This document shows positions 1 through 64,000 of a stretch of DNA of 64,000 bases, piece after piece. The stretch is taken from the NCBI RefSeq assembly GCF_002243645.1, contig NZ_CP017704.1, positions 4,668,001 through 4,732,000 on the forward strand. Direction: 5' to 3'. Position numbers and translations under genes: made by a program. Position 1 is the first letter of the stretch; each line of letters opens with the position of its first letter. The DNA comes from Peribacillus simplex NBRC 15720 = DSM 1321. GTDB taxonomy: Bacteria > Bacillota > Bacilli > Bacillales > DSM-1321. Below the pieces are notes generated by a model, which searched no databases, had not been told where the DNA came from, and worked only from the letters and a program-made list of their open reading frames with translations.

Positions 1-1034
1 CGCATCCCGAAGCCGTGATTGTTGGTACGGACCTAAGTGAAAAGAATATTCAACTATCGATGCTATTGGGGATCATTGATGATTCTGTATCATCTTTGGA
101 AGCGGGAGCATGTGAAGCTGATTTGATTCTACTTGCTGTGCCTGTCAATGAAACCGTGAAGATTTTAGCTCAATTGGCTGATATGGATTTAAAAAGTGAT
201 GTCCTCATATCGGATGCAGGAAGTACGAAGGATACAGTCGTTAAGGCAGCAAAACCATTGATAGATAAAGGGGTGGCCTTCATCGGGGGGCACCCTATGG
301 CTGGTTCCCATAAAAGCGGCGCTGCGGCAGCCAAATTGCATTTATTCGAACATGCATTTTATTTGCTTACTCCCGGAGATTCCATCGAAGAAGAAAAAGT
401 TGAGCAGTTGAAAGGGTGGCTGCAAGGGACAAGAGCGAACTTTCTGGTTGTAAGTCCTGCCACTCATGATAAGCTGACTGGGGTCATTAGTCATTTTCCG
501 CATATTGTCGCATCGGGGCTCGTTAAGCAGGCAGAAAATTATAGTAAGGAAAATAAGTTGATTTCAAGGCTTGCAGCAGGTGGATTTCGAGATATTACAA
601 GAATTGCTTCAAGCAGTCCGGAAATGTGGCGTGACATTTTGTTACATAACCGGGAAGTGCTACTTGAATTAATGAATGATTGGCTGAATGAAATGGAGCA
701 TATAAAAGGTCTGGTCGCGAATGAAGATAGTGAAGAAATCCTTCGATTCTTTACCGATGCCAAGATTTTCAGGGATGATTTGCCAGCATCTGCGAAAGGC
801 GCCATACCAGCGTTTTATGATTTATATATCGATATACCGGATTATGCCGGAATAATTTCTGAGATTACCGGATATTTGGCACAAGAAGGTATCAGCATTA
901 CAAATATAAGGATCATTGAAACCAGGGAAGAGATATACGGTGTGCTGGTCATCAGCTTCCAAACGGATGTTGATCGCATTAAAGCTGCGGAGTGTATTTC
1001 AAGACATACAGATTATGAAACGATCCTGGCATAA
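1..1034 (+). CDS. tyrA: Prephenate dehydrogenase, 5' end cut off by the window
   Basis: Oxidative decarboxylation of prephenate to 4-hydroxyphenylpyruvate in tyrosine synthesis. The reading frame is open to the left edge (first full codon at 3), so the Rossmann nucleotide-binding start lies outside the window; the GTG at 15 is internal. Visible are the HPMAGSH motif, the conserved VISHFPHI and [14 protein letters not shown] stretches of the family, and a C-terminal ACT domain (about the last 65 residues, with [12 protein letters not shown]), typical of feedback regulation in Bacillus TyrA. It lies 23 bp upstream of aroE, as in the B. subtilis aromatic amino acid supraoperon. Identification rests on close resemblance to B. 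subtilis TyrA along the whole visible length. Confidence 0.95.
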
Positions 1035-1057
1035 TATTAATAGGGAAGGATGGTTTT

Positions 1058-2344
1058 ATGAATACAAAAAAATTACAAACGAACATCCAAACATTACGTG
1101 GTTCGATTGCCATACCTGGAGATAAGTCGATCTCCCATCGTTCGATAATGTTCGGAGCCCTTGCCGAGGGGGAAACGACAGTCACTAATTTTCTTCCAGG
1201 AGCGGATTGTTTAAGTACGATTTCCTGTTTTAAGCAGCTTGGAGTCCATATTGAACAAGATGGCCAGCACGTCAAAATTGTAGGCAAAGGTTTTAAAGGA
1301 TTAACGGAACCTGAATCAGTGCTGGATGTCGGAAATTCGGGTACCACGATCAGGTTAATGATGGGCATTTTGGCAGGACAGGAATTTTCGGCCGTTTTGG
1401 CAGGTGACGAATCGATAGCCAAACGGCCAATGACCCGGGTAGTAAACCCTCTTCGCGAGATGGGAGCAGTCATTGATGGCCGAAAAGGGGCCGAATACAC
1501 CCCGCTCTTCATAAGAGGAGGCAAATTACAAGGTTTTCGCTATGAATTGCCTGTGGCAAGTGCGCAGGTAAAATCAGCGATAATCTTGGCTGGTTTACAG
1601 GCAGAAGGTGAAACGCTCATTATCGAACCGGAAGAGACCCGTGATCATACAGAACGAATGATCCAAGAGTTTGGCGGGAAAATCGAAAAGGACGGTCAAA
1701 CGATTAAAGTAAGCGGAAATCAAGTCTTCAAAGGGACCACCATCCATGTTCCGGGTGATATTTCTTCAGCGGCTTTCTTCATGGTGGCTGCAGCGATTAC
1801 GGAAAATAGTGAAGTGGTGTTAAAAAATGTGGGCCTTAATTCGACAAGGACTGGAATAATCGAAGTCATGAAATCGATGGGGGCGGATATTACGATAGAG
1901 AAGAAGACGAGCGAGGGTGAACCTGCAGGAGACATTACTGTCAGAAGCTCCCGACTAAAAGGAACGACCATCAGCGGTGATTTAATTCCCCGTCTCATCG
2001 ATGAAATACCGGTAATTGCACTTCTGGCAACACAGGCTGAAGGGATAACGACAATCAAGGATGCAGCAGAACTTAAAGTGAAAGAGACGAATCGAATTGA
2101 TACTGTTGCAAATGAGCTTTCCATCCTGGGGGCAGATATAACCCCGACAGCAGACGGATTGATCATCAAAGGACGTAAAGCCCTGAATGGAGGTACGGTT
2201 ACAAGCCACGGAGATCATCGTATCGGAATGATGCTTGCTGTAGCGGCTTTGATAACGGATGGTGAAGTGGAACTTGCTGACCCTGATGCCATAGATGTAT
2301 CATATCCACAATTTTTTGGGCATTTGACGCAATTGATAAAGTAA
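1058..2344 (+). CDS. aroE: 3-phosphoshikimate 1-carboxyvinyltransferase (EPSP synthase)
   Basis: Transfers enolpyruvyl from PEP to shikimate 3-phosphate in the shikimate pathway. It is called aroE in B. subtilis and aroA in enterobacteria. The 428-residue length is normal. Motifs: GDKSISHRS at 21-29 (shikimate-3-phosphate and PEP binding Lys/Arg), NSGTTIR around 93-99, [10 protein letters not shown], the LIDEIPV segment with the catalytic Asp, and DHRIGMM near the C terminus. The NSGTT form is the one seen in Bacillus enzymes. ATG at 1058 follows GGGAAGG. It lies 23 bp downstream of tyrA and is followed by a perfect intrinsic terminator, so it appears to be the last gene of the aromatic operon. 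Confidence 0.97.
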
Positions 2345-2349
2345 ATATA

Positions 2350-2390
2350 AAAAAAGTTTACATTCCTTATTTGGTCTGTAAACTTTTTTT
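2350..2390 (+). terminator. Rho-independent terminator after aroE
   Basis: A perfect 12-bp inverted repeat, AAAAAAGTTTAC (2350-2361) and GTAAACTTTTTT (2378-2389), encloses a 16-nt loop. The A and T tracts on either side would let it work in both directions. Confidence 0.85.
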
Positions 2391-2406
2391 AAATGCTTGA
2401 AAGTGT

Positions 2407-2420
2407 TGAAAGCGCTAACA
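2407..2420 (+). promoter_or_regulatory. Catabolite responsive element (cre), exact consensus match
   Basis: TGAAAGCGCTAACA fits the CcpA consensus TGWAARCGYTWNCW at every position. It lies 17 bp past the aroE terminator and about 300 bp before ypiA. It would therefore control whatever is transcribed across the 2420-2711 gap or ypiA itself. The match is seen; CcpA control is inferred. Confidence 0.5.
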
Positions 2421-2711
2421 TCCTGGCTTTTTAAACCTGTATTAATCATGAAAATAATGAAAAAGGGGTTCAAGATCAAAAAGGAGATTTAACGTAGCGT
2501 GGAGAATTAACTAGTAACCTTTTTTTAATGAGAATGGGAGGGGACTTCATCAATGGAATACAGGGCTACAGTATGGTAAACTAATGAATACTGTTTACTA
2601 TGCATCTCGCGATTACATGGGTATTTTGTTCTTATTGGCAGGGTATGTTACATTATGGCGTGAGTGTGTATGACTAGGGACCAAGTCTATCATGCAAAAG
2701 GGGATTCAACA
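2421..2711 (+). other. Intergenic stretch with several tiny ORFs, no clear gene
   Basis: No ORF of ordinary size is present. There are three possible peptides. An 11-codon frame starts at 2457. An 8-codon frame at 2553-2579 sits behind a strong GGGAGGGG. A 29-codon frame at 2584-2673 encodes a hydrophobic peptide (IL, FLLAGYV) whose ATG overlaps the TAA of another short frame as TAATG. None has a recognisable product. The stretch may be a long ypiA leader or an sRNA gene under the cre at 2407. Confidence 0.3.
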
Positions 2712-3983
2712 ATGAACACAGTGGAACAAGTTATACAGCATTTAAAAAAAGGGGAATTAACAGAAGCTCTTAAACATATAAATCGAATTAAATCATCAGA
2801 GTCAGCAGAGGACATATTGTTGCTGGCCGAAGAAATGCTCCAGCTTGGTTTTGCGGAGGAGGCAAAGGATCTTTTTGAACATCTGCTGCAACTCTATCCC
2901 GATGAAGGAGAATTGATTGTTTCGTTGGCGGAAATCCTGATTGACATGGACCAGGAAGATGAAGCGATGCTGATGCTTGAAAAAGTAAGTGCAGATGATG
3001 AAGTATATCCAAGTGCTTTGCTTTTGGAGGCGGACCTTTATCAATTACAGGGAATGGATGAGGTCAGCGAACGGAAGCTACTGCAGGCCAAGGAAATGCT
3101 TCCAGATGAGATCATCATTGATTTTGCACTAGCTGAACTGTTCTTTCATCAAGGTAGGGATCAGGAAGCCATTGCAAATTACATAAAGGTTTTGGAACAG
3201 GAACAAGAAATCGCTGGTGTTAATGTCAATCAGAGGCTTGCTGAAGCATTAAGCAGTTCGGGGAAGTTCGAGGAGGCCCTTCCGCACTTTGAAAAGGCCT
3301 TAAATGATGGACTTGAAATCAATACCCTATTTGAATATGCATTTACAGCTTTTCAGGCAGGTCTTTATGAGACAGCCGTACGAAAGTTTATTGAACTGAA
3401 AGAATTAGATCATGAATACCATTCTTTATATTTGTACCTGGCAAAGAGTTATGAGCATCTTGAAGATCTGGAAAATGCCTTGAAAACGGTCAGAGAAGGA
3501 ATCAAGGCTGATGAATTCAATAAGGAACTTTACTTCTTCGGCGGAAAAATAGCCTTGAAAAGCGGGCATGAAGAAGAGGCGGAAAATCTATTTAAAGAAG
3601 CACTTGCCATTGATCCGGGATACCTGGAAGCTGCACTTACGCTCTTGAAATTGTATATGCACCACGAAAGGTATGAAGATGTATTGGAGTGTATTGGTGA
3701 AGTAAGGCGATATGGAGAAGATGATCCGCAGTTTGAATGGATAGCTGCTGTATCTTATCAGCATACTGAACAATTTAAAGAGTCATTAACCAGCTATCAT
3801 AAAGCATATAATTCATTCAAGAACAATCAAGATTTCCTTGAAGATTATGGTTTCTTTTTAATTGAAGAAGGAGACAGAGCCACATCTAGAGAAGTATTTA
3901 ATAAGCTGCTTGAGATGAACCCGGCAAATGATGAGTATGCGATGATTTTGGAGCGGCTAGGTGAAAGTACAGATGAAATGTAG
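2712..3983 (+). CDS. ypiA: TPR-repeat protein YpiA
   Basis: A 423-residue, acidic, all-helical protein made of about ten to twelve tetratricopeptide repeats from end to end. Repeated signatures include an AL...A..LDP-type spacing, for example [17 protein letters not shown]. There is no signal peptide or catalytic domain. It is presumably a cytosolic protein-interaction scaffold, and its function is not established to my knowledge. I chose the ATG at 2712 because AAAAGGGG precedes it by 7 nt and the residues before it (from a GTG at 2664) look non-coding. The order aroE-ypiA-ypiB-ypiF-qcrA matches B. subtilis. Confidence 0.9.
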
Positions 3984-4024
3984 ATAAGCGAAACAAAACT
4001 AAATCAAGACAGAGGAGGGAATTC

Positions 4025-4576
4025 ATGGTGGCTGCCCCTGTTTCTGTGAATGAGAAGAAGGATTTTATTCGGTGGTTTTTAAATCATTATCAACTGAAAC
4101 GAAGAGAATGCGTGTGGATATTGAATTACTTAATGAGTCATGACCAACTAATGAAAAAGGTTCATTTTGTAGAAAATGCACAATATTGCCCACGTGGACT
4201 GATTATGTCGACACATTGTGTGGATGAAGTCCCTTTCAGGTTTTATAAGTCCAATATCATGACGACCGATGCAGAGAAATCTTTTCATGATATCCGTTTA
4301 AATAGGGATGAAGACATATATATTCAGCTCAATTTTAAATCGTCATACTCTTCCTATCAATATGCAGCGGTACTCGAGCACAATCCCTTCATGCCGAAAT
4401 CAACGGCATCAAATGAAAAAGATCAGTTGCTGGCTGAACAATTTTTAGAAAGAAGCATGTTGTATTTTCAAAGGGACCGTCTGCTTAAGGAAATCGATGA
4501 AGCCCTTGATAAGCATGATGAGCAAGCATTTAAGAACTTAACCGAACAATTGAATCAATTAAAAGTACTTGGATGA
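4025..4576 (+). CDS. ypiB: UPF0302 family protein YpiB
   Basis: A 183-residue cytosolic protein similar to B. subtilis YpiB (UPF0302). Family features are the N-terminal [23 protein letters not shown] helix, the VHFVENA segment, a conserved aromatic-rich middle, and a charged helical C-terminal domain that follows [12 protein letters not shown]. No biochemical role is known to me. The start has a very strong Shine-Dalgarno, AGAGGAGGGA, and lies 41 bp after ypiA, so the two are probably co-transcribed and end at the terminator at 4586. Confidence 0.9.
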
Positions 4577-4585
4577 AATAAATTG

Positions 4586-4620
4586 ACCTTTCCGTAATTA
4601 GGAAAGGTTTTTATTTTTTA
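4586..4620 (+). terminator. Intrinsic terminator after ypiB
   Basis: The 8-bp perfect stem ACCTTTCC (4586-4593) / GGAAAGGT (4601-4608) is followed by a T-rich tract through 4620. Confidence 0.8.
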
Positions 4621-4738
4621 TAAAACATTGATAAAATCCACATTTTTGTAAAGACTATGGGTATATGGTAAAGATGTTATAAAAATAATGGTAAAATGAT
4701 AAGGAGTTGATTTAAAAAATCGGGAGTGAAGAAAAAAC

Positions 4739-5200
4739 ATGAAGTGGACAGCAAAAGATCTTGACATGTATATGCAATCAAAAGAGTATGTGGATACCGT
4801 TTTGATTCCTTTGGTTCCCCTATCTTTTAAAGGGCAAATGAAGCAAACGGGCTCAATGAATGAATTTCTTACCATTTTAAGTTTGGAAATTGAAAAGCAG
4901 ATGAAAGGAAGAATTCTTTTATTGCCAACATTTCATTATTTGAGTGGTGAAATGGATAAGGTTGAGCGGTTAAAGCGTTGGGCCAATGAATTGAAAGAAA
5001 ATGATTTCGAGCATGTTTTTTTTCTTACATCGGATTTTGAGTGGAAAAAGGAAGAGCGGGAATTGGAAAATAATTTAGTATGGATTCCTGCCATCCCCTT
5101 GGAGGGGCTTGAAATTGAACAAGCAAAGGAAATGATTAACCAGCAAGTTCTCCAAATCCTTGATATTTTCTCTTATAATTGGAAAAATGAAAAAAAGTAG
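4739..5200 (+). CDS. ypiF: DUF2487 family protein YpiF
   Basis: A 153-residue protein of unknown function matching the DUF2487 family. It opens with MKWTAKDLDMY and carries a conserved VDTVLIPLVPLSFKGQMK block, then a central hydrophobic strand (ILLLPTFHYL). No signal peptide or clear membrane segment is seen. GGGAGTG lies 9 nt before ATG 4739. It sits directly upstream of qcrABC as in B. subtilis, but a 160-bp gap containing a good promoter separates them, so any tie to respiration is positional only. Confidence 0.88.
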   Translation: MKWTAKDLDMYMQSKEYVDTVLIPLVPLSFKGQMKQTGSMNEFLTILSLEIEKQMKGRILLLPTFHYLSGEMDKVERLKRWANELKENDFEHVFFLTSDFEWKKEERELENNLVWIPAIPLEGLEIEQAKEMINQQVLQILDIFSYNWKNEKK

Positions 5201-5252
5201 GATTTTTCGCATTATTTGACACATAGTTGCCACCTTTTGGGTTTTACAAATA

Positions 5253-5281
5253 TTGACCTTGGTAAATTATTGAGATATCAT
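5253..5281 (+). promoter_or_regulatory. SigA-type promoter for qcrABC
   Basis: TTGACC (5253-5258), a 17-nt spacer and TATCAT (5276-5281) each match consensus at five of six positions. They lie about 80 bp upstream of the qcrA start. Confidence 0.6.
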
Positions 5282-5360
5282 GGAAATGTCCTAGTTTTAT
5301 AGTGTCGCTATTAATTGGTCCTTTGGGCTCTCAGTATAGTAATAGAGGGGGGGAAAACGC

Positions 5361-5867
5361 ATGAGCAAGCATAATGTTTCACGACGTCAATTCCTTAATT
5401 ACACACTTACTGGCGTTGGTGGATTTATGGCGGCCGGTATGTTGATGCCTATGGTTAGGTTTGCAATTGATCCTGTATTATCAGCAGATAAAGGCGGGGA
5501 TTACGTTGCAACTAAACAGAAGGTAAGTGAACTGACTACCGAACCAACCCGTGTCGACTTTAGTTTTAAACAGGTCGATGGTTGGTATGAGTCTGAAGAA
5601 ACAAATACAGCTTGGGTTTACAAAACGGATGATGGTAATATCGTTGCTTTATCTCCAATCTGTAAGCATTTAGGCTGTACGGTAGGTTGGAATACGGATA
5701 AGACTAATCCGAATCAATTTTTCTGTCCTTGCCATTATGGCAGGTATACGAAAGATGGGATGAATGTCAAAGGGACACCGCCGGTTTCACCATTGGACGT
5801 CTTTGACACGAAAGAAAAAGATGGAATACTTTATTTGGGTCAACTAAAACCGCACGGGGAGGCGTAA
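5361..5867 (+). CDS. qcrA: Menaquinol:cytochrome c reductase, Rieske iron-sulfur subunit
   Basis: Carries the [2Fe-2S] centre that takes electrons from menaquinol in the cytochrome bc complex. The 168 residues match the B. subtilis protein. A twin-arginine start (SRRQFLNY, 7-14) precedes a hydrophobic anchor (about 13-33), so the domain faces outward. Cluster ligands are C101-x-H103 and C122-x2-H125, with disulfide cysteines C106 and C124. The start has AGAGGGGGG upstream. It is the first gene of qcrABC, and the next gene begins 3 bp after its stop. Confidence 0.97.
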   Translation: MSKHNVSRRQFLNYTLTGVGGFMAAGMLMPMVRFAIDPVLSADKGGDYVATKQKVSELTTEPTRVDFSFKQVDGWYESEETNTAWVYKTDDGNIVALSPICKHLGCTVGWNTDKTNPNQFFCPCHYGRYTKDGMNVKGTPPVSPLDVFDTKEKDGILYLGQLKPHGEA

Positions 5868-5870
5868 ACA

Positions 5871-6545
5871 TTGCTAACAAAGTTATATGACTGGGTGGAC
5901 GAGCGTTTAGATATTACGCCGTTATGGCGGGATATTGCTGACCATGAGGTTCCTGAACATGTTAACCCCGCACATCATTTTTCTGCATTCGTATATTGTT
6001 TTGGTGGGTTAACTTTCTTTATTACGGTCATCCAAATCTTGTCAGGCATGTTCTTGACGATGTACTATGTCCCGGACATTAAAAACGCTTGGGAATCTGT
6101 TTATTATTTGCAAAATGAAGTTGCCTTCGGTCAAATTGTTCGTGGTATGCATCACTGGGGAGCAAGTCTAGTTATCGTTATGATGTTTTTACATACTCTT
6201 CGTGTCTTCTTCCAGGGAGCTTACAAAAAACCGCGTGAATTGAACTGGATGGTCGGCGTATTGATTTTCTTCATCATGCTGGCATTAGGCTTGACTGGTT
6301 ATTTATTGCCATGGGATATGAAAGCGCTATTCGCAACGAAAGTTACTTTGACAATTGTCGATTCGGTACCGTTAATGGGACCAGCACTCAAGACATTGAT
6401 AGCAGGAGATCCAACCATCGTTGGAGCACAGACATTGACACGATTCTTTGCAATACATGTATTCTTCCTGCCAGCAGCATTATTTGCTTTACTAGCGGCT
6501 CATTTCCTGATGATCCGAAAACAAGGTATTTCAGGTCCGCTATAA
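5871..6545 (+). CDS. qcrB: Menaquinol:cytochrome c reductase, cytochrome b6 subunit
   Basis: A 224-residue membrane subunit with four transmembrane helices that carries the b-type hemes (and, in this family, a covalently bound heme) and the quinol site. It is almost identical in pattern to B. subtilis QcrB: the VPEHVNPAHHFSAFVYCFGG opening, GMHHWGASL and FFAIHVFFLPA hold the heme histidines. The start is TTG at 5871, preceded by GGGGAGGCG. The start codon is weak but its position agrees with the family N terminus (LxxxYDWVDERLD). Confidence 0.97.
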   Translation: MLTKLYDWVDERLDITPLWRDIADHEVPEHVNPAHHFSAFVYCFGGLTFFITVIQILSGMFLTMYYVPDIKNAWESVYYLQNEVAFGQIVRGMHHWGASLVIVMMFLHTLRVFFQGAYKKPRELNWMVGVLIFFIMLALGLTGYLLPWDMKALFATKVTLTIVDSVPLMGPALKTLIAGDPTIVGAQTLTRFFAIHVFFLPAALFALLAAHFLMIRKQGISGPL

Positions 6546-6601
6546 AAGAATGGTGAACCAAAAACCAAAAAAACCTTTTCATAAAGGAGGGGAATTGTTC
6601 A

Positions 6602-7369
6602 ATGCATCGTGGGAAAGGTATGAAATTCGTAGGTGACTCGCGTATCTCCGCGGACCGTAAACCGAATATTCCGAAAGATTATTCAGAATATCCTGGGAAA
6701 ACTGAAGCATTTTGGCCTAATTTCCTTTTAAAAGAATGGATGGTAGGAGCTGTATTTCTTGTAGGTTATCTTTGCCTGACAATCGCACATCCGTCACCAT
6801 TGGAAAGGATAGCAGATCCAACAGATACAGGGTATATTCCGCTGCCGGACTGGTATTTCCTATTCCTTTACCAATTACTTAAGTATACCTATGCTTCAGG
6901 TCCTTACAATGCAATCGGGTCCATGGTAATACCTGGTTTGGCTTTCGGGGCATTGCTCTTGGCACCTTTTCTAGATCGTGGTCCAGAGCGGAGCCCAGCG
7001 AAACGTCCTTTTGCTGTAGGCTTCATGCTATTGGCAATGGCAGGCGTTTTCTATTTAACATGGGAGTCCGCAGCCCATCACGATTGGGAAGCTTCCAAGA
7101 AGCAAGGAGCAATCGTGGAAGGTGCAGACATTGATAAAGAGAGCGATGGGTATAAATTGATGGATTCTAATGGCTGTATTAGCTGTCACGGAGCAGAATT
7201 AACTGGTGGAGCAGGAGCGCCAAGCTTAATTGACACTGGATTAAAGCCAGAAGAAATCTCTAAGATCGCAGTCAAAGGCCAGGGAGCCATGCCAGCTGGC
7301 ATGTTCAAAGGTACAGATGAAGAATTGGCAACATTAGCTGAATTTGTATCAGGTTTATCGACAAAATAA
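6602..7369 (+). CDS. qcrC: Menaquinol:cytochrome c reductase, fused cytochrome b subunit IV / cytochrome c
   Basis: A 255-residue fusion typical of Bacillus. The first half resembles subunit IV of b6f complexes, with three membrane helices and PDWYFLFLYQLLKY. The C-terminal third is an extracytoplasmic class I cytochrome c domain with heme motif C192-I-S-C195-H196 and a likely axial Met in GAMPAGMF. It receives electrons from the Rieske protein and passes them towards cytochrome c. AAAGGAGGGG precedes ATG 6602. It ends the qcr operon. Confidence 0.97.
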   Translation: MHRGKGMKFVGDSRISADRKPNIPKDYSEYPGKTEAFWPNFLLKEWMVGAVFLVGYLCLTIAHPSPLERIADPTDTGYIPLPDWYFLFLYQLLKYTYASGPYNAIGSMVIPGLAFGALLLAPFLDRGPERSPAKRPFAVGFMLLAMAGVFYLTWESAAHHDWEASKKQGAIVEGADIDKESDGYKLMDSNGCISCHGAELTGGAGAPSLIDTGLKPEEISKIAVKGQGAMPAGMFKGTDEELATLAEFVSGLSTK

Positions 7370-7410
7370 TATAGCCATCAACAGATTTTCTTTCATATGC
7401 TGCAAAAGAA

Positions 7411-7440
7411 GCTGACGACCACGGTTGTCGGCTTTTTTAT
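7411..7440 (+). terminator. Intrinsic terminator after qcrC
   Basis: GCTGACGACC (7411-7420) pairs with GGTTGTCGGC (7423-7432) through two G-T wobbles and is followed by six T. Confidence 0.85.
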
Positions 7441-7545
7441 TGGTAAATTGAAGTGTTAATGAGAAGAAATTGAAATGAATGCTTGGTTTTCTGGTTGATG
7501 GCCTGTAAAATGAGTATACATGAGAATGTAAGTGAGGGTTAAAGA

Positions 7546-8142
7546 ATGAATGTTATCTACAGTTGGCTTGCAAATCGGCAAATGCTCGTTTTGTTATTAT
7601 TAATAAATATATTCGGAACCGCCTATGGATATTATTGGTACGGTAGTCAATTGGAAAACACTCCTGCGATTTTTTTGGCATTTGTACCGGACAGCCCGAC
7701 AGCTAGCCTGTTTTTTGTATTTGTTTTATTGGGGTTCCTATTAAGAAGGAATTTCGGACTTATGGAAGCATTGGCGATAATAACACTATTCAAATATGGC
7801 ATATGGGCAGTTTTAATGAATTTGATGACCTTCGTGACAACAGGTTCATTGCCATGGGAAGGTTATATGTTAATGGCTTCTCATTTGGGAATGGCGATTC
7901 AAGGAGTATTATATGCACCATTTTATCGAATAAAACCTTGGCATTTGATAGTGGCAGGGATTTGGACCATACATAATGACATAATCGATTATGTTTTTGA
8001 AATGATGCCCGTATACCGTGATTTATTGGTATATATGAATTCGATAGGTTATTTCACTTTTTGGCTCAGCATACTTTCCATTTTTGTCGGCTGGTACTTT
8101 GGATATAGAAAAAAGCGAATCACCCTATCCTTCATCCATTAA
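7546..8142 (+). CDS. ypjA: DUF1405 membrane protein YpjA
   Basis: A 198-residue integral membrane protein with about six hydrophobic helices spread over its length. It matches YpjA (DUF1405), of unknown function. Conserved polar spots in membrane context are FGTAYGYYWYGSQL, SLPWEGYMLMASHLGMAIQG and a late IHNDIIDYV. GTGAGGG lies shortly before ATG 7546. The gene is flanked by terminators on both sides, so it is probably transcribed alone. Confidence 0.88.
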   Translation: MNVIYSWLANRQMLVLLLLINIFGTAYGYYWYGSQLENTPAIFLAFVPDSPTASLFFVFVLLGFLLRRNFGLMEALAIITLFKYGIWAVLMNLMTFVTTGSLPWEGYMLMASHLGMAIQGVLYAPFYRIKPWHLIVAGIWTIHNDIIDYVFEMMPVYRDLLVYMNSIGYFTFWLSILSIFVGWYFGYRKKRITLSFIH

Positions 8143-8189
8143 AAAGTTAACCCTGCATAAGCTTTGTAAAAGCAGGGTTAACTTTTTTA
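8141..8189 (+). terminator. Intrinsic terminator after ypjA
   Basis: AAAAAGTTAACCCTGC (8141-8156) pairs perfectly with GCAGGGTTAACTTTTT (8172-8187). The stem begins inside the ypjA stop codon. Confidence 0.87.
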
Positions 8190-8260
8190 TGTTGAACGAG
8201 GTCTACTCATGTTTTTTCTTTCATATCGTTTTAGTAGAGATATGAGGAGGGACGAGTAGC

Positions 8261-9046
8261 ATGTTGAAAAAATTCATATTAACCATTGCTGTTTTATTTG
8301 TCGTCTTACATTTCCCTGTCTATGCAGAATCCTCTTCAAGTTTGGAGCAATTAGATAACATTTCCGATAGAGCCTTGGAAATGACCAAGTTGAAGCGATA
8401 TGGAGATTCGGAAAAGATGCTGACGTTTTTTTCTGACCGGTTTTTAAAAGAGACAGCGAAAGAGCAGATCCTTGACATGGACGAACTTCGAATTATTACT
8501 GTAGCTCATAATGAGGCGTTGATGACAATAAAGGATATGAACAAGGGAGATTCCGAAAAGGTTAATTCTGTTACAAAGTTCCGGCTTGTTGTTGATGCGG
8601 TCAAGTCTACACATCAGCCCCTTTGGACAGAGATGGAGGATCAAATGATGAATTCCTTCCAGCAGACAAAGAATGCCGCGATCAATCAAGACACAATTAC
8701 ATTCAATAGCCAATTGAACTTATTCCTATCACAATATGAAATGATATATCCAAGCTTGAAAGTCGACCTTTCTAAAGAAACGATGCAGCAACTGGACACG
8801 AGGATTCAATACATCAACCAATACCGTCCTGAGGTAATCAATGATGGAGAAAGTCAAAAGGAACTGGATGCGTTGCAAAGCGAACTAACCTCAATTTTTG
8901 ATGATATGGGGGAAGATGATGCAGATCCTTCCCTTTGGTGGGTCATCATATCGACAGGCTCAATCATTATTATGACGCTTTCTTATGTAGGCTGGAGAAA
9001 ATATAAAGGTGATAGGGAAAAACCAAGGAAAGAACATAATGATTAA
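8261..9046 (+). CDS. ypjB: Sporulation-associated membrane protein YpjB
   Basis: A 261-residue protein with an N-terminal signal peptide (about 1-22, cleavage plausible after VYA), a helical extracytoplasmic region of about 200 residues, and a single C-terminal membrane helix (about 224-244) with a short basic tail. This layout and its position after ypjA match YpjB, annotated in B. subtilis as a sporulation protein of unknown biochemical role. GAGGAGGGA precedes ATG 8261. Confidence 0.85.
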   Translation: MLKKFILTIAVLFVVLHFPVYAESSSSLEQLDNISDRALEMTKLKRYGDSEKMLTFFSDRFLKETAKEQILDMDELRIITVAHNEALMTIKDMNKGDSEKVNSVTKFRLVVDAVKSTHQPLWTEMEDQMMNSFQQTKNAAINQDTITFNSQLNLFLSQYEMIYPSLKVDLSKETMQQLDTRIQYINQYRPEVINDGESQKELDALQSELTSIFDDMGEDDADPSLWWVIISTGSIIIMTLSYVGWRKYKGDREKPRKEHND

Positions 9047-9131
9047 AAAGACAGGGGGAGAGAACACTATATTTGACACGGTTGCCTTCAATCCATAGAA
9101 TTAAGAGTAATAATAGTTATAGGAGGATACC

Positions 9132-9806
9132 ATGTATTTCATTTATTTGGCGATTATCATTTTAATCCCGATTTATGCACAAATGAAAGTGAAAAGCACG
9201 TATAAAAAATATTCAAAGGTATCGGCCTCATCTGGTATGAATGGTGCTGAGACGGCGCGGGCCATTTTGGATCAAAATGGACTGTTCAATGTCAGAGTCG
9301 AAGAGACGCCTGGAATGCTTTCGGACCATTATGACCCAAGGGATAAAACGGTGCGTTTATCAACGGATAACTATCACGGCCATTCAGTTGCCGGTGTAGC
9401 GGTTGCAGCCCATGAAGTTGGACATGCGATTCAAGATAAAGAAGCATATGCGTTCTTGCGTTTCCGCCATGCATTAGTACCGGTAGCTAATTTTGGCTCT
9501 AACATATCTTGGATTTTGATTTTAATCGGGATGTTAGCTTCACTTCCTGGGTTGCTATTGGCGGGTATCGTATTTATGGCAGCCGCTGTATTGTTCCAAG
9601 TGATAACCCTGCCGGTTGAATTCAATGCCTCTTCTCGGGCGATGGATCAACTCGTTTCCGCTGGGGTCATCCGGAATGATGAAGAACGAGAAACGAAAAA
9701 AGTATTAAGTGCTGCTGCGATGACTTATGTTGCTGCCGCTCTTGTAGCCGTACTGGAATTAGTTCGTCTTCTGCTTATGTATACAGGAATGCGGGAAGAA
9801 GATTAA
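9132..9806 (+). CDS. Membrane zinc metallopeptidase, YugP family
   Basis: A 224-residue membrane protein closely resembling B. subtilis YugP (neutral zinc metallopeptidase family). Motif H94-E-V-G-H98 supplies two zinc ligands and the catalytic Glu. Conserved DHYDPR and VTLPVEFNASSRA flank it. There are membrane helices at the N terminus, after the motif (about 117-155) and at the C terminus. The natural substrate is unknown. In B. subtilis yugP lies elsewhere, so its place between ypjB and the YitT-like gene is a local difference. The start is ATG 9132, after ATAGGAGGA. Confidence 0.88.
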   Translation: MYFIYLAIIILIPIYAQMKVKSTYKKYSKVSASSGMNGAETARAILDQNGLFNVRVEETPGMLSDHYDPRDKTVRLSTDNYHGHSVAGVAVAAHEVGHAIQDKEAYAFLRFRHALVPVANFGSNISWILILIGMLASLPGLLLAGIVFMAAAVLFQVITLPVEFNASSRAMDQLVSAGVIRNDEERETKKVLSAAAMTYVAAALVAVLELVRLLLMYTGMREED

Positions 9807-9810
9807 TTTG

Positions 9811-9848
9811 AAAAAGGACACCATCTTGGGATGGGGTCCTTTTTCATT
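9811..9848 (+). terminator. Intrinsic terminator after the zinc peptidase gene
   Basis: AAAAAGGACACCAT (9811-9824) and ATGGGGTCCTTTTT (9831-9844) pair with one mismatch. It lies between convergent genes and could serve both. Confidence 0.8.
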
Positions 9849-9857
9849 TTTAAAAGT

Positions 9858-9937
9858 ATTTGTTGCATATTGCTAATAAAATTCAGTTAGACAGGGCAAC
9901 ATTCATAAGGATTGCATTCCATCGGTATGCAACAAAT
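9858..9937. repeat. 80-bp interval bounded by a 12-bp perfect inverted repeat
   Basis: ATTTGTTGCATA (9858-9869) and TATGCAACAAAT (9926-9937) are exact reverse complements 56 bp apart, in the gap between two convergent genes. I saw no further copies in the window and no clear target duplication. It may be a long-loop transcript end or a remnant of a small mobile element. Confidence 0.45.
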
Positions 9938-9945
9938 CACTTTGA

Positions 9946-10818
9946 TTACCTTTCAATGGGATTCTTGTTTTCATCAAGGGTAAAGCCCTCACCCAATACG
10001 TCATGCACTTCACTTACAGATACGAATGCGTGAGGGTCCACCGATGTTATGGCATTTTTTAAGCGGACTAACTCATTTTTCCCAACAACACAATAGAGTA
10101 CTTCCCGGTCATTGCGTGTAAAGGACCCATATCCCCTTAATACGGTTACGCCCCGCTCCATATCATTCATTATTTTTTCAGCAATTTCCTTGTTTTTATC
10201 ACTAATGATCATTGCACCTCTAGCAGCATAGGCTCCTTCTTGCATAAAGTCGATTACTCTGGCACCTATAAATACGGCAACGAGGGTATACATCGCTTGC
10301 CGGTAATCCAGGTAGGTAAGGATTGAAAGGCCAATGACGACGGCATCAAAGATGAACATGGTCCGTCCCATGCCCATCCCTAAGTAACGATGGGCAAAAC
10401 GGGCGATGATATCCACTCCGCCTGTTGTTCCGCCGTAACGAAAGATTATGCCCAGCCCGACTCCAACAGAGACCCCGGCAAACAATGCCACCAGCATCAA
10501 GTCGTTTCCGAGATCGATTTCGATTTGGTATCTCTCGAAAACCCATAGCCAAACGGAGAGGCCAACCGTTCCGATAATCGTATAAAAGAAAGATGTTCGC
10601 CCTAAATATTTCCACCCTATTAAAAATAAAGGAATATTCAAAATCAAATTAGAATATGAAGGATTTATCCCGATAAGTTGATATATAATCAAGGTGAGAC
10701 CGGTGAATCCGCCTTCGGCCAAGTTGTTCTGCATGTTAAAATGCACGAGGCCAAAGGCGAAGATTCCAGCCCCAAAAAGGATGAATATAATATTTTTCAA
10801 TTTTAAGCCCAAAAGCAT
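9946..10818 (-). CDS. ypjC: YitT family membrane protein (YpjC-like, DUF161/DUF2179)
   Basis: A 290-residue protein. Its N-terminal half has five to six membrane helices with the glycine-rich NLAEGGFTGLTLI and GGTTGGVDIIAR motifs of the YitT family. The C-terminal DUF2179 domain (about 200-285) contains the RGVTVLRGYGSFT and VLYCVVGKNE stretches. The function is unknown; transport is often suggested for the family. I chose the ATG at 10818 because GGAGGT lies 7 nt upstream; an upstream ATG at 10848 would put that site inside the coding region. It is transcribed against its neighbours, as in B. subtilis. Confidence 0.88.
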   Translation of the reverse strand: MLLGLKLKNIIFILFGAGIFAFGLVHFNMQNNLAEGGFTGLTLIIYQLIGINPSYSNLILNIPLFLIGWKYLGRTSFFYTIIGTVGLSVWLWVFERYQIEIDLGNDLMLVALFAGVSVGVGLGIIFRYGGTTGGVDIIARFAHRYLGMGMGRTMFIFDAVVIGLSILTYLDYRQAMYTLVAVFIGARVIDFMQEGAYAARGAMIISDKNKEIAEKIMNDMERGVTVLRGYGSFTRNDREVLYCVVGKNELVRLKNAITSVDPHAFVSVSEVHDVLGEGFTLDENKNPIER

Positions 10819-10985
10819 GTCCCATACCTCCAAAGGTTTGCATATCATTAATTTACTTATTATAACTAATTAACCAACTATGGGCAATTTGAATTTGCGA
10901 ACGTATCTGTTGTCATCTGTTTCACTTTTAGCTAACATGGAGAAGGTATGATGTTTGAAAACGAAAATCAAGAATGGGTGACTAT

Positions 10986-11345
10986 ATGGAAAAGCATAAG
11001 ACGATCCAACAAATGCAAACGGAAGTCGACCAATACATAGGACAATTTAAAGAAGGATATTTCAGCCCTCTGGCCATGCTCGCCCGCATGTCTGAAGAAC
11101 TTGGGGAATTGGCTAGGGAAGTCAATCATTACCATGGTGAAAAACCTAAGAAGGCAACAGAGGAAGAGAATACGATTGAAGCGGAATTAGGGGACATGCT
11201 TTTTGTGTTGATTTGTTTTGCCAATTCTTTAGGGATAGACCTTCAAAACTCGCATGATTTGGTCATGCAAAAGTTTACAACCCGCGATAAAGATAGATGG
11301 ACAAGAAAAGAAGAGAAAATGGAGGAGGAAGGTAAAGATGAGTAA
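10986..11345 (+). CDS. ypjD: MazG-like nucleotide pyrophosphohydrolase YpjD
   Basis: A 119-residue all-alpha NTP pyrophosphohydrolase. The magnesium-binding pattern is EELGELARE (an ExxE helix) followed by [14 protein letters not shown] (ExxD). This is the MazG/dUTPase-like superfamily, which hydrolyses (d)NTPs or related nucleotides to monophosphates; the exact substrate is unknown. ATG 10986 has GGGTGA just upstream; an ATG at 10974 adds four residues but has a poor ribosome site. Its end overlaps the dapB start by 8 bp, implying co-translation at the head of the dapB-to-birA run. Confidence 0.87.
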
Positions 11346-12138
11346 AGTGAAAGTGATTGTAGCTGGTCCACGTGGCAGAATGGGAAATGAAGCGGTGAAG
11401 CTTGTACATAGGACAGAAGGGTTTGAATTGGCAGCCGTCATAGATCGCAAGCATAACGGGGAAAGCCTCTCCGCAATAGAAGGTTTTCACGGTATTGAAG
11501 CACCGGTTTTTTCGGATATAAATGAATGCTTTTCATCTATAGAGGCGGACGTATTGATCGATTTGACCACACCAGAAGTGGGGATGTTACATACCGAAAC
11601 GGCACTTAATCATGGCATCCGCCCTGTAGTGGGAACGACTGGTTTTACCAAGGAAGATTTAGCGAAGCTTGATTCATTAACAAAAGAAAAGGGAATTGGT
11701 TGCATCATCGCGCCAAACTTTGCAATTGGAGCCATTTTGATGATGAAGTTTTCCCAAATGGCCGCAAAGTATTTCCCGGATGTGGAAATCATAGAAATGC
11801 ACCATGATCAAAAACTGGATGCTCCTTCTGGCACTGCTTCCAAAACGGCAGACATGATTGCAGCGGTACGTGAAACAAAACAACAGGGGCACCCTAATGA
11901 AAAAGAAACCATCCAGGGGGCAAGAGGTGCAAATATAGATGGCATGCATATCCACAGTGTACGGCTACCGGGACTGGTTGCCCATCAACAGGTGCTTTTC
12001 GGAAGTGATGGAGAACTATTGACGGTTCGGCATGATTCCTTTAATCGAGCGTCCTTCATGTCAGGTGTCAAACTTGCTGTCGATTCCGTCATGAAATTGG
12101 ATGTTCTTGTATACGGCCTGGAAAATATTATCGAATAG
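11338..12138 (+). CDS. dapB: 4-hydroxy-tetrahydrodipicolinate reductase
   Basis: Reduces the DapA product in lysine, diaminopimelate and dipicolinate synthesis. The 266 residues include a nucleotide-binding N terminus (VAGPRGRMG), GTTGFT, and the active-site segment [15 protein letters not shown] with the catalytic His pair and Lys. The start is ATG 11338, preceded by GGAGGAGG inside the ypjD coding region; the longer frame from 11254 belongs to the ypjD overlap and is not used. It is followed 18 bp later by mgsA. Confidence 0.97.
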
Positions 12139-12156
12139 GGATCAGGAGGATTTACG

Positions 12157-12582
12157 ATGAGAATTGCCTTAATTGCCCATGATAAGAAAAAAGAAGATAT
12201 CATTCAATTTGTAACAGCTTATAAAACTGTATTTGAACAGCATGAATTATTTGCAACAGGTACGACCGGGAAACGAATCATGGAAGAAGTATCACTGCCC
12301 GTCCATCGTTTTCATTCAGGACCTCTTGGCGGGGATCAGGAAATAGGTGCAATGATTGCACGCGGAGAAATGGACATGGTCCTATTTTTCCGCGATCCAT
12401 TGACATCACAGCCACATGAACCTGATGTATCGGCGCTTATACGCCTATCAGATGTATATGAAATTCCATTGGCGACAAATATGGGCACGGCAGAAGTGCT
12501 GATTCAAGGTTTGAAACATGGGTATATGGACTGGCTAAAACTACGGCAAAAACAAGGTGAGATAAATGATAAACAAAAGTAA
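12157..12582 (+). CDS. mgsA: Methylglyoxal synthase
   Basis: Converts dihydroxyacetone phosphate to methylglyoxal and phosphate. The 141-residue length is normal. Motifs: TGTTGKRI (phosphate binding), [12 protein letters not shown] with the catalytic Asp region, [15 protein letters not shown] and TNMGTAE. AGGAGG precedes ATG 12157. Its 3' end overlaps bshB1 by 17 bp. Placement next to bacillithiol genes is conserved in Bacillus and makes sense because bacillithiol takes part in methylglyoxal detoxification. Confidence 0.97.
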
Positions 12583-13279
12583 CATAGATATCCTGGCTTT
12601 CGGCGCACATGCGGATGATGTTGAAATCGGTATGGGTGGCACGATCGCTAAATATGTGCAACAAGGCAGGAAAATTGTCATTTGTGATTTGACAAAAGCT
12701 GAAATGTCATCCAATGGAACCGTTCCATTGCGGCAAGAGGAAGCGCATAAAGCTGCTGAAATCCTTGGGGTGAAGAGGATTTCCCTTGATCTACCCGACC
12801 GGGGACTATACATGAAAGCGGAATACATAAATCAAATCATTAAGGTCATTCGCCAATATAAACCTGCCCTTGTATTTGCACCATTTTTGGAAGATCGCCA
12901 TCCCGATCATGGTAACTGTGCCAAATTAGTCGAGGAAGCAGTTTTTTCGGCAGGAGTAAGAAAGTATATGGAAGAAGAAGGCCTTGATTCTCATCGTGTC
13001 CAAAATATGTACTATTATATGATCAATGGGTTTCACAAACCGGACTTCGTCGTGGACATCACTTCGACAATATCGAAAAAGCTGGATAGCCTTAGGGCAT
13101 ATGGCAGCCAATTCGAAAAAAGTCAAGTATCTGTTGAAACACCGTTAGTTAATGGCTATATCGAGACTGTCGAGGCACGGGAGCGAATGTTCGGTAAAGA
13201 AGTGGGTGTCGCCTATGCGGAGGGATTCATGACAAAAAAACCGTTAATGATCGATGCCGACTTGTTAGGAGAAAAATAA
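12566..13279 (+). CDS. bshB1: N-acetyl-alpha-D-glucosaminyl L-malate deacetylase 1
   Basis: Second step of bacillithiol synthesis: removes acetate from GlcNAc-malate. A LmbE/PIG-L zinc deacetylase of 237 residues with the metal motif AHADDVEIG (H15, D18) and EDRHPDH further on supplying the third ligand. It starts within the mgsA gene (ATG 12566), with AAGGTGA upstream, and is followed after 4 bp by bshA, the first enzyme of the pathway. Confidence 0.95.
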
Positions 13280-13283
13280 TCTT

Positions 13284-14423
13284 ATGAAATTAAAAATTGG
13301 AATTACCTGTTACCCTACAGTTGGGGGTTCTGGTGTCGTAGCAACTGAATTAGGTAAGATGCTTGCAGAAAAAGGACATGAAATACATTTCATTTCTTCA
13401 AGCATCCCTTTTCGTTTGAATAAGATGTACTGTAATATTTTTTATCACCAGGTTGAAGTGAACTCATATTCAGTCTTTCAATATCCACCATATGACCTGG
13501 CGCTTGCGAGCAAGATAGCTGATGTCGTAAAACGAGAGAAATTAGATATCCTTCACGTTCATTATGCAATTCCACATGCTGTTTGTGCGATCCTTGCAAA
13601 GCAGATGTCAGGTAATGAAGTAAAGATCGTAACCACACTGCATGGTACGGATATAACCGTATTAGGCCATGATCCCTCTTTGACCAATTTGATAAAATTC
13701 GGGATAGAGCAATCCGATGTCGTTACGGGAGTATCTAATTCCCTTGTTCAGCAAACGCACGAATTAATCGCGCCGGATAAGGTAATCAAAACAGTCTATA
13801 ATTTTATTGATGAAAGAGATTACCATAAATCTGATTCCGATTACCTTAAGGATGAATACGGAATCAGTGAAGATGAAAAAGTGATCATACATGTTTCGAA
13901 TTTCCGTTCGGTCAAGCGAGTGAAAGACGTCATCCAGGCGTTTTATTTAACTCAAAAGAAAATGCCAGCAAAGCTTCTACTCGTAGGAGACGGGCCTGAA
14001 GTGACAACCGTATTGAAATTGGCTAAAGATCTTGGAATCGATGATTTGGTCTTGTTTCTTGGTAAGCAGGATAACCTTGCCGAATTATATTCAATCAGTG
14101 ATTTGATATTCCTGTTATCGGAAAAAGAGAGTTTCGGACTTGTGCTGCTCGAGGCGATGGCATGTGGAGTTCCTTGTATCGGGACGAATATCGGGGGAAT
14201 TCCTGAAGTCATCGTTGATGGGGAGACCGGTTATATTTGTGAATTGGGAGATGTCAAAATGGTTGCTGAAAAAGCGATTGGACTTTTAAGCGACCCGATT
14301 TTACATAAACGCTTTTCTGAAGCTGCGCTGGAAAGGGCCAATACTAATTTTCACTCCGATACGATAATGTCAGAATATGAAGCCATCTACATTCAAGCAC
14401 TTGAAGGTAAATCCATGGAATAG
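13284..14423 (+). CDS. bshA: N-acetyl-alpha-D-glucosaminyl L-malate synthase (GT4 glycosyltransferase)
   Basis: First step of bacillithiol synthesis: transfers GlcNAc from UDP-GlcNAc to L-malate. The 379-residue GT-B fold protein shows the N-terminal [20 protein letters not shown] nucleotide-sugar loop, the HVHYAIPHA segment, and the C-terminal E-x7-E motif in [18 protein letters not shown]. The start is ATG 13284 with AGGAG 12 nt upstream, a somewhat long spacing. It is 4 bp after bshB1 and 13 bp before cca. Confidence 0.95.
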
Positions 14424-14436
14424 GGAGGGGATGCTG

Positions 14437-15618
14437 ATGGATCGGTTATTCTTAAAATCAGTACCCATTCTGGAATTGATTGAAGAAGCAGGATACGAGG
14501 CTTATTTCGTTGGCGGCTCTGTAAGGGATTATATCCTTGGCAGGCCCATAAACGATGTGGACATCGCTACTTCAGCAACACCCCAGGAAATCAAAAGGAT
14601 TTTTCCTAATACGGCTGATATCGGGATCGACCACGGGACAGTGCTTGTCATTACGGATACGGATACATACGAAATTACAACGTTTAGAACGGAAAGCGGG
14701 TATTCGGACTTTCGCAGACCCGATGCTGTGCAATTTGTCCGTTCTTTGACTGAGGATTTGCAAAGAAGAGATTTCACGATGAATGCAATGGCAATGGATA
14801 AGACCGGAAAGATCATAGATCCATTTAATGGTAAGTGTGATTTGGCAGAAAAAAGGATTATCACGGTTGGCAACCCGCATGAAAGGTTTCATGAGGATGC
14901 ATTGAGAATGATGCGTGCTTTAAGGTTCGTCAGTCAACTAGATTTTGAACTGGATCAAGAAACCTTTGATTCCCTTAAGGAGAACGCCCAGATCATCAGT
15001 GAAATCGCTGTCGAAAGGATCCTGGTTGAATTTGAGAAGCTAGTGGCCGGCTCCAATAAGATAAGGGCTTTCTCACTCTTGCTGGAAAGCGGATTATATC
15101 AATACCTGCCTCTATTCTCGAGTAAAAAAGATCATTTAATGGAATTGCTGAACCTGCCGCTTCATCAGCTAAAAGCGGCAGAAATATGGTCCATAATCAT
15201 GATTCACACCAAGGATCAGGAAATGGAAGAATCTTTGAGGGCCTGGAAGCTGCCAATGAAAACTATAAGAAACGTTCAACGTACGATACAGCTAGTGAAG
15301 AAAGAACCATCAGTCATCGATGTATTTCAGGCAGGTCATGGCGTAACTGTACAAGCTGCTAAAGTCAGGGCGGCACTGACTGGCGGTAATGTATCGGATG
15401 CGGAGGAGAATGCACATCAACGCTACAATGAACTTATTATAAAACAAATGTCGGATCTTGCCGTTACGGGGACGGATTTATTGAATTGGCAACAAGAAAA
15501 GCCAGGTCCATGGGTCAAAGAATACTTGGAAAAAATATTGGAAGCTGTCTTGAATGAAGAATTAAGAAATGATAAAGAAGAAATAAAGAGGTGGCTGGTG
15601 AAATGCAATCTGAGTTAA
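14437..15618 (+). CDS. cca: CCA-adding tRNA nucleotidyltransferase
   Basis: Adds the CCA end to tRNAs. The 393-residue class II nucleotidyltransferase has the head motif VGGSVRDYILGRPINDVDIAT with the catalytic Asp pair (DVD), the RRDFTMNAMA motif (RRD recognition), and a helical neck and body, as in the structurally known Bacillus enzymes. I chose ATG 14437, since GGGAGGGG lies 7 nt upstream; the ATG at 14431 sits directly against that site. The 3' end overlaps birA by 16 bp. Confidence 0.96.
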   Translation: MDRLFLKSVPILELIEEAGYEAYFVGGSVRDYILGRPINDVDIATSATPQEIKRIFPNTADIGIDHGTVLVITDTDTYEITTFRTESGYSDFRRPDAVQFVRSLTEDLQRRDFTMNAMAMDKTGKIIDPFNGKCDLAEKRIITVGNPHERFHEDALRMMRALRFVSQLDFELDQETFDSLKENAQIISEIAVERILVEFEKLVAGSNKIRAFSLLLESGLYQYLPLFSSKKDHLMELLNLPLHQLKAAEIWSIIMIHTKDQEMEESLRAWKLPMKTIRNVQRTIQLVKKEPSVIDVFQAGHGVTVQAAKVRAALTGGNVSDAEENAHQRYNELIIKQMSDLAVTGTDLLNWQQEKPGPWVKEYLEKILEAVLNEELRNDKEEIKRWLVKCNLS

Positions 15619-16583
15619 GAACGAAGCTGATGGAAGCCCTCTCAAAAGCGGATGGTGCGTTTATATCCGGTCAGGAAATTGCTGAATACATTGGCTGTTC
15701 GCGCACAGCCGTCTGGAAGCATATAGAAGACCTGCGCAGTGAAGGTTATAATGTAGAAGCCGTTAGGAAAAAAGGCTATCGGATCTTATCAGCGCCTGAA
15801 AAAGTTTCCGAGAGCGAAATACAACTTGGCTTGGAAACAAAAACGATCGGCAAGATGATCCACTATCAGGAAACTGTAGAATCCACTCAAAAAATTGCGC
15901 ATCAACTAGCAAATGAAGGCGTTCAGGAGGGAACCCTCGTCGTTGCCGAGGAGCAGTTATCCGGTAAAGGAAGGCTAATGAGATCTTGGCATTCCCCAAA
16001 ATTCAGCGGCATATGGATGAGTCTCATCCTAAGACCGAAAATCCCGATTCATGAGGCTCCACAACTTACATTATTGGCCGCGGTCGCAGTTGCTCAGGCT
16101 ATAGAGGATACCACTGATTTGAAGCCACAAATAAAGTGGCCGAATGATATTTTGGTGAATCGCAAGAAAGTGGTGGGCATCCTGACGGAGATGCAGGCGG
16201 AGTCTGATAGAATCCATTCTGTCATTATCGGAATTGGAATGAATATCAATCAGCAATTGGAGGATTTTCCTGAAGAACTGCAGGAAAAAGCGTCTTCCCT
16301 TCTCATAGAAAGTGGAGGGACGGTTTCAAGGTCCAAGGTCATACAACGAGCATTGTTTCGTCTGGAAAATTTGTACGAACTCTATTTAGATCAAGGCTTC
16401 ATGCCAATAAAGGATTTATGGGAGAGTTATGCGATCAGTCTTGGTCAGGTTATCAAAGCCAGCACCGTTAATGACACGATTGTCGGAAAAGCATTAGGAA
16501 TAACGGATTCAGGCGTTTTACTTCTTGAAGACGGAAAAGGAACCGTACATTCGATATATTCTGCAGATATCGAAATTCAGTAG
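15603..16583 (+). CDS. birA: Biotin-protein ligase / biotin operon repressor
   Basis: Activates biotin to biotinyl-AMP and attaches it to carboxylases; the N-terminal winged helix (about 1-65, CSRTAVWKHIEDLRSEGY) represses biotin genes. The 326 residues also contain the ligase domain (KWPNDILVN, GIGMNIN) and a C-terminal SH3-like domain. One oddity is that the adenylate-binding loop reads SGKGRLMR instead of the usual GRGR; the second Arg is retained. ATG 15603 is preferred over GTG 15591, because AGAGGTGG sits next to the latter and the family N terminus fits. Confidence 0.95.
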   Translation: MQSELRTKLMEALSKADGAFISGQEIAEYIGCSRTAVWKHIEDLRSEGYNVEAVRKKGYRILSAPEKVSESEIQLGLETKTIGKMIHYQETVESTQKIAHQLANEGVQEGTLVVAEEQLSGKGRLMRSWHSPKFSGIWMSLILRPKIPIHEAPQLTLLAAVAVAQAIEDTTDLKPQIKWPNDILVNRKKVVGILTEMQAESDRIHSVIIGIGMNINQQLEDFPEELQEKASSLLIESGGTVSRSKVIQRALFRLENLYELYLDQGFMPIKDLWESYAISLGQVIKASTVNDTIVGKALGITDSGVLLLEDGKGTVHSIYSADIEIQ

Positions 16584-16610
16584 ATTTTTGTCAAATTCGT
16601 GAAAATTAAA

Positions 16611-16639
16611 TAGAAATTTTCAATTTGTCTTGATATAAT
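16611..16639 (+). promoter_or_regulatory. Promoter for the panBCD leader transcript
   Basis: TAGAAA (16611-16616), a 17-nt spacer and TATAAT (16634-16639), with an extended -10 TGA just upstream. It starts a leader of about 275 nt before panB. Confidence 0.6.
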
Positions 16640-16641
16640 GC

Positions 16642-16740
16642 AAGTGGGCAGTATCTCATGTGAACTGCACCCCCATCAATACCAAATTATTTGAAAATCT
16701 GCCTTGATCCAGAGAACTGGACGGGGACGGAGGGATGAAA
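16642..16740 (+). ncRNA. Structured panB leader, probable pan RNA motif
   Basis: Two short hairpins lie in tandem. In the first, GCAGT (16648-16652) pairs with ACTGC about 11 nt later, and an unpaired A follows before flanking G-G/C-C pairs. In the second, CCAG-AGAA-CTGG is again followed by an unpaired A. This agrees with the published description, as I remember it, of the pan motif: hairpins with bulged adenosines, often paired, upstream of Firmicute panB genes, with unknown ligand. The folding is seen by eye; the family assignment is inference and needs a covariance-model search. Confidence 0.5.
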
Positions 16741-16754
16741 CTTCTGATGAAACA

Positions 16755-16856
16755 AAGGTTGACTAAAAAGATAAGTCTGTTTATTGATCGATATTTGGCT
16801 TTTTAAGCCATTTTTCGTAGCGAAACAGATACTTTTTTAGTCAATCTTTTTTTTGC
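16755..16856 (+). terminator. Long leader terminator between pan motif and panB
   Basis: AAGGTTGACT (16755-16764) pairs with AGTCAATCTT (16839-16848). The arms extend inwards through complementary A/T-rich and GTCTGTTT/AAACAGA segments, and an inner hairpin GGCTTTTTAAGCC sits at the tip. A run of eight T follows. Its place just ahead of panB suggests premature termination as the control step. Confidence 0.7.
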
Positions 16857-16922
16857 GCATGAATGTATAGACACCAGTTTTCGCTGATGTTTTCATCTCC
16901 TCCATCAAAAGGAGGAAACGTA

Positions 16923-17759
16923 ATGAAATTGTCCGGAGATTTTTTGAAAATGAAACAACATCAAGAGAAAATTGTCATGCTGACGGCTTATGATTACCCG
17001 TCAGCAAAGTTAGCCGAACAATCAGGTGTAGACATGATTTTAGTCGGCGATTCTTTAGGAATGGTCGTATTGGGATATGACTCAACGATTCCAGTTACGG
17101 TGAATGACATGATCCATCATACAAAGGCAGTAAAACGCGGGGCACCAGATACTTTTGTCGTGACGGATATGCCCTTTATGAGCTATCACCTATCTATGGA
17201 TGAAACGCTCAAGAATGCAGCCCGGATCATGCAGGAAGGTCATGCGGATGCCGTGAAGCTTGAGGGAGCGGATGATGTTGTTGAAAAAATATCAGCATTG
17301 ACCAAGGCGGGCATCCCGGTTGTAGCCCATCTTGGCTTGACTCCTCAATCAGTCGGCGTTCTGGGCGGATATAAAGTGCAAGGAAAAGATGCCGAAAGTG
17401 CAGCACAGCTCTTGGAAGATGCGAGAAAGTGTGAAGCGGCGGGGGCGATGGCAGTAGTATTTGAATGTGTTCCATATCAAGTGGGGGAACTCGTCACACG
17501 GAACCTCGGAATTCCAACCATTGGAATTGGGGCAGGCGCAGAAACGGATGGACAAGTTCTCGTTTACCATGATGTTATCAAGTATGGGGTAGACCGGCTA
17601 GCGAAATTCGTAAAAGTTTATGGAGATGCAAATGAACTGATAGGCCAATCGATAACAAGTTTTGTGAATGAAGTGAAATCTAAAGATTTTCCGTCGGTAG
17701 AACATACTTTTACGATGAAGGAAGAGCAGCTTTCTGAACTTTACGGAGGGAAAAGATGA
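16923..17759 (+). CDS. panB: 3-methyl-2-oxobutanoate hydroxymethyltransferase
   Basis: Makes ketopantoate from alpha-ketoisovalerate and methylene-tetrahydrofolate, the first step of pantothenate synthesis. The 278-residue TIM barrel shows [31 protein letters not shown] (metal-binding Asp in GDS), KLEGA, GHLGLTPQ-like [10 protein letters not shown], and GIGAG. The start is ATG 16923 with AAAAGGAGG upstream; a frame open from 16863 lacks a ribosome site. The stop overlaps panC in ATGA, showing translational coupling. Confidence 0.96.
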
Positions 17760-18604
17760 AAACTTTTACATCAGCAGCTGATTTGCAACTGGCACTTAGA
17801 GAGGAAAAAAACAATCACAAAAGCATTGGCTATGTAGCGACAATGGGGTTTTTACATGAGGGGCATGCCACCCTTTTGGAAAAGGCGCGCGAAGAAAATG
17901 ATATTGTGGTATTGAGTATTTTTGTGAATCCGATGCAATTTGGACCCAATGAGGATTTTGAAACATATCCGCGGGATTTGGAACGGGATGAAAATGTCGC
18001 AGCCAATGGCGGAGTGGATTATCTCTTCTATCCAACAGTCCACGAAATGTACGGTGAAGAACCATCTGTGAAAGTTGTTGTCCAAAGCAGGACGGATGTT
18101 TTATGCGGGAGGCAAAGGCCTGGACACTTTGATGGTGTAGCGACAGTCTTAACGAAATTCTTCAATATCATCCTTCCGGATAGAGCTTACTTTGGTAAGA
18201 AGGATGCACAGCAAGTCGCCGTGATAGATGGACTGATCAAAGACTTTAATTTCCCTATCCAGCTTGTTGCTGTAGATACCGTTCGCGAAGAAGATGGGTT
18301 AGCGAAGAGCTCGCGAAATGTTAACCTATCAGATCAAGAACTCATGGAGGCTAAAGAGCTGTACCAAAGTTTATTAAAGGCCAAAGAGGCGGTTGAATCA
18401 GGTGAAAGAAATGCAGCAACCGTCTTGGCCTTAGTAAGTGAACATATTGCTGCCCATACAAGCGGAGTGATCGACTATATTGAAGTCTATCAATACCCTG
18501 AACTTAAACCACTTGAATCGCTGGCAGGAAACGTCATCATTGCAATGGCTGTAAAGTTCGAGCATGCAAGACTAATTGATAATATCACCTTATATGTAGA
18601 ATAA
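17756..18604 (+). CDS. panC: Pantothenate synthetase (pantoate-beta-alanine ligase)
   Basis: Joins pantoate and beta-alanine using ATP. The 282-residue HIGH-type nucleotidyl-transfer enzyme has [14 protein letters not shown] (GH motif), [45 protein letters not shown] and SSRNVNLS (KMSKS-like). It is the second gene of panBCD, with its start overlapping the panB stop. Confidence 0.96.
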
Positions 18605-18629
18605 TTCATGAAGATCAGGGGGAATAGAG

Positions 18630-19013
18630 ATGTTTCGAACGATGATGAATGGAAAAATCCACCGTGCACGGGTAACTGAAGCTAATTTGAATTATGTAGG
18701 CAGTATTACGATTGATGAAGACATTATTGATGCGGTGGGTATTCTGCCTAATGAAAAAGTCGCCATCGTGAATAATAATAATGGTGCACGACTTGAAACG
18801 TATGTGATTGCGGGTGAACGGGGCAGCGGTGTCGTGTGTTTGAATGGAGCGGCAGCTAGACTGGTGCAGCCGGATGATATCGTGATAATCATTTCTTATG
18901 TAATGGTTTCAGAGGATAAACTGGGAGATCACAAACCAAAAGTTGCGATCATGGATGAAAACAACAAAATCATTGATTTGATTTCAAACGAACCTGCGGC
19001 TACAATCATGTAA
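18630..19013 (+). CDS. panD: Aspartate 1-decarboxylase precursor
   Basis: Supplies beta-alanine for PanC. The 127-residue proenzyme self-cleaves between G24 and S25 (in YVGSITID) to create the pyruvoyl group. Other conserved features are K9, R12 and the NGAAAR stretch. CAGGGGGA precedes ATG 18630. It is the last gene of the pantothenate operon and is followed by a GC-rich terminator. Confidence 0.96.
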
Positions 19014-19019
19014 GCGGAG

Positions 19020-19066
19020 GGCCGGCACATGTGCATGAATCATGCATACAGATGCCGGCCTTTTTA
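19020..19066 (+). terminator. Intrinsic terminator after panBCD
   Basis: GGCCGGCA (19020-19027) pairs with TGCCGGCC (19053-19060), enclosing a nested TGCATG-AAT-CATGCA hairpin, and is followed by TTTTT. Confidence 0.85.
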
Positions 19067-19173
19067 GTCTGTTGATGAACGGCTTGTTTCCTTTATTACG
19101 ATTATTATGGTATAAAAAAGATAAGAGAATTCCATCAGGAAGTGAAGAAAGCAAAGTTTGAGGTGTACAATTC

Positions 19174-21954
19174 ATGATGCAACGATATGTAGTGGTCGAT
19201 TTGGAAACAACAGGGAATTCTCCGAAAAAAGGAGATAGGATTATTCAATTTGCTGGAGTGGTCATCGAAAATGACCAAATTGTGGATGAATACTCGACAT
19301 TCATCCACCCTGGACAGGAAATTTCCTTGTTTATTGAAGAATTGACCGGAATAAGCAACGAGACGGTAAAAAATGCACCTGACTTTGAAGATGTAGCAGA
19401 AAATATTGCCCGGCTTATAGAAGGGGCTTGTTTTGTTGCCCATAATGTTTTATTTGATTTATCTTTTTTACAGGAAGAACTAGTACGATGCGGGTTTGAG
19501 CCGTTTTATGGTTCCACCCTTGATACAGTAGAGTTAGCGAAAATATTAAAACCAACATCCGATGGATATAAGCTGCACCAGCTGGCTAAAGAAGAAAACC
19601 TAGATCATTCCAGGCCCCATCAAGCGGATAGTGATGCATATGCCACCGCTTTATTATTGTTGGAATTGAAAAAAAAGCTGATGAATCTTCCAGTCATGAC
19701 ACTTAAACAGTTATATCGATTATCTTATTCCTTACAAAGTGAGGTTTCCGAATTAATAGATGCTTGCATTGCAAGCAAACTTTCTAAAGCAGAAGTCCAT
19801 TCACCTGATCTCATTACTTATAGGGGCCTTGCATTTAAAAAGGCCGAAGAAGAAGATGAACACAAAGATACGGAGTCGAAATTCCCGCTCGTTGATGAGG
19901 AAAAAATAGCCATGCTTCAAAGTGCATTCCCTGCCTTTGAAGCAAGAAGCGGACAACTTGATATGATGAACATGATTCACCATTCCTTCGAATCCAGCCA
20001 GGATGCAATCATTGAAGCTGGGACAGGTATTGGAAAATCCATAGGCTATCTGCTTCCGGCCGTTTATTTTGCAAAAAAGCATCATAAACCTGTCGTCGTT
20101 TCGACGTATACGCTTCAGCTACAGGATCAACTTCTTCAAAACGAGGTTCCTAAGCTTAAGAAAATCCTTCCATTCACCTTTCAAGCAGTTTTGCTAAAGG
20201 GGAGAAGTAATTATTTGAGCTTGGCAAAGTTCGAAAGGGCATTGCGTGAGAAGGAAGATAATTATGAAACGGCATTAACGAAAATGCAGATATTGGTTTG
20301 GCTTACTGAAACCGTAACAGGCGATAAAGATGAATTGAATCTTACAAGCGGCGGTCAGCTATTTTGGAATAGGCTTCAAAGTGATGGTCTTACATACGCC
20401 GGTTTAAAACAGCCCTGGCTTGAATTGGATTTTTTTGAACGGGCAAAAAGAACAGCTGCCAAGGCGGATATCATCATTACTAATCATTCATTTTTGATGA
20501 CAGATCTGCTTACAGAAGACGCCTTGATTCCAAAAAAAGGGTACTTGATTCTCGATGAAGCACACCATTTGGAACAGGCAGCATCCAAACAGCTTGGGAG
20601 CAGGCTTAATTACATTTCGGTGAAGACGTTTTTGAACAGGCTAGGGACATCAGATCAAAAGCAATTATTATATAAATTGGACAGGATGCTCTTAAATAAT
20701 GGACTGACGGATGTGAAGTCTAAGCATGAATTAGATCAAAAGCTTAGTGATTTTTCGTATGAATTCGAACAGCTTTTTTATTACATTTCCAATCAGTCAG
20801 GAAAACTTTCACGTTCCATGAGTCCGAAGCGGCTTTCATTCAAAATAGATGATGGAAGATGGGGTAAAGCGATTCTTGTTGCTGAGCGATTGGTGGATTT
20901 ATTAGGATACATCATCACGGAGTTAGAGAAAAGATTGGCTCTTTTATTGAATAATGAGTCCCCCTTAGGAAAAAATTCATTATTTCACTTGAATGATATC
21001 GAGGTGCTGCTTGGACATTTACAGGATACCAGGGACTCCTTGCATGAATTTTTCATCAAGCCGCATGAGGAAAATATTTATTGGCTTGATTATACGAATG
21101 CAGCACCTCAGCATGGGGTGACTTTGACGGTTCAGCCGATTGCAGGAAGTAAACGGTTATGGGATTCCTATTTCGGGCGCCAGAAAAGTGTGGTCATGAC
21201 ATCGGCAACCCTCGTGGTGAAGGATTCTTTTAAGTATTTTAAAGAACAACTCGGTTTAGAGAATGAGCCAATGCAGACAGCAAGTTTTCCTTCACCCTTT
21301 CCTTATAAGGAACTCGTAAAGGTACTGGTTCCAAATGATCTACCAGATATTAATTGCTTATCGGTGGAGGAATTCTCCGAAACCGCGGCAAACCATATTA
21401 TTGCAGCCGCTCAGGCAGCGAAAGGGAGGATGATGGTATTATTCACCTCGCATGAAATGCTGCGGGCAACCTATCATTCCATCAAAGACAGTGGCGTTCT
21501 GGATGAGTTCACCCTGTTTGCGCAAGGGATTTCTGGCGGAAGCCGGATGAGGCTGCTCAGGAATTTCCAAAACTTCGAGAAAGCCGTCCTGTTTGGGACA
21601 ACCAGCCTATGGGAAGGCGTCGATATCCCAGGCGAGGATTTATCTTGTTTAATCATTGTCAGGCTGCCTTTTTCGCCACCGGATGAACCAGTGACAGCTG
21701 CAAAATGCCAACTTCTCGAGAAGCAAGGGCGTAATCCTTTCTCTGCGTATTCTTTACCTGAAGCCCTGTTAAGGTTTCGACAAGGATTCGGCAGGCTTAT
21801 ACGCACTCCAGAAGATAAAGGGGTATTGGTTATTCTTGATCGCCGCATCATCACTGCCAAATATGGACCTGAATTTCAGAAGTCCATTCCGGAAGTGGAC
21901 TGGCACCAAGCCTCAATAACAGAAATGGCCGAAATGATAGAAGAGTGGATTTAA
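19174..21954 (+). CDS. dinG: DinG-type ATP-dependent helicase with N-terminal 3'-5' exonuclease domain
   Basis: A 926-residue two-part enzyme as in B. subtilis. Residues 1-170 form a DnaQ-like DEDD exonuclease (D9-x-E11, then HNVLFDLSFL and HQADSDA). Residues from about 255 form an SF2 XPD/DinG-like helicase with Walker A GTGIGKS (about 283-289), DEAHH (about 461) and C-terminal RFRQGFGRLIR. The cysteine cluster of E. coli DinG is not apparent, as in other Gram-positive DinG proteins. It probably acts in DNA repair or single-strand processing. The start is ATG 19174 (or the next codon, also ATG), after GAGGTG. Confidence 0.94.
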   Translation: MMQRYVVVDLETTGNSPKKGDRIIQFAGVVIENDQIVDEYSTFIHPGQEISLFIEELTGISNETVKNAPDFEDVAENIARLIEGACFVAHNVLFDLSFLQEELVRCGFEPFYGSTLDTVELAKILKPTSDGYKLHQLAKEENLDHSRPHQADSDAYATALLLLELKKKLMNLPVMTLKQLYRLSYSLQSEVSELIDACIASKLSKAEVHSPDLITYRGLAFKKAEEEDEHKDTESKFPLVDEEKIAMLQSAFPAFEARSGQLDMMNMIHHSFESSQDAIIEAGTGIGKSIGYLLPAVYFAKKHHKPVVVSTYTLQLQDQLLQNEVPKLKKILPFTFQAVLLKGRSNYLSLAKFERALREKEDNYETALTKMQILVWLTETVTGDKDELNLTSGGQLFWNRLQSDGLTYAGLKQPWLELDFFERAKRTAAKADIIITNHSFLMTDLLTEDALIPKKGYLILDEAHHLEQAASKQLGSRLNYISVKTFLNRLGTSDQKQLLYKLDRMLLNNGLTDVKSKHELDQKLSDFSYEFEQLFYYISNQSGKLSRSMSPKRLSFKIDDGRWGKAILVAERLVDLLGYIITELEKRLALLLNNESPLGKNSLFHLNDIEVLLGHLQDTRDSLHEFFIKPHEENIYWLDYTNAAPQHGVTLTVQPIAGSKRLWDSYFGRQKSVVMTSATLVVKDSFKYFKEQLGLENEPMQTASFPSPFPYKELVKVLVPNDLPDINCLSVEEFSETAANHIIAAAQAAKGRMMVLFTSHEMLRATYHSIKDSGVLDEFTLFAQGISGGSRMRLLRNFQNFEKAVLFGTTSLWEGVDIPGEDLSCLIIVRLPFSPPDEPVTAAKCQLLEKQGRNPFSAYSLPEALLRFRQGFGRLIRTPEDKGVLVILDRRIITAKYGPEFQKSIPEVDWHQASITEMAEMIEEWI

Positions 21955-22024
21955 AGAATCTTTAGATTATTCATTAATCCAAAATGAATTTTTATGAATT
22001 TATAAAGAAAAATAACCTTTGAAC

Positions 22025-22033
22025 TGGTATAAT
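22025..22033 (+). promoter_or_regulatory. Extended -10 promoter upstream of ypmA
   Basis: TGGTATAAT is a TGn-extended -10 box about 75 bp before ypmA. No good -35 is present at 17 bp. Confidence 0.45.
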
Positions 22034-22110
22034 GTGATAGGTGGTAGAGCCTTCAAATCCTATTCATACCAGTGGTTGTTGACAATTTATTAAAATGGAG
22101 GGGCGTTTTC

Positions 22111-22281
22111 ATGGAAAGTAAAATCGAAGTAATTTCAACAGTCAGGTTGCAACATTCTCCTGATCTGTATAAAATTGTGGATTCTTTGAACCGAACATTG
22201 AAAAAAGATGATTTAATGTTCGGTCTGGCATTAGATTCCCAAGATCAAGAAAAAGCGATATTTACAATTTATCGTACATAG
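22111..22281 (+). CDS. ypmA: Small conserved protein YpmA
   Basis: A 56-residue protein matching B. subtilis YpmA (DUF4264 type) across its length, with the conserved DDLMFGLALD core and C-terminal FTIYRT. Function unknown. ATG 22111 follows GGAGGGG; the longer frame from 22072 has no support. It lies between dinG and ypmB, as in B. subtilis, and 18 bp before ypmB. Confidence 0.9.
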   Translation: MESKIEVISTVRLQHSPDLYKIVDSLNRTLKKDDLMFGLALDSQDQEKAIFTIYRT

Positions 22282-22299
22282 AAAGAAGGAAAAGCAACT

Positions 22300-22776
22300 T
22301 TGAAAAAATGGTTGATTATTGCTTCCATCCTAGTCCTTTGTTTTATCGGATTTGTCAGCGGGGCATATATTAAAGCGTTGCAGCCTAAAAAAGAGGCTGG
22401 TAATGAGGCTTTTAAAAAGGCGAAGGAAGAGGGCGGCCTTGTGACCATGGAAGAATTCTACCTTTATAATGGGCAGGATTCATACTCCGTCATCATTGGT
22501 AAGGGAGAAAAAGGGACTAAAAAAATAGTCTGGCTTCCTGAGGACAAGAAGAAAGAAATAGTAGTGGAAAACTATAAAGATGGTAAATCAAAAAAAGAGA
22601 TCTTAAACATTGTCAAAGAAAAGCTTAATCCCCAAAAAATCATATCGGTTAAGCTAGGCATGGAAAAGAACGTTCCGCTTTGGGAAGTAACGTATCTTGA
22701 TGAATCCGAGCGTTTTAACTATGACTATTATGATTTTAAAACTGGGGAATGGCTAAAGTATTATCGAAGCATTTAG
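22300..22776 (+). CDS. ypmB: Membrane-anchored protein YpmB (DUF5590)
   Basis: A 158-residue protein with an N-terminal membrane anchor (about 4-24) and an extracytoplasmic PepSY-like region. Conserved spots are WLPEDKK, a KEILNIVKEKLNPQKIISVKLG helix-strand unit, and WEVTYLDE. Its function is unknown. The start is TTG 22300, with AAGGA upstream. It is followed by aspB at 19 bp, so ypmA-ypmB-aspB look like one transcript. Confidence 0.88.
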   Translation: MKKWLIIASILVLCFIGFVSGAYIKALQPKKEAGNEAFKKAKEEGGLVTMEEFYLYNGQDSYSVIIGKGEKGTKKIVWLPEDKKKEIVVENYKDGKSKKEILNIVKEKLNPQKIISVKLGMEKNVPLWEVTYLDESERFNYDYYDFKTGEWLKYYRSI

Positions 22777-22795
22777 AATGGAGGATTAATTTAAA

Positions 22796-23980
22796 ATGAA
22801 ATTAGCGAACCGCGTTCAGTCATTAACGCCATCAACAACATTGGCCATCACGGCAAAAGCAAAGGAACTTAAGGCCCAAGGTCTAGATATAATTGGTTTG
22901 GGTGCTGGTGAACCAGACTATAATACGCCCAAACATATCATAGATGCAGCACTTCTATCCATGAATGAAGGTCAAACTAAATACACGCCATCCGCTGGTC
23001 TGCCGAAGCTAAAAGAAGCAATTGCGGCTAAATTGAAGCGTGATCAAGGCCTGGAATACAAACCGTCTGAAATTTTAGTTGGCTCAGGTGCAAAGCACGC
23101 GCTTTACACATTGTTTCAAGCTATCTTGGATGAAGAAGATGAAGTCATTGTTCCGATACCATATTGGGTGAGCTATCCTGAGCAAATCAAGCTTGCTGAC
23201 GGAAAGCCAGTTTATGTAGTCGGTACGGAAGAAAATCAATATAAAATTACTAAAGAACAATTAGAACAAGCAATTACCGAAAAAACGAAAGCGGTTATCA
23301 TCAACTCGCCAAGCAATCCAACGGGCATGCTTTATTCCAGGGAAGAATTGGCGGCTATCGGGGAAGTTTGCCTGGCTCATGATATCTTGATCGTTTCCGA
23401 CGAAATTTACGAAAAATTGGTTTATGGAAATGCTAAACATACATCTATTGCAGAGATTTCACCTGAATTGAAAAAGCAAACGATCATCATCAATGGTGTT
23501 TCTAAATCGCATTCGATGACTGGCTGGAGAATTGGTTATGCAGTCGGTGAAGAGTCCATCATTAAAGCAATGACGAACCTTGCCAGCCATAGCACCTCCA
23601 ACCCTACCACAACTGCTCAATATGGTGCGATTGCCGCTTATGAAGGTACTCAGGAGCCTGTTGAAGAAATGCGTCAGGCATTTGAAGGCCGTTTGAATAA
23701 GATATATGATAAATTGGTTGAAATTCCAGGCTTTAGCTGCATTAAACCACAAGGGGCATTTTATTTATTCCCGAACGTTAAACGTGCAGTTGAATTAACA
23801 GGGTACAGCAATGTCGAAGATTTTACGACTGCGTTACTGGAAGAAGCTCAAGTGGCTGTTATTCCAGGTTCAGGGTTTGGTGCACCTGATAACATCAGGC
23901 TCTCTTATGCGACTTCACTGGAGCTGCTGGAAGCAGCCGTTGAAAGAATACATTCATTCGTTAAATCAAAAATGGCATAA
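22796..23980 (+). CDS. aspB: Aspartate aminotransferase
   Basis: PLP enzyme linking aspartate/oxaloacetate and glutamate/2-oxoglutarate. The 394-residue class I fold type I (subgroup gamma) protein has the PLP lysine K237 in SKSHSMTGWRIGYA, the NSPSNPTG motif and DEIYEKL. TGGAGGA precedes ATG 22796. In B. subtilis aspB is followed by asnS; here a strong terminator and the aromatic catabolic island intervene. Confidence 0.96.
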   Translation: MKLANRVQSLTPSTTLAITAKAKELKAQGLDIIGLGAGEPDYNTPKHIIDAALLSMNEGQTKYTPSAGLPKLKEAIAAKLKRDQGLEYKPSEILVGSGAKHALYTLFQAILDEEDEVIVPIPYWVSYPEQIKLADGKPVYVVGTEENQYKITKEQLEQAITEKTKAVIINSPSNPTGMLYSREELAAIGEVCLAHDILIVSDEIYEKLVYGNAKHTSIAEISPELKKQTIIINGVSKSHSMTGWRIGYAVGEESIIKAMTNLASHSTSNPTTTAQYGAIAAYEGTQEPVEEMRQAFEGRLNKIYDKLVEIPGFSCIKPQGAFYLFPNVKRAVELTGYSNVEDFTTALLEEAQVAVIPGSGFGAPDNIRLSYATSLELLEAAVERIHSFVKSKMA

Positions 23981-23990
23981 ATTTTTAATA

Positions 23991-24034
23991 ACCTGCAGAC
24001 TACCTGGCTACCATCAGGATCTGCAGGTTTTTTT
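23991..24034 (+). terminator. Intrinsic terminator after aspB
   Basis: ACCTGCAGA (23991-23999) pairs with TCTGCAGGT (24020-24028) and is followed by seven T. It marks the left edge of the catabolic island. Confidence 0.85.
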
Positions 24035-24203
24035 GTTGGATTATATTTCGATATGGTACTTTCGGGAAGAAGGCATGATAAGCATTTTAGCTCACTTCAC
24101 TATGGCAAAGGAAAAGGTGAACTACTTGATTTTTTTGTTACATTCAGACTATTCATAGGAACCGATCATTATATATGGCAAACCAAGCTTGTAAAGAAAA
24201 ATG

Positions 24204-24221
24204 AAAATCATATATGATTTT
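24204..24221. promoter_or_regulatory. 18-bp perfect palindromic operator, distal copy
   Basis: AAAATCATATATGATTTT is a perfect palindrome containing the TCATATATGA core, 33 bp upstream of the next core copy and upstream of the gntR promoter. It is likely bound by the adjacent FadR-type regulator. Confidence 0.6.
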
Positions 24222-24234
24222 TAATAAAAATCGA

Positions 24235-24263
24235 TTGCAATCATATATGATTTCATATATGAT
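24235..24263 (+). promoter_or_regulatory. Promoter of the GntR gene, predicted leaderless
   Basis: TTGCAA (24235-24240), an exact 17-nt spacer and TATGAT (24258-24263). Transcription would start about 7 nt later, at or next to the A of the ATG at 24270. The operator cores fill the spacer and the -10 box. Confidence 0.55.
24239..24262. promoter_or_regulatory. Paired TCATATATGA operator over the gntR promoter
   Basis: Two cores, 24241-24250 and 24253-24262, start 12 bp apart, close to one helical turn. They sit on the spacer and -10 of the gntR promoter. The same pairing occurs at 36583-36604. Confidence 0.6.
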
Positions 24264-24269
24264 GAAAAT

Positions 24270-24947
24270 ATGGAAGATAAAAACAAAAACCCTAGTAAAA
24301 AGCAAATAGCTTATGAGCACCTTCGTAAATTAATTTTGGATGGAACATATGGTTCTGGACAGCGGATCATTATCGATCAAACGGCAAAAGAACTAAGTTT
24401 AAGTCCGATTCCTGTCAGGGAAGCAATCAGACAACTGGAATCTGACGGCCTTATTCAATATAAGCCATATAGTGGAGCAGTGGTTACAAGCATTAATGAA
24501 AGCGAATACATTGAAACTCTTTCAGTTTTATCTTTGCTTGAAGGATATGCAGCTGCCCTCAGTTCTTTAACGATGAATGATCATGATTTTGAAAATCTAA
24601 TTAATTTAAACAAAGAAATGGAAAAAGCCCTCCATAACTTTGAATTAGAGCTGTTTGGTAAGTTAAACGAATGCTTCCATGCGGAAATTTATGAAAAGTG
24701 CGGAAATTCCTTTTTAAAGGAAGAAATTAAACAAGCGCAACAAAGAATGAATAGAGTCAGAAAGTCCATGTTCACCATGGTGCCGCAACGCGCAGTCCAA
24801 TCGATTCGCGAACATGAAAGCATCATAAAGCTTCTAAAGGAAAAAGCATCTTTTGAAGAAATTGAATCATTGGTGAGAAAGCATAAACTGAATGCCATCA
24901 GCACATTCAAGCAGAGGGCGGAAACTAATCACGATCAGGCACTTTGA
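24270..24947 (+). CDS. GntR/FadR-family (FCD domain) transcriptional regulator
   Basis: A 225-residue regulator. Winged-helix domain at about 10-75 (SKKQIAYEHLRKLILDG, then IPVREAIRQLESDGLI), followed by an all-helical FCD effector domain with histidine residues suited to metal or ligand binding. No Shine-Dalgarno precedes ATG 24270, and the promoter spacing predicts a leaderless mRNA. It heads the 4-hydroxyphenylacetate island and probably represses itself and the divergent hpaG1/hpaB2 region through TCATATATGA sites. The effector is unknown; a pathway intermediate is likely. A strong terminator follows, so it is monocistronic. Confidence 0.88.
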   Translation: MEDKNKNPSKKQIAYEHLRKLILDGTYGSGQRIIIDQTAKELSLSPIPVREAIRQLESDGLIQYKPYSGAVVTSINESEYIETLSVLSLLEGYAAALSSLTMNDHDFENLINLNKEMEKALHNFELELFGKLNECFHAEIYEKCGNSFLKEEIKQAQQRMNRVRKSMFTMVPQRAVQSIREHESIIKLLKEKASFEEIESLVRKHKLNAISTFKQRAETNHDQAL

Positions 24948-24954
24948 TGACCCA

Positions 24955-25008
24955 GGCTTTGTTTTATAATAGTCGATCGATTATTCATAAAATCAAAGCC
25001 GATTTTTT
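24955..25008 (+). terminator. Intrinsic terminator after gntR
   Basis: GGCTTTG (24955-24961) pairs with CAAAGCC (24994-25000), extended inwards by TTTTAT/ATAAAA, and is followed by six T at 25003-25008. It lies 49 bp before the next gene, which must have its own start or depend on read-through. Confidence 0.75.
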
Positions 25009-25056
25009 CACTTGAATTATTCGGAATATTCAAATAATAAAAAGGTGGTAGAAATA

Positions 25057-25974
25057 ATGTACGAGGAAATCAAAAGTCGTTTAAGAGGATCCATCGCTCC
25101 CGTTATCACTCCGTTTGATGACAAGATGGAAGTGGATGTAAAGGCAATTGAAAATCTAGTAAACTGGCATATTGAAAGCGGTTCCCATGGTGTCTCGGTA
25201 TGCGGGACTACCGGCGAGCCGAGTTCACTAACGATTGAGGAACGGGAATTAGTGATGGAAACGGCAATTAAAGCAGCAAAAGCCCGTGTTCCAGTTGCAC
25301 CAGGTACTGGATCTGCTAATCAGAAAGAAACGTTGCATTTGACAAAAAGGGCACAGGAAATGGGCGCGGATGCTGCATTAGTCATCGTTCCTTATTACAA
25401 TAAACCGAATCAACAGGCACTTTACAATCATTTTAAGACGGTAGCTGATTCTGTTGATATCCCGCTTATCGTTTATAACATTCCCGGAAGAACGGCGACG
25501 AATTTAGAAGTGAAGACATTGGCACGTCTTGCTGAAGATTGTGAAAATATTATTGGTGTGAAGGAATCAAATAAGGATTTTGAACATGTTAACCGTGTCT
25601 TATTGAATTGTGGAAGGGATTTTCTCTTATATTCGGGCATCGAATTATTATGCTATCCAATGTTGGCTATTGGAGGGGCTGGACATATAAGTGCTACAGC
25701 TAATATCACTCCTAAAGAAGTGGCGGAAATTTATAACCATTGGGTGGAGGGTGATGTGGATAAGGCACTTGACCTCCATTACAAATTAATGCCATTGAAT
25801 GATGTTTTGTTTAAAGAAACCAATCCAGGACCTTTAAAAGCTGCAATGGGGATGATGGGGAAAATCAATCCTGCATTAAGGCCGCCTATGGGGCCGCCTT
25901 CGGAACCATTGGAAAAAGAACTGCGTGAAACCCTTCAATCATACGGATTGATTGACCAAATAATCCAGTCATAA
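25057..25974 (+). CDS. DapA-like class I aldolase, likely HpaI role in 4-hydroxyphenylacetate degradation
   Basis: A 305-residue member of the DHDPS/N-acetylneuraminate lyase family. Schiff-base Lys is K169 (IIGVKES). Also seen are the G50-T-T-G-E54 motif, PYYNKPN, Y140 in YNIPGRT and Arg145. Family members cleave or form bonds with pyruvate. I recall a described DapA subfamily in 4-HPA operons (Oceanobacillus, Thermus) proposed to act as HpaI, releasing pyruvate and succinic semialdehyde. Its position before hpaE-hpaD supports this role. The gene lies away from dapB, so a lysine role is less likely. The start is ATG 25057, after AAAGGTGG; the upstream frame is ignored. It might also cover the missing hydratase step. 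Confidence 0.8.
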   Translation: MYEEIKSRLRGSIAPVITPFDDKMEVDVKAIENLVNWHIESGSHGVSVCGTTGEPSSLTIEERELVMETAIKAAKARVPVAPGTGSANQKETLHLTKRAQEMGADAALVIVPYYNKPNQQALYNHFKTVADSVDIPLIVYNIPGRTATNLEVKTLARLAEDCENIIGVKESNKDFEHVNRVLLNCGRDFLLYSGIELLCYPMLAIGGAGHISATANITPKEVAEIYNHWVEGDVDKALDLHYKLMPLNDVLFKETNPGPLKAAMGMMGKINPALRPPMGPPSEPLEKELRETLQSYGLIDQIIQS

Positions 25975-25984
25975 TTGCTAGATT

Positions 25985-26037
25985 GGGAAGATTGCACAAA
26001 TCTTAACGATTATTGTCATCTTCCCGAATTAATTTTT
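25985..26037 (+). other. Hairpin between the aldolase gene and hpaE
   Basis: GGGAAGAT (25985-25992) pairs perfectly with ATCTTCCC (26018-26025), and a T-rich stretch follows. It may be a weak terminator or an mRNA processing structure that sets relative expression. Confidence 0.4.
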
Positions 26038-26052
26038 AAAGGAGGATTTATC

Positions 26053-27567
26053 ATGCAAACTTTTCCCGTGCGAGATGTCAAGCATTACATCAATGGTCAA
26101 TTTGTTGATGGTACCTCAGGAAAAACATTTGAAAATCTAAGCCCTTTTAATAATCAAGCAATCAATAATGTGGCAGAAGGGTTTAAAGAGGATATTGATC
26201 AAGCGGTAGCTGCCGCAAGAGCTGCATTCGATAATGGTCCATGGAGAACGATGAAAGTGGAAGAAAGATTGAAGTACATTAATAGGATTGCTGAATTAAT
26301 TGAAGAGAATGCCGAAGAAATTTCCTTTTTGGAATCCCTTGATACAGGGTTGCCGATTAGCCAGACAAAAAAACAGGCGGCAAGGGGAGCGGAGAATTTC
26401 CGTTTTTATTCTGAAATGGTGAAAAGCAGGCTAATAGGAGAGTCGTATCAAGTGGATGACACTTTCATCAATTATACGATTCATAAACCGATAGGAGTGG
26501 CAGGATTAATCACTCCTTGGAATGCGCCTTTCATGTTAGAGACCTGGAAGATCGCCCCGGCCCTGGCTACAGGTAATACATGTGTCCTTAAACCGGCGGA
26601 ATGGTCTCCGTTGACAGCCAATAAATTGGCACAAATCGTTGACCAATCCGGTCTGCCAAAAGGCGTATTCAATATCGTTCACGGTTTTGGGGAGACAGCA
26701 GGGGCGTCCTTGGTTGCCCATCCTGATGTACAATTGATATCCTTTACCGGAGAAACGACGACTGGCGCTGAAATCATTAAAAATGGTGCGGATACAATGA
26801 AACGTTTTTCCATGGAACTCGGAGGTAAATCACCAGCGGTCATTTTTGAAGATGCCGATCTGGAAAAGGCCCTGGATTCAGTGGTATGGGGAATCTATTC
26901 ATTCAATGGGGAGCGCTGCACAGCCAATTCCAGATTATTTGTCCATGAATCGATAATAGACCAGTTCGTTGCAGAGTTGAAGGAACGTGTTCATAATATC
27001 AAAATTGGAAACCCAATGGATCCAGAAACGGAAATCGGACCGCTGATCCATCGTAACCATTTTAATAATGTCTCACGTTATCTGGATATAGCAAAAAATG
27101 AAGGGGCGGAAATTGTAAGCGGTGCCATACCAAGTGCGTTCAAGGAAGGGAATTATATTGCCCCGACGCTTCTCTTGAACTGTACAAATGATATGACGGT
27201 AGCACAGGAAGAGATTTTTGGACCAGTCATGGCAGTCATTCCTTTCAAGACTGAAGAGGAAGTACTGAGAATGGCTAATGATGTAAAATATGGGCTAGCT
27301 GCTTATGTATGGACCAATGATATGAAACGTGGACATAGGTTTGCTCAAGCTGTCGATAGTGGGATGGTCTGGGTAAATTCCCAAAACGTTAGGGATTTGC
27401 GGATACCATTTGGAGGATCCAAATATAGTGGCGTAGGACGTGAAGGTGGCCATTATAGCTTTGAATTCTATACGGAAACACAAGTTATCCACGTCGCAAT
27501 TGGAGAACATCACATTCCAAAATTTGGAGACGTAAAACAAAATGCCGTTTCTTCTGCTGAAAAATAA
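26053..27567 (+). CDS. hpaE: 5-carboxymethyl-2-hydroxymuconate semialdehyde dehydrogenase
   Basis: NAD-dependent oxidation of the ring-cleavage product to 5-carboxymethyl-2-hydroxymuconate. The 504-residue aldehyde dehydrogenase has general base E255 in MELGGKSP and nucleophile C289 in NGERCTA, the context usual for HpaE/AMSDH-type enzymes, plus TPWNAPFMLETWKIAPALATGN. The start is ATG 26053, with AAAGGAGG upstream; the longer frame lacks support. It lies 31 bp before hpaD. HpaE is preferred over other ALDH classes because of this context. Confidence 0.9.
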   Translation: MQTFPVRDVKHYINGQFVDGTSGKTFENLSPFNNQAINNVAEGFKEDIDQAVAAARAAFDNGPWRTMKVEERLKYINRIAELIEENAEEISFLESLDTGLPISQTKKQAARGAENFRFYSEMVKSRLIGESYQVDDTFINYTIHKPIGVAGLITPWNAPFMLETWKIAPALATGNTCVLKPAEWSPLTANKLAQIVDQSGLPKGVFNIVHGFGETAGASLVAHPDVQLISFTGETTTGAEIIKNGADTMKRFSMELGGKSPAVIFEDADLEKALDSVVWGIYSFNGERCTANSRLFVHESIIDQFVAELKERVHNIKIGNPMDPETEIGPLIHRNHFNNVSRYLDIAKNEGAEIVSGAIPSAFKEGNYIAPTLLLNCTNDMTVAQEEIFGPVMAVIPFKTEEEVLRMANDVKYGLAAYVWTNDMKRGHRFAQAVDSGMVWVNSQNVRDLRIPFGGSKYSGVGREGGHYSFEFYTETQVIHVAIGEHHIPKFGDVKQNAVSSAEK

Positions 27568-27598
27568 TCCGGGTTTCATTAAAGAAGGGGAGAATACT

Positions 27599-28582
27599 AT
27601 GAATTTTTCTATTATTCGTGTTGCGAGAACGATACTTAATGTAACAGATTTAGATAAATCAAGAGCCTTTTATGTGGATGCTTTAGGTTTTATTGAAACG
27701 GAGAGAACGAATGATCACATATATTTACGTGGTTTAGAGGAAGCGCATCATCACTCGCTTATCTTGCAAAAGGCAGAAAAGCCAAGCGTTGAAGCAATAG
27801 GATACAAGGTTGAAAAAGAGGAAGACCTTGAAGCATTGGAATCTTTCTTCCTGTCCAAGGGAATGAAAATGAAGTGGATGCAGGAAGGAACACAGCATGC
27901 ACTAGGTAAGTCGCTACGAGTTCAGGATATTTCAGGATTGCCAGTGGAATTTTTCAGCAAAATGGATAAAGCCGAGAGATTGCTGCAACGATTCGATTTG
28001 CATAGGGGTTCAAGGGTCCAAAGGATCGATCATGTGAATTGTTGTGTAACAAATGTGCAAAAAGCCTATGATTTTTATGTGAAAGAATTAGGTTTTGCCT
28101 GCTCGGAAGATACAGTGGATGAGTCGGGCCAATTATGGGCAACGTGGCTACATAGAAAGCAAACGGTCCATGACCAGGCATTCATGAACGGAATCGGTCC
28201 AAGACTTCATCATGTAGGCTTCTTTCTGCCTGACCCCCTTGCAATTATCCATGCCTGTGATGTACTGGCATCACTTGGATATGCACAGTCCATCGAACGC
28301 GGACCAGGAAGGCATGGCCTATCCAATGCATTCTTCCTATATTTAAGAGACCCGGACGGTCACAGGATCGAATTATACAATGGGGATTACTTAACATCTG
28401 ACCCGGATACCGAACCGATTCATTGGGATTTAAATGATCCAAGGCGTCAGACATTCTGGGGAGCCAAAGCTCCGGATTCATGGTTTGATGAGGCTTCTGC
28501 CGTTCTTGATATAATATCAGGTGAAGAAGTTACTTTCGAAGAACCGATTCTGGCAAAAAGCAAGCCTGAATTCATCATCTAA
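27599..28582 (+). CDS. hpaD: 3,4-dihydroxyphenylacetate 2,3-dioxygenase
   Basis: Extradiol meta-cleavage of homoprotocatechuate. A 327-residue two-module vicinal-oxygen-chelate enzyme like the Brevibacterium/Arthrobacter type HPCD. Metal ligands fit H145 (RIDHVN), H204 or H205 (RLHHVGF) and E258 (HRIELYNGDY), with N147 and H191 (TVHDQAF) at the acid-base positions. The metal (Fe or Mn) cannot be told from sequence. The start is ATG 27599 after GAAGGGGAG; the frame beginning at 27542 overlaps hpaE and is not used. Confidence 0.93.
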   Translation: MNFSIIRVARTILNVTDLDKSRAFYVDALGFIETERTNDHIYLRGLEEAHHHSLILQKAEKPSVEAIGYKVEKEEDLEALESFFLSKGMKMKWMQEGTQHALGKSLRVQDISGLPVEFFSKMDKAERLLQRFDLHRGSRVQRIDHVNCCVTNVQKAYDFYVKELGFACSEDTVDESGQLWATWLHRKQTVHDQAFMNGIGPRLHHVGFFLPDPLAIIHACDVLASLGYAQSIERGPGRHGLSNAFFLYLRDPDGHRIELYNGDYLTSDPDTEPIHWDLNDPRRQTFWGAKAPDSWFDEASAVLDIISGEEVTFEEPILAKSKPEFII

Positions 28583-28805
28583 AAAAGAAGCGAAATTTAG
28601 GATGAATGATCGAGCGTTTCGCAAAACCTACATTGACTCTCATGGTCATTTGGATAGGGCGATAGTGGATATATACCTGTTCCAAGACCTATTGCCGCTG
28701 TTTAAGGGAACAGAATTGGTGAATAGTTTAGGGAAAACTGCTGGATCAGGGAAGGTCAGTTTACTGAGTTTATAATGGTACCTTTCAAGAAGCAAAGGAA
28801 GGAAG

Positions 28806-29690
28806 ATGGATTTGGATATCATTCATGTTCAGCACCCACTTACCAGTATATATACAGCAGAAGCAGAACCGTGTGTGCTGGCTCTTGGATTTTTCGACGG
28901 AGTTCATCTAGGGCATCAAGAATTGATAAATCTAGCCAAAAGGATTGCTATACAGCAAGATTTGAAATTGGCAGCCATGACATTTTTTCCACATCCAAAG
29001 CAAATCATAGGAAACGATCAAACGCCCCACACATACATTACTCCTTTAGAGCAAAAAGCAAAAATAATGCAGGATTTAGGTGTAGAAACCTTGATAGTCG
29101 TGAACTTCGATTCCGCATTTGCCCATCTTTCACCTTCTGGTTTTATCGAGGATTATCTATGTGGATTTAATTGCAAACATGCCGTGGCTGGATTCGATTT
29201 CCGTTATGGGCATAAAGGGGAAGGAAATATGGAAACGCTGAAAATCGAAGGTAAGCGATTTTTTGAAGTGGCGGAAATGAATAAATTTGAAATTGATCAT
29301 GAAAAAGTAAGTTCCACTATGCTTAGAAACTTGATTGCGGATGGTCGGTTCGCAGATATCCCGTCATACCTTGGCACATATTTTGAAAGTCAAGGGACAA
29401 TCAATTTCAAGGATAATCAACACGTTCTAGTTACATTATCGGAAACATTCCCGTCACCCCCGCCAGGCGTTTATTTAATCGAAATTCAAAACGAAGGAAA
29501 TCCTTATGAGGGAATTGCCTATCAAACAATGGACGAATCCATTCAAGAGAATTGGCACTTACAGTTCAATGATTCTTTTCCCTTGGAAGGAAAGAAGATT
29601 CATATCAAATGGAAAAGTGAAAGTAAAATGAATTTGAACCAGTTGACGGATAAGCGAGCCAGGTCTATTTCGAAAGTGCACGCCTACTAA
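28806..29690 (+). CDS. RibF-like FAD synthetase with degenerate riboflavin-kinase half
   Basis: A 294-residue protein. Residues about 20-185 form an FMN adenylyltransferase domain with GFFDGVHLGHQ, TFFPHPKQII, AGFDFRYGHKGEG and VSSTMLRNLI, all standard in bacterial RibF. The C-terminal part (about 190-294) lacks the GxPTAN flavokinase motif, so it probably makes FAD from FMN only, or is regulatory. Its place between hpaD and the transporter suggests a dedicated supply of FAD for the FAD-dependent HpaB oxygenase. AAGGAAGG precedes ATG 28806. A separate housekeeping ribF is expected elsewhere (inference). Confidence 0.8.
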   Translation: MDLDIIHVQHPLTSIYTAEAEPCVLALGFFDGVHLGHQELINLAKRIAIQQDLKLAAMTFFPHPKQIIGNDQTPHTYITPLEQKAKIMQDLGVETLIVVNFDSAFAHLSPSGFIEDYLCGFNCKHAVAGFDFRYGHKGEGNMETLKIEGKRFFEVAEMNKFEIDHEKVSSTMLRNLIADGRFADIPSYLGTYFESQGTINFKDNQHVLVTLSETFPSPPPGVYLIEIQNEGNPYEGIAYQTMDESIQENWHLQFNDSFPLEGKKIHIKWKSESKMNLNQLTDKRARSISKVHAY

Positions 29691-29707
29691 AAGATATGGT
29701 TTGGGAC

Positions 29708-29745
29708 AGGGCAGCAGTGGGGACCTACTGCTGCCCTATCTTTAA
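29708..29745 (+). terminator. GC-rich hairpin after the RibF-like gene
   Basis: AGGGCAGCAGT (29708-29718) pairs perfectly with ACTGCTGCCCT (29727-29737), followed by ATCTTTA. The short T-run makes it a weaker terminator candidate. Confidence 0.6.
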
Positions 29746-29906
29746 GCGTCATCGGTTAGACAAAAGGATTACGGAAAGCTTAGGGAATGGGCTTTAGATC
29801 CTCTTTGTGCAGATGAGTTTGTTTGGATTTTGGGATGGAGGGGGATATGTGCCATTGAATAAAGTACCGTCCTTGGAAAAATAAATACCAGAAGAGGTGT
29901 GAAGTG

Positions 29907-30245
29907 ATGGTTCAGTTGGACAAAAACCTTGAAGAATCGGAACAAACTAATCTAGTGGATTATGAAAAGATTGTTGCCTCCAAAGAGTTTCAGAATATGC
30001 TTTCCGATAAAAAGAAATTCGTCATCCCTTTTACGATTTTCTTTATGGGATATTCCCTGCTTTTGCCCTTCTTAGTTTTTTACACAGATATCCTGGAACA
30101 CCCATTCATTGGTGACATAACATGGGCGTGGGTGTACGGTGTTTCCATTACGGTTATGTCTGTATGGGTTTGCAGCATATATGTAAGGAAATCAGAAAGA
30201 ATCGATGAACAAATAAAAGAAATCATCGAGAAAGAAGGGCTTTGA
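29907..30245 (+). CDS. DUF485 membrane protein, partner of the symporter
   Basis: A 112-residue protein with two membrane helices (about 40-62 and 73-95) and a charged cytosolic C-terminal helix. It matches DUF485 proteins (YwcB/YjcH type), which almost always precede ActP-like sodium:solute symporters. It lies 3 bp before the symporter gene, indicating a joint function. I chose ATG 29907 over GTG 29904 on the spacing from GAGGTG. Confidence 0.85.
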   Translation: MVQLDKNLEESEQTNLVDYEKIVASKEFQNMLSDKKKFVIPFTIFFMGYSLLLPFLVFYTDILEHPFIGDITWAWVYGVSITVMSVWVCSIYVRKSERIDEQIKEIIEKEGL

Positions 30246-30248
30246 AAC

Positions 30249-31814
30249 ATGAATTGGACAGTTATTATTCTCTTTGCGCTAATGTCGATAGGTACCCTTT
30301 TCATCACGTATTTCGCTTCCAAAAAAACTAAAACGGCAGGCTCTTTTTATACGGCTGGAGGCGGGTTGACCGCTAGGCAAAATGGACTTGCATTGGCCGG
30401 GGATTTTATGTCGGCTTCCACGTTTTTAGGGTTGATTGGAGCATTTTCCTTAACGGGGTATGATGGATTTTTTCTGATGTATGGAGCACTTGTTTCATTT
30501 CTTGTCGTGTTATTCTTAGTAGCAGAACCTTTAAGGAACTTAGGGAAATACACATTGGCTGATATGGTGACTACAAGGTTTAAATATAAACAGGTCCGGG
30601 GAGTGACCGCTTTTAATACCCTGGTGATATCAGTCATGTACATGCTGGGTCAACTTGTTGCAGCAGGTGCTTTATTTAAATTGCTTTTAGACATCCCATA
30701 TAATACCTCTGTCATCATCGTAGGTATTGCAATGTTGGTATTTGTTCTATTTGGGGGGATGACTGCGACGAGCTGGGTGCAGATCATTAAAGCCATCTTG
30801 CTGATTGGCGGAGTGTTTATATTATTCATGATCGTCATGTGGAAGTTGAATTTTAGTTTCATTGGAATTTTCACGGATATGAAAACAGCGACACCCATGG
30901 GTGCAGATTACCTGAAGGCAGGTATTAAATATGCCAGTGGGTGGGATGCAGCGTCCTTGTCACTCGGCCTAATACTGGGAACGGCAGGTCTACCGCACAT
31001 TTTAATACGTTTTTTGACTGTCCCGAATGCAAGAGTGGCAAGAAAGTCGGTTGTTTGGGTGATGTGGATTATGGGTGCTTTTCATATCATGGTCATTTTT
31101 CTTGGATTCGGTGCTGCGAAGTTGGTTGGAACATCGAATATCATGGCTGCTAATCCAGCAGGTAACATGGCTGCACCTTTATTGGCCCAACTTGTGGGCG
31201 GGGACATCTTATTCGCCTTTATTGCGGCGGTTTCCTTTGCAACGATACTCGCAGTTGTTGCGGGAATCGTTTTAACAGGTGCTACGGCATTTTCACATGA
31301 TTTTTATAATGAAATATTAAAAGATGGAAAAGCGACGGAAAAACAGCAAATGACGATGGCTAGATGGGCCTCCATTGGTGTGACTGCACTTGCGATCGTT
31401 TTATCATTAGGCCTGCAGGAATTCAATGTAGCGTTTCTGGCATCGATTGCCTTTACATTGGCCGCTAGTTCGAATTTGCCAGTCATCCTTCTTACAATCT
31501 ATTGGAAAAAATTCAATAAAACCGGTGCAATAGTCGGTATGATGACAGGTCTTTTTGGTACACTTTTGCTAGTAGCACTAAGTCCGAATGTCTGGAACCC
31601 GGTCCCCGGAGCAACCATTATGACAGGTGACCCGATTTTCCCTTTAAATTCACCAGGAATAGTATCCATCCCGCTTGGGTTCCTCGCATGCTATTTAGGT
31701 GCCATGTTCGGTAACCGCAGGACAGGTTTGAAAACGGTTACAAAAGACAATTATAATGAAATCCTCGTAAAGTCCAATACCGGTCATGATGTTAAGGGTG
31801 TTTTGCGACATTGA
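30249..31814 (+). CDS. Sodium:solute symporter (ActP/PaaL-like), probable aromatic acid uptake
   Basis: A 521-residue SSS-family transporter with about 13 membrane helices. Family marks include FYTAGGGLTARQNGLALAGDFMSASTFLGL near the N terminus and GTAGLPHILIRFLTVPNARVARKS in the middle. Acetate permease ActP and phenylacetate permease PaaL belong to this group. Because the gene is embedded in the 4-hydroxyphenylacetate island, that acid or a close relative is the likely substrate (inference). GAAGGG precedes ATG 30249. The pair with DUF485 is probably co-transcribed and ends at the shared terminator. Confidence 0.85.
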   Translation: MNWTVIILFALMSIGTLFITYFASKKTKTAGSFYTAGGGLTARQNGLALAGDFMSASTFLGLIGAFSLTGYDGFFLMYGALVSFLVVLFLVAEPLRNLGKYTLADMVTTRFKYKQVRGVTAFNTLVISVMYMLGQLVAAGALFKLLLDIPYNTSVIIVGIAMLVFVLFGGMTATSWVQIIKAILLIGGVFILFMIVMWKLNFSFIGIFTDMKTATPMGADYLKAGIKYASGWDAASLSLGLILGTAGLPHILIRFLTVPNARVARKSVVWVMWIMGAFHIMVIFLGFGAAKLVGTSNIMAANPAGNMAAPLLAQLVGGDILFAFIAAVSFATILAVVAGIVLTGATAFSHDFYNEILKDGKATEKQQMTMARWASIGVTALAIVLSLGLQEFNVAFLASIAFTLAASSNLPVILLTIYWKKFNKTGAIVGMMTGLFGTLLLVALSPNVWNPVPGATIMTGDPIFPLNSPGIVSIPLGFLACYLGAMFGNRRTGLKTVTKDNYNEILVKSNTGHDVKGVLRH

Positions 31815-31874
31815 ATGGTGTAAAGGCATGCCAGTAAATAATGCGCAGGTCATCGGGTAAATGAGAATTGATCG

Positions 31875-31909
31875 AAAAAGCAGCCATCTACTGATAGGTT
31901 GCTTTTTTC
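31875..31909. terminator. Bidirectional terminator between symporter and lysR
   Basis: AAAAAGCAGCC (31875-31885) pairs with GGTTGCTTTTT (31897-31907) with one wobble. A and T tracts on both sides suit two convergent genes. Confidence 0.8.
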
Positions 31910-31997
31910 TTTTCATTGGGATTAAGAAATTCAAACAAACACCAGAAATTATTAGAAAGAGGTACAGATGCAATAATATTCAAGTATAACTGGCCAT

Positions 31998-32867
31998 TCA
32001 TTCTGAAAATGTTTCTAGAAATTTGACGGCGCCTTTGGAAAGATAGCGTTCTTCGAGCCAAATAAGGGCGGCTTCCGATTGTACTTCACAATCTATCAAT
32101 TCGACTATTTTTATACCCTGGGTTGAAAACGATTTGGATGTGGTACGTGGCATGATGGTAGCGCCTATTCCTTCCTTCACTAAAGATAATATCATTGCAG
32201 CATCAGGACATTCACATACAATCGTAGGTTCAAATCCATGTCTGAAGCATTCATCTACTATAAGTTCATAAGTACCTTGACCGCTTACCCTATGCAGCAA
32301 TAAGAGGGGAAATTCCTTAATTTGTTTAAATTCGATGGAGTCTGGGATATCCCAATCTTTTGGGGTGACAAGCACAAAATCTTCCGGCGGAAGGTTAAGC
32401 GATGAGAACTGCTTACCGTTAATTGGAAGCCGTACAATGGCCAACTCGATTTCCCTGTTTATTAAGCCTTCCGTCAAACGGAATGTATCACCTTCCATTA
32501 ACTTGAAGCGTATTTCAGGGTATTTTACTCTAAAGGTTCTCATCCTTTGCGGAATGTAAGAAAAGCAAGTTTTTACTGACCCAATGGAAAGAGTGCCCTT
32601 TACCCCTTTACTGACTTCCTTCACTTCCAGAAGTGTTTCTTCAAACTGATTCAATAGGGCTTCAGCTTTTTTATATAGGACCTTGCCCGTTTCAGTGAGT
32701 TCAAGTCTCTTTCCATTCCGATCGAAAAGTTTTTCACCGATTTCCATTTCCATTAATTTAAGTTGCTGGCTAAGAGGCGGTTGAGCCATATGTAATTTTT
32801 TTGCGGCTTTGGTAACTTGTTCTTCCTGAACGATTGTCACAAAATATTTTAACTGCCGTATGTCCAT
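31998..32867 (-). CDS. LysR-family regulator divergent from hpaB
   Basis: A 289-residue regulator with an N-terminal helix-turn-helix (1-60; DIRQLKYFVTIVQEEQVTKAAKKLHMAQPPLSQQL pattern in pieces) and a periplasmic-binding-like effector domain (about 90-289). It is transcribed away from hpaB1 with a 162-bp shared region, the standard layout for a LysR activator of its neighbour. I chose the ATG at 32867, since GAGGTG lies 7 nt upstream; the longer frame to 32885 overlaps this site. The effector is unknown, most likely 4-hydroxyphenylacetate or a product of it. Confidence 0.9.
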   Translation of the reverse strand: MDIRQLKYFVTIVQEEQVTKAAKKLHMAQPPLSQQLKLMEMEIGEKLFDRNGKRLELTETGKVLYKKAEALLNQFEETLLEVKEVSKGVKGTLSIGSVKTCFSYIPQRMRTFRVKYPEIRFKLMEGDTFRLTEGLINREIELAIVRLPINGKQFSSLNLPPEDFVLVTPKDWDIPDSIEFKQIKEFPLLLLHRVSGQGTYELIVDECFRHGFEPTIVCECPDAAMILSLVKEGIGATIMPRTTSKSFSTQGIKIVELIDCEVQSEAALIWLEERYLSKGAVKFLETFSE

Positions 32868-32932
32868 TTTATACACCTCATACATATGATTTACATATAC
32901 ATATTGAATTTATTAAGTATTTTATATATATC

Positions 32933-32956
32933 ATAACACATGGTATATTTTGTTAT
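32933..32956. promoter_or_regulatory. Candidate LysR binding site
   Basis: ATAACA (32933-32938), 12 nt, TGTTAT (32951-32956): an inverted repeat of the size and spacing typical of LysR recognition sites, in the lysR-hpaB1 divergent region. Confidence 0.45.
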
Positions 32957-32986
32957 ATGAATTAATTCAATATTTTGAATTTTATT

Positions 32987-33000
32987 TGTAAGCGCTTCAT
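32987..33000 (+). promoter_or_regulatory. Catabolite responsive element-like site before hpaB1
   Basis: TGTAAGCGCTTCAT matches TGWAARCGYTWNCW with one mismatch near the 3' end. It lies 30 bp upstream of hpaB1, where bound CcpA could block transcription. Confidence 0.4.
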
Positions 33001-33029
33001 TTATATTGATACCAAAGGGGGATGCAGTC

Positions 33030-34502
33030 ATGCCGGCAAAAACAGGTAAAGAATATATCGATAGGGTAGACAAAGCAAAGGCGAATGTATGGATCAATGG
33101 GGAGCAAGTAAAAGATAGGATCAGTCAACACCCAGCTTTTAAAGGGGTCATGAAAACACAGGCCGAATTATATGATCTACAGCATGATTCCGCGAAAAAT
33201 GAAATCATGACTTATATTTCACCAACTTCAAACGAAAGAGTAGGGACCTCATTCATGCAGCCGCGGACTAAGGAAGACCTTGAAAAAAGGAGGAAAATGA
33301 TTCAAGAATGGGCAAGACATAATAATGGAATGATGGGACGTTCCCCTGACTATATCAACAGTGGGATGATGGCGTACGGTACTGCAGCTGATATGTTTGG
33401 CACTCAGGATTCCGCATTTGCTAAAAATATGAAAGATTATTATGAGCTCTGCCGGGAAAAGGATTTGTCGCTGACACATACCCTGATTCAGCCCCAGGTT
33501 AATAGGGGAGTCAGTGCCGCAAAGCTTCCTGACCCTTACATCGCTGCACGGATTGCTGGCAAGAATTCAGAAGGGCTTATTATAAAGGGAGCCAGATTAT
33601 TAGCTACGCAAGGAGGAATAACGGATGAAATCATGGTTTTCCCTTCAACATTGCTTAAACAATCAGAAGAAGAAAACCCTTATGCATTCGCATTCTCCAT
33701 ACCAAATAATACACCGGGGTTGAAATTCATCTGTCGTGAATCATTCGACTATGGCAAATCACATTTTGACCATCCACTTGGTTCACGATTTGAGGAAATG
33801 GATACGATTATCGTTTTTGATGATGTAGTCGTTCCTTGGAATCGGGTATTTGCATATGGGGATGTCGGCATTTGCAACCAGGCTTATAATGAAAGCAATG
33901 CAGTTGTTCATATGACCCATCAGGTGGTATCGAAGAATATCGCAAAAACCGAGTTCATTCTGGGGATTTTGCAACTAATGGTGGAAACCATCAATATTGG
34001 GCAATACCAGCATGTTCAGGAGAAAATCTCGGAAGTCATCATAGCGCTTGAAACGGTAAAGGCTTTCATTATAGCTTCGGAGGCAAACGCGAAAGTGGAT
34101 AAGTGGGGAATGATGACACCTGATTTCACACCGTTAAACATTGCCCGTAATTATTATCCGAAGATTTACCCTAGATTCAGTGAAATAATGCAGCAGCTTG
34201 GAGCTAGTGGCTTAATGGCGATACCAAATGAAGCCGATTTCAATTCGGAGCTTCGACCGGATTTGGATAAATATCTTCAAGCCGCGAATGGTGGAGCCTA
34301 TGACAGGGTTAAATTGTATCGTCTCGCATGGGATGTATGCATGAGTTCATTTGGATCCAGGCAAACGCTGTACGAAAGATTCTTTTTTGGGGATCCGGTC
34401 CGTATGGCAAGCGCTTTATATAACGGCTATGATAAACAGGAATATGTGGACCGTGTCAAGGAGTTCTTGAACCGTACTGAAAACCTTGCAGAAATCAACT
34501 GA
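33030..34502 (+). CDS. hpaB: 4-hydroxyphenylacetate 3-monooxygenase, oxygenase component
   Basis: FADH2-dependent ortho-hydroxylation of 4-hydroxyphenylacetate to 3,4-dihydroxyphenylacetate, the entry step. The 490-residue length is normal for the Geobacillus/Thermus type. Conserved family stretches: GRSPDYINSGMMAYGTAADMFG, the FDDVVVPWNRVFAYGD flavin region, and SSFGSRQTLYERFFFGDPVRMA at the C terminus. ATG 33030 follows AAAGGGGGA; the frame from 33006 is not used. It needs reduced FAD from a flavin reductase (HpaC), which is not in this window. Confidence 0.92.
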   Translation: MPAKTGKEYIDRVDKAKANVWINGEQVKDRISQHPAFKGVMKTQAELYDLQHDSAKNEIMTYISPTSNERVGTSFMQPRTKEDLEKRRKMIQEWARHNNGMMGRSPDYINSGMMAYGTAADMFGTQDSAFAKNMKDYYELCREKDLSLTHTLIQPQVNRGVSAAKLPDPYIAARIAGKNSEGLIIKGARLLATQGGITDEIMVFPSTLLKQSEEENPYAFAFSIPNNTPGLKFICRESFDYGKSHFDHPLGSRFEEMDTIIVFDDVVVPWNRVFAYGDVGICNQAYNESNAVVHMTHQVVSKNIAKTEFILGILQLMVETINIGQYQHVQEKISEVIIALETVKAFIIASEANAKVDKWGMMTPDFTPLNIARNYYPKIYPRFSEIMQQLGASGLMAIPNEADFNSELRPDLDKYLQAANGGAYDRVKLYRLAWDVCMSSFGSRQTLYERFFFGDPVRMASALYNGYDKQEYVDRVKEFLNRTENLAEIN

Positions 34503-34524
34503 GCTCGGTAGGCAAAACATTTTA

Positions 34525-34563
34525 ATTTAAAGGCCTTCCCGATAATGAGGAAGGCCTTTAAAT
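34525..34563. terminator. Bidirectional terminator between hpaB and hpaF
   Basis: ATTTAAAGGCCTTCC (34525-34539) and GGAAGGCCTTTAAAT (34549-34563) form a perfect 15-bp stem between convergent genes. Confidence 0.85.
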
Positions 34564-34575
34564 ATGAAATATTGT

Positions 34576-34962
34576 TCATTTATTATATCGATCATGGATA
34601 TTATTCTTTTTATATGTGCCAAAATCACTGAATTCCGTAAGTTCCATGGAGAGGGCAAGATATCTTTTTGAAAAGAGGGATGCCAAATGGGATTCCATCG
34701 TTTCGAAAAGTTGGTCACATACTTTGGTTTTATCACTGTCCTGGCGTCCAGCGCCAATTTTTAGTACGGCATGAACAAAGGCATCATCCCCTGTACCATC
34801 GGCAACACGATAATGCTTCAATTCAATGGCCCGGGATCGAATTCCGCCAATTGGAAAGATGGAAGGATAGGATATCAGTACATCATTCACCTTCCTTAAT
34901 AAGCCGTCAATCTGGATTTCATCTTTGATATTATCCGTATATTCAATAATAATATGAGGCAT
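34576..34962 (-). CDS. hpaF: 5-carboxymethyl-2-hydroxymuconate delta-isomerase
   Basis: A 128-residue tautomerase of the CHMI family. Like E. coli HpaF it begins Met-Pro-His, so that Pro becomes the catalytic N terminus. It then has FPIGGIRSRA, the FVHAVLKIGAGR strand and a C-terminal NNIHDRY near the active site. GGAAGGG precedes the ATG at 34962. It is the last gene of the minus-strand operon hpaG1-hpaG2-hpaF, 17 bp after hpaG2. Confidence 0.92.
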   Translation of the reverse strand: MPHIIIEYTDNIKDEIQIDGLLRKVNDVLISYPSIFPIGGIRSRAIELKHYRVADGTGDDAFVHAVLKIGAGRQDSDKTKVCDQLFETMESHLASLFSKRYLALSMELTEFSDFGTYKKNNIHDRYNK

Positions 34963-34979
34963 GTGATTAGTCCCTTCCG

Positions 34980-35768
34980 TTAATTATGGATTTTTAGGTG
35001 CGGCCGATCCCCGCCTTCAGTAAATATATCGTCACCGACTATTGTGCTAACAAGTTTCCCGATACCTTCAATTTCAGTGATGATTTCATCGCCTTCAGCA
35101 GTATCCGCCAATCCCTCAGGTGTGCCTGTCAATATGATATCGCCTGGCCTCAATGTCATGAAGCTGCTGAAATATTCAATTAAATCTGCAATGCCGAAAA
35201 TCATGTCTTTCGTGTTACCTTGCTGAGTCAATTTTCCGTTGACGTAAGTTTTAATGGCAAGATTCGAAGGATCTGGAATATCTTCGGCATCGACTAACCA
35301 AGGACCAATGGGGGTGCAGGTATCGCGATTTTTGACCTTTAAGTTTGGTCGGTAGTAATTCTCCAGATAATCCCGTATTGCATAATCATTTGCAATCGTA
35401 TATCCACTTACATACTTATAGGCTTCTTCCTTTTTTATGTTTTTCGCCTTTTTACCTATGACGACTGCCAGTTCACATTCATAATGCATATAAGCTGCAT
35501 CAGCAGGCCGCCTTGTCTGCCCCCGGTGGCCGATAAAGGTATTGGGACCTTTTAAGAACGCAAGGGGTTCTTCCGGGGCTTTAAAAGCAAGCTCCTTCGC
35601 ATGGTCTGCATAATTCAGGCCAAGCGCGAAGACAGTTCGTGGTTCCACCGGGGGAAGCCAGACAACATCCAGCTCATTGACAATCCGGCCATCCGCCAAT
35701 TTGAGCTGGCCATAATATTCACTTGCTGGATGTACGGCACCTGCATAGGCTACACGTGCTCTCTTCAT
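34980..35768 (-). CDS. hpaG2: 5-oxopent-3-ene-1,2,5-tricarboxylate decarboxylase subunit (HpaG C-terminal half equivalent)
   Basis: A 262-residue fumarylacetoacetate-hydrolase-fold enzyme corresponding to the C-terminal half of E. coli HpaG: FALGLNYADHAKEL, the metal-binding YECELAVVIGK (two Glu) and NDYAIRDYLENYYRPNLKVK are nearly the same. Metal ligands are intact, so this is the decarboxylase half. Its ATG overlaps the hpaG1 stop by 4 bp (ATGA), showing tight coupling with its partner subunit. Confidence 0.9.
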   Translation of the reverse strand: MKRARVAYAGAVHPASEYYGQLKLADGRIVNELDVVWLPPVEPRTVFALGLNYADHAKELAFKAPEEPLAFLKGPNTFIGHRGQTRRPADAAYMHYECELAVVIGKKAKNIKKEEAYKYVSGYTIANDYAIRDYLENYYRPNLKVKNRDTCTPIGPWLVDAEDIPDPSNLAIKTYVNGKLTQQGNTKDMIFGIADLIEYFSSFMTLRPGDIILTGTPEGLADTAEGDEIITEIEGIGKLVSTIVGDDIFTEGGDRPHLKIHN

Positions 35769-36553
35769 AAAATCCCCTCCAGTGATAGTTTTTCCTCGGA
35801 AATGATAGTATTTTCCAAATGCCCGATTTCGTCTATTTCTATTCTGACATGATCATTGGCTTTTGCCAGCGGTGCATTCTCTGGAACTCCAACTAGAAGG
35901 ACGTCACCCGTACTCAAAGTCATGAAGTCTGTTACATCCTCAATAAGTCGGGATATGGAGCGAATTAGATTTGAAGTTGAATTTTCTTGCTTTAGCTCTC
36001 CATTTATATATACACGGATTCCTAAAGAATCGGGGTTGGAGATGGATTCCTTGGATACGACCCATGGACCGATCGGGCAAAATCCATCACGGGCTTTATG
36101 GCGGATAGCAGGACGGAAAACGCTTTCATGTGGAACGCTAATATCATTGGCGATCGTAAAACCTTCTATATAATCCAATGCATGTTCTTTCTTGACTCTT
36201 GTGGCCGTTTTACTGATTACTATTGCAAGTGCGGCCCCGATTTCCAATTCAGGTATGCCGTTTGGAAGGGGAACTGGATTTGAAAAAGAAGAAAACGTGT
36301 TTCTAGGTTTAATATATAGGATCGGCCCTTTAGGAGGTTCATTATAAGGAGGATGGTCGATCTTTCCCTTCAATGCTTCCAATGATCCTTTATAGTTTAA
36401 TAATGTTCCATATACCGTTCCTGAAATAGGGTTATCCAAATTGATTTGTGATACCTCATACTTATCACCGTTCATTAATATATAGCGGTTCGACAGTATT
36501 TCCATTTCTTCCGAATAATCTGACTTTTTGAGTTTCACTCTTGCTTTTGCCAT
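35765..36553 (-). CDS. hpaG1: 2-hydroxyhepta-2,4-diene-1,7-dioate isomerase subunit (HpaG N-terminal half equivalent)
   Basis: A 262-residue FAH-fold protein corresponding to the N-terminal half of E. coli HpaG: ILYIKPRNTF, AIVISKTATRVKKEHALDYIEGF, ANDISVPHESVFRPAI and ARDGFCPIGP. The paired metal-binding Glu of the other half are absent here, as they are in the E. coli N-terminal half. I chose the ATG at 36553, since AAGGGGTGA lies 6 nt before it; a GTG at 36559 abuts that site. It is first of the hpaG1-hpaG2-hpaF operon, whose promoter is overlapped by the GntR operator. Confidence 0.9.
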   Translation of the reverse strand: MAKARVKLKKSDYSEEMEILSNRYILMNGDKYEVSQINLDNPISGTVYGTLLNYKGSLEALKGKIDHPPYNEPPKGPILYIKPRNTFSSFSNPVPLPNGIPELEIGAALAIVISKTATRVKKEHALDYIEGFTIANDISVPHESVFRPAIRHKARDGFCPIGPWVVSKESISNPDSLGIRVYINGELKQENSTSNLIRSISRLIEDVTDFMTLSTGDVLLVGVPENAPLAKANDHVRIEIDEIGHLENTIISEEKLSLEGIL

Positions 36554-36582
36554 GGACACTCACCCCTTGATTTTATTAATAA

Positions 36583-36604
36583 TCATATATGATATCGTAT
36601 ATGA
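36583..36604. promoter_or_regulatory. Paired TCATATATGA-type operator between hpaG1 and hpaB2
   Basis: TCATATATGA (36583-36592) and TCGTATATGA (36595-36604) begin 12 bp apart, the same arrangement as over the gntR promoter, and are flanked by AATAA/TTATT so that the whole 30-bp block is nearly palindromic about GATATC. It is the probable target of the island GntR protein. Confidence 0.6.
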
Positions 36605-36622
36605 TTATTTGTTTAAGTTCAA
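36594..36622 (-). promoter_or_regulatory. Promoter for hpaG1-hpaG2-hpaF
   Basis: Read on the minus strand: TTGAAC (36622-36617), a 17-nt spacer and TACGAT (36599-36594). The -10 box lies inside the operator, so a bound repressor would exclude RNA polymerase. Confidence 0.5.
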
Positions 36623-36758
36623 CATATTTAGATTATTCAGTAAAATTAGACAAAAAATGTTAGAAAAAAGATGGGTTTCAACAGAAAAATGCCTTGAACA
36701 TTTAGTTAGTATAAAGCTAGAAATCCAAATTGAAAGATTGTGAATGGGGGATGTTTCG

Positions 36759-38290
36759 ATGATGAATGGCAAAGAGTATTTAGAAAGTTTACGAGACGGA
36801 AGAACGGTATTCTTGAACGGCGATAAGGTAGATGATGTGACGACACACCCAGCATATCGCAATTCTGCCAGGTCAATTGCCCAACTATATGATGCTCTCC
36901 ATGATCCGGTTACTGCACGGATTTTAACGACTAAGACAGATGAAGGCCATACTACCCATAAGTTCTTCAAGGCTTCAAAGAACGCAACAGAGCTGCTTGA
37001 AGCAAGGGATGCCATAGCAGAATGGTCAAAATTGAGCTATGGTTTCATGGGTCGTACCCCTGATTACAAAGCTGCTTTTACAGGATCATTGGGACCGTAT
37101 AGCGATTTTTATAAGGGTTTTGAAGATAATGCGAAAAGATGGTATGAAAAAACCACAAGGGACGTTCCCTTCTGTAACCACACAATTATAAATCCGGCAA
37201 TGGACAGGAATAAACCGCTACATGAAAATAAAGAGGTATTTGTACGTACGGTGGAAGAGCGGGATGATGGAATAATCGTAAGTGGAGCTAAAATGGTTGG
37301 AACTTCAGCAGCACTTACGAATTATAATTTTGTCGCGAATTATTCTCCTGTCGATCTTGGGGAAGGGGATAGAAGCCATGCATTGATTTTCTTTGTGCCG
37401 ATGAATGCGCCGGGATTAAAAATGATCAGCAGACAGTCTTTTGAAGAAACGGCTGCGAGGACAGGCACTCCTTTCGATTACCCGCTTTCTAGTCGGTTCG
37501 ACGAGAATGACGCAGTCATCGTCCTTGATCATGTATTCATACCATGGGAGAATGTATTCGCCTATAATAATGTGAAAATTGCAAATGGTTTTAGATCCAA
37601 GACTGGGTGGATGAATCGATATACATTTCACGGCTGCACTCGCTATGCGGTGAAATTGGACTTTATGGCTGGGCTTCTGATGAAGGCTACGGAAATGGCA
37701 GGAACGAATCAATTTAGGGGGGTTCAAGCCAATATCGGGGAAGTGCTTGCTTACAGGAATATGTTTTGGGCAATCTCGACAGCGATGGCTACAGATCCGA
37801 TGGAAGGACCGAATGGCACTGTTCTCCCCAATAGCACATATGCAACTGCATATAGGGTGTTCGCACCTATGGTTTGGCCAAAGGTGAAACAGATATTTGA
37901 ACAGGTTGTAGCAGGTAATCTCATTCAACTCCCATCAAGCTCCAAGGATTTTTTAAACCCTGAGGTCCGCCCGTATCTCGATAAATATTATAAGGGTTCA
38001 GGTGGGGTTCGGCAGTGGAAAGGGTAAAACTGATGAAACTTATATGGGATTCTATCGGAACGGAATTTGGTGGCAGGAATGAGTTATATGAAATCAATTA
38101 TGCGGGTAACCATGAAAATATTAGGTTTGAAACCATGAAAATGGCAGATTTAAATGGACAGTCGGATAAATTCAAAGCTTTTGTGGACTTGGCAATGGAC
38201 GATTATGACCTTCATGGCTGGACAAATGAAAAGTGGATAAATGCAGATGAAGGCATTAATGCTGATTTGATCCAGCTCCGAATGAATTAA
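36759..38290 (+). pseudogene. Second HpaB-family flavin monooxygenase, interrupted by a frameshift
   Basis: Residues from ATG 36759 (GGGGGA upstream) match the HpaB family through [32 protein letters not shown], the DHVFIPWENVFAYNN flavin region. The frame then runs into VRQWKG and a stop at 38027. The family's next block, [20 protein letters not shown], continues in another frame from about 38018 to 38290. One base missing near the G run at 38004-38007 restores one continuous protein of about 510 residues. The downstream part is still well conserved, so the damage is recent, a sequencing error, or a recoding event. It is only distantly similar to the island's intact hpaB, so it may have served another phenolic substrate. 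Confidence 0.8.
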
Positions 38291-38361
38291 TCTGATTAAG
38301 AAAACGTGAAAAAGAATGGTTTGTATCTGAATCCCACCGGTTTTTCCACCACTGCATGATA

Positions 38362-38375
38362 TGAATGCGTTTACA
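38362..38375 (+). promoter_or_regulatory. Catabolite responsive element-like site before the XylR_N-type regulator
   Basis: TGAATGCGTTTACA matches TGWAARCGYTWNCW with one mismatch and lies 6 bp upstream of the -35 box of the next promoter. Confidence 0.45.
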
Positions 38376-38381
38376 TTTATC

Positions 38382-38411
38382 TTGATAGGTAAGGTGTGGA
38401 AAAAGTATAAT
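38382..38411 (+). promoter_or_regulatory. Promoter of the XylR_N-PucR-type regulator gene
   Basis: TTGATA (38382-38387), an 18-nt spacer and TATAAT (38406-38411), 30 bp before the start codon. Confidence 0.65.
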
Positions 38412-38440
38412 ATTATGTAAAAGGAAAGCCGGGGGGAATC

Positions 38441-40300
38441 ATGACGAATCTTTTGAATCTTAAGAATGATGATGGTGAAATTCATTTAAATGATGAGAGG
38501 ATGATCCTGACTTCCTCTTCAATTTTCGGTACCCTAAGAAAGGACTTGATCGAGAATATTGGATTTGAAAGAATGAAGTCTTTTTTAATACGTTATGGCT
38601 GGAATATCGGAGTTAATGATGCTAAAAAGGCACTAAAAGGGAATCTGTCAACGGTTCAGGAGATACTGAGGCAAGGCCCCATTTTACATATGCTGCAGGG
38701 TTATACAAAGGTTAATACTACGAAACTGGAATTATCGATGGATAGTCAAGCGGATGTACACTCTGTAAAGGTGGAAGGGGTTTGGGTGAATTCTTATGAA
38801 GCAGAGGAACATGTCACCCAAACAGGCATCGCGGAAAAGCCAGTCTGTTATACATTGACGGGATATGCAAGTGGATTTTACTCTACGGTCTGTGGTCATG
38901 AAGTGATTTTCAAGGAAAGTGCCTGTAAGGGAGCAGGGCAATCAGAGTGTAGATACGAAGGTAAATCGATACATTTATGGGGCATGGAGATTCAGGATGA
39001 GTTGAAATATTATAAAACCAAACCGATTGTACAAGAGCTTGCCGTAACATATGAAAAGCTGCTGGAGGAACGCAATAGTTTGTCAAAAGTGATGGATATT
39101 CATAATTTGCTGACAGAGGAGTTAATTAACGGAAGAAGCCTTCAATCCATAGTGAGGATGGTTTATCAGAAAACAAAAATACCTTTGTTGATGGAGAATT
39201 TCAATAGCAATCAGGTTTATCATGCTGGGTTTCACATAGGGAAGGTAAGGGAAGTCAGGAATCAGCTCAAACTGATGAGGGAAAATGGTCCTGTCACTTT
39301 GGAGACCGGAAGAATCGTAAAAGATGGGATGGAGCTGCTTTATACCCCCATTACGTTACAAAATAAAACTTACGGCTATTGTGCCTTTGCGCAAACGGAT
39401 CGAGTCGAAGGAAAAACGAACCTGGAAATCAATCGGATGATTCTTGAGAGGGTGTCCATGACTGGTTCCTTATTCCTCTTAAATGAGAAAAGCAGTTTTG
39501 AAGCCCTAGAAAGGGTAAAAGGTTTATTTCTTGAACAAATATTAAATGGAGAGTTTGTTACTAGAGAAGAAATAATCAAAAAAAGCATGTATTTAGACGC
39601 TTCATTGGATCATCCTTTCACCATTGCGGTGCTGGGCTATCGTTTTTCCTCCGATCGGGGGGCAGAGAATGATTATTTCATTCAGCAGAAAATCATCGAA
39701 GAGATTTATAGTTTCTTTAAGAAGCGGAATCAAGTCGTCTTAACAGCCTTAAGAGATGGTCATATCGTATTGCTTATACCGCTGAGTCCTGGAAATGAAT
39801 TTCAATTTCGAACCAAGGAATGCATCAATCATTTATATACTGTTTTCAGCGGATATAACTTTAAAATGGGACTTAGCACAATAAGTGATGAATTGGAACG
39901 GGCTCACGATGTTTTTCAAGAAGCTTTAACCGCTTTGAATATGAATGAGGGAACTCGGGATATCATCAAATTTGAAGAAGTCGATCTACTATCCATTTTA
40001 ATGCATACTGGGAGTACTCCAGCGGTCCTGCAAAAAGCTGAGAAAATGCTGGGTCCTTTATTGATGAAAGAAGATCCAAAAATGAATGAATTATTGAAAA
40101 CGCTTTATGTATTTCTGCAATGCGGTGGAAATCTTGAATGCAGTATGAAAGAATTGAACATTTCAATGAGTGGTTTACGCTATCGGATTAAAAGACTTGA
40201 AGAGTTGCTTTCCTGCCAAATAAGAAATCCTAAAAGTGCTTTTCAATTATATGCATCATTTGAAACCCTGTTAAAGGCGAAAATGATTACCATTGATTGA
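38441..40300 (+). CDS. XylR_N-V4R aromatic sensor fused to a PucR/CdaR-type DNA-binding domain
   Basis: A 619-residue regulator with an unusual join. Residues about 20-110 resemble the XylR_N aromatic-sensing domain. About 125-180 is a V4R domain with C151, C162 and C170 placed like the zinc site of DmpR/XylR-type sensors. A helical linker (about 190-220), a GAF-like region and a degenerate GGDEF-like CdaR region (about 390-500) follow. The last 60 residues hold the PucR-type helix-turn-helix (SMKELNISMSGLRYRIKRLEELL, in part). The sigma-54 AAA+ domain of true XylR/DmpR is absent. It probably senses a phenolic effector and activates hpaB2 or the island. AAAGCCGGGGGG precedes ATG 38441. Confidence 0.85.
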   Translation: MTNLLNLKNDDGEIHLNDERMILTSSSIFGTLRKDLIENIGFERMKSFLIRYGWNIGVNDAKKALKGNLSTVQEILRQGPILHMLQGYTKVNTTKLELSMDSQADVHSVKVEGVWVNSYEAEEHVTQTGIAEKPVCYTLTGYASGFYSTVCGHEVIFKESACKGAGQSECRYEGKSIHLWGMEIQDELKYYKTKPIVQELAVTYEKLLEERNSLSKVMDIHNLLTEELINGRSLQSIVRMVYQKTKIPLLMENFNSNQVYHAGFHIGKVREVRNQLKLMRENGPVTLETGRIVKDGMELLYTPITLQNKTYGYCAFAQTDRVEGKTNLEINRMILERVSMTGSLFLLNEKSSFEALERVKGLFLEQILNGEFVTREEIIKKSMYLDASLDHPFTIAVLGYRFSSDRGAENDYFIQQKIIEEIYSFFKKRNQVVLTALRDGHIVLLIPLSPGNEFQFRTKECINHLYTVFSGYNFKMGLSTISDELERAHDVFQEALTALNMNEGTRDIIKFEEVDLLSILMHTGSTPAVLQKAEKMLGPLLMKEDPKMNELLKTLYVFLQCGGNLECSMKELNISMSGLRYRIKRLEELLSCQIRNPKSAFQLYASFETLLKAKMITID

Positions 40301-40476
40301 TTGGATTCAACACTTTGTTTAAAAATAGAAATGGTCGATCGATACATATACCGAGATGATTTTACTACAATAAGAGCTTGGGCTTTAGTGAAAAGTAATC
40401 TACCATGCAATCTGGAGAATACGAACATAATAAGAGTGATATAAAAGGCATGGAACTTCCACTTCAATTGATTTAT

Positions 40477-40505
40477 TTGCTTGTAAGCAGGGCTATGGGT
40501 ATAAT
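40477..40505 (+). promoter_or_regulatory. Promoter of asnS
   Basis: TTGCTT (40477-40482), a 17-nt spacer and TATAAT (40500-40505), 50 bp before asnS. A 42-codon frame at 40405-40533 overlaps it but has no ribosome site. Confidence 0.55.
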
Positions 40506-40555
40506 AAGTAGAGTAAATTCATTAGTAAGTTAAGCTATTTTTGGAGGTAAATTCC

Positions 40556-41848
40556 GTGAAAATTACAATAAAAAATGCTAGTAAATTCGTCGATCAAGAA
40601 GTTACAATTGGAGGCTGGCTTGCCAGCAAACGTTCCAGTGGGAAAATTGCTTTTCTTCAAATCCGTGATGGCTCTGGTTTCATTCAAGGTGTGGTCGTGA
40701 AAGCTGAAGTGGGTGAAGAAATTTTCGCTCGTGCGAAATCGGTTTCTCAAGAGTCATCCTTGTATGTAACAGGTGTCATTCAAAAGGATGAACGATCGCC
40801 TTTCGGTTTTGAGTTACAGGTGAAAGATATTGAAATCATTCATGAATCATTGGATTATCCCATTACACCTAAAGCCCATGGTCCTGAATTCTTAATGGAT
40901 AACCGCCATTTGTGGCTGCGTTCAAAACGGCAGCATGCAGTCATGAAAATCCGGAATGAAATAATCCGTGCTACATATGAATTCTTTAATGAAGAAGGTT
41001 TCGTTAAAGTGGATCCCCCAATTTTAACTGGAAGCGCACCAGAGGGAACGAGTGAATTGTTCGCGACTAAATACTTTGATGAGGATGCTTACCTTTCACA
41101 AAGTGGTCAACTCTATATGGAAGCGGCTGCCATGGCACTTGGGAAGGTATTTTCCTTTGGTCCTACCTTTAGGGCAGAAAAATCCAAAACAAGACGACAT
41201 TTAATCGAGTTCTGGATGATTGAACCAGAAATGGCTTTTATCGAATTTAAAGAAAACCTGGAGGTTCAGGAGCAATTCGTTTCTTCCATCATCCAATCCG
41301 TATTGAAAAACTGTCAGCTTGAGTTGAATACACTTGGCCGTGATACAGCGAAGCTTGAACAAATTCAAGCTCCTTTCCCGCGTATTACATATGATGAAGC
41401 CATTAAGTTCCTTCATGAACAAGGATTTGACGATATCCAATGGGGTGATGATTTTGGAGCTCCGCATGAAACTGCGATAGCGGAAAGTTATGATAAGCCC
41501 GTTTTCATAACTCATTACCCAACCAAAATCAAACCTTTTTATATGCAGCCAGCCCCTGACAGGGAAGAAGTCGTTCTTTGTGCCGATTTGATCGCTCCGG
41601 AAGGATATGGGGAAATAATTGGCGGTTCAGAGCGGATTCATGATCAGGAATTGCTTGAACAGAGAATCAATGAACATGGCTTGAGCGAAGATGCTTACAA
41701 ATGGTATATGGAATTAAGAAAATATGGTTCTGTACCGCATTCAGGCTTCGGTTTGGGGTTAGAACGCACCGTTGCATGGATCAGTGGAGTCGAGCATGTC
41801 CGAGAAACCATCCCGTTCCCACGTCTATTAAATCGATTATATCCTTGA
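40556..41848 (+). CDS. asnS: Asparaginyl-tRNA synthetase
   Basis: Charges tRNA-Asn. The 430-residue class IIb synthetase has an N-terminal OB-fold anticodon-binding domain (about 1-110, [26 protein letters not shown]), motif 2 [24 protein letters not shown] and motif 3 [13 protein letters not shown]. The start is GTG 40556, with TTGGAGGT upstream; length and N terminus match B. subtilis AsnS. It marks the right edge of the catabolic island and has its own promoter. Confidence 0.97.
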
Positions 41849-41860
41849 TCTGTAATGAAG

Positions 41861-41897
41861 CGGTTATCTTGCCATATTGGGCAGATAACCGTTTTTT
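41861..41897 (+). terminator. Intrinsic terminator after asnS
   Basis: CGGTTATCT (41861-41869) pairs with AGATAACCG (41883-41891), then six T. Confidence 0.83.
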
Positions 41898-41963
41898 GTT
41901 AAAATTATAAACTTATTCGGGGAGCCTTATTCATGTTATACTTAACCAGAGGTGTCCAAAAAC

Positions 41964-42659
41964 ATGAATAAAGAACATTTATATGCTTGGTTTAAGGAAG
42001 GAACGATAACGATTCCATCCTTTTTGTTGACTAACTATAGTACGATGGGACTGAATGAACAAGAAATGGTCCTTTTATTACAATTGCAAAGCTTCATCGA
42101 TAAAGGTAACCATTTCCCTGCACCATCCCAACTTTCTGACCGAATGACATTGCAGGAAACGGAATGTCTATTCTTGATCCAGCGTTTGGTCCAAAGGGGA
42201 TTTGTTGAAATGGTGGTTGAAGGGAACCAAGAAATCGGACAGGAAAAATATTCTTTGTCTCCACTTTATGAAAAAATGATGGACTGTTTCTTGAAAACTT
42301 TGAAACAGTCTGAGTCTGCTGAAATCCAAAAAGCGGGGGAGAGCCTTTATACGATTTTTGAACAGGAGTTTGGCCGCCCTTTATCTCCATTTGAATGTGA
42401 GACATTGGCAATGTGGATGGAGGACGACCATCAACCTGAGATCATTAAGTCAGCTCTAAGGGAGTCTGTCATTTCCGGAAAATTGAATTTCCGATACATT
42501 GATCGAATTTTATTTGAGTGGAAAAAGAATGGAATTAAAACCTTGGAACAGGCAAGGGAGCAAGGACAAAAATTTAGAGTTCACCAAAAGAGGGACCGAA
42601 AGTCGGAAACTGCACAACCATTGAAAGATGTGCCTTTCTATAACTGGCTCGAGCAGTAA
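41964..42659 (+). CDS. dnaD: Primosomal DNA replication protein DnaD
   Basis: Primosome component that remodels origin DNA with DnaA and DnaB during initiation and restart. The 231 residues carry an N-terminal winged-helix (DDBH1) domain and a C-terminal DDBH2 domain with YTIFEQEFGRPLSPFECETL and the LNFRYIDRILFEWKKNGIKT motif, ending in VPFYNWLEQ as in B. subtilis. ATG 41964 is about 9 nt after GAGGTG; the GTG at 41952 overlaps that site. It is followed by nth after 22 bp. Confidence 0.95.
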   Translation: MNKEHLYAWFKEGTITIPSFLLTNYSTMGLNEQEMVLLLQLQSFIDKGNHFPAPSQLSDRMTLQETECLFLIQRLVQRGFVEMVVEGNQEIGQEKYSLSPLYEKMMDCFLKTLKQSESAEIQKAGESLYTIFEQEFGRPLSPFECETLAMWMEDDHQPEIIKSALRESVISGKLNFRYIDRILFEWKKNGIKTLEQAREQGQKFRVHQKRDRKSETAQPLKDVPFYNWLEQ

Positions 42660-42681
42660 TGTAAATTGAAGGAGAACCAAT

Positions 42682-43338
42682 ATGTTGAATAAAGCTCAAA
42701 TTCGATATTGTCTGGATACGATGGGTGAAATGTTTCCGGATGCCCATTGTGAGCTGAATCACTCCAATCCATTTGAATTGGTGGTTGCTGTTGCCCTGTC
42801 AGCTCAGTGTACGGATGTATTAGTCAATAAAGTCACGAAGGATTTATTTCAGAAATATAAAACGCCTGAGGATTACATAAGCGTTCCGATAGAAGAGTTG
42901 GAAAATGACATTCGCTCAATCGGTTTGTTTCGTAACAAGGCTAAGAACATACAAAAGTTATCGCGCATGCTGATCGAAGAATACGGTAAGGAAGTTCCCA
43001 GAGATCGTGATGAGCTTGTTAAATTGCCTGGCGTTGGCAGAAAGACGGCGAATGTAGTCGTTTCTGTTGCTTTTGATGTGCCAGCGATTGCTGTGGATAC
43101 CCATGTAGAGCGTGTTTCCAAGCGCCTAGGATTATGCCGTTGGAAGGATAGTGTCCTCGATGTTGAGAAAACGTTGATGGCTAAGATACCAAAGGATGAA
43201 TGGTCCGTTACGCATCACCGCCTGATATTCTTTGGACGCTATCATTGCAAGGCCCAGTCACCAAAATGTGAAACCTGCCCGCTTCTCGAATTATGCCGTG
43301 AAGGAAAAAAAAGAATGAAAAGGAAAGAAGCCAATTGA
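42682..43338 (+). CDS. nth: Endonuclease III
   Basis: DNA glycosylase/AP lyase for oxidised pyrimidines. The 218 residues include the helix-hairpin-helix LPGVGRKTAN with catalytic Lys121 and Asp139 (AVDTHVERV). The 4Fe-4S cluster ligands are C189-x6-C196-x2-C199-x5-C205, the canonical spacing. AAGGAGA precedes ATG 42682. The stop overlaps the ypoC TTG start, as TTGA. Confidence 0.97.
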   Translation: MLNKAQIRYCLDTMGEMFPDAHCELNHSNPFELVVAVALSAQCTDVLVNKVTKDLFQKYKTPEDYISVPIEELENDIRSIGLFRNKAKNIQKLSRMLIEEYGKEVPRDRDELVKLPGVGRKTANVVVSVAFDVPAIAVDTHVERVSKRLGLCRWKDSVLDVEKTLMAKIPKDEWSVTHHRLIFFGRYHCKAQSPKCETCPLLELCREGKKRMKRKEAN

Positions 43339-43874
43339 CGCAGTCCGTATCATTAAAAGTCCCTGAAGAACTGGACCATCCTTTATTTTTTTCTGAAAAG
43401 GAAACCATCTTGGAAAAAGAGCGATATGCAGGTTGGAGTGAATCGATCCCATTCGAGGCTTTCCCATATGAGTTACTTTATTATAATAATGTAGAGGCGT
43501 ATGCTCCTTGGACTAAGGGGGCAATGCATGTAAAGGAACTGCTGGAAATATGGAAGGGAATTGATTCAGAATGCAGTTTGCTATTTTCTGAGCGAAAAGT
43601 GGGACAGACTTTGGGACTCATGAAGCAGGGTATCGGTTTATTTTTAACCGTAGTCTTCTGGATGCATGGGAAGCCAGTGGTATTGAATGATTTCCGGGTC
43701 CAAATAGAATCCTTTAACAATATTCCAGTGAACATGGATGAAAGGCTTTCTTTCATCCTGGCAAGACCCGCTTTTTTTCATTCTTATAGACAGCTTAGTG
43801 AGTTGTTCCGAGAATTCGAAAAACAATATGTGAAGTTCATGATCAAAAATAAGAACAGCCAAAAAAACGTCTAA
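43335..43874 (+). CDS. ypoC: Conserved protein YpoC
   Basis: A 179-residue soluble protein of unknown function, syntenic and similar in pattern to B. subtilis YpoC (VPEELDHPLFF start, PYELLYYNN, aromatic-rich middle with MHGKPVVLND). The start is TTG 43335, overlapping nth by 4 bp, with AGGAAAG upstream. The stop lies inside the stem of the following terminator. Confidence 0.85.
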   Translation: MTQSVSLKVPEELDHPLFFSEKETILEKERYAGWSESIPFEAFPYELLYYNNVEAYAPWTKGAMHVKELLEIWKGIDSECSLLFSERKVGQTLGLMKQGIGLFLTVVFWMHGKPVVLNDFRVQIESFNNIPVNMDERLSFILARPAFFHSYRQLSELFREFEKQYVKFMIKNKNSQKNV

Positions 43875-43897
43875 GCTAAAAGCTTAGACGTTTTTTT
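43859..43897. terminator. Bidirectional terminator between ypoC and ponA
   Basis: AAAAAACGTCTAAGC (43861-43875) pairs perfectly with GCTTAGACGTTTTTT (43881-43895), with A and T tracts on both sides of convergent genes. Confidence 0.87.
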
Positions 43898-43910
43898 GGT
43901 CAATCTTTAT

Positions 43911-46655
43911 TTATTCCGTATCTTTGTCTGGATCTGGGTCCGGGTTAGGGTCCGGGGCAGGGGTTTCGACTGGTTTTTCCTCTTCTACCGTTCCAGGGTC
44001 AGTGGCATCATCTCCGCCTTCGACGTCCTCATCACCCTTATTCCCATTTCCGTCATCAGTGTTGTTGCCATTTCCGTTACCATTACCATTACCATTGTTA
44101 TCATTGTTGCCATTTCCGTTATTGCCATTATTGTCGTTATTGTCGCTATTGCCGCTATTGCCATTGTTATTTTTGTCTTCGTCTTGTTTATCTTCTTCGC
44201 CTTCAGCAGGAGTTTCTTGTTCCGTATCCTCACCTTCGGCCGGATCTTCAATCTCCTCGTCCTCAGTATCCTCAGGGACTACCGCTTCAGCAGGTATTTT
44301 GACAGATGTACTCGCAGGATCACTTTGTTGGTTATCCACTAGAGCTACCACTGAGAAAGTATATTTACTTCCAGGGGTTGGATTAGGGATCGTTAAACTA
44401 GTATCCTTCGATTTTTTTAATACGCTCTGTGCTCCGCCATCAACGGACATCTTAACCTCGAATTGAGTATTGCCATTACCTTTAGGATATGACCATGATA
44501 GATTGATTTCATTGCTTTCCTGGTTGTAAGAAGCGTTAATGCCAGGTGAGTCGATTTTTTCATATTCTGTCGTCACCTGTGTTGGCTCGTGACCTTTAAC
44601 ATAATATTCATAAGTGATTTTACTGCTTGGTGTATATTCATTGGCTTTAACAGCTGGATTCGAACCTTTGATGACTCCAACCTTCACAACACTGTCAGGT
44701 TGATCAAAGTCTTTCGTTTCTTTTGATTGAGCCATATGTTCCATTAAATTCTTAAAGATGGATTTAGGGATTCTTTGAGATGATTCACCCAGATATTCCA
44801 TTTGCTCACCAGATGCATTATCATAACCAGCCCAAACCGCGACTGTATAATTGGTTGTATAACCTGCCATCCAGCTATCTTTTACACCGGAAGATGGGAT
44901 GTTGTTCGCTGCACGCTGCTCAGGCGTGAAATTGGTTGACCCCGTTTTACCGGCTACCGGAAGACTAGGTATATTGGCTAACCTTCCTGTTCCATAAGGT
45001 TCTTTCATGACGCTTTTCAACATGTCCGTAACGATGAAAGCTGTGGAATCTTTCATGACCGGTTTTGATTCCGTCTTGTTTTTGATGGTTGTTTTATCAC
45101 GTAAAACAATCTTTTTCACACTATGCGGTTCATTATAGATACCGTTGTTTCCGAATGAACTGTATGCACCGGCAAGTTCAAGTGTTGAAACATCCTTACC
45201 GCCGCCCAATGCTGCCGATTCGGTAATTTCCTTGTCAAAAGGAATGCCAAGATCGGTGGCAAAATCACGTGCCCGGTCCAAGCCGACTGCTTGAAGCGTT
45301 TTTAAGGCAGGAATATTTAATGACCGTGCTAGTGCTTCACGAGTCGTTACAGTACCATAATGTCGTCCTGAAGCATTTTTAAGCGATGTTCCATCACTGT
45401 AAGAATATTCCTCATCCTTGATTTGATGGTAGGTGGACCAATTTAAATATTCTACGGCAGGACCATAATCCAGAATCGGCTTAATGGTCGAACCAGGTGA
45501 TCGCTTGGCATCCGTTGCATAATTCCAGCCGCGTTTAACCGTCGTGTTCCTGCCGCCGCCCACTGCTTTAATTTCACCAGTTTCTGTATCGAGTAATGTG
45601 ACTCCTGCTTGGAGATCTTTACTTGGATAATTGATGATTTCATCACTGTTCAACATGTTATAGACATATTCCTGGGCATCTTTATCAATGGTCGTTTGGA
45701 TTTCCAAACCATCGGTAAAGACGTTATAGTCACCCATATCCCCGACTTCCTCAATTACCAAATCGATGAATGCATCATATGCGGTCGTATCAATTTGGCT
45801 CTTATCGATTTCTTGAAGTCCTTGTGTTATTTCGATGCTTTGTGCATTTTTCATTTCCGTTTCGGTGATATAACCATGTTTATTCATTAAGTGCAGGACT
45901 ATATCACGACGTTCTTTCGCACGTTCAGGGTATTTATACGGGTCATATCTGCTTGGGCTTTGCGGTAATCCTACAAGCATGGCCGCTTCGTTCAATTTCA
46001 ATTCGCTAAGATCTTTTCCATAATAAGTTTGCGATGCAGTTAAGATCCCGTTGGCACGGTTTGCAAAGAAAATCTTATTCACATACATTTCGAAAATTTC
46101 TTCTTTTGTATATTTTCTTTCAAGCTGTATGGATAGCCACATTTCCTGGACTTTCCTTTTAATGGTCTTATCAGGTGTTAAATAAGAACGCTTGATAACC
46201 TGCTGGGTCAATGTACTTGCACCCTCTGAGCCGAATCCGTTTTTGACGTTGGCTATGACGGCACTGCCCAGACGTAAGAAATCGACCCCGTGGTGTTCAT
46301 AAAAACGGGAATCTTCCGTTGCCAGGAAAGCTTCTTCGACAAGATCGGGGATGTCTTCATAATTAACATAATCCCGGTTTTCCTTTCCGATTTCAGCTAG
46401 CAATTTACCATTTTCATCGAGAATCTTGGATGTGACCGGATCTTTCAAAAGCTTTTCGTCAAGTTTTGGAGCGTCACTTATAAAGTAAGCCATTGCAGCT
46501 CCTCCGGCAACCAAGCCTATTATTCCGATTGTAACAAGTATAAGGAAAATGCGCTTAAGCATATTGGTTGGCTTGTTAGAACCTTTCTCCGGTCCCTTTT
46601 TTTGTGTCTGCCCCTGCTTTCGGCGTTCTTCTCTAGTATTATATTTTTCAGCCAT
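43911..46655 (-). CDS. ponA: Class A penicillin-binding protein 1 (bifunctional glycosyltransferase/transpeptidase)
   Basis: Polymerises and cross-links peptidoglycan. The 914 residues comprise a short basic cytosolic tail, a membrane anchor (about 33-58), the GT51 domain with catalytic E114 (ATEDSRFYEHHG) and TLTQQVIKR, and the transpeptidase with S389-T-I-K392, a downstream SLN and KTGS. A fibronectin-III-like module (about 730-810) follows, then a Glu-rich and Asn/Gly-rich tail ending in Pro-Asp repeats. The low-complexity tail also exists in B. subtilis PBP1 and is prone to repeat slippage. It is 27 bp downstream of recU, forming the conserved recU-ponA operon. Confidence 0.97.
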   Translation of the reverse strand: MAEKYNTREERRKQGQTQKKGPEKGSNKPTNMLKRIFLILVTIGIIGLVAGGAAMAYFISDAPKLDEKLLKDPVTSKILDENGKLLAEIGKENRDYVNYEDIPDLVEEAFLATEDSRFYEHHGVDFLRLGSAVIANVKNGFGSEGASTLTQQVIKRSYLTPDKTIKRKVQEMWLSIQLERKYTKEEIFEMYVNKIFFANRANGILTASQTYYGKDLSELKLNEAAMLVGLPQSPSRYDPYKYPERAKERRDIVLHLMNKHGYITETEMKNAQSIEITQGLQEIDKSQIDTTAYDAFIDLVIEEVGDMGDYNVFTDGLEIQTTIDKDAQEYVYNMLNSDEIINYPSKDLQAGVTLLDTETGEIKAVGGGRNTTVKRGWNYATDAKRSPGSTIKPILDYGPAVEYLNWSTYHQIKDEEYSYSDGTSLKNASGRHYGTVTTREALARSLNIPALKTLQAVGLDRARDFATDLGIPFDKEITESAALGGGKDVSTLELAGAYSSFGNNGIYNEPHSVKKIVLRDKTTIKNKTESKPVMKDSTAFIVTDMLKSVMKEPYGTGRLANIPSLPVAGKTGSTNFTPEQRAANNIPSSGVKDSWMAGYTTNYTVAVWAGYDNASGEQMEYLGESSQRIPKSIFKNLMEHMAQSKETKDFDQPDSVVKVGVIKGSNPAVKANEYTPSSKITYEYYVKGHEPTQVTTEYEKIDSPGINASYNQESNEINLSWSYPKGNGNTQFEVKMSVDGGAQSVLKKSKDTSLTIPNPTPGSKYTFSVVALVDNQQSDPASTSVKIPAEAVVPEDTEDEEIEDPAEGEDTEQETPAEGEEDKQDEDKNNNGNSGNSDNNDNNGNNGNGNNDNNGNGNGNGNGNNTDDGNGNKGDEDVEGGDDATDPGTVEEEKPVETPAPDPNPDPDPDKDTE

Positions 46656-46682
46656 TACAGCTAACCTGCCTTTCTAAAAAAA

Positions 46683-47294
46683 CTAAAAATTTTCTGAGAT
46701 GAGCGAATCTACTACTTTAATATAGTCAATTCTCGGTTGAAAGCCAAGAGTAATCTTTCGTGAACTGCTTTCAACCTCTTGAAGAGTTATAGATTTGCGT
46801 CCGCCGTCTTTCATTCTCTTCCAATAAAAACTCAGTTGTTCAGAACTCATTAGATATATATCATCCATGGCGGAAAACCGGATGATGACAAATGCAATTC
46901 CGTCATGCTGAACGATATGTTTCATATGTTCGATTTGATGGTCATGAAAATTCTTCAGAGGGAAAGAACTGCTGTTTTTTGTTTCCTTTGCCTCAAAATC
47001 AATGTACTTTCCTTTATAAACACCATTGTAATCGGTGGTCGATGCTTGTTTGAAATAGGCTTCTTTAATGACTGCAGCACTTCTTTTCGGGTAATGGACA
47101 TCGACAATTTGAATGGGTGTCGGTTTTTTATGGATGACGGCAATGCCGTGTGCTAAATAATACTGATTGGTTTCGTTCAAATCGTCTTCCAATGTTTTTC
47201 CCCGGTTGCTGTAACTGATTTTTTTTAGTGGGCTTTTCTTTTCTTCCATAGCCTGCGGTACAAATCTACGTCCGTTGGGATAATGAAATGCCAC
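46683..47294 (-). CDS. recU: Holliday junction resolvase RecU
   Basis: Cleaves Holliday junctions in recombination and chromosome segregation. The 203 residues include the acidic catalytic residues of the RecU fold in GKTLEDDLN and [19 protein letters not shown], and the N-terminal [10 protein letters not shown] start typical of Bacillus. The start is preceded on the minus strand by AGGAGGGG. It is the first gene of the recU-ponA operon and divergent from yppC. Confidence 0.96.
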
Positions 47295-47437
47295 TTTTAC
47301 CCCTCCTTTTTTTCACTTATCTATATTAGCAAAAAAAGAATCCAATATGTGAATAAAAAGAATTGTTTCTTAGAACGATAGGATTTATGTACAACTATAT
47401 GTCACAATTCATCGTTATAGAAAGGCTGGACACATAG

Positions 47438-48385
47438 ATGCGAATGTTAAAGACGGAAAAGCAATTGCTCCATTCCATAAAAGCCCAAACCGCTAAAGGG
47501 AATAGGGATAATATATCAAGAACAAAGGCATATGAACAATTTTTCAGAATGCATCCAGAAATCCAATGGTCATTTTTAGCTGGGATGGTTTCTAGAAATG
47601 CAGGCTGGAATATGTGTGATCTTGAAGGGATTTGGTTTTCCCATTTGCTTGGCCTTAAATACAGGGATCACTTATTCCTAACTTATGAGGAAGCAAATTG
47701 GAGAATATTCCAAGATGCTTATCCGCAATTACTTCTCTATCATTATTCGACGAAGTATGGACGCCCTTTGTTTCACTTATGTCATTATTTTTTTATTACC
47801 AAATTCATGACGAACGAATGGTATTCCTTTTGGAAACATGGAAATCAAGAAAATTTAGTCACTGCGCTTATCATAAATGAACAAAACATCATTGAAGAAC
47901 CGGTTATTAAAAAGCAATCTCCCGTTTTTCATTCTCTGTTATTTTTCCTGCAGGACTGGATGCATTTTAGCACTGTTTTATTTCCTACCTGCAATGGAGA
48001 ACTGTATGGCTCGTCCGTTTCGCATTTTAGAAATATCGATAATAGGATTGAACTGGGGAAAAGGTTAGCTGGCCTTTTATTTTCTGAAGATTTGTTTCCG
48101 CTATTTTATGAATTTTCCTGCCGGACTGAACCAACGGGTGCCAGATATGATTATGAACAATATCGGAAAAAGCCTAGGTACCATGAAACCCCGATGCTGA
48201 GGGGAGTATATCCATCGATTCATCATCAGGCAGGGGAGACAGAGCAATGGGATGTGAAAAAAAGGATTAAAAAAAAATGGTTCATTGAACCCGAATGGGA
48301 AGAAGACCCGCATTTGACCGATTGGTATGACCATAAACAAAAGCAACTGCACACGGCAGCAATAATCAAAAATTGGATTTTATAA
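47438..48385 (+). CDS. yppC: DUF2515 family protein YppC
   Basis: A 315-residue protein of unknown function matching YppC: SRTKAYEQFFRMHPEIQWSFLAGMVSRNAGWNM near the N terminus, LFPTCNGELYG in the middle and many conserved aromatic residues. No signal peptide is seen. It is divergent from recU, as in B. subtilis. AAAGG lies upstream of ATG 47438. A strong terminator follows. Confidence 0.87.
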   Translation: MRMLKTEKQLLHSIKAQTAKGNRDNISRTKAYEQFFRMHPEIQWSFLAGMVSRNAGWNMCDLEGIWFSHLLGLKYRDHLFLTYEEANWRIFQDAYPQLLLYHYSTKYGRPLFHLCHYFFITKFMTNEWYSFWKHGNQENLVTALIINEQNIIEEPVIKKQSPVFHSLLFFLQDWMHFSTVLFPTCNGELYGSSVSHFRNIDNRIELGKRLAGLLFSEDLFPLFYEFSCRTEPTGARYDYEQYRKKPRYHETPMLRGVYPSIHHQAGETEQWDVKKRIKKKWFIEPEWEEDPHLTDWYDHKQKQLHTAAIIKNWIL

Positions 48386-48390
48386 TAGGT

Positions 48391-48425
48391 AACAGGGAAG
48401 GCGTCGATTAAGCCTTCCCTGTTTC
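48391..48425 (+). terminator. Intrinsic terminator after yppC
   Basis: AACAGGGAAGGC (48391-48402) pairs with GCCTTCCCTGTT (48412-48423). It lies between convergent yppC and sspM and may serve both. Confidence 0.8.
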
Positions 48426-48443
48426 TCGTTCAGTATTTATGTC

Positions 48444-48557
48444 TTACGTAGAGGGGCGGTTTTCTCCACTAAGTTTCGGGTTTCCCGTTCCTGCCTTTGC
48501 AGTGGGCGGCTTTTGTCGTTTTTCGTTTTTTTGCTGTCTGCTTTCATTCGACTGCAT
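48444..48557 (-). CDS. sspM: Small acid-soluble spore protein M
   Basis: A 37-residue basic, Gln/Lys-rich peptide ending in GENRPST; B. subtilis SspM (34 residues) ends in GPNRPST and lies at the same place, next to yppC. It has a near-perfect ribosome site, AGGAGGTGAT, 4 nt before the ATG at 48557, which argues strongly that it is translated. It is a minor SASP expected to be made in the forespore under SigG. I did not pick out a SigG promoter with confidence. Confidence 0.85.
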   Translation of the reverse strand: MQSNESRQQKNEKRQKPPTAKAGTGNPKLSGENRPST

Positions 48558-48740
48558 AAAATCACCTCCTGTCTGTATTCTTGTTTAAAACTTCATTCTT
48601 CATTCTGCCATTGTTGTCGAAGGTCATAATAAATTAAGTGAATTGCACTTTCTTTGCCGATTCCCTTCTAGTTTTGTCAGTCATGAAGGGCTTTCAGATA
48701 AAAAAAAGAATAGTACAGGTAAAGAATGGGAGGGATCAGC

Positions 48741-49016
48741 ATGGTCAATAAAAGTGTCGCAACAGAAGAGATATTAAGGATGATAGCTGAGATCAGTACC
48801 AGCCTGGATCGTTTGGAAATTTCATATGGGGAAACTGTAAATACAGTGCGGTGCAAACTATGGGCAGAGCAATATACATTAGTTAATGAAGCCCAGGAAG
48901 CCATTGAGAAAGCCGAAGATTATTGGGTAAATGCTGAAGGTGTGAACCACTCCTTTTCAATTGTCCCGAAAAAAACAATAATAAAACACAAGGTATTCAC
49001 TGAATTGCACGTATAA
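48741..49016 (+). CDS. Hypothetical protein, yppD position
   Basis: A 91-residue, mostly helical, slightly acidic protein with MIAEISTSLDRLEISYGE and LWAEQYTLVNEAQEAIEKAED. I do not recognise a family. GGGAGGG precedes ATG 48741. It sits between sspM and the YppE homologue, so it occupies the yppD place, but I cannot confirm homology from memory. Confidence 0.7.
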   Translation: MVNKSVATEEILRMIAEISTSLDRLEISYGETVNTVRCKLWAEQYTLVNEAQEAIEKAEDYWVNAEGVNHSFSIVPKKTIIKHKVFTELHV

Positions 49017-49085
49017 ACCGGAGGAATATCATTTTATAAAGAACTGGATTATACTAAGGGAAACAAATGTGCGGAGGAATATATT

Positions 49086-49454
49086 GTGCAAAAAGAAAAA
49101 CTGCAGCTATTAACTGAACAATTAATAAAATATACGGACCAAGCGGATGATATTTATGAGGGTGTACGCAAGGAAGGAAAGGAAAAGGATTTCTTTTCGG
49201 AAGTCAAGCCGTTTGCAGACCAGGTCAGGACCGTATGCATCGAATGGGAAACCGGAATGAAGGAGTGGATGAAAGAAACCGAATTTAGGCATCTTTTCCC
49301 CGAGCAAATCGAACAAACCGCCCATAACCTTTCTGATGTGGCCGTTCAGGCATTTTTTTCCAAAACAAGTTATAAGCGATTTAAAAGCCATGTCCAATCG
49401 GTCGAATTCATCCTTAATAATGTAAAAACGGAAATCGATCGGATTTTATCATAA
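49086..49454 (+). CDS. yppE: DUF1798 family protein YppE
   Basis: A 122-residue four-helix-type protein similar to B. subtilis YppE (DUF1798; 123 residues): FFSEVKPFADQ, FRHLFPEQIEQTAHNLSDVAVQAFF and a YKRFKSHVQSVEFILNNVK C-terminal helix. Its function is unknown. The start is GTG 49086, with GGAGGA about 8 nt upstream. Confidence 0.83.
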   Translation: MQKEKLQLLTEQLIKYTDQADDIYEGVRKEGKEKDFFSEVKPFADQVRTVCIEWETGMKEWMKETEFRHLFPEQIEQTAHNLSDVAVQAFFSKTSYKRFKSHVQSVEFILNNVKTEIDRILS

Positions 49455-49530
49455 AAACACCTACACTTATTACCTCTTTTTTCATATATTATCAGAACCA
49501 TGTAATGAAAAAAGAGGAGGGCTCATTGAC

Positions 49531-50151
49531 ATGATGAGATCCGGTTATAACCAAATCTCCCCAAATCAAGGACAGTTTCCTCAATCAATGCCGGAAAATT
49601 GGGGAGGATACCAACAGCCAATGCCGTATCCTCCGCCAAATAATCATAATCTTGAACAACCATTTATGTATCCTTATCATTTCCAGGATACAGGGGGCTA
49701 TATGACGCCATATCATGATCATTATCCGCAGGCGGGCTATCACCCATTCCAACCAGTCCAGCAGCAGGCGATGCCTGTGGGAGCTTATCCGGGCAGCAGT
49801 GTAATGCAGCCAATGGCACAAATGCAGCCAATGGTACAAATGCCGCCAATGGCACAAATGCACCCAATCCAGTCCAATCAGCAGCCGCAAGCTTTTAGTC
49901 CGTTCGCCAATCCGTTACAGCCAGCTAAAAGACCTCCGCAAAGTCAGCAGCAGGCTCATAATCCATATCCTAAGCAGCAGTTCATGCAAAAACCTCAGCC
50001 ATCGGGTTTCAAATCGGTCATGAATCAATTCAAAACACAAGATGGTTCCATGGATATAACGAAGATGATGAATACAGCTGGACAAATGATGAATACAGTT
50101 TCTCAAGTATCTTCAATGGTCAAAGGAGTAGGGGGCTTCTTCAAAGCTTAG
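49531..50151 (+). CDS. yppG: YppG-like Pro/Gln/Met-rich protein
   Basis: A 206-residue low-complexity protein rich in Pro, Gln, Met and Tyr. A central run of near-identical 18-bp repeats (49804-49872; six-residue units of the form MQPMAQ) is followed by a conserved C-terminal segment, FKTQDGSMDITKMMNTAGQMMNTVSQV, ending in GGFFK. The C-terminal block is the YppG hallmark. The composition resembles spore-coat or spore-surface proteins, but the location is inference. GAGGAGGG precedes ATG 49531. Confidence 0.8.
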   Translation: MMRSGYNQISPNQGQFPQSMPENWGGYQQPMPYPPPNNHNLEQPFMYPYHFQDTGGYMTPYHDHYPQAGYHPFQPVQQQAMPVGAYPGSSVMQPMAQMQPMVQMPPMAQMHPIQSNQQPQAFSPFANPLQPAKRPPQSQQQAHNPYPKQQFMQKPQPSGFKSVMNQFKTQDGSMDITKMMNTAGQMMNTVSQVSSMVKGVGGFFKA

Positions 50152-50165
50152 ATGGTGAATAAAGG

Positions 50166-50213
50166 AAAAGCAGACTTATAAGTGACCAGCCACTTTTTTA
50201 AGTCTGCTTTTAT
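50166..50213. terminator. Bidirectional terminator between yppG and hsp20
   Basis: AAAAGCAGACTTA (50166-50178) pairs with TAAGTCTGCTTTT (50199-50211); an inner AAGTG/CACTT extends the hairpin. Confidence 0.8.
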
Positions 50214-50219
50214 TCATGC

Positions 50220-50675
50220 CTAATGAATTTCAACCCGATTCCCTCTGATTTTGGGTAGGTGAAGCGTGAGGATGCCATCGCGATGTCGAGCGGTCACTTT
50301 TGCTTCATCAATCGGTTTCGGAAAGGAAATGGTTCTTGAAAAAGTACCTTCTGAAACTTCCTTTTGGAACAATCCTTGATTTTTATGCTTTCTATCTACA
50401 TGCTTTGCAGATATGGTTACGGAATGGTCAAGTACATCAATTGATATTTGGCTGCGTGCAATTCCGGGCAAAGTGGCGGTAAGTGTATATTCTGAATGCG
50501 TTTCGTGAACATCAACCGGAAAGCTGCGTTCTTTCGCCGAACCAAAGAATTCGTCAAGAGATTGCAGCATGCCTTTAGGTGGCCTTTCAGAAAACAGCCG
50601 ATCCATTTTATTAATGAAATGGGTAAAGGGTTCTATTCGATTCCGATTATTATTTTTTTCAGAAGAGGTCATCAT
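50220..50675 (-). CDS. Hsp20/alpha-crystallin family small heat shock protein
   Basis: A 151-residue chaperone-like protein. The alpha-crystallin domain spans about 55-151 (FPVDVHETHSEYTLTATLPGI, then GTFSRTISFPKPID and the DGILTLHLPK strand with the conserved A-x-x-x-n-G-x-L form). I chose the ATG at 50675, with AAAGGAG upstream; the longer frame begins in non-coding sequence. It could be a spore-coat relative (CotM/CotP type) or a stress sHsp; sequence alone does not decide. Confidence 0.87.
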   Translation of the reverse strand: MMTSSEKNNNRNRIEPFTHFINKMDRLFSERPPKGMLQSLDEFFGSAKERSFPVDVHETHSEYTLTATLPGIARSQISIDVLDHSVTISAKHVDRKHKNQGLFQKEVSEGTFSRTISFPKPIDEAKVTARHRDGILTLHLPKIRGNRVEIH

Positions 50676-50747
50676 GGTACTCCTTTCTAAAAAATTCCTT
50701 TGCCTATAGGCTATGTGAGGAATGAAGAAATGTGAATGCACTGTTGG

Positions 50748-50773
50748 GTTTCAGATACATGTCTATAGGGAAT
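50748..50773 (+). promoter_or_regulatory. SigB-type promoter before the alpha/beta hydrolase
   Basis: GTTTCA (50748-50753), a 14-nt spacer and GGGAAT (50768-50773) agree with the SigB pattern GTTTAA / GGGTAT at five of six positions each. They lie 40 bp upstream of the ATG. Confidence 0.5.
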
Positions 50774-50813
50774 AACGTTACTGAATGATTAGTAAAGGAA
50801 AAGAGGGATTAAT

Positions 50814-51578
50814 ATGACAGATAATAGCAAGCTTTCCTACATAGATACCGGGAAAGGAAATCAAACTTTGTTGTTTATCCATGGATTTTGCGGAAGCCAT
50901 GAATATTGGAGTGACATCATTGCTGAATTAAAGGATGAATACCGGGTTATTGCCGTTGATTTACGGGGGCATGGTGCAAGTGAGGAAATAGAGGGATCAT
51001 TCTCGATTGAAGATATGGCTGCTGATATTGCGTCATTTTTGGATGAACTGGAAATCGGACAGGTATATATGTTTGGTCATTCGCTTGGGGGATATATCAC
51101 CTTGGCATTCGCGGAAAGGTTTCCTGGGAAATTGTCTGGTTTTTCATTGGTACATTCTACAGCTTTCCCAGACGATGAGACTGGAAAGGCGGGGCGCTTA
51201 AAATCTGTCGAGAAAATCGAAAGTGAGGGAATCCCTGCTTTCATTGACGGACTTATACCAAAGCTTTTCGCTAATTCCGATGATCCCAATATTGACCATA
51301 CAAAGGAAATCGGTTATATAACAAGTGAAATTGGTGCGATAGGGTCTTTACATGCCATGAGGAACAGAATAGACAGAAATCATGTACTAAAAGATACGCA
51401 GTTACCTATCCTATTGGTTGCAGGTGAACAGGATAAGGTGATTCCCGTTGAAAAAACCTTTTCTGTAAAAGGGAGCCATATCAATGAAGTTATACTTAAG
51501 GGCAGCGGCCATATGGGAATGTTGGAAGCTCCAAGCACACTAATCGAAGAAATCATTCGCTTTGTCGAGAAGAATTAA
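50814..51578 (+). CDS. Alpha/beta hydrolase
   Basis: A 254-residue alpha/beta-hydrolase-fold protein with the catalytic triad S90 (GHSLGG), D207 (EQDKV) and H233 (GSGHMG), plus an oxyanion-hole HGFCGS near the N terminus. The substrate cannot be told. AAGAGGGA precedes ATG 50814. A SigB-like promoter suggests general-stress expression. It is followed by a terminator, so it stands alone. Confidence 0.87.
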   Translation: MTDNSKLSYIDTGKGNQTLLFIHGFCGSHEYWSDIIAELKDEYRVIAVDLRGHGASEEIEGSFSIEDMAADIASFLDELEIGQVYMFGHSLGGYITLAFAERFPGKLSGFSLVHSTAFPDDETGKAGRLKSVEKIESEGIPAFIDGLIPKLFANSDDPNIDHTKEIGYITSEIGAIGSLHAMRNRIDRNHVLKDTQLPILLVAGEQDKVIPVEKTFSVKGSHINEVILKGSGHMGMLEAPSTLIEEIIRFVEKN

Positions 51579-51592
51579 GTGATAAAAGACCG

Positions 51593-51631
51593 AGCTGGAA
51601 ACGAGTTGTTGACGTTTCCAGCTTTTTTTAT
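51593..51631 (+). terminator. Intrinsic terminator after the alpha/beta hydrolase gene
   Basis: AGCTGGAAACG (51593-51603) pairs perfectly with CGTTTCCAGCT (51613-51623), followed by a T tract. Confidence 0.85.
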
Positions 51632-51699
51632 TGAATAGGAAATAGTTTCCCTTTTGCATAGAACGTTCATTCGGTAGAATAGGAGTATGAGGTGGTTAT

Positions 51700-53976
51700 A
51701 TGAAACTGCGAAAAAATTTACAAGAAGTTATCAAGGATTTAAAAACGAATGAAGAATTTAAAGATAATATAGTACATTGGCAAGTAATTGAAGCGAAAGA
51801 GGCAAAACATGTTCCTTTTCCCGATGCAATGAATGATAAGATCAAGCATGCTCTTGAAATACGGGGGATAAATGGGTTGTATACCCATCAGGCAACTGCA
51901 TTTGATACTGCTGTCAGTGGCAATAGCCTTGTAGCGGTCACACCAACAGCTTCAGGTAAAACATTATGCTATAATTTGCCGGTACTTCAAAAAATACTGG
52001 AAGATGAAAAAACTAGGGCGCTTTATATTTTTCCGACAAAAGCACTGAGTTATGACCAAAAAAGCGAATTGAATGAAATGATTCATGAAATGGATGCTGA
52101 GATAAATAGTTATACATACGACGGGGACACACCTTCAAATATCAGGCAAAAAATCCGCCAAGCCGGACATATCGTGATCACCAATCCTGATATGCTCCAT
52201 TCAGGAATCCTGCCCCATCATACTAAATGGGTCTCTTTGTTTGAAAACTTGAAGTATGTGGTCATCGATGAACTTCATATTTACCGCGGCGTTTTCGGAA
52301 GTCATACAGCCAACGTCATAAGAAGATTAAAAAGGATCTGCAAGTTTTATGGAAGCAACCCTGTATTCATCTGTACTTCCGCTACGATCAATAACCCAAA
52401 AGAGTTGGCAGAAGAGCTTACGGAAAAACAAATGGTCCTTATCGATAATAACGGAGCCCCAAGTGGGAAAAAGCATTTTGTGTTTTACAATCCCCCAATA
52501 GTCAATAAACCGCTGAACATACGAAGGAGTGCGGTTTTAGAAGTCAGGAAGCTGGCAAATGAATTTTTGATAAATAAAATTCAAACCATCGTTTTTGCGC
52601 GAAGCAGGGTTCGTGTGGAAATTCTATTGACATATTTACAGGAACTTGTGTCAAAGCAATTGGGGCCAAAATCGATCAGGGGCTATCGCGGTGGATATCT
52701 GCCAACACAGCGTAGAGAAATTGAACAAGGCCTTAGGGATGGTTCCATTTATGGAGTGGTTTCCACAAATGCACTTGAGTTGGGTGTCGATATCGGCCAG
52801 CTTCAGGTTTGCATAATGACTGGTTACCCAGGATCCATATCGAGTGCCTGGCAACAGGCGGGACGAGCAGGAAGAAGGCATGGTGAAGCATTGATCATCA
52901 TGGTCGGCAGTTCTAGTGCCCTCGATCAATATATCGTACAGCATCCCGATTATTTCTTTACCAGAAATCCAGAAACTGCAAGAATAAATCCGGATAATCT
53001 TTTGATCTTGGTTGATCATGTAAAATGTGCAGCATATGAGCTGCCATTTAAAAAAGGCGATACCTTTGGGAAAACAGAGATTATGGACGTTCTTGAATTC
53101 CTTACGGAAGAAAGGGTCTTACACCTGAATGGGGACAAATGGCATTGGATGAATGATGCTTTTCCCGCAAGCAATATCAGCCTGCGTTCAGCGGCACAGG
53201 AAAATGTCGTGATCATCGACCAAACGAATGCACCGGTTAATCGGGTCATAGGGGAAATGGATACGTTCAGTGCAATGACCCTTCTCCACGATGAAGCCAT
53301 TTATTTGCACCAGGGAATCCAATTTCAGGTGGAAGAACTTGATTGGGATGAAAAGAAAGCGTATGTACGTGAAGTCAATGTAGACTATTATACGGATGCT
53401 AACCTTGCTGTTCAGTTGTCTGTATTGGAAGTCGATAAACAGCGAACTTTCGCTTCCACAGCAGCTGCTTTTGGTGATGTCGCAATACGGGCGATGCCTA
53501 CGATCTTCAAAAAAATCAAATTCGAAACTCATGAAAATATTGGTTCAGGACCAATCAGTCTCCCGGAGATGGAACTGCACACGAGTTCGGCCATGCTTTC
53601 CATGGATTCCGATATATTTAAGTGGGACGAAAATCGAATTGAACAAGGAATGATAGGTGCCTCCCATGCTCTTAATTACATGATTCCGCTATATGTTATG
53701 TGCGATCCACATGATATTCATGTTTATCCGCAGGTTAAGGCAGCGCATAATGAAAAACCGACCATTTTTATCTATGATAGTTATCCGGGAGGCATCGGGT
53801 TAAGTGATAAAGTATATGAAAACTCTGAAGTCATTCTGCTGGAAACAATATCAATGATCGAAAATTGCACTTGTGAAAGCGGCTGTCCTTCCTGTATCGG
53901 GACGGAATCCGCAACGAAAACAGCCAAGAGTGATGCCAAACAATTATTGGGTCAATTTTGTAAGCAAAAACATTAA
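51700..53976 (+). CDS. mrfA: DEAD/DEAH-type repair helicase MrfA (YprA)
   Basis: A 758-residue SF2 helicase with DUF1998-type C terminus. Walker A TPTASGKT at 81-88, DELH at about 190 replacing DEAH, SATINNP, and motif VI QQAGRAGRR. The four-cysteine site C723-x-C725-x3-C729-x2-C732 near the end is the metal-binding signature of the family. In B. subtilis YprA (MrfA) works with the exonuclease MrfB in repair of mitomycin C damage. The start is ATG 51700 after TGAGGTGG. The partner gene follows at 36 bp. Confidence 0.94.
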   Translation: MKLRKNLQEVIKDLKTNEEFKDNIVHWQVIEAKEAKHVPFPDAMNDKIKHALEIRGINGLYTHQATAFDTAVSGNSLVAVTPTASGKTLCYNLPVLQKILEDEKTRALYIFPTKALSYDQKSELNEMIHEMDAEINSYTYDGDTPSNIRQKIRQAGHIVITNPDMLHSGILPHHTKWVSLFENLKYVVIDELHIYRGVFGSHTANVIRRLKRICKFYGSNPVFICTSATINNPKELAEELTEKQMVLIDNNGAPSGKKHFVFYNPPIVNKPLNIRRSAVLEVRKLANEFLINKIQTIVFARSRVRVEILLTYLQELVSKQLGPKSIRGYRGGYLPTQRREIEQGLRDGSIYGVVSTNALELGVDIGQLQVCIMTGYPGSISSAWQQAGRAGRRHGEALIIMVGSSSALDQYIVQHPDYFFTRNPETARINPDNLLILVDHVKCAAYELPFKKGDTFGKTEIMDVLEFLTEERVLHLNGDKWHWMNDAFPASNISLRSAAQENVVIIDQTNAPVNRVIGEMDTFSAMTLLHDEAIYLHQGIQFQVEELDWDEKKAYVREVNVDYYTDANLAVQLSVLEVDKQRTFASTAAAFGDVAIRAMPTIFKKIKFETHENIGSGPISLPEMELHTSSAMLSMDSDIFKWDENRIEQGMIGASHALNYMIPLYVMCDPHDIHVYPQVKAAHNEKPTIFIYDSYPGGIGLSDKVYENSEVILLETISMIENCTCESGCPSCIGTESATKTAKSDAKQLLGQFCKQKH

Positions 53977-54012
53977 TAGATTGCAGTGATAAGTGAAAAG
54001 AGGTGTAATTTT

Positions 54013-55275
54013 ATGTCTTTAAAAAATAAATTGAACCGTATGAAAACGCATATGAACCTAGAGCCCGTGAAACATCCTTCTCCTGTAGAAGAAAATGACC
54101 AGACAGTGAATGAACAAATTCCTTACATTGAAAAGTGGCTGGAGAACGATACCGTTTCCTTCCATTTTGATGGTGACTATTGTTTCATTAGGGAAGTCCG
54201 CTACCCTATAAATCACAAACACGGGTTATATGCATTTTCCGAGCTGGAAACGATCGTAAAAGAGTGGAATCAAACTTCATTGGAGCATCCACTATCCGCT
54301 AGGGGCGTTAAAAGTGAAGATCTGTTTTTCTTCGATACGGAAACGACAGGGCTTGGAGGTGGAGCCGGCAATACCATTTTTTTACTTGGCTATGCTTATA
54401 TAGAAGGTGAAGAAGTAGTCGTGAAGCAACATATCCTTCCGCAGCCTGGAAGTGAAATTCCGCTTTACCAAAGCTTTCTGGAAAACATCAATTACGAAAC
54501 GCTTGTCACATATAATGGTAAATCCTTTGATTGGCCCCAGCTAAAAACCAGACATACCTTGATAAAAGAACATGTACCAAAACTACCGGAATTCGGACAT
54601 TTCGATTTATATCATGCTTCAAGACGCCTTTGGAGAAACAAATTGGAACGAGTGAAATTATCAGCAGTCGAAACAGATATTCTAGGTGTACATAGGGAAG
54701 ATGATATTCCAGGATATTTGGCACCGATGATTTATTTTGATTTTGTTGAGAGGAAGAATCCGGAAATTCTGTTTGGGATCATGAAGCATAATGAACTGGA
54801 TATCTTATCACTGATCACATTGTATATTCATTTGTCCCGAAAAATCCTCCAAATCGATGGATATACGGAAGAGTCCATGGAAATTGCTCGATGGCTCGCT
54901 TATTTGGGAAAAAAAGAAGAGTCAGTTGAGACATATCAAAAAATATTGGAAGCGGGAAATGAGGAAGATCGGATAATAGCTGGCCATGCCTTAGCCTTCC
55001 AGAAAAAGAAGCAAAAACAATTCAATGAAGCGTTGGGAATTTGGAAGGAAGTCGCCTTAAAAGGGAATGTGCAAATTAGGATACAGGCACAGATTGAATG
55101 TGCAAAATTATATGAACATCAATTTAAGGACGTCGGCCTTGCTCTAAAGTGTTCAATAATCGCACTTCAAGAGATGGTGAGGGAAGGGATCACTCCGGGG
55201 AAAAAACAGTTGGAATTGGAAAAGAGGATCCATCGGCTCGAAAAGAAAGAGCACTCTAAGGGTATTTCTGTATAA
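54013..55275 (+). CDS. mrfB: DEDD-family exonuclease MrfB (YprB)
   Basis: A 420-residue protein with a ribonuclease H-like exonuclease domain (about 100-270): D108-x-E110 in FFDTETTGLGGG, then the YNGKSFDWPQL and HNELDILSL acidic motifs. A C-terminal TPR-like helical region (about 290-420) completes it. Known in B. subtilis as the nuclease partner of MrfA. I chose ATG 54013 with AGAGGTG upstream; the frame open from 53986 is not used. Confidence 0.93.
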   Translation: MSLKNKLNRMKTHMNLEPVKHPSPVEENDQTVNEQIPYIEKWLENDTVSFHFDGDYCFIREVRYPINHKHGLYAFSELETIVKEWNQTSLEHPLSARGVKSEDLFFFDTETTGLGGGAGNTIFLLGYAYIEGEEVVVKQHILPQPGSEIPLYQSFLENINYETLVTYNGKSFDWPQLKTRHTLIKEHVPKLPEFGHFDLYHASRRLWRNKLERVKLSAVETDILGVHREDDIPGYLAPMIYFDFVERKNPEILFGIMKHNELDILSLITLYIHLSRKILQIDGYTEESMEIARWLAYLGKKEESVETYQKILEAGNEEDRIIAGHALAFQKKKQKQFNEALGIWKEVALKGNVQIRIQAQIECAKLYEHQFKDVGLALKCSIIALQEMVREGITPGKKQLELEKRIHRLEKKEHSKGISV

Positions 55276-55449
55276 AATATGGGAATCGAAATGGTCTTTT
55301 AGTGCTAAAGGCTGAAAATAAAAAATATGTATACAATTATTGTAGCCTTCAACTATTATGTGTAAAATGGAAAGAGTTGAGGGTGAAATTCCAAAGCGTT
55401 CATTTCATTCCTTTACATCATAAATTCAAGGTGAAAGCGGAGCGAAGAA
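55276..55449 (+). other. Intergenic, no gene seen
   Basis: An A/T-rich stretch between mrfB and a small ORF. A possible -10 box, TAAAAT, is near 55362. No hairpin terminator stands out after mrfB. Confidence 0.3.
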
Positions 55450-55545
55450 ATGTATAAAACGACTTTATTTCTATTTTTTGTTGTCCTTTGTTTAACGATT
55501 GTTTTATTTACTTCATTAAAAGACAGTCTCTATTCCTTTTTGTAG
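55450..55545 (+). CDS. Possible 31-residue single-span membrane peptide
   Basis: ATG 55450 opens a frame encoding a short basic start (MYKTT), a hydrophobic span of about 18 residues rich in Phe, Leu and Val, and a polar end (SLKDSLYSFL). A purine-rich GCGGAGCGAAG precedes it but fits the ribosome site only moderately. Such small membrane peptides are common in sporulating Bacillus. No family is recognised. Confidence 0.4.
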   Translation: MYKTTLFLFFVVLCLTIVLFTSLKDSLYSFL

Positions 55546-55728
55546 AAAATTATCCTCAGTGCATTTGAAGGGATAGCATTAATATAATAGTGTACTTATC
55601 GACAGCTATACATCGTTTTATACTTATTCTGTATAAATAGGTCATTTCATCAGTACACGTATCCCCTTTTTTTCATAGTCTGTAATGGTAAGACTAAACT
55701 TATCATGATGAAAGGGGACGAATTATAA

Positions 55729-56277
55729 ATGTATTTTCGTAATTGTGGAGGAAATAAACCCCATGTTATGGGAGCATCCAATAATGTAATGGGAGCATCC
55801 GACAATGTAATGGGAGCATACGGGAACGCACCTGGAGTAATGGGCGCATCAACCGGTAAACACCCCAACAACGTAATGGGAGCGTCAACCGGTAAACACC
55901 CCAACAACGTAATGGGAGCGTCAACCGGTAAAAACTCCAACGTAATGGGAGCCTATAGTCCATCGGCTGTGTCTCCAGCACAATATGGTCCATCGGCTGT
56001 GTCTCCAGGGCAATATGGTCCAACACAAACATCTCCATCTCAAGTTGCCCCAGCGCAAGTCTCTCCAACACAGCAATATGTCAATACGAATGTATCGAAC
56101 ACAGTGATTCCTGTCGTTCACCCATCACATACTACAAATGTCAATAAACATGTGAACACGTTTAAGCATTATTTCCCACATACTCAATCCGTGGTGAACG
56201 AGTGCTATAATCAACACTTGATTTGTGGAAGGCCGCCGCATAACCCATGCTGTCCGCCTAGACATTTCGGATATTAA
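55729..56277 (+). CDS. cotD: CotD-like spore coat protein with N-terminal VMGA repeats
   Basis: A 182-residue coat protein. The C-terminal half (about 125-182: VIPVVHPSHTTNVNKHVNTF, then HYFPHTQSVVNECYNQH, and a Cys/Pro/His-rich tail) is the CotD core. The N-terminal 120 residues are repeats not found in B. subtilis CotD: nine VMGA(S/Y) units, two or three as 36-bp direct repeats at 55837-55941, then Ser-Pro-Ala/Gln units (PSAVSPAQYG type). AAAGGGGA precedes ATG 55729. Expected in the inner coat during late mother-cell sporulation. Location next to mrfAB agrees with B. subtilis cotD. Confidence 0.87.
   Translation: MYFRNCGGNKPHVMGASNNVMGASDNVMGAYGNAPGVMGASTGKHPNNVMGASTGKHPNNVMGASTGKNSNVMGAYSPSAVSPAQYGPSAVSPGQYGPTQTSPSQVAPAQVSPTQQYVNTNVSNTVIPVVHPSHTTNVNKHVNTFKHYFPHTQSVVNECYNQHLICGRPPHNPCCPPRHFGY
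55837..55941 (+). repeat. 36-bp direct repeats within cotD
   Basis: Three tandem units start at 55837, 55873 and 55909 (36, 36 and 33 bp), encoding 12-residue VMGASTGKHPNN-type blocks. They are in frame, so copy-number change would keep the protein open. Confidence 0.85.
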
Positions 56278-56282
56278 AAAAT

Positions 56283-56308
56283 AAGGGCTTATTAAGCCCT
56301 TGTTTTCT
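56283..56308 (+). terminator. Intrinsic terminator after cotD
   Basis: AAGGGCTTATTAAGCCCTT forms a short hairpin followed by GTTTTCTT. Confidence 0.65.
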
Positions 56309-56341
56309 TACATAATCATGTTAAAGGAGATTAGCCAAGCG

Positions 56342-56893
56342 ATGAAGGTTTTGTATATGACGGGCTATAAGGCTTTTGAATTCGGGATATTCAAAAATGA
56401 CCATGAAGCCGTAAAATATATAAAGAAAGCGATGAAGCAGCGTCTCCTTCCATTGGCGGAAGATGGGCTGGAATGGGTGATCATCTCAGGTCAGTTGGGT
56501 ACGGAACTATGGGGTGCAGAAGTGGTTTTCGAATTACAGGAAGAATATCATCAGCTTAAATTGGGGGTGCTTACTCCTTTCCTGAAACAGGAAGAGACAT
56601 GGAATGAGACGAATCAAGACTATTACCGATCCATATTGGCCCGTGCCGATTTTGTTGAGTCCATTTTCAACAAACCATATGAAGGGCCACAACAGCTGAA
56701 AATCAAAAATAGGTATATGGTCCATAAAAGCGATGCCATGCTCATCATTTTCGAAGCCGAAAAAGAGGGATCAGCCCGATATCCTTATTTCGAGGCGATG
56801 AAAAAAGCGGAAACACAGCCATACCCCATCTTTCAGATTAACTTTGATGATCTGCAACTGGCTGCGGAAGAAGCCAGCTGGTCCGAAGAATGA
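56342..56893 (+). CDS. ypsA: YpsA family protein (DUF1273, SLOG superfamily)
   Basis: A 183-residue Rossmann-like protein. Family marks are MTGYKAFEFGIF at the N terminus, WVIISGQLGTELWGAEV with the glycine-rich ligand loop, GVLTPF, and a KSDAMLIIFE strand. SLOG members bind nucleotides. YpsA has been linked to division control in Firmicutes, and it lies beside gpsB here as in B. subtilis. I chose ATG 56342, with AAAGGAGA upstream; an earlier ATG would add a non-conserved tail. Confidence 0.9.
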   Translation: MKVLYMTGYKAFEFGIFKNDHEAVKYIKKAMKQRLLPLAEDGLEWVIISGQLGTELWGAEVVFELQEEYHQLKLGVLTPFLKQEETWNETNQDYYRSILARADFVESIFNKPYEGPQQLKIKNRYMVHKSDAMLIIFEAEKEGSARYPYFEAMKKAETQPYPIFQINFDDLQLAAEEASWSEE

Positions 56894-57098
56894 TGGAGTG
56901 AAAATAATTATGGATTAAAAGTTGTTTCTAAAGCATAATCATATTATGATGAAATTTAGATACAGATTTTAATGGGAATACATATCGTTCACTGAAACAG
57001 TAAGCATACTAAAAAGGTGTTTCGTTGACAAACCCAAGCAGATTTGAAAAAATAATAAAAAGTCGATTGTATTGGCGAAAGTATTGAGGTGAAGTCTT

Positions 57099-57410
57099 AT
57101 GCTATCCGATAAGATAAAATTAACGGCTAAAGATATTCTTGAAAAAGATTTTAAAACAGCCATGCGCGGTTATAAACCTGAAGATGTGGATCAATTCCTG
57201 GATCTGATCATTAAAGATTATGAAGTGTTCCATCAGGAAATTGAAGATCTTAAACAAGAAAATCTTAAATTGAAAAAACAAGCCGAAGAGAGTACAAAAC
57301 GTCCAAATCAACCTGCTCCAAGTGCCACTCCGGGAACCACTAACTTTGACATCCTTAAACGGTTATCCAACTTGGAAAAACACGTTTTTGGTAACAAGCT
57401 TTTTGACTGA
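57099..57410 (+). CDS. gpsB: Cell cycle and cell wall regulator GpsB
   Basis: A 103-residue DivIVA-like coiled-coil protein. The N-terminal lipid/PBP-binding domain has [23 protein letters not shown], followed by a coiled coil to about residue 68, a Pro-rich linker and a C-terminal helical segment ([13 protein letters not shown]). In Bacillus it moves PBP1 between septum and side wall, which gives a functional link to ponA. GAGGTGA precedes ATG 57099. Confidence 0.95.
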
Positions 57411-57445
57411 GATTTTGCATTGTAAAAGTGAAAATGATTTTGGTA

Positions 57446-57474
57446 TTGTGTTTTCATGAATAATGGAGTATAAT
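57446..57474 (+). promoter_or_regulatory. Promoter of rnpB
   Basis: TTGTGT (57446-57451), a 17-nt spacer and TATAAT (57469-57474), placing the start at about 57482, which agrees with the RNA 5' end. Confidence 0.6.
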
Positions 57475-57481
57475 CAATTAT

Positions 57482-57897
57482 GTTATGTTAACGTTTGGGT
57501 AATTGCTGCTGCATTTATGCAGTAGAGGAAAGTCCATGCTCGCACGGACTGCGATGTCCGTAGTGTTCGTGCCTGGCGAAAAAATAAGCTTGGGCAGCAA
57601 TCTTGGATTGCTGACGGCTGGGAAAATGCCTAAGTCCTTTTGGATATGGCATGAATACCTATAAAAGTGCCACAGTGACGGAGCCTTTACAGAAATGTAA
57701 AGGGTGGAACGAGGTAAACCCCACGAGCGAGAAACCCAAATTAATGGTAGGGGCGCTTTCTTCCTTGGAATTGAACGAGGAGAAGGACAGAAGCACATGC
57801 TTCTGTAGATAGATGATTACCGCCGAAGTACGAGACGCGAGTCGCTTGCAGTACTGAGGAACAAAACATGGCTTACAGAACGTTATCATATTACACC
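57482..57897 (+). ncRNA. rnpB: RNase P RNA, type B
   Basis: Catalytic RNA of RNase P, about 415 nt. Recognised from the B. subtilis RNA: TTAACGTTTGGGTAATTGCTGC at the 5' side (P1/P2 region in parts), GAGGAAAGTCCATGCTCGCACGG in parts (CR I), GTGCCACAGTGACG, GGTAAACCCC and CGAGCGAGAAACCCAAATT blocks, GTAGATAGATGATTACCGCC, and the 3' end GGCTTACAGAACGTTA that closes P1 with the 5' end. It sits between gpsB and ypsC, as in B. subtilis. Exact ends are approximate. Confidence 0.95.
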
Positions 57898-57905
57898 AAA
57901 AGCAC

Positions 57906-57935
57906 AACTCTCCTTTTAAAAGGGGAGTTTTTGTT
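57906..57935 (+). terminator. Intrinsic terminator after rnpB
   Basis: AACTCTCC (57906-57913) pairs with GGGGAGTT (57922-57929), then TTTTGTTT. Confidence 0.8.
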
Positions 57936-58521
57936 TATGGAGATTGCCCGATTATAAAAAGATTGGGCATTTCCATTTATTTTTCGTTTTCTGAAACACC
58001 GCTGTGTTAAACTTAGAACTTGGCAAGTTTTCCATTCCATTCGAAAAGTGGCAAGCGGAAAGAAAATGGCTTAAATGAAGTCTGTCGGTAGTGTTTTTAA
58101 AATTAGTGTTGGAATGTTAAGCATTTCCTTGATTCTGGGTATCCTATTTATACAGGTTCCTTAACTCTTCTTTAAGCCCTAAAATGAAGGTATCAAGACA
58201 GAACTTCAAATTTCATGATAATGGATGGGAAGCATACATAAATGGTTTGGATGATTTCATATAATTGCAGCTTGTATCTTAAGTTACATGGATAATTGAG
58301 TAAAAAGCCTTATTTCAATGTAATTAATAAATGTTCTCGATACATGATCATTATATAAGCTCAAACAATGAAGAATTCTAACTAAAATATAAAAAAAGCG
58401 GTGGACCTTTTAAGTAAGGTTTGCATGTAAAAAGTCAATGCCTGTTTCTTAATTACATAAATGAAGAAACACGGGAAAAGGTGCCATTGATTTGGATTAA
58501 TGGAAAGAAGGTGCAGGATTA
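57936..58521 (+). other. 586-bp gap between rnpB and ypsC
   Basis: No ordinary gene. Three things are visible. A second hairpin, TGCCCGAT (57945-57952) / ATTGGGCA (57962-57969), is followed by a T-rich run. A 29-codon frame at 58075-58164 encodes a hydrophobic peptide but has a weak ribosome site. A hairpin TGTTTCTT (58443-58450) / AAGAAACA (58464-58471) lies just upstream of ypsC. No known riboswitch was recognised. Confidence 0.4.
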
Positions 58522-59670
58522 ATGAAACAATTCGATATTATCGCAACATCAGCAATGGGATTGGAATCAATTGTTGCCAAGGAGGTTCGGGATCTTGGTT
58601 ACGATTGTCAAGTCGAAAATGGTAAAATCACGTATAAAGGGGACCAATCTGCCATTGCCCGCTCTAATTTATGGCTGCGCAGTGCCGATAGGGTGAAAAT
58701 TAAAGTTGCAGAATTTAAAGCATATTCATTTGATGAGTTGTTTGAAAAAACAAAGGCATTGAATTGGGAAGATTACTTATCAGCCGATGTCGAGTTCCCC
58801 GTGAGTGGAAAATCAGTTAAGTCAAAGCTTTACAGTGTCCCTGATTGTCAGGCTATTGTCAAAAAGGCGATTGTTGATAGATTGAAAAGCAAATATAAGC
58901 AAGTATCTTGGTTTGCAGAGACTGGCCCTTTGTTTAAAATTGAAGTGTCTATTTTAAAAGATGTCGTGACACTTACCATAGACACCTCAGGTGCGGGTTT
59001 GCATAAACGGGGATATCGGACAGGGCAGGGGGAGGCACCCCTTAAAGAAACGTTGGCGGCAGCGTTAATCATGCTGACCAATTGGAAACCGGATAAACCT
59101 TTCATAGATCCATTTTGTGGATCTGGAACGATTCCCATCGAGGCGGCCTTAATCGGGCAGAACATAGCACCAGGGTTTAACAGGGAATTCGTTTCTGAAA
59201 CCTGGTCATGGATGGACAGCAAGGTTTGGGATGAAGCACGGATTGAGGCTGAAGATTTAGCCGATTATGATCAGTACTTGGACATAACCGGTTGTGATAT
59301 TGACCATCGAATGGTCGATATAGCTAAAGAGAATAGTTTTGAAGCCGGTCTTGGTGATCTTATTGAATTCAAACAAATGCAGGTGAGGGATATCTCGACC
59401 AGGAAAGAGTATGGTGTCATTGTCGGGAACCCGCCATATGGAGAACGTCTTGGTGAGAAAAAAGCGGTTGAGCAGATGTATAGAGAAATGGGTCAAGCCT
59501 TCAAGAAGCTTGATACATGGTCAGTATACATGATTACCTCCAATCCTGACTTCGAACAGCATTACGGTAAGCCTGCAACGAAAAAAAGGAAATTGTTCAA
59601 TGGTTTCATCCGCGCTGACCTTTATCAATATTGGGGGAAAAGGCCGCCAAGGCAGCCTCAAGGTGAATAA
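58522..59670 (+). CDS. ypsC: RlmL-like rRNA guanine-N2 methyltransferase YpsC (THUMP domain)
   Basis: A 382-residue SAM-dependent RNA methyltransferase. N-terminal ferredoxin-like plus THUMP RNA-binding region (about 1-155), then the Rossmann methyltransferase with DPFCGSGT (motif I) and NPPYGERLG (motif IV, target amine). The likely target is a 23S rRNA guanine N2, by family. AAGGTGCAGGA precedes ATG 58522. The position after rnpB is as in B. subtilis. Confidence 0.92.
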   Translation: MKQFDIIATSAMGLESIVAKEVRDLGYDCQVENGKITYKGDQSAIARSNLWLRSADRVKIKVAEFKAYSFDELFEKTKALNWEDYLSADVEFPVSGKSVKSKLYSVPDCQAIVKKAIVDRLKSKYKQVSWFAETGPLFKIEVSILKDVVTLTIDTSGAGLHKRGYRTGQGEAPLKETLAAALIMLTNWKPDKPFIDPFCGSGTIPIEAALIGQNIAPGFNREFVSETWSWMDSKVWDEARIEAEDLADYDQYLDITGCDIDHRMVDIAKENSFEAGLGDLIEFKQMQVRDISTRKEYGVIVGNPPYGERLGEKKAVEQMYREMGQAFKKLDTWSVYMITSNPDFEQHYGKPATKKRKLFNGFIRADLYQYWGKRPPRQPQGE

Positions 59671-59862
59671 GTAGGTAGAAAATAACGGAGGATTTTGATA
59701 GTCAGGACGATTTATTCATAATAGGTTCCAGTCTTGCTTATCATTTCCTTTTCTGTTATTCTAATAATGAATTATTTTTGTTCAGATTTAAGGAATACCT
59801 TAATATTCAATGAGCAAGGATAGTAATATAATGTGTGGAGAACACACTAGGAGGCAACAAAA

Positions 59863-60063
59863 ATGGAACAAGGTAAAGTAAAATGGTTTAACGCAGAAAA
59901 AGGTTTTGGATTCATCGAACGTGAAGGTGGAGACGATGTATTCGTACATTTCTCAGCTATCCAAGGCGAAGGTTTCAAAACACTTGAAGAAGGCCAAGAC
60001 GTTACATTTGATGTAGAACAAGGTCAACGTGGACCACAAGCATCAAACGTAAACAAAGCTTAA
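59863..60063 (+). CDS. cspD: Cold shock protein
   Basis: A 66-residue single OB-fold RNA chaperone: RNP1 KGFGFIE and RNP2 VFVHF, highly similar to B. subtilis CspD/CspB. TAGGAGG precedes ATG 59863, and a TATAAT box at 59827-59832 lies about 30 bp upstream. The gene order ypsC-cspD-ypvA recalls B. subtilis, so cspD is the best name. A terminator follows. Confidence 0.94.
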
Positions 60064-60083
60064 TTCAACCCTATATTATTTAC

Positions 60084-60117
60084 AGACAGGCTCTCTTTTG
60101 GGGCCTGTCTTTTATTT
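60084..60117 (+). terminator. Intrinsic terminator after cspD
   Basis: AGACAGGC (60084-60091) pairs with GCCTGTCT (60103-60110), then TTTATTTT. Confidence 0.82.
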
Positions 60118-60287
60118 TACGAATCGGGCAACGAAGCAACATACATAGAAAAACATACATAATACGTTTCATTTCTGATAGTTGGTAAATATCTTGACTA
60201 TTAATGTGAAATAAAGGATAATATACTTTTGCTTAAGATTATAATGATTCGGATTCTATATACTGATGAAAGATAAAAGGGGAGACC

Positions 60288-62204
60288 ATGATGCTTAAAA
60301 CACTGCCTTTTTCGGTAACAAAGGAAGATTCTTTTTACGATAAGCTTTCAGAATGGATCGGTGATGTTTTTTACGATATTCTTCCCGAAAAAGGATTTGA
60401 GCTGCGTGACGAACAAATCTTCATGGCTTTTCAGTTAGAAAAAGCCTTTAAAGAAAAGAATGTAAGTTTTGCTGAAGCAGGGGTAGGGACCGGTAAGACA
60501 TTGGTCTATTTACTATATGCGATTTGTTATGCGAGATATACGAATAAACCGGCAATTATTTCGTGTGCTGATGAAACGTTGATTGAACAGCTTGTCAAAG
60601 AGGAAGGCGACATCCAAAAAATCAAGAATGCCTTAGGTATTGAAGTGGATGTTCGGCTTGCCAAATATCACGATCAATATGTATGTCTTAAGAAATTGGA
60701 TTACGCAGTGAATCATGAAGATTCAGAGGGAATAGATCAGCTATATGATGAGCTTCCCAAGTTTGTTCATGATAACTCATCCATGAACGCCTATACAGCA
60801 TATGGGGACCGTAAACAGTATCCATATTTAAATGATGAAGACTGGTCTAAAGTTGGCTGGGATCAGCTCCAAAACTGTTTTACTTGTGATAAACGCCATC
60901 GTTGTGGGCAAACCCTATCACGGGACCATTACCGAAAATCAAGTGATTTGATCATTTGTTCACATGACTTCTTCATGGAGCATGTATGGACTAAGGAAAA
61001 GCGTAAGCGTGAAGGACAGTTACCATTGCTGCCTGATCATAGCTGCGTTGTCTTTGATGAAGGTCACTTATTGGAATTTGCTGCTCAAAAGGCTTTAACT
61101 TATAAAGTTGGGGAACAAACCCTTGCTTCCGTTTTGGAATTACTTACAGCCAATCAGGTTCGTGAAGAAACCTTATACATCATTGAGGATTTAATTGATA
61201 TCAATGAAGAATTTTTTGATTTGTTAGATGAAAAAGCGATACATGTCAGCGGATCTAATCGTTATGAAATCCCGATGTCCAAAGAAATAACAAGCTTTGC
61301 CCAAAAGCTTCACAAAAAGGTTGAAGAGTTAGAGGAGAACCTTGTTTTTGAAGCGGAAATGTACACGATCAATGATTATGATTTAAAAGTGACGGAAGAA
61401 TATTTAGAGCAGCTGGGCTACTCCCTTTCTCTATTTGTGAAGGATGAACAGGCCGTTTCCTGGTTTGAAGAAAATGAAATGACCAAAACATTGGTCATCA
61501 TGCCAAGGCTTGTACAGGATATTTTGTCTGAACAGGTATTCTCTAAAAAAATTCCTTACATTTTTTCATCGGCAACATTATCGGATAATAAATCCTTCCA
61601 ATATATTGCAGATAGTTTAGGGATAGAAAAGTATGACAGCTTCTCCGTTGAATCGCCATTTGATTACGATGAAGTCATGAAAATGAACATGCCGGTCTTC
61701 GAAAAGGGAGATCAATTGGCAAAACTTCAATATACGATGAGGACAATTGAGGAAAATGAAGGTCGAACACTAGTGTTATTCCATTCAAAAGAAGAATTGC
61801 ATTGGTTCAAGGAAAACTGCCCAACATCTTCTTATCCATTTTATTTTGAAGGGGAAGCGGAAATCAGCGAGCTTGTTAAGAAGTTCCAAGAGGATGAGCA
61901 ATCTGTCCTTTTCTCCTATCATTTATGGGAAGGGCTTGATGTTCCAGGGCCTTCATTACAAAATGTAGTGATACACTCTCTTCCATTCCCGCCACGCGAT
62001 CCAGTTTTCGAGGCCAAACGCAACTCGGTTACCGACGCATTCGAAGAAGTGGATCTTCCATACATGCTCCTTCGATTGCGCCAGGGAATAGGGCGATTGA
62101 TCAGGACGAGCAACGATTCGGGAACAGTCCAGATTTTGATTGAAAAGGATCTTTCGGAACAGGTGAAAGAGAAGATTGTATCCGTCCTTCCTGTAACGCT
62201 TTAA
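60288..62204 (+). CDS. ypvA: DinG/XPD-like iron-sulfur helicase YpvA
   Basis: A 638-residue SF2 helicase without the exonuclease domain found in the dinG of this window. Walker A GVGTGKT at 65-71, a DEGH box in VVFDEGHLLEF, and C-terminal LRLRQGIGRLIRTSND. Four cysteines at C133, C197, C200 and C206 are spaced like the 4Fe-4S site of XPD/DinG helicases. A 5'-3' DNA helicase role in repair is likely. AAAGGGGAG precedes two adjacent ATG codons (60288, 60291); either could be used. A perfect terminator follows. Confidence 0.9.
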   Translation: MMLKTLPFSVTKEDSFYDKLSEWIGDVFYDILPEKGFELRDEQIFMAFQLEKAFKEKNVSFAEAGVGTGKTLVYLLYAICYARYTNKPAIISCADETLIEQLVKEEGDIQKIKNALGIEVDVRLAKYHDQYVCLKKLDYAVNHEDSEGIDQLYDELPKFVHDNSSMNAYTAYGDRKQYPYLNDEDWSKVGWDQLQNCFTCDKRHRCGQTLSRDHYRKSSDLIICSHDFFMEHVWTKEKRKREGQLPLLPDHSCVVFDEGHLLEFAAQKALTYKVGEQTLASVLELLTANQVREETLYIIEDLIDINEEFFDLLDEKAIHVSGSNRYEIPMSKEITSFAQKLHKKVEELEENLVFEAEMYTINDYDLKVTEEYLEQLGYSLSLFVKDEQAVSWFEENEMTKTLVIMPRLVQDILSEQVFSKKIPYIFSSATLSDNKSFQYIADSLGIEKYDSFSVESPFDYDEVMKMNMPVFEKGDQLAKLQYTMRTIEENEGRTLVLFHSKEELHWFKENCPTSSYPFYFEGEAEISELVKKFQEDEQSVLFSYHLWEGLDVPGPSLQNVVIHSLPFPPRDPVFEAKRNSVTDAFEEVDLPYMLLRLRQGIGRLIRTSNDSGTVQILIEKDLSEQVKEKIVSVLPVTL

Positions 62205-62217
62205 CTCAATCCAATCC

Positions 62218-62255
62218 AAAATAAGAGCCAAGGTGCCCCTTGGCTCTTATTTTAT
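62218..62255 (+). terminator. Intrinsic terminator after ypvA
   Basis: AAAATAAGAGCCAAGG (62218-62233) pairs perfectly with CCTTGGCTCTTATTTT (62238-62253). Confidence 0.88.
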
Positions 62256-62336
62256 TTTAATTTATTAATCGGAGTGGTTCTGATATGAAAGATTTTTGTA
62301 TAATATGGTAAAGTGTAGTTGGAAGGAGCAGTGAAT

Positions 62337-63854
62337 ATGAAAAAAAAGGGTATCGATCTGATAGAAAAAGATTTTAAAGAATATGTAAAGAAAATCTCGG
62401 CCTATAATGAAGCTCTCGAGTTAATTTTTTGGGATTTGCGTACAGGTTCACCGAAAAAGGGAGTTGAGCAGCGTTCCGAAGTTATCGGCATGCTTTCCTC
62501 CGAGGTGTTTAATATGAGCACAAGTAAAGAAATGGAATCCTTCATTTCAGAACTTTCGATGGAGAAAGCCACTCTTAGTGAAACGACGAATAAAATGGTA
62601 CTAGAGTGTAGAAGAGAGTTTGAAAGGAATAAGAAAATTCCTGCAAACGAATATAAGGAATTCGTCATTTTACAATCGCGTTCTGAAAGTGCATGGGAAG
62701 AGGCAAGGGAAAAAGCGGATTTTTCTTTATTTCAACCTTATCTGGAGCAAATTGTTGCTTATACCCGTAGGTTCGTAGAGTACTGGGGATATGAAGGGAC
62801 CAAATATAATACCCTTTTAGATATGTATGAACCAGGCATGACTGTAGATATACTTGACAGCGTATTCAGTGAGCTTCGTTCGAGGATCGTTCCTTTGGTA
62901 AAACAGATTGCTGAAAGCGAACATAGACCTGAAACAGCGTTCCTTTATAAAGAATTTCCAAAAGAAAAACAGCATCAACTCAACTTGGAAGTTTTAAAAC
63001 AGCTAGGATACGATTTTCAGGCTGGCAGGCTGGATGAAACAGTTCACCCTTTCGCGACTGGAATTAATAGGGGCGATGTCCGGGTGACGACCCGATACGA
63101 TGAAAATGATTTTAGGGGGGCAATCTTTGGTACCATTCATGAGTGTGGACATGCCATTTATGAGCAGAATATTGCCGAAGAGTTAACCGGAACACTTCTC
63201 GATAGCGGGACATCAATGGGGATCCATGAATCACAATCTTTGTTTTTCGAAAACTTCATTGGACGGAACCACAGTTTCTGGAAAAATAAATTCTCCTTAT
63301 TAAAAGAGTATGCTCCCGAACAATTCACTGATGTGACGCTGGATGAATTTTACCGGGGCATTAACGAATCAAAACCATCGTTCATCCGTATTGAAGCAGA
63401 TGAACTGACGTATCCTCTACATATTATGATTCGGTATGAACTGGAAAAGGCTCTCTTTAATGGGGAACTTGAAGTGAAGGATTTACCGGAAGTATGGAAT
63501 GAAAAATACAAGGATTATTTGGGAATTGTGCCTGAAAATGATGCCATGGGTGTGTTGCAAGATGTACATTGGGCAGATGGCAGCTTTGGTTATTTCCCTT
63601 CTTATGCATTGGGTTATATGTATGCAGCCCAAATCAAGCAATCGATGCTTAAAGATTTGCCTGATTTTGATGGACTGTTGGAAGCGGGTAATATTGCGCC
63701 AATCAGGAAATGGCTTAATGAAAAGATACATAAATACGGAAAAACCAAAAAGCCTCTTGAGATTTTGAAAGAAACGACAGGGGAAGGCCTGAATGTTCAG
63801 TATTTAATACAGTATCTTGAAAGTAAATATAAAGAAGTTTATAAAATCAAATGA
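62337..63854 (+). CDS. ypwA: M32 family metallocarboxypeptidase YpwA
   Basis: A 505-residue cytosolic zinc carboxypeptidase (B. subtilis YpwA is of similar length). Zinc motif H268-E-C-G-H272 in TIHECGHAIYEQ, the ESQSLFFEN segment with the third ligand Glu, HPFATGINRGDVRVTTRYDE in parts and the late DVHWADGSFGYFPSYALG. I chose ATG 62337 because AAGGAG lies just upstream; the TTG at 62319 precedes that site. A terminator follows at 63861. Confidence 0.95.
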   Translation: MKKKGIDLIEKDFKEYVKKISAYNEALELIFWDLRTGSPKKGVEQRSEVIGMLSSEVFNMSTSKEMESFISELSMEKATLSETTNKMVLECRREFERNKKIPANEYKEFVILQSRSESAWEEAREKADFSLFQPYLEQIVAYTRRFVEYWGYEGTKYNTLLDMYEPGMTVDILDSVFSELRSRIVPLVKQIAESEHRPETAFLYKEFPKEKQHQLNLEVLKQLGYDFQAGRLDETVHPFATGINRGDVRVTTRYDENDFRGAIFGTIHECGHAIYEQNIAEELTGTLLDSGTSMGIHESQSLFFENFIGRNHSFWKNKFSLLKEYAPEQFTDVTLDEFYRGINESKPSFIRIEADELTYPLHIMIRYELEKALFNGELEVKDLPEVWNEKYKDYLGIVPENDAMGVLQDVHWADGSFGYFPSYALGYMYAAQIKQSMLKDLPDFDGLLEAGNIAPIRKWLNEKIHKYGKTKKPLEILKETTGEGLNVQYLIQYLESKYKEVYKIK

Positions 63855-63860
63855 ATTAAA

Positions 63861-63906
63861 GGAAGAAGGACTTGGATTAAATGCCAAGGACTTCTTCCAT
63901 TTTTTG
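63861..63906 (+). terminator. Intrinsic terminator after ypwA
   Basis: GGAAGAA (63861-63867) pairs with TTCTTCC (63892-63898), with an inner CTTGG/CCAAG stem, and a run of T follows. Confidence 0.75.
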
Positions 63907-63945
63907 GTTCTGTGATGCTATTAAAAGGAATATGAAGACGGGGTG

Positions 63946-64000
63946 ATGTTTTTCTTGATAGGAAAGTCCATGTTATTTAGGTTTCGTGATTTCACAATTT
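63946..64000 (+). CDS. Possible start of a further gene, cut by the window end
   Basis: ATG 63946 after GGGGTG opens a frame (FFLIGKSMLFRFRDF) that runs off the window. Eighteen codons are too few to identify a product or to be sure it is a gene. Confidence 0.2.
   Translation, partial: MFFLIGKSMLFRFRDFTI

Follow-up and report, generated by a model that had tools for sequence, protein, structure and literature searches.

In E. coli and Acinetobacter, the homoprotocatechuate meta-cleavage pathway ends with two enzymes, the hydratase HpaH and the class-II aldolase HpaI, which perform at the same place in the pathway the same two chemical steps that we propose here for a single enzyme, and in E. 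coli BL21 the HpaH gene is adjacent to the HpaI gene. The accessible text of PMC12718150 states that the Acinetobacter hydratase requires a divalent metal, and a title in its reference list gives the Acinetobacter HpaI as class II. When the hydratase of 2-oxohept-3-ene-1,7-dioate (OHED) was left out of the one-pot reconstitution of the A. baumannii TH pathway, di-acids accumulated and no HKHD, pyruvate, or succinic semialdehyde (SSA) was formed, while loss of 5-carboxymethyl-2-hydroxymuconate isomerase (CHMI) slowed the pathway and did not stop it (PMC12718150, accessible text), which indicates that CHMI has a helping role in that system, which cannot do without the hydratase. The same text is inconsistent on R4, in which CHMI is missing according to the body and HHDDI according to the figure legend.

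NahE and PhdJ, from naphthalene and phenanthrene degradation, belong to the same superfamily as the DapA-like protein studied here and share with it the Schiff-base lysine, the tyrosine, and a GxxGE motif (K169, Y140, and GTTGE), and NahE is annotated as a hydratase-aldolase. The substrate of NahE bears an aromatic ring and has no distal carboxylate. Reportedly, the 2018 structure paper on NahE and PhdJ describes a subgroup-specific helix insert in the active site. Two other members of the DHDPS superfamily, KdgD and KdaD, lose water at C4 by means of a Schiff-base lysine, according to the accessible part of PMC13398020, where C3-C4 cleavage is not described, and thus provide a precedent for water chemistry at C4 in this superfamily.

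For DHDPS (DapA) itself, crystals of the E. coli and Liberibacter enzymes contain an adduct of pyruvate and SSA on the catalytic lysine, the carboxylate of which contacts Arg138 in both enzymes and Asn248 in that of E. coli (PMC11201819, accessible text). This adduct is the imine of the HpaI substrate; SSA being aspartate semialdehyde minus its amino group, the HpaI substrate corresponds, by our own reasoning, to the DHDPS aldol adduct without the amino group. In addition, alpha-ketopimelate, which is the saturated analogue of OHED, lies in the M. tuberculosis DapA site near Thr54, Thr55, Tyr143, Arg148, Lys171, and Gly194; it had already been observed in E. coli DapA (PMC4977564, accessible text).

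The protein studied here is a member of the family TIGR02313 ("HpaI-NOT-DapA"), which by its name belongs to the same pathway and yields the same cleavage products; the name and description cover the aldolase only, hydration not being included. A similar operon with a named hpaI is described in Bacillus cytotoxicus (PMC6374410), the accessible text of which makes no mention of a missing hpaH, and, judging by titles and the first lines of abstracts, none of the papers found in the open-licence literature assigns hydration to a DapA-type HpaI.

The DapA-like gene and its surroundings

The window, that is, the whole stretch of 64,000 nucleotides from Peribacillus simplex that was analyzed, had been reported in a first-pass annotation to hold a DHDPS-family open reading frame (ORF) with K169, Y140, and a GTTGE motif, and this ORF was confirmed exactly as described (Table 1). 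Its ATG is favored as the probable start over an upstream TTG at 25012, given the ribosome-binding site and the alignments of close relatives, which begin at residue 1. Proteins 100% and 99% identical to it are found in Peribacillus frigoritolerans and P. simplex records. PF00701 (DHDPS) was the sole Pfam match at E ≤ 0.001 (302 bits), the best NCBIfam model was TIGR02313 (472.4 bits, curated cut-off 396.7), and the TIGR02311/PF03328 domain of class-II HpaI was not found in the protein. In accordance with the setting of TIGR02313, the genes for HpaE, HpaD, HpaB, HpaF, and HpaG adjoin it in a 4-hydroxyphenylacetate meta-cleavage cluster, with hpaE next to it, then hpaD, and with hpaB, hpaF, hpaG-C, and hpaG-N further on within 11 kb. 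The earlier view of the protein as a DapA-like HpaI is supported for the aldolase by its TIGR02313 membership, but this assignment is not new, as it is already curated in NCBIfam. Hydratase-aldolases are likewise known, and the new element would be the assignment of the missing hydratase role to the TIGR02313 family.

Table 1. Features of the hpa cluster in the window, with the residues of the DapA-like protein discussed in the text (window coordinates; residue conservation is given over 84 aligned family members).
Feature	Position	Strand	Evidence and remarks
GntR/FCD-family regulator	24270..24947	+	PF00392 and PF07729; 109 bp upstream of the DapA-like gene
Ribosome-binding site aaggtggt (aaaggtggt, ends 25049)	25042..25049	+	Sequence; before ATG 25057
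DapA-like gene, proposed 2-oxohept-3-enedioate hydratase-aldolase	25057..25974	+	305 aa; TIGR02313
GTTGE motif (residues 50-54), ligand of the pyruvoyl-end carboxylate	25204..25218	+	Alignment
Y140, catalytic tyrosine, counterpart of E. coli DHDPS Tyr133	25474..25476	+	84/84; role from PMC4977564 (accessible text)
R145, counterpart of E. coli DHDPS Arg138	25489..25491	+	84/84; mapped through YNxPGR; role from PMC11201819 (accessible text)
K169, Schiff-base lysine, counterpart of E. coli Lys161	25561..25563	+	84/84; role from PMC4977564 (accessible text)
I195-E196, family signature SGIE (SGDD in two DapA rows)	25639..25644	+	84/84 each
N256, probable counterpart of Asn248, the second carboxylate ligand in E. 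coli DHDPS	25822..25824	+	84/84; probable mapping through NPxPxK; role from PMC11201819 (accessible text)
HpaE	26053..27567	+	TIGR02299, 785 bits (cut-off 638); longest ORF starts at 25975
HpaD, 3,4-dihydroxyphenylacetate 2,3-dioxygenase	27599..28582	+	TIGR02295, 445 bits (cut-off 321)
FAD-synthetase-like protein	28806..29690	+	PF06574
Acetate/solute symporter-like transporter	30249..31814	+	By reading; similar ORFs in 12/85 loci
LysR-family regulator	31998..32885	-	
HpaB (type 1), 4-hydroxyphenylacetate 3-monooxygenase oxygenase	33006..34502	+	TIGR02309, 713 bits (cut-off 480)
HpaF, CHMI	34576..34962	-	PF02962, 178 bits
HpaG, C-terminal type	34980..35768	-	TIGR02303, 396 bits (cut-off 276)
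HpaG, N-terminal type	35765..36559	-	TIGR02305, 276 bits (cut-off 229)
Second hpaB, E. coli-type	36744..38290	+	Split into overlapping frames of 427 and 91 aa
V4R-domain regulator	38441..40300	+	Adjoins the second hpaB

Two further genes of the cluster merit mention: the lone FAD-synthetase-like protein is perhaps a supplier of FAD for HpaB, and a cation acetate symporter is also present in the B. cytotoxicus operon (PMC6374410, accessible text).

The protein scored 315 bits on the dapA model TIGR00674 as well (cut-off 206), and its AlphaFold2 model (pLDDT 91) is predicted to share the DHDPS fold, with a TM score of 0.93 and an rmsd of 1.2 Å by Foldseek, both of which would suit a lysine-biosynthetic DHDPS that merely sits in an hpa cluster. 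We regard the chance of this as negligible and rejected it, since the more specific TIGR02313 scores higher (472 bits), HpaE stands alongside in 80/80 related loci, the DD of the two DapA rows is replaced by IE in 84/84 family members, and the genome carries another strong dapA (L001; 364 bits on the dapA model), so that lysine synthesis would have no need of the window gene. The best 50 structure matches each from VIA-align and Foldseek were all DHDPS-type by title, with one MosA; NahE and PhdJ were absent among them, an absence that excludes nothing, and no PDB entry named HpaI was present among the best 60 of the 147 PDB sequences matching the protein.

The alignment comprised 84 family members, of which 83 came from the loci and one from the window, with two DapA rows for comparison. 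Along the GTTGE motif, G50, G53, and E54 were invariant, T51 was conserved in 83/84, and position 52 was T in 65 members and S in 19; Y113, Y114, and G194 were each conserved in 84/84. The likely counterparts of the residues around alpha-ketopimelate in M. tuberculosis DapA are T51, T52, Y140, R145, K169, and G194. The protein accordingly has the catalytic lysine, the tyrosine, and the Arg138 counterpart of DHDPS, and differs from it in the SGIE signature and in the family's location in an operon of aromatic catabolism; SGDD as a mark of DapA is our own criterion, taken from the two DapA rows and not curated, and all 84 members carry SGIE in its place. In the N256 column, one of the DapA rows has S and the other N. 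Beyond the SGIE change, the family departs from both DapA rows at another 63 positions, each conserved to 93% or more among its members.

The parallel with NahE drawn in the first-pass annotation holds as a functional likeness, a like mode of action on an alkylidene-pyruvate being proposed for the DapA-like enzyme, but does not extend to close kinship. NahE of plasmid NAH7 was 29% identical to the DapA-like protein over 108 residues, compared with 38% over 282 residues for one of the DapA proteins of the same genome, and reached only 79 bits on the TIGR02313 model; a close NahE relative is rejected on these figures. NahE also has 7- and 8-residue segments absent from the DapA-like protein and no arginine where the family has YNxPGR, in an alignment that misplaces the lysine region of NahE. 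In the tree, the family formed a clade (94/92) whose placement among DapA, NanA, NahE, and KdgD had values of 41/84, with the two KdgD rows on long branches apart from it; the branches were very long and the bootstrap unsettled, and no branching order was taken from the deep tree. Judging by the sequence scores, hydratase-aldolase activity would have arisen here from a DapA-like ancestor separately from NahE.

Search for hydratase genes in the genome, related operons, and carrier genomes

The search for HpaH recommended in the first-pass annotation returned nothing over the TIGR02312 cut-off of 351.5 bits in the single-contig 5.65-Mb genome, with a best match of 250 bits. The accompanying statement that no HpaH or HpaI homologue is visible therefore applies genome-wide at the curated cut-offs, but requires amendment at the level of superfamilies, as two HpaH-superfamily proteins and one PF03328 protein are encoded. 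The PF03328 protein reached 152 bits where the HpaI model requires 369, and matched best a glucarate-type aldolase model (156 bits); it is thus not a recognized class-II HpaI and was rejected as such, although it may still act as an aldolase. The two HpaH-superfamily proteins had as best models the DmpE hydratase and the DmpH decarboxylase, yet lay below those cut-offs. They are encoded as a pair at 168.7-172.2 kb of the genome (DmpE-type copy 171445-172209, minus strand), among genes that by reading encode an acetaldehyde dehydrogenase, a DmpG-like aldolase, an aldehyde dehydrogenase, and a deaminase-like protein, and the whole reads as a separate 3-hydroxyanthranilate/2-aminomuconate meta-cleavage operon with its own aldolase. 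Such an operon could in principle lend its hydratase, so the genome of P. simplex alone decides nothing. As a side observation, one end of this operon (L018, 5331-16563) carries an HpaB-like monooxygenase together with a flavin-reductase-like protein.

To survey relatives, one genome per species was scanned; of the 315 relatives found, the best 80 were taken together with flanks of up to 10 kb. These loci belong nearly all to Bacilli, Peribacillus and Fictibacillus are over-represented, and several end at contig ends, so that the 80 loci are not independent events. Queries with E. coli BL21 HpaH and class-II HpaI found nothing in the 80 neighborhoods (E ≤ 1e-3), while the HpaH query recovered itself and 11 hydratase loci (12 controls listed) at 1e-59 or better. 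At E ≤ 1e-6, HpaE was present in 80 loci, HpaD in 78, HpaB in 77, the C-terminal type of HpaG (HpaG-C) in 75, HpaF and the N-terminal type of HpaG (HpaG-N) in 50 each, and an HpaC-like protein in 34; at this threshold E. coli HpaH, E. coli HpaI, and the DmpE, DmpH, and PF03328 proteins of the P. simplex genome each matched in 0/80. Five further loci (L134-L138) were equally without a match to HpaH, HpaI, DmpE, or DmpH (E ≤ 1e-5). When the ORFs of all 85 loci were clustered and the clusters named by reading and by family-model matches, the DapA-like protein appeared in 83, HpaE in 82, HpaD in 81, HpaB in 80, HpaG in 76, GntR and HpaF in 49 each, LysR in 43, an HpaC-like flavin reductase in 37, and the FAD synthetase in 22, and all remaining clusters in at most 16, which leaves no widely conserved unassigned enzyme as a hydratase candidate. 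The hydratase gap thus recurs throughout the sampled DapA-type hpa operons and is not peculiar to the window.

We further searched 78 of the 80 carrier genomes with the HpaH model (L067 and L098 were left out; completeness figures were not given), with E. coli HpaH (464.7 bits) and DmpE of plasmid NAH7 (3.6e-71) as positive controls. HpaH over the cut-off was found in 0/78. No match at E ≤ 1e-10 was obtained in 43/78 (32/49 and 11/29), and the other 35/78 (17/49 and 18/29) had a match at this level, often as a pair about 2.7 kb apart, of only about 100 bits in two genomes. By score alone, a divergent HpaH is possible among the sub-cut-off matches of these 35 carriers and of the P. simplex genome; five such matches from carriers were scored, and they were best as DmpE (4) or DmpH (1) and none as HpaH. 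These figures also bear on the idea that a DmpE-type 2-oxopent-4-enoate hydratase of the other meta-cleavage operon hydrates OHED in trans, which would accord with the DmpE-type gene in the P. simplex genome and with the matches in 35 carriers. We consider it improbable, as 43 carriers are without such a match, the P. simplex DmpE and DmpH are found in none of the 80 operon neighborhoods, the DmpE copy belongs to another operon that has an aldolase of its own, and the five carrier matches that were scored came out best as DmpE (4) or DmpH (1), not HpaH.

Four further carriers of at least 98% completeness, one of which (G327) has a family gene just below the TIGR02313 cut-off, included three with an HpaH-model match at E ≤ 1e-5 and one without, and none over the cut-off. 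In 14 named control genomes, the HpaH model gave 3 matches at E ≤ 1, 1 at 1e-5, and 0 at 1e-10 or stricter, and hence no positive control came from them. Thermus composti and Deinobacterium chartae match TIGR02313 and do not match the HpaH model even at E ≤ 1, a pattern that lends weak support, since the named controls never gave a strong HpaH match. Across 398 sampled genomes within the phylum, HpaH was over the cut-off in 0/398 and TIGR02313 in 4/398.

A proposed hydratase-aldolase reading of the DapA-like enzyme

The DapA-like enzyme probably carries out two consecutive steps, because the usual hydratase is missing from such operons: it most likely hydrates 2-oxohept-3-enedioate and then cleaves the product. 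The proposal of the first-pass annotation that one enzyme serves for both hydration and cleavage is thereby supported by elimination (HpaH in 0/80 loci, and over its cut-off in 0/78 genomes) combined with chemistry, since a fold that binds both the saturated analogue of OHED and the aldol adduct makes a class-I lysine aldolase the best remaining candidate. What we observed is the gene, with its family membership and conserved residues, and the lack of a recognized HpaH; from these we infer that this enzyme adds the water, in which order the steps run, and what each residue does, as set out below.

According to this proposal, the homoprotocatechuate meta-cleavage pathway would end with the DapA-like protein acting as a class-I hydratase-aldolase, which works through a lysine Schiff base. 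K169 would form an imine with the C2 ketone of OHED supplied by HpaG; this imine is a conjugated iminium, so water would add at C4, aided by a Tyr/Thr relay (Y140, T51, and Y113 or Y114), to give the imine of 4-hydroxy-2-oxoheptanedioate. In the same active site, retro-aldol cleavage between C3 and C4 would release SSA, and hydrolysis would release pyruvate, with the distal carboxylate presumably held by R145 and N256, in the manner of Arg138 and Asn248 of E. coli DHDPS.

The absence of HpaH does not prove which enzyme hydrates, and HpaG, which has the FAA-hydrolase domain in common with the HpaH superfamily, could have gained the step, leaving the DapA-like protein as an aldolase only. HpaG proteins and the DmpE hydratase of the P. 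simplex genome indeed both match PF01557 (the FAA-hydrolase domain), and an HpaG-C protein is present in 75/80 loci. We nevertheless think this unlikely: the four HpaG proteins scanned scored as ordinary HpaG, all over the cut-offs (396 and 276 bits in the window, 311 in L136, and 342 in L047), the A. baumannii OPETD/HHDDI pair gave no hydration in the one-pot reaction without hydratase when followed to 15 min (PMC12718150, accessible text), and HpaG was not found within the stretch in 5/80 loci, 2 of which are incomplete stretches.

It is very improbable, in turn, that OHED hydration is spontaneous or due to an unrelated, unlinked enzyme, with the DapA-like protein as the plain aldolase of its curated name. 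The TIGR02313 name does cover the aldolase only, and an unlinked enzyme lies beyond the reach of neighborhood searches, but the reconstituted A. baumannii pathway stops when the hydratase is omitted (PMC12718150, accessible text), and the operons in all 80 sampled genomes would depend on an unlinked gene.

If the hydratase-aldolase reading is correct, many Bacilli complete a well-known catabolic pathway using one enzyme less than E. coli, hydratase-aldolase chemistry arose a separate time from a DapA-like enzyme, and annotation that calls hpaH missing in such bacteria would be corrected. A simple structural reason is at hand, as the DapA aldol adduct with SSA is identical with the pathway intermediate, and one could then conceive of a metal-free route to and from 2-oxo diacids that relies on one enzyme.

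A compact form of the operon

In 24/80 loci, the operon has a compact form in which the DapA-like gene is accompanied by HpaG-C and HpaE, and in most cases by HpaB and HpaD, and which lacks HpaF and HpaG-N. These loci include L044-L057, L059, L068, L071-L074, L076, L079, L083, and L101, and in L045 and L068 HpaB and HpaD were likewise not found within the stretch. Together with three distant genomes (G055, G183, and G327), they make a set of 27 compact-form genomes, in which CHMI/HpaF (PF02962) was found in 0/27 at E ≤ 1e-4 and HpaG-N over the cut-off in 0/27, with 4/4 controls positive for each; the weaker HpaG-N matches, present in all 31 genomes, include the HpaG-C protein itself. HpaH over the cut-off was also found in 0/27, and 13/27 had no HpaH-model match at all (E ≤ 1e-10 for the 24 and E ≤ 1e-5 for the three).

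The compact pathway has thus lost a recognizable CHMI, HpaG-N, and hydratase, which led us to a tentative further reading that we hold possible and would not expect: the compact-form DapA-like enzyme, evolved from a DapA-like ancestor separately from NahE, may absorb three steps, namely dienedioate tautomerization, C4 hydration, and retro-aldol cleavage. 2-Hydroxyhepta-2,4-dienedioate would then be tautomerized via a lysine dienamine of the enzyme, and this would explain the loss of HpaF and HpaG-N and of HpaH over the cut-offs in 27/27 genomes.

Some minor observations concern other genes of these loci. On an Embleya plasmid (L134, 10187-11998, plus strand), an HpaG-like domain is apparently fused to an RraA-like domain, by reading, directly before the DapA-like gene, perhaps serving this pathway as an alternative decarboxylase. 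In the window, the overlap of the two frames of the second hpaB lies around 38015-38027, and the gene looks frameshifted; a similar gene in L099 aligns with E. coli HpaB across some 500 codons. The V4R-domain regulator beside it is MobR-like (phenol degradation) and has an AdeR-like C-terminus.
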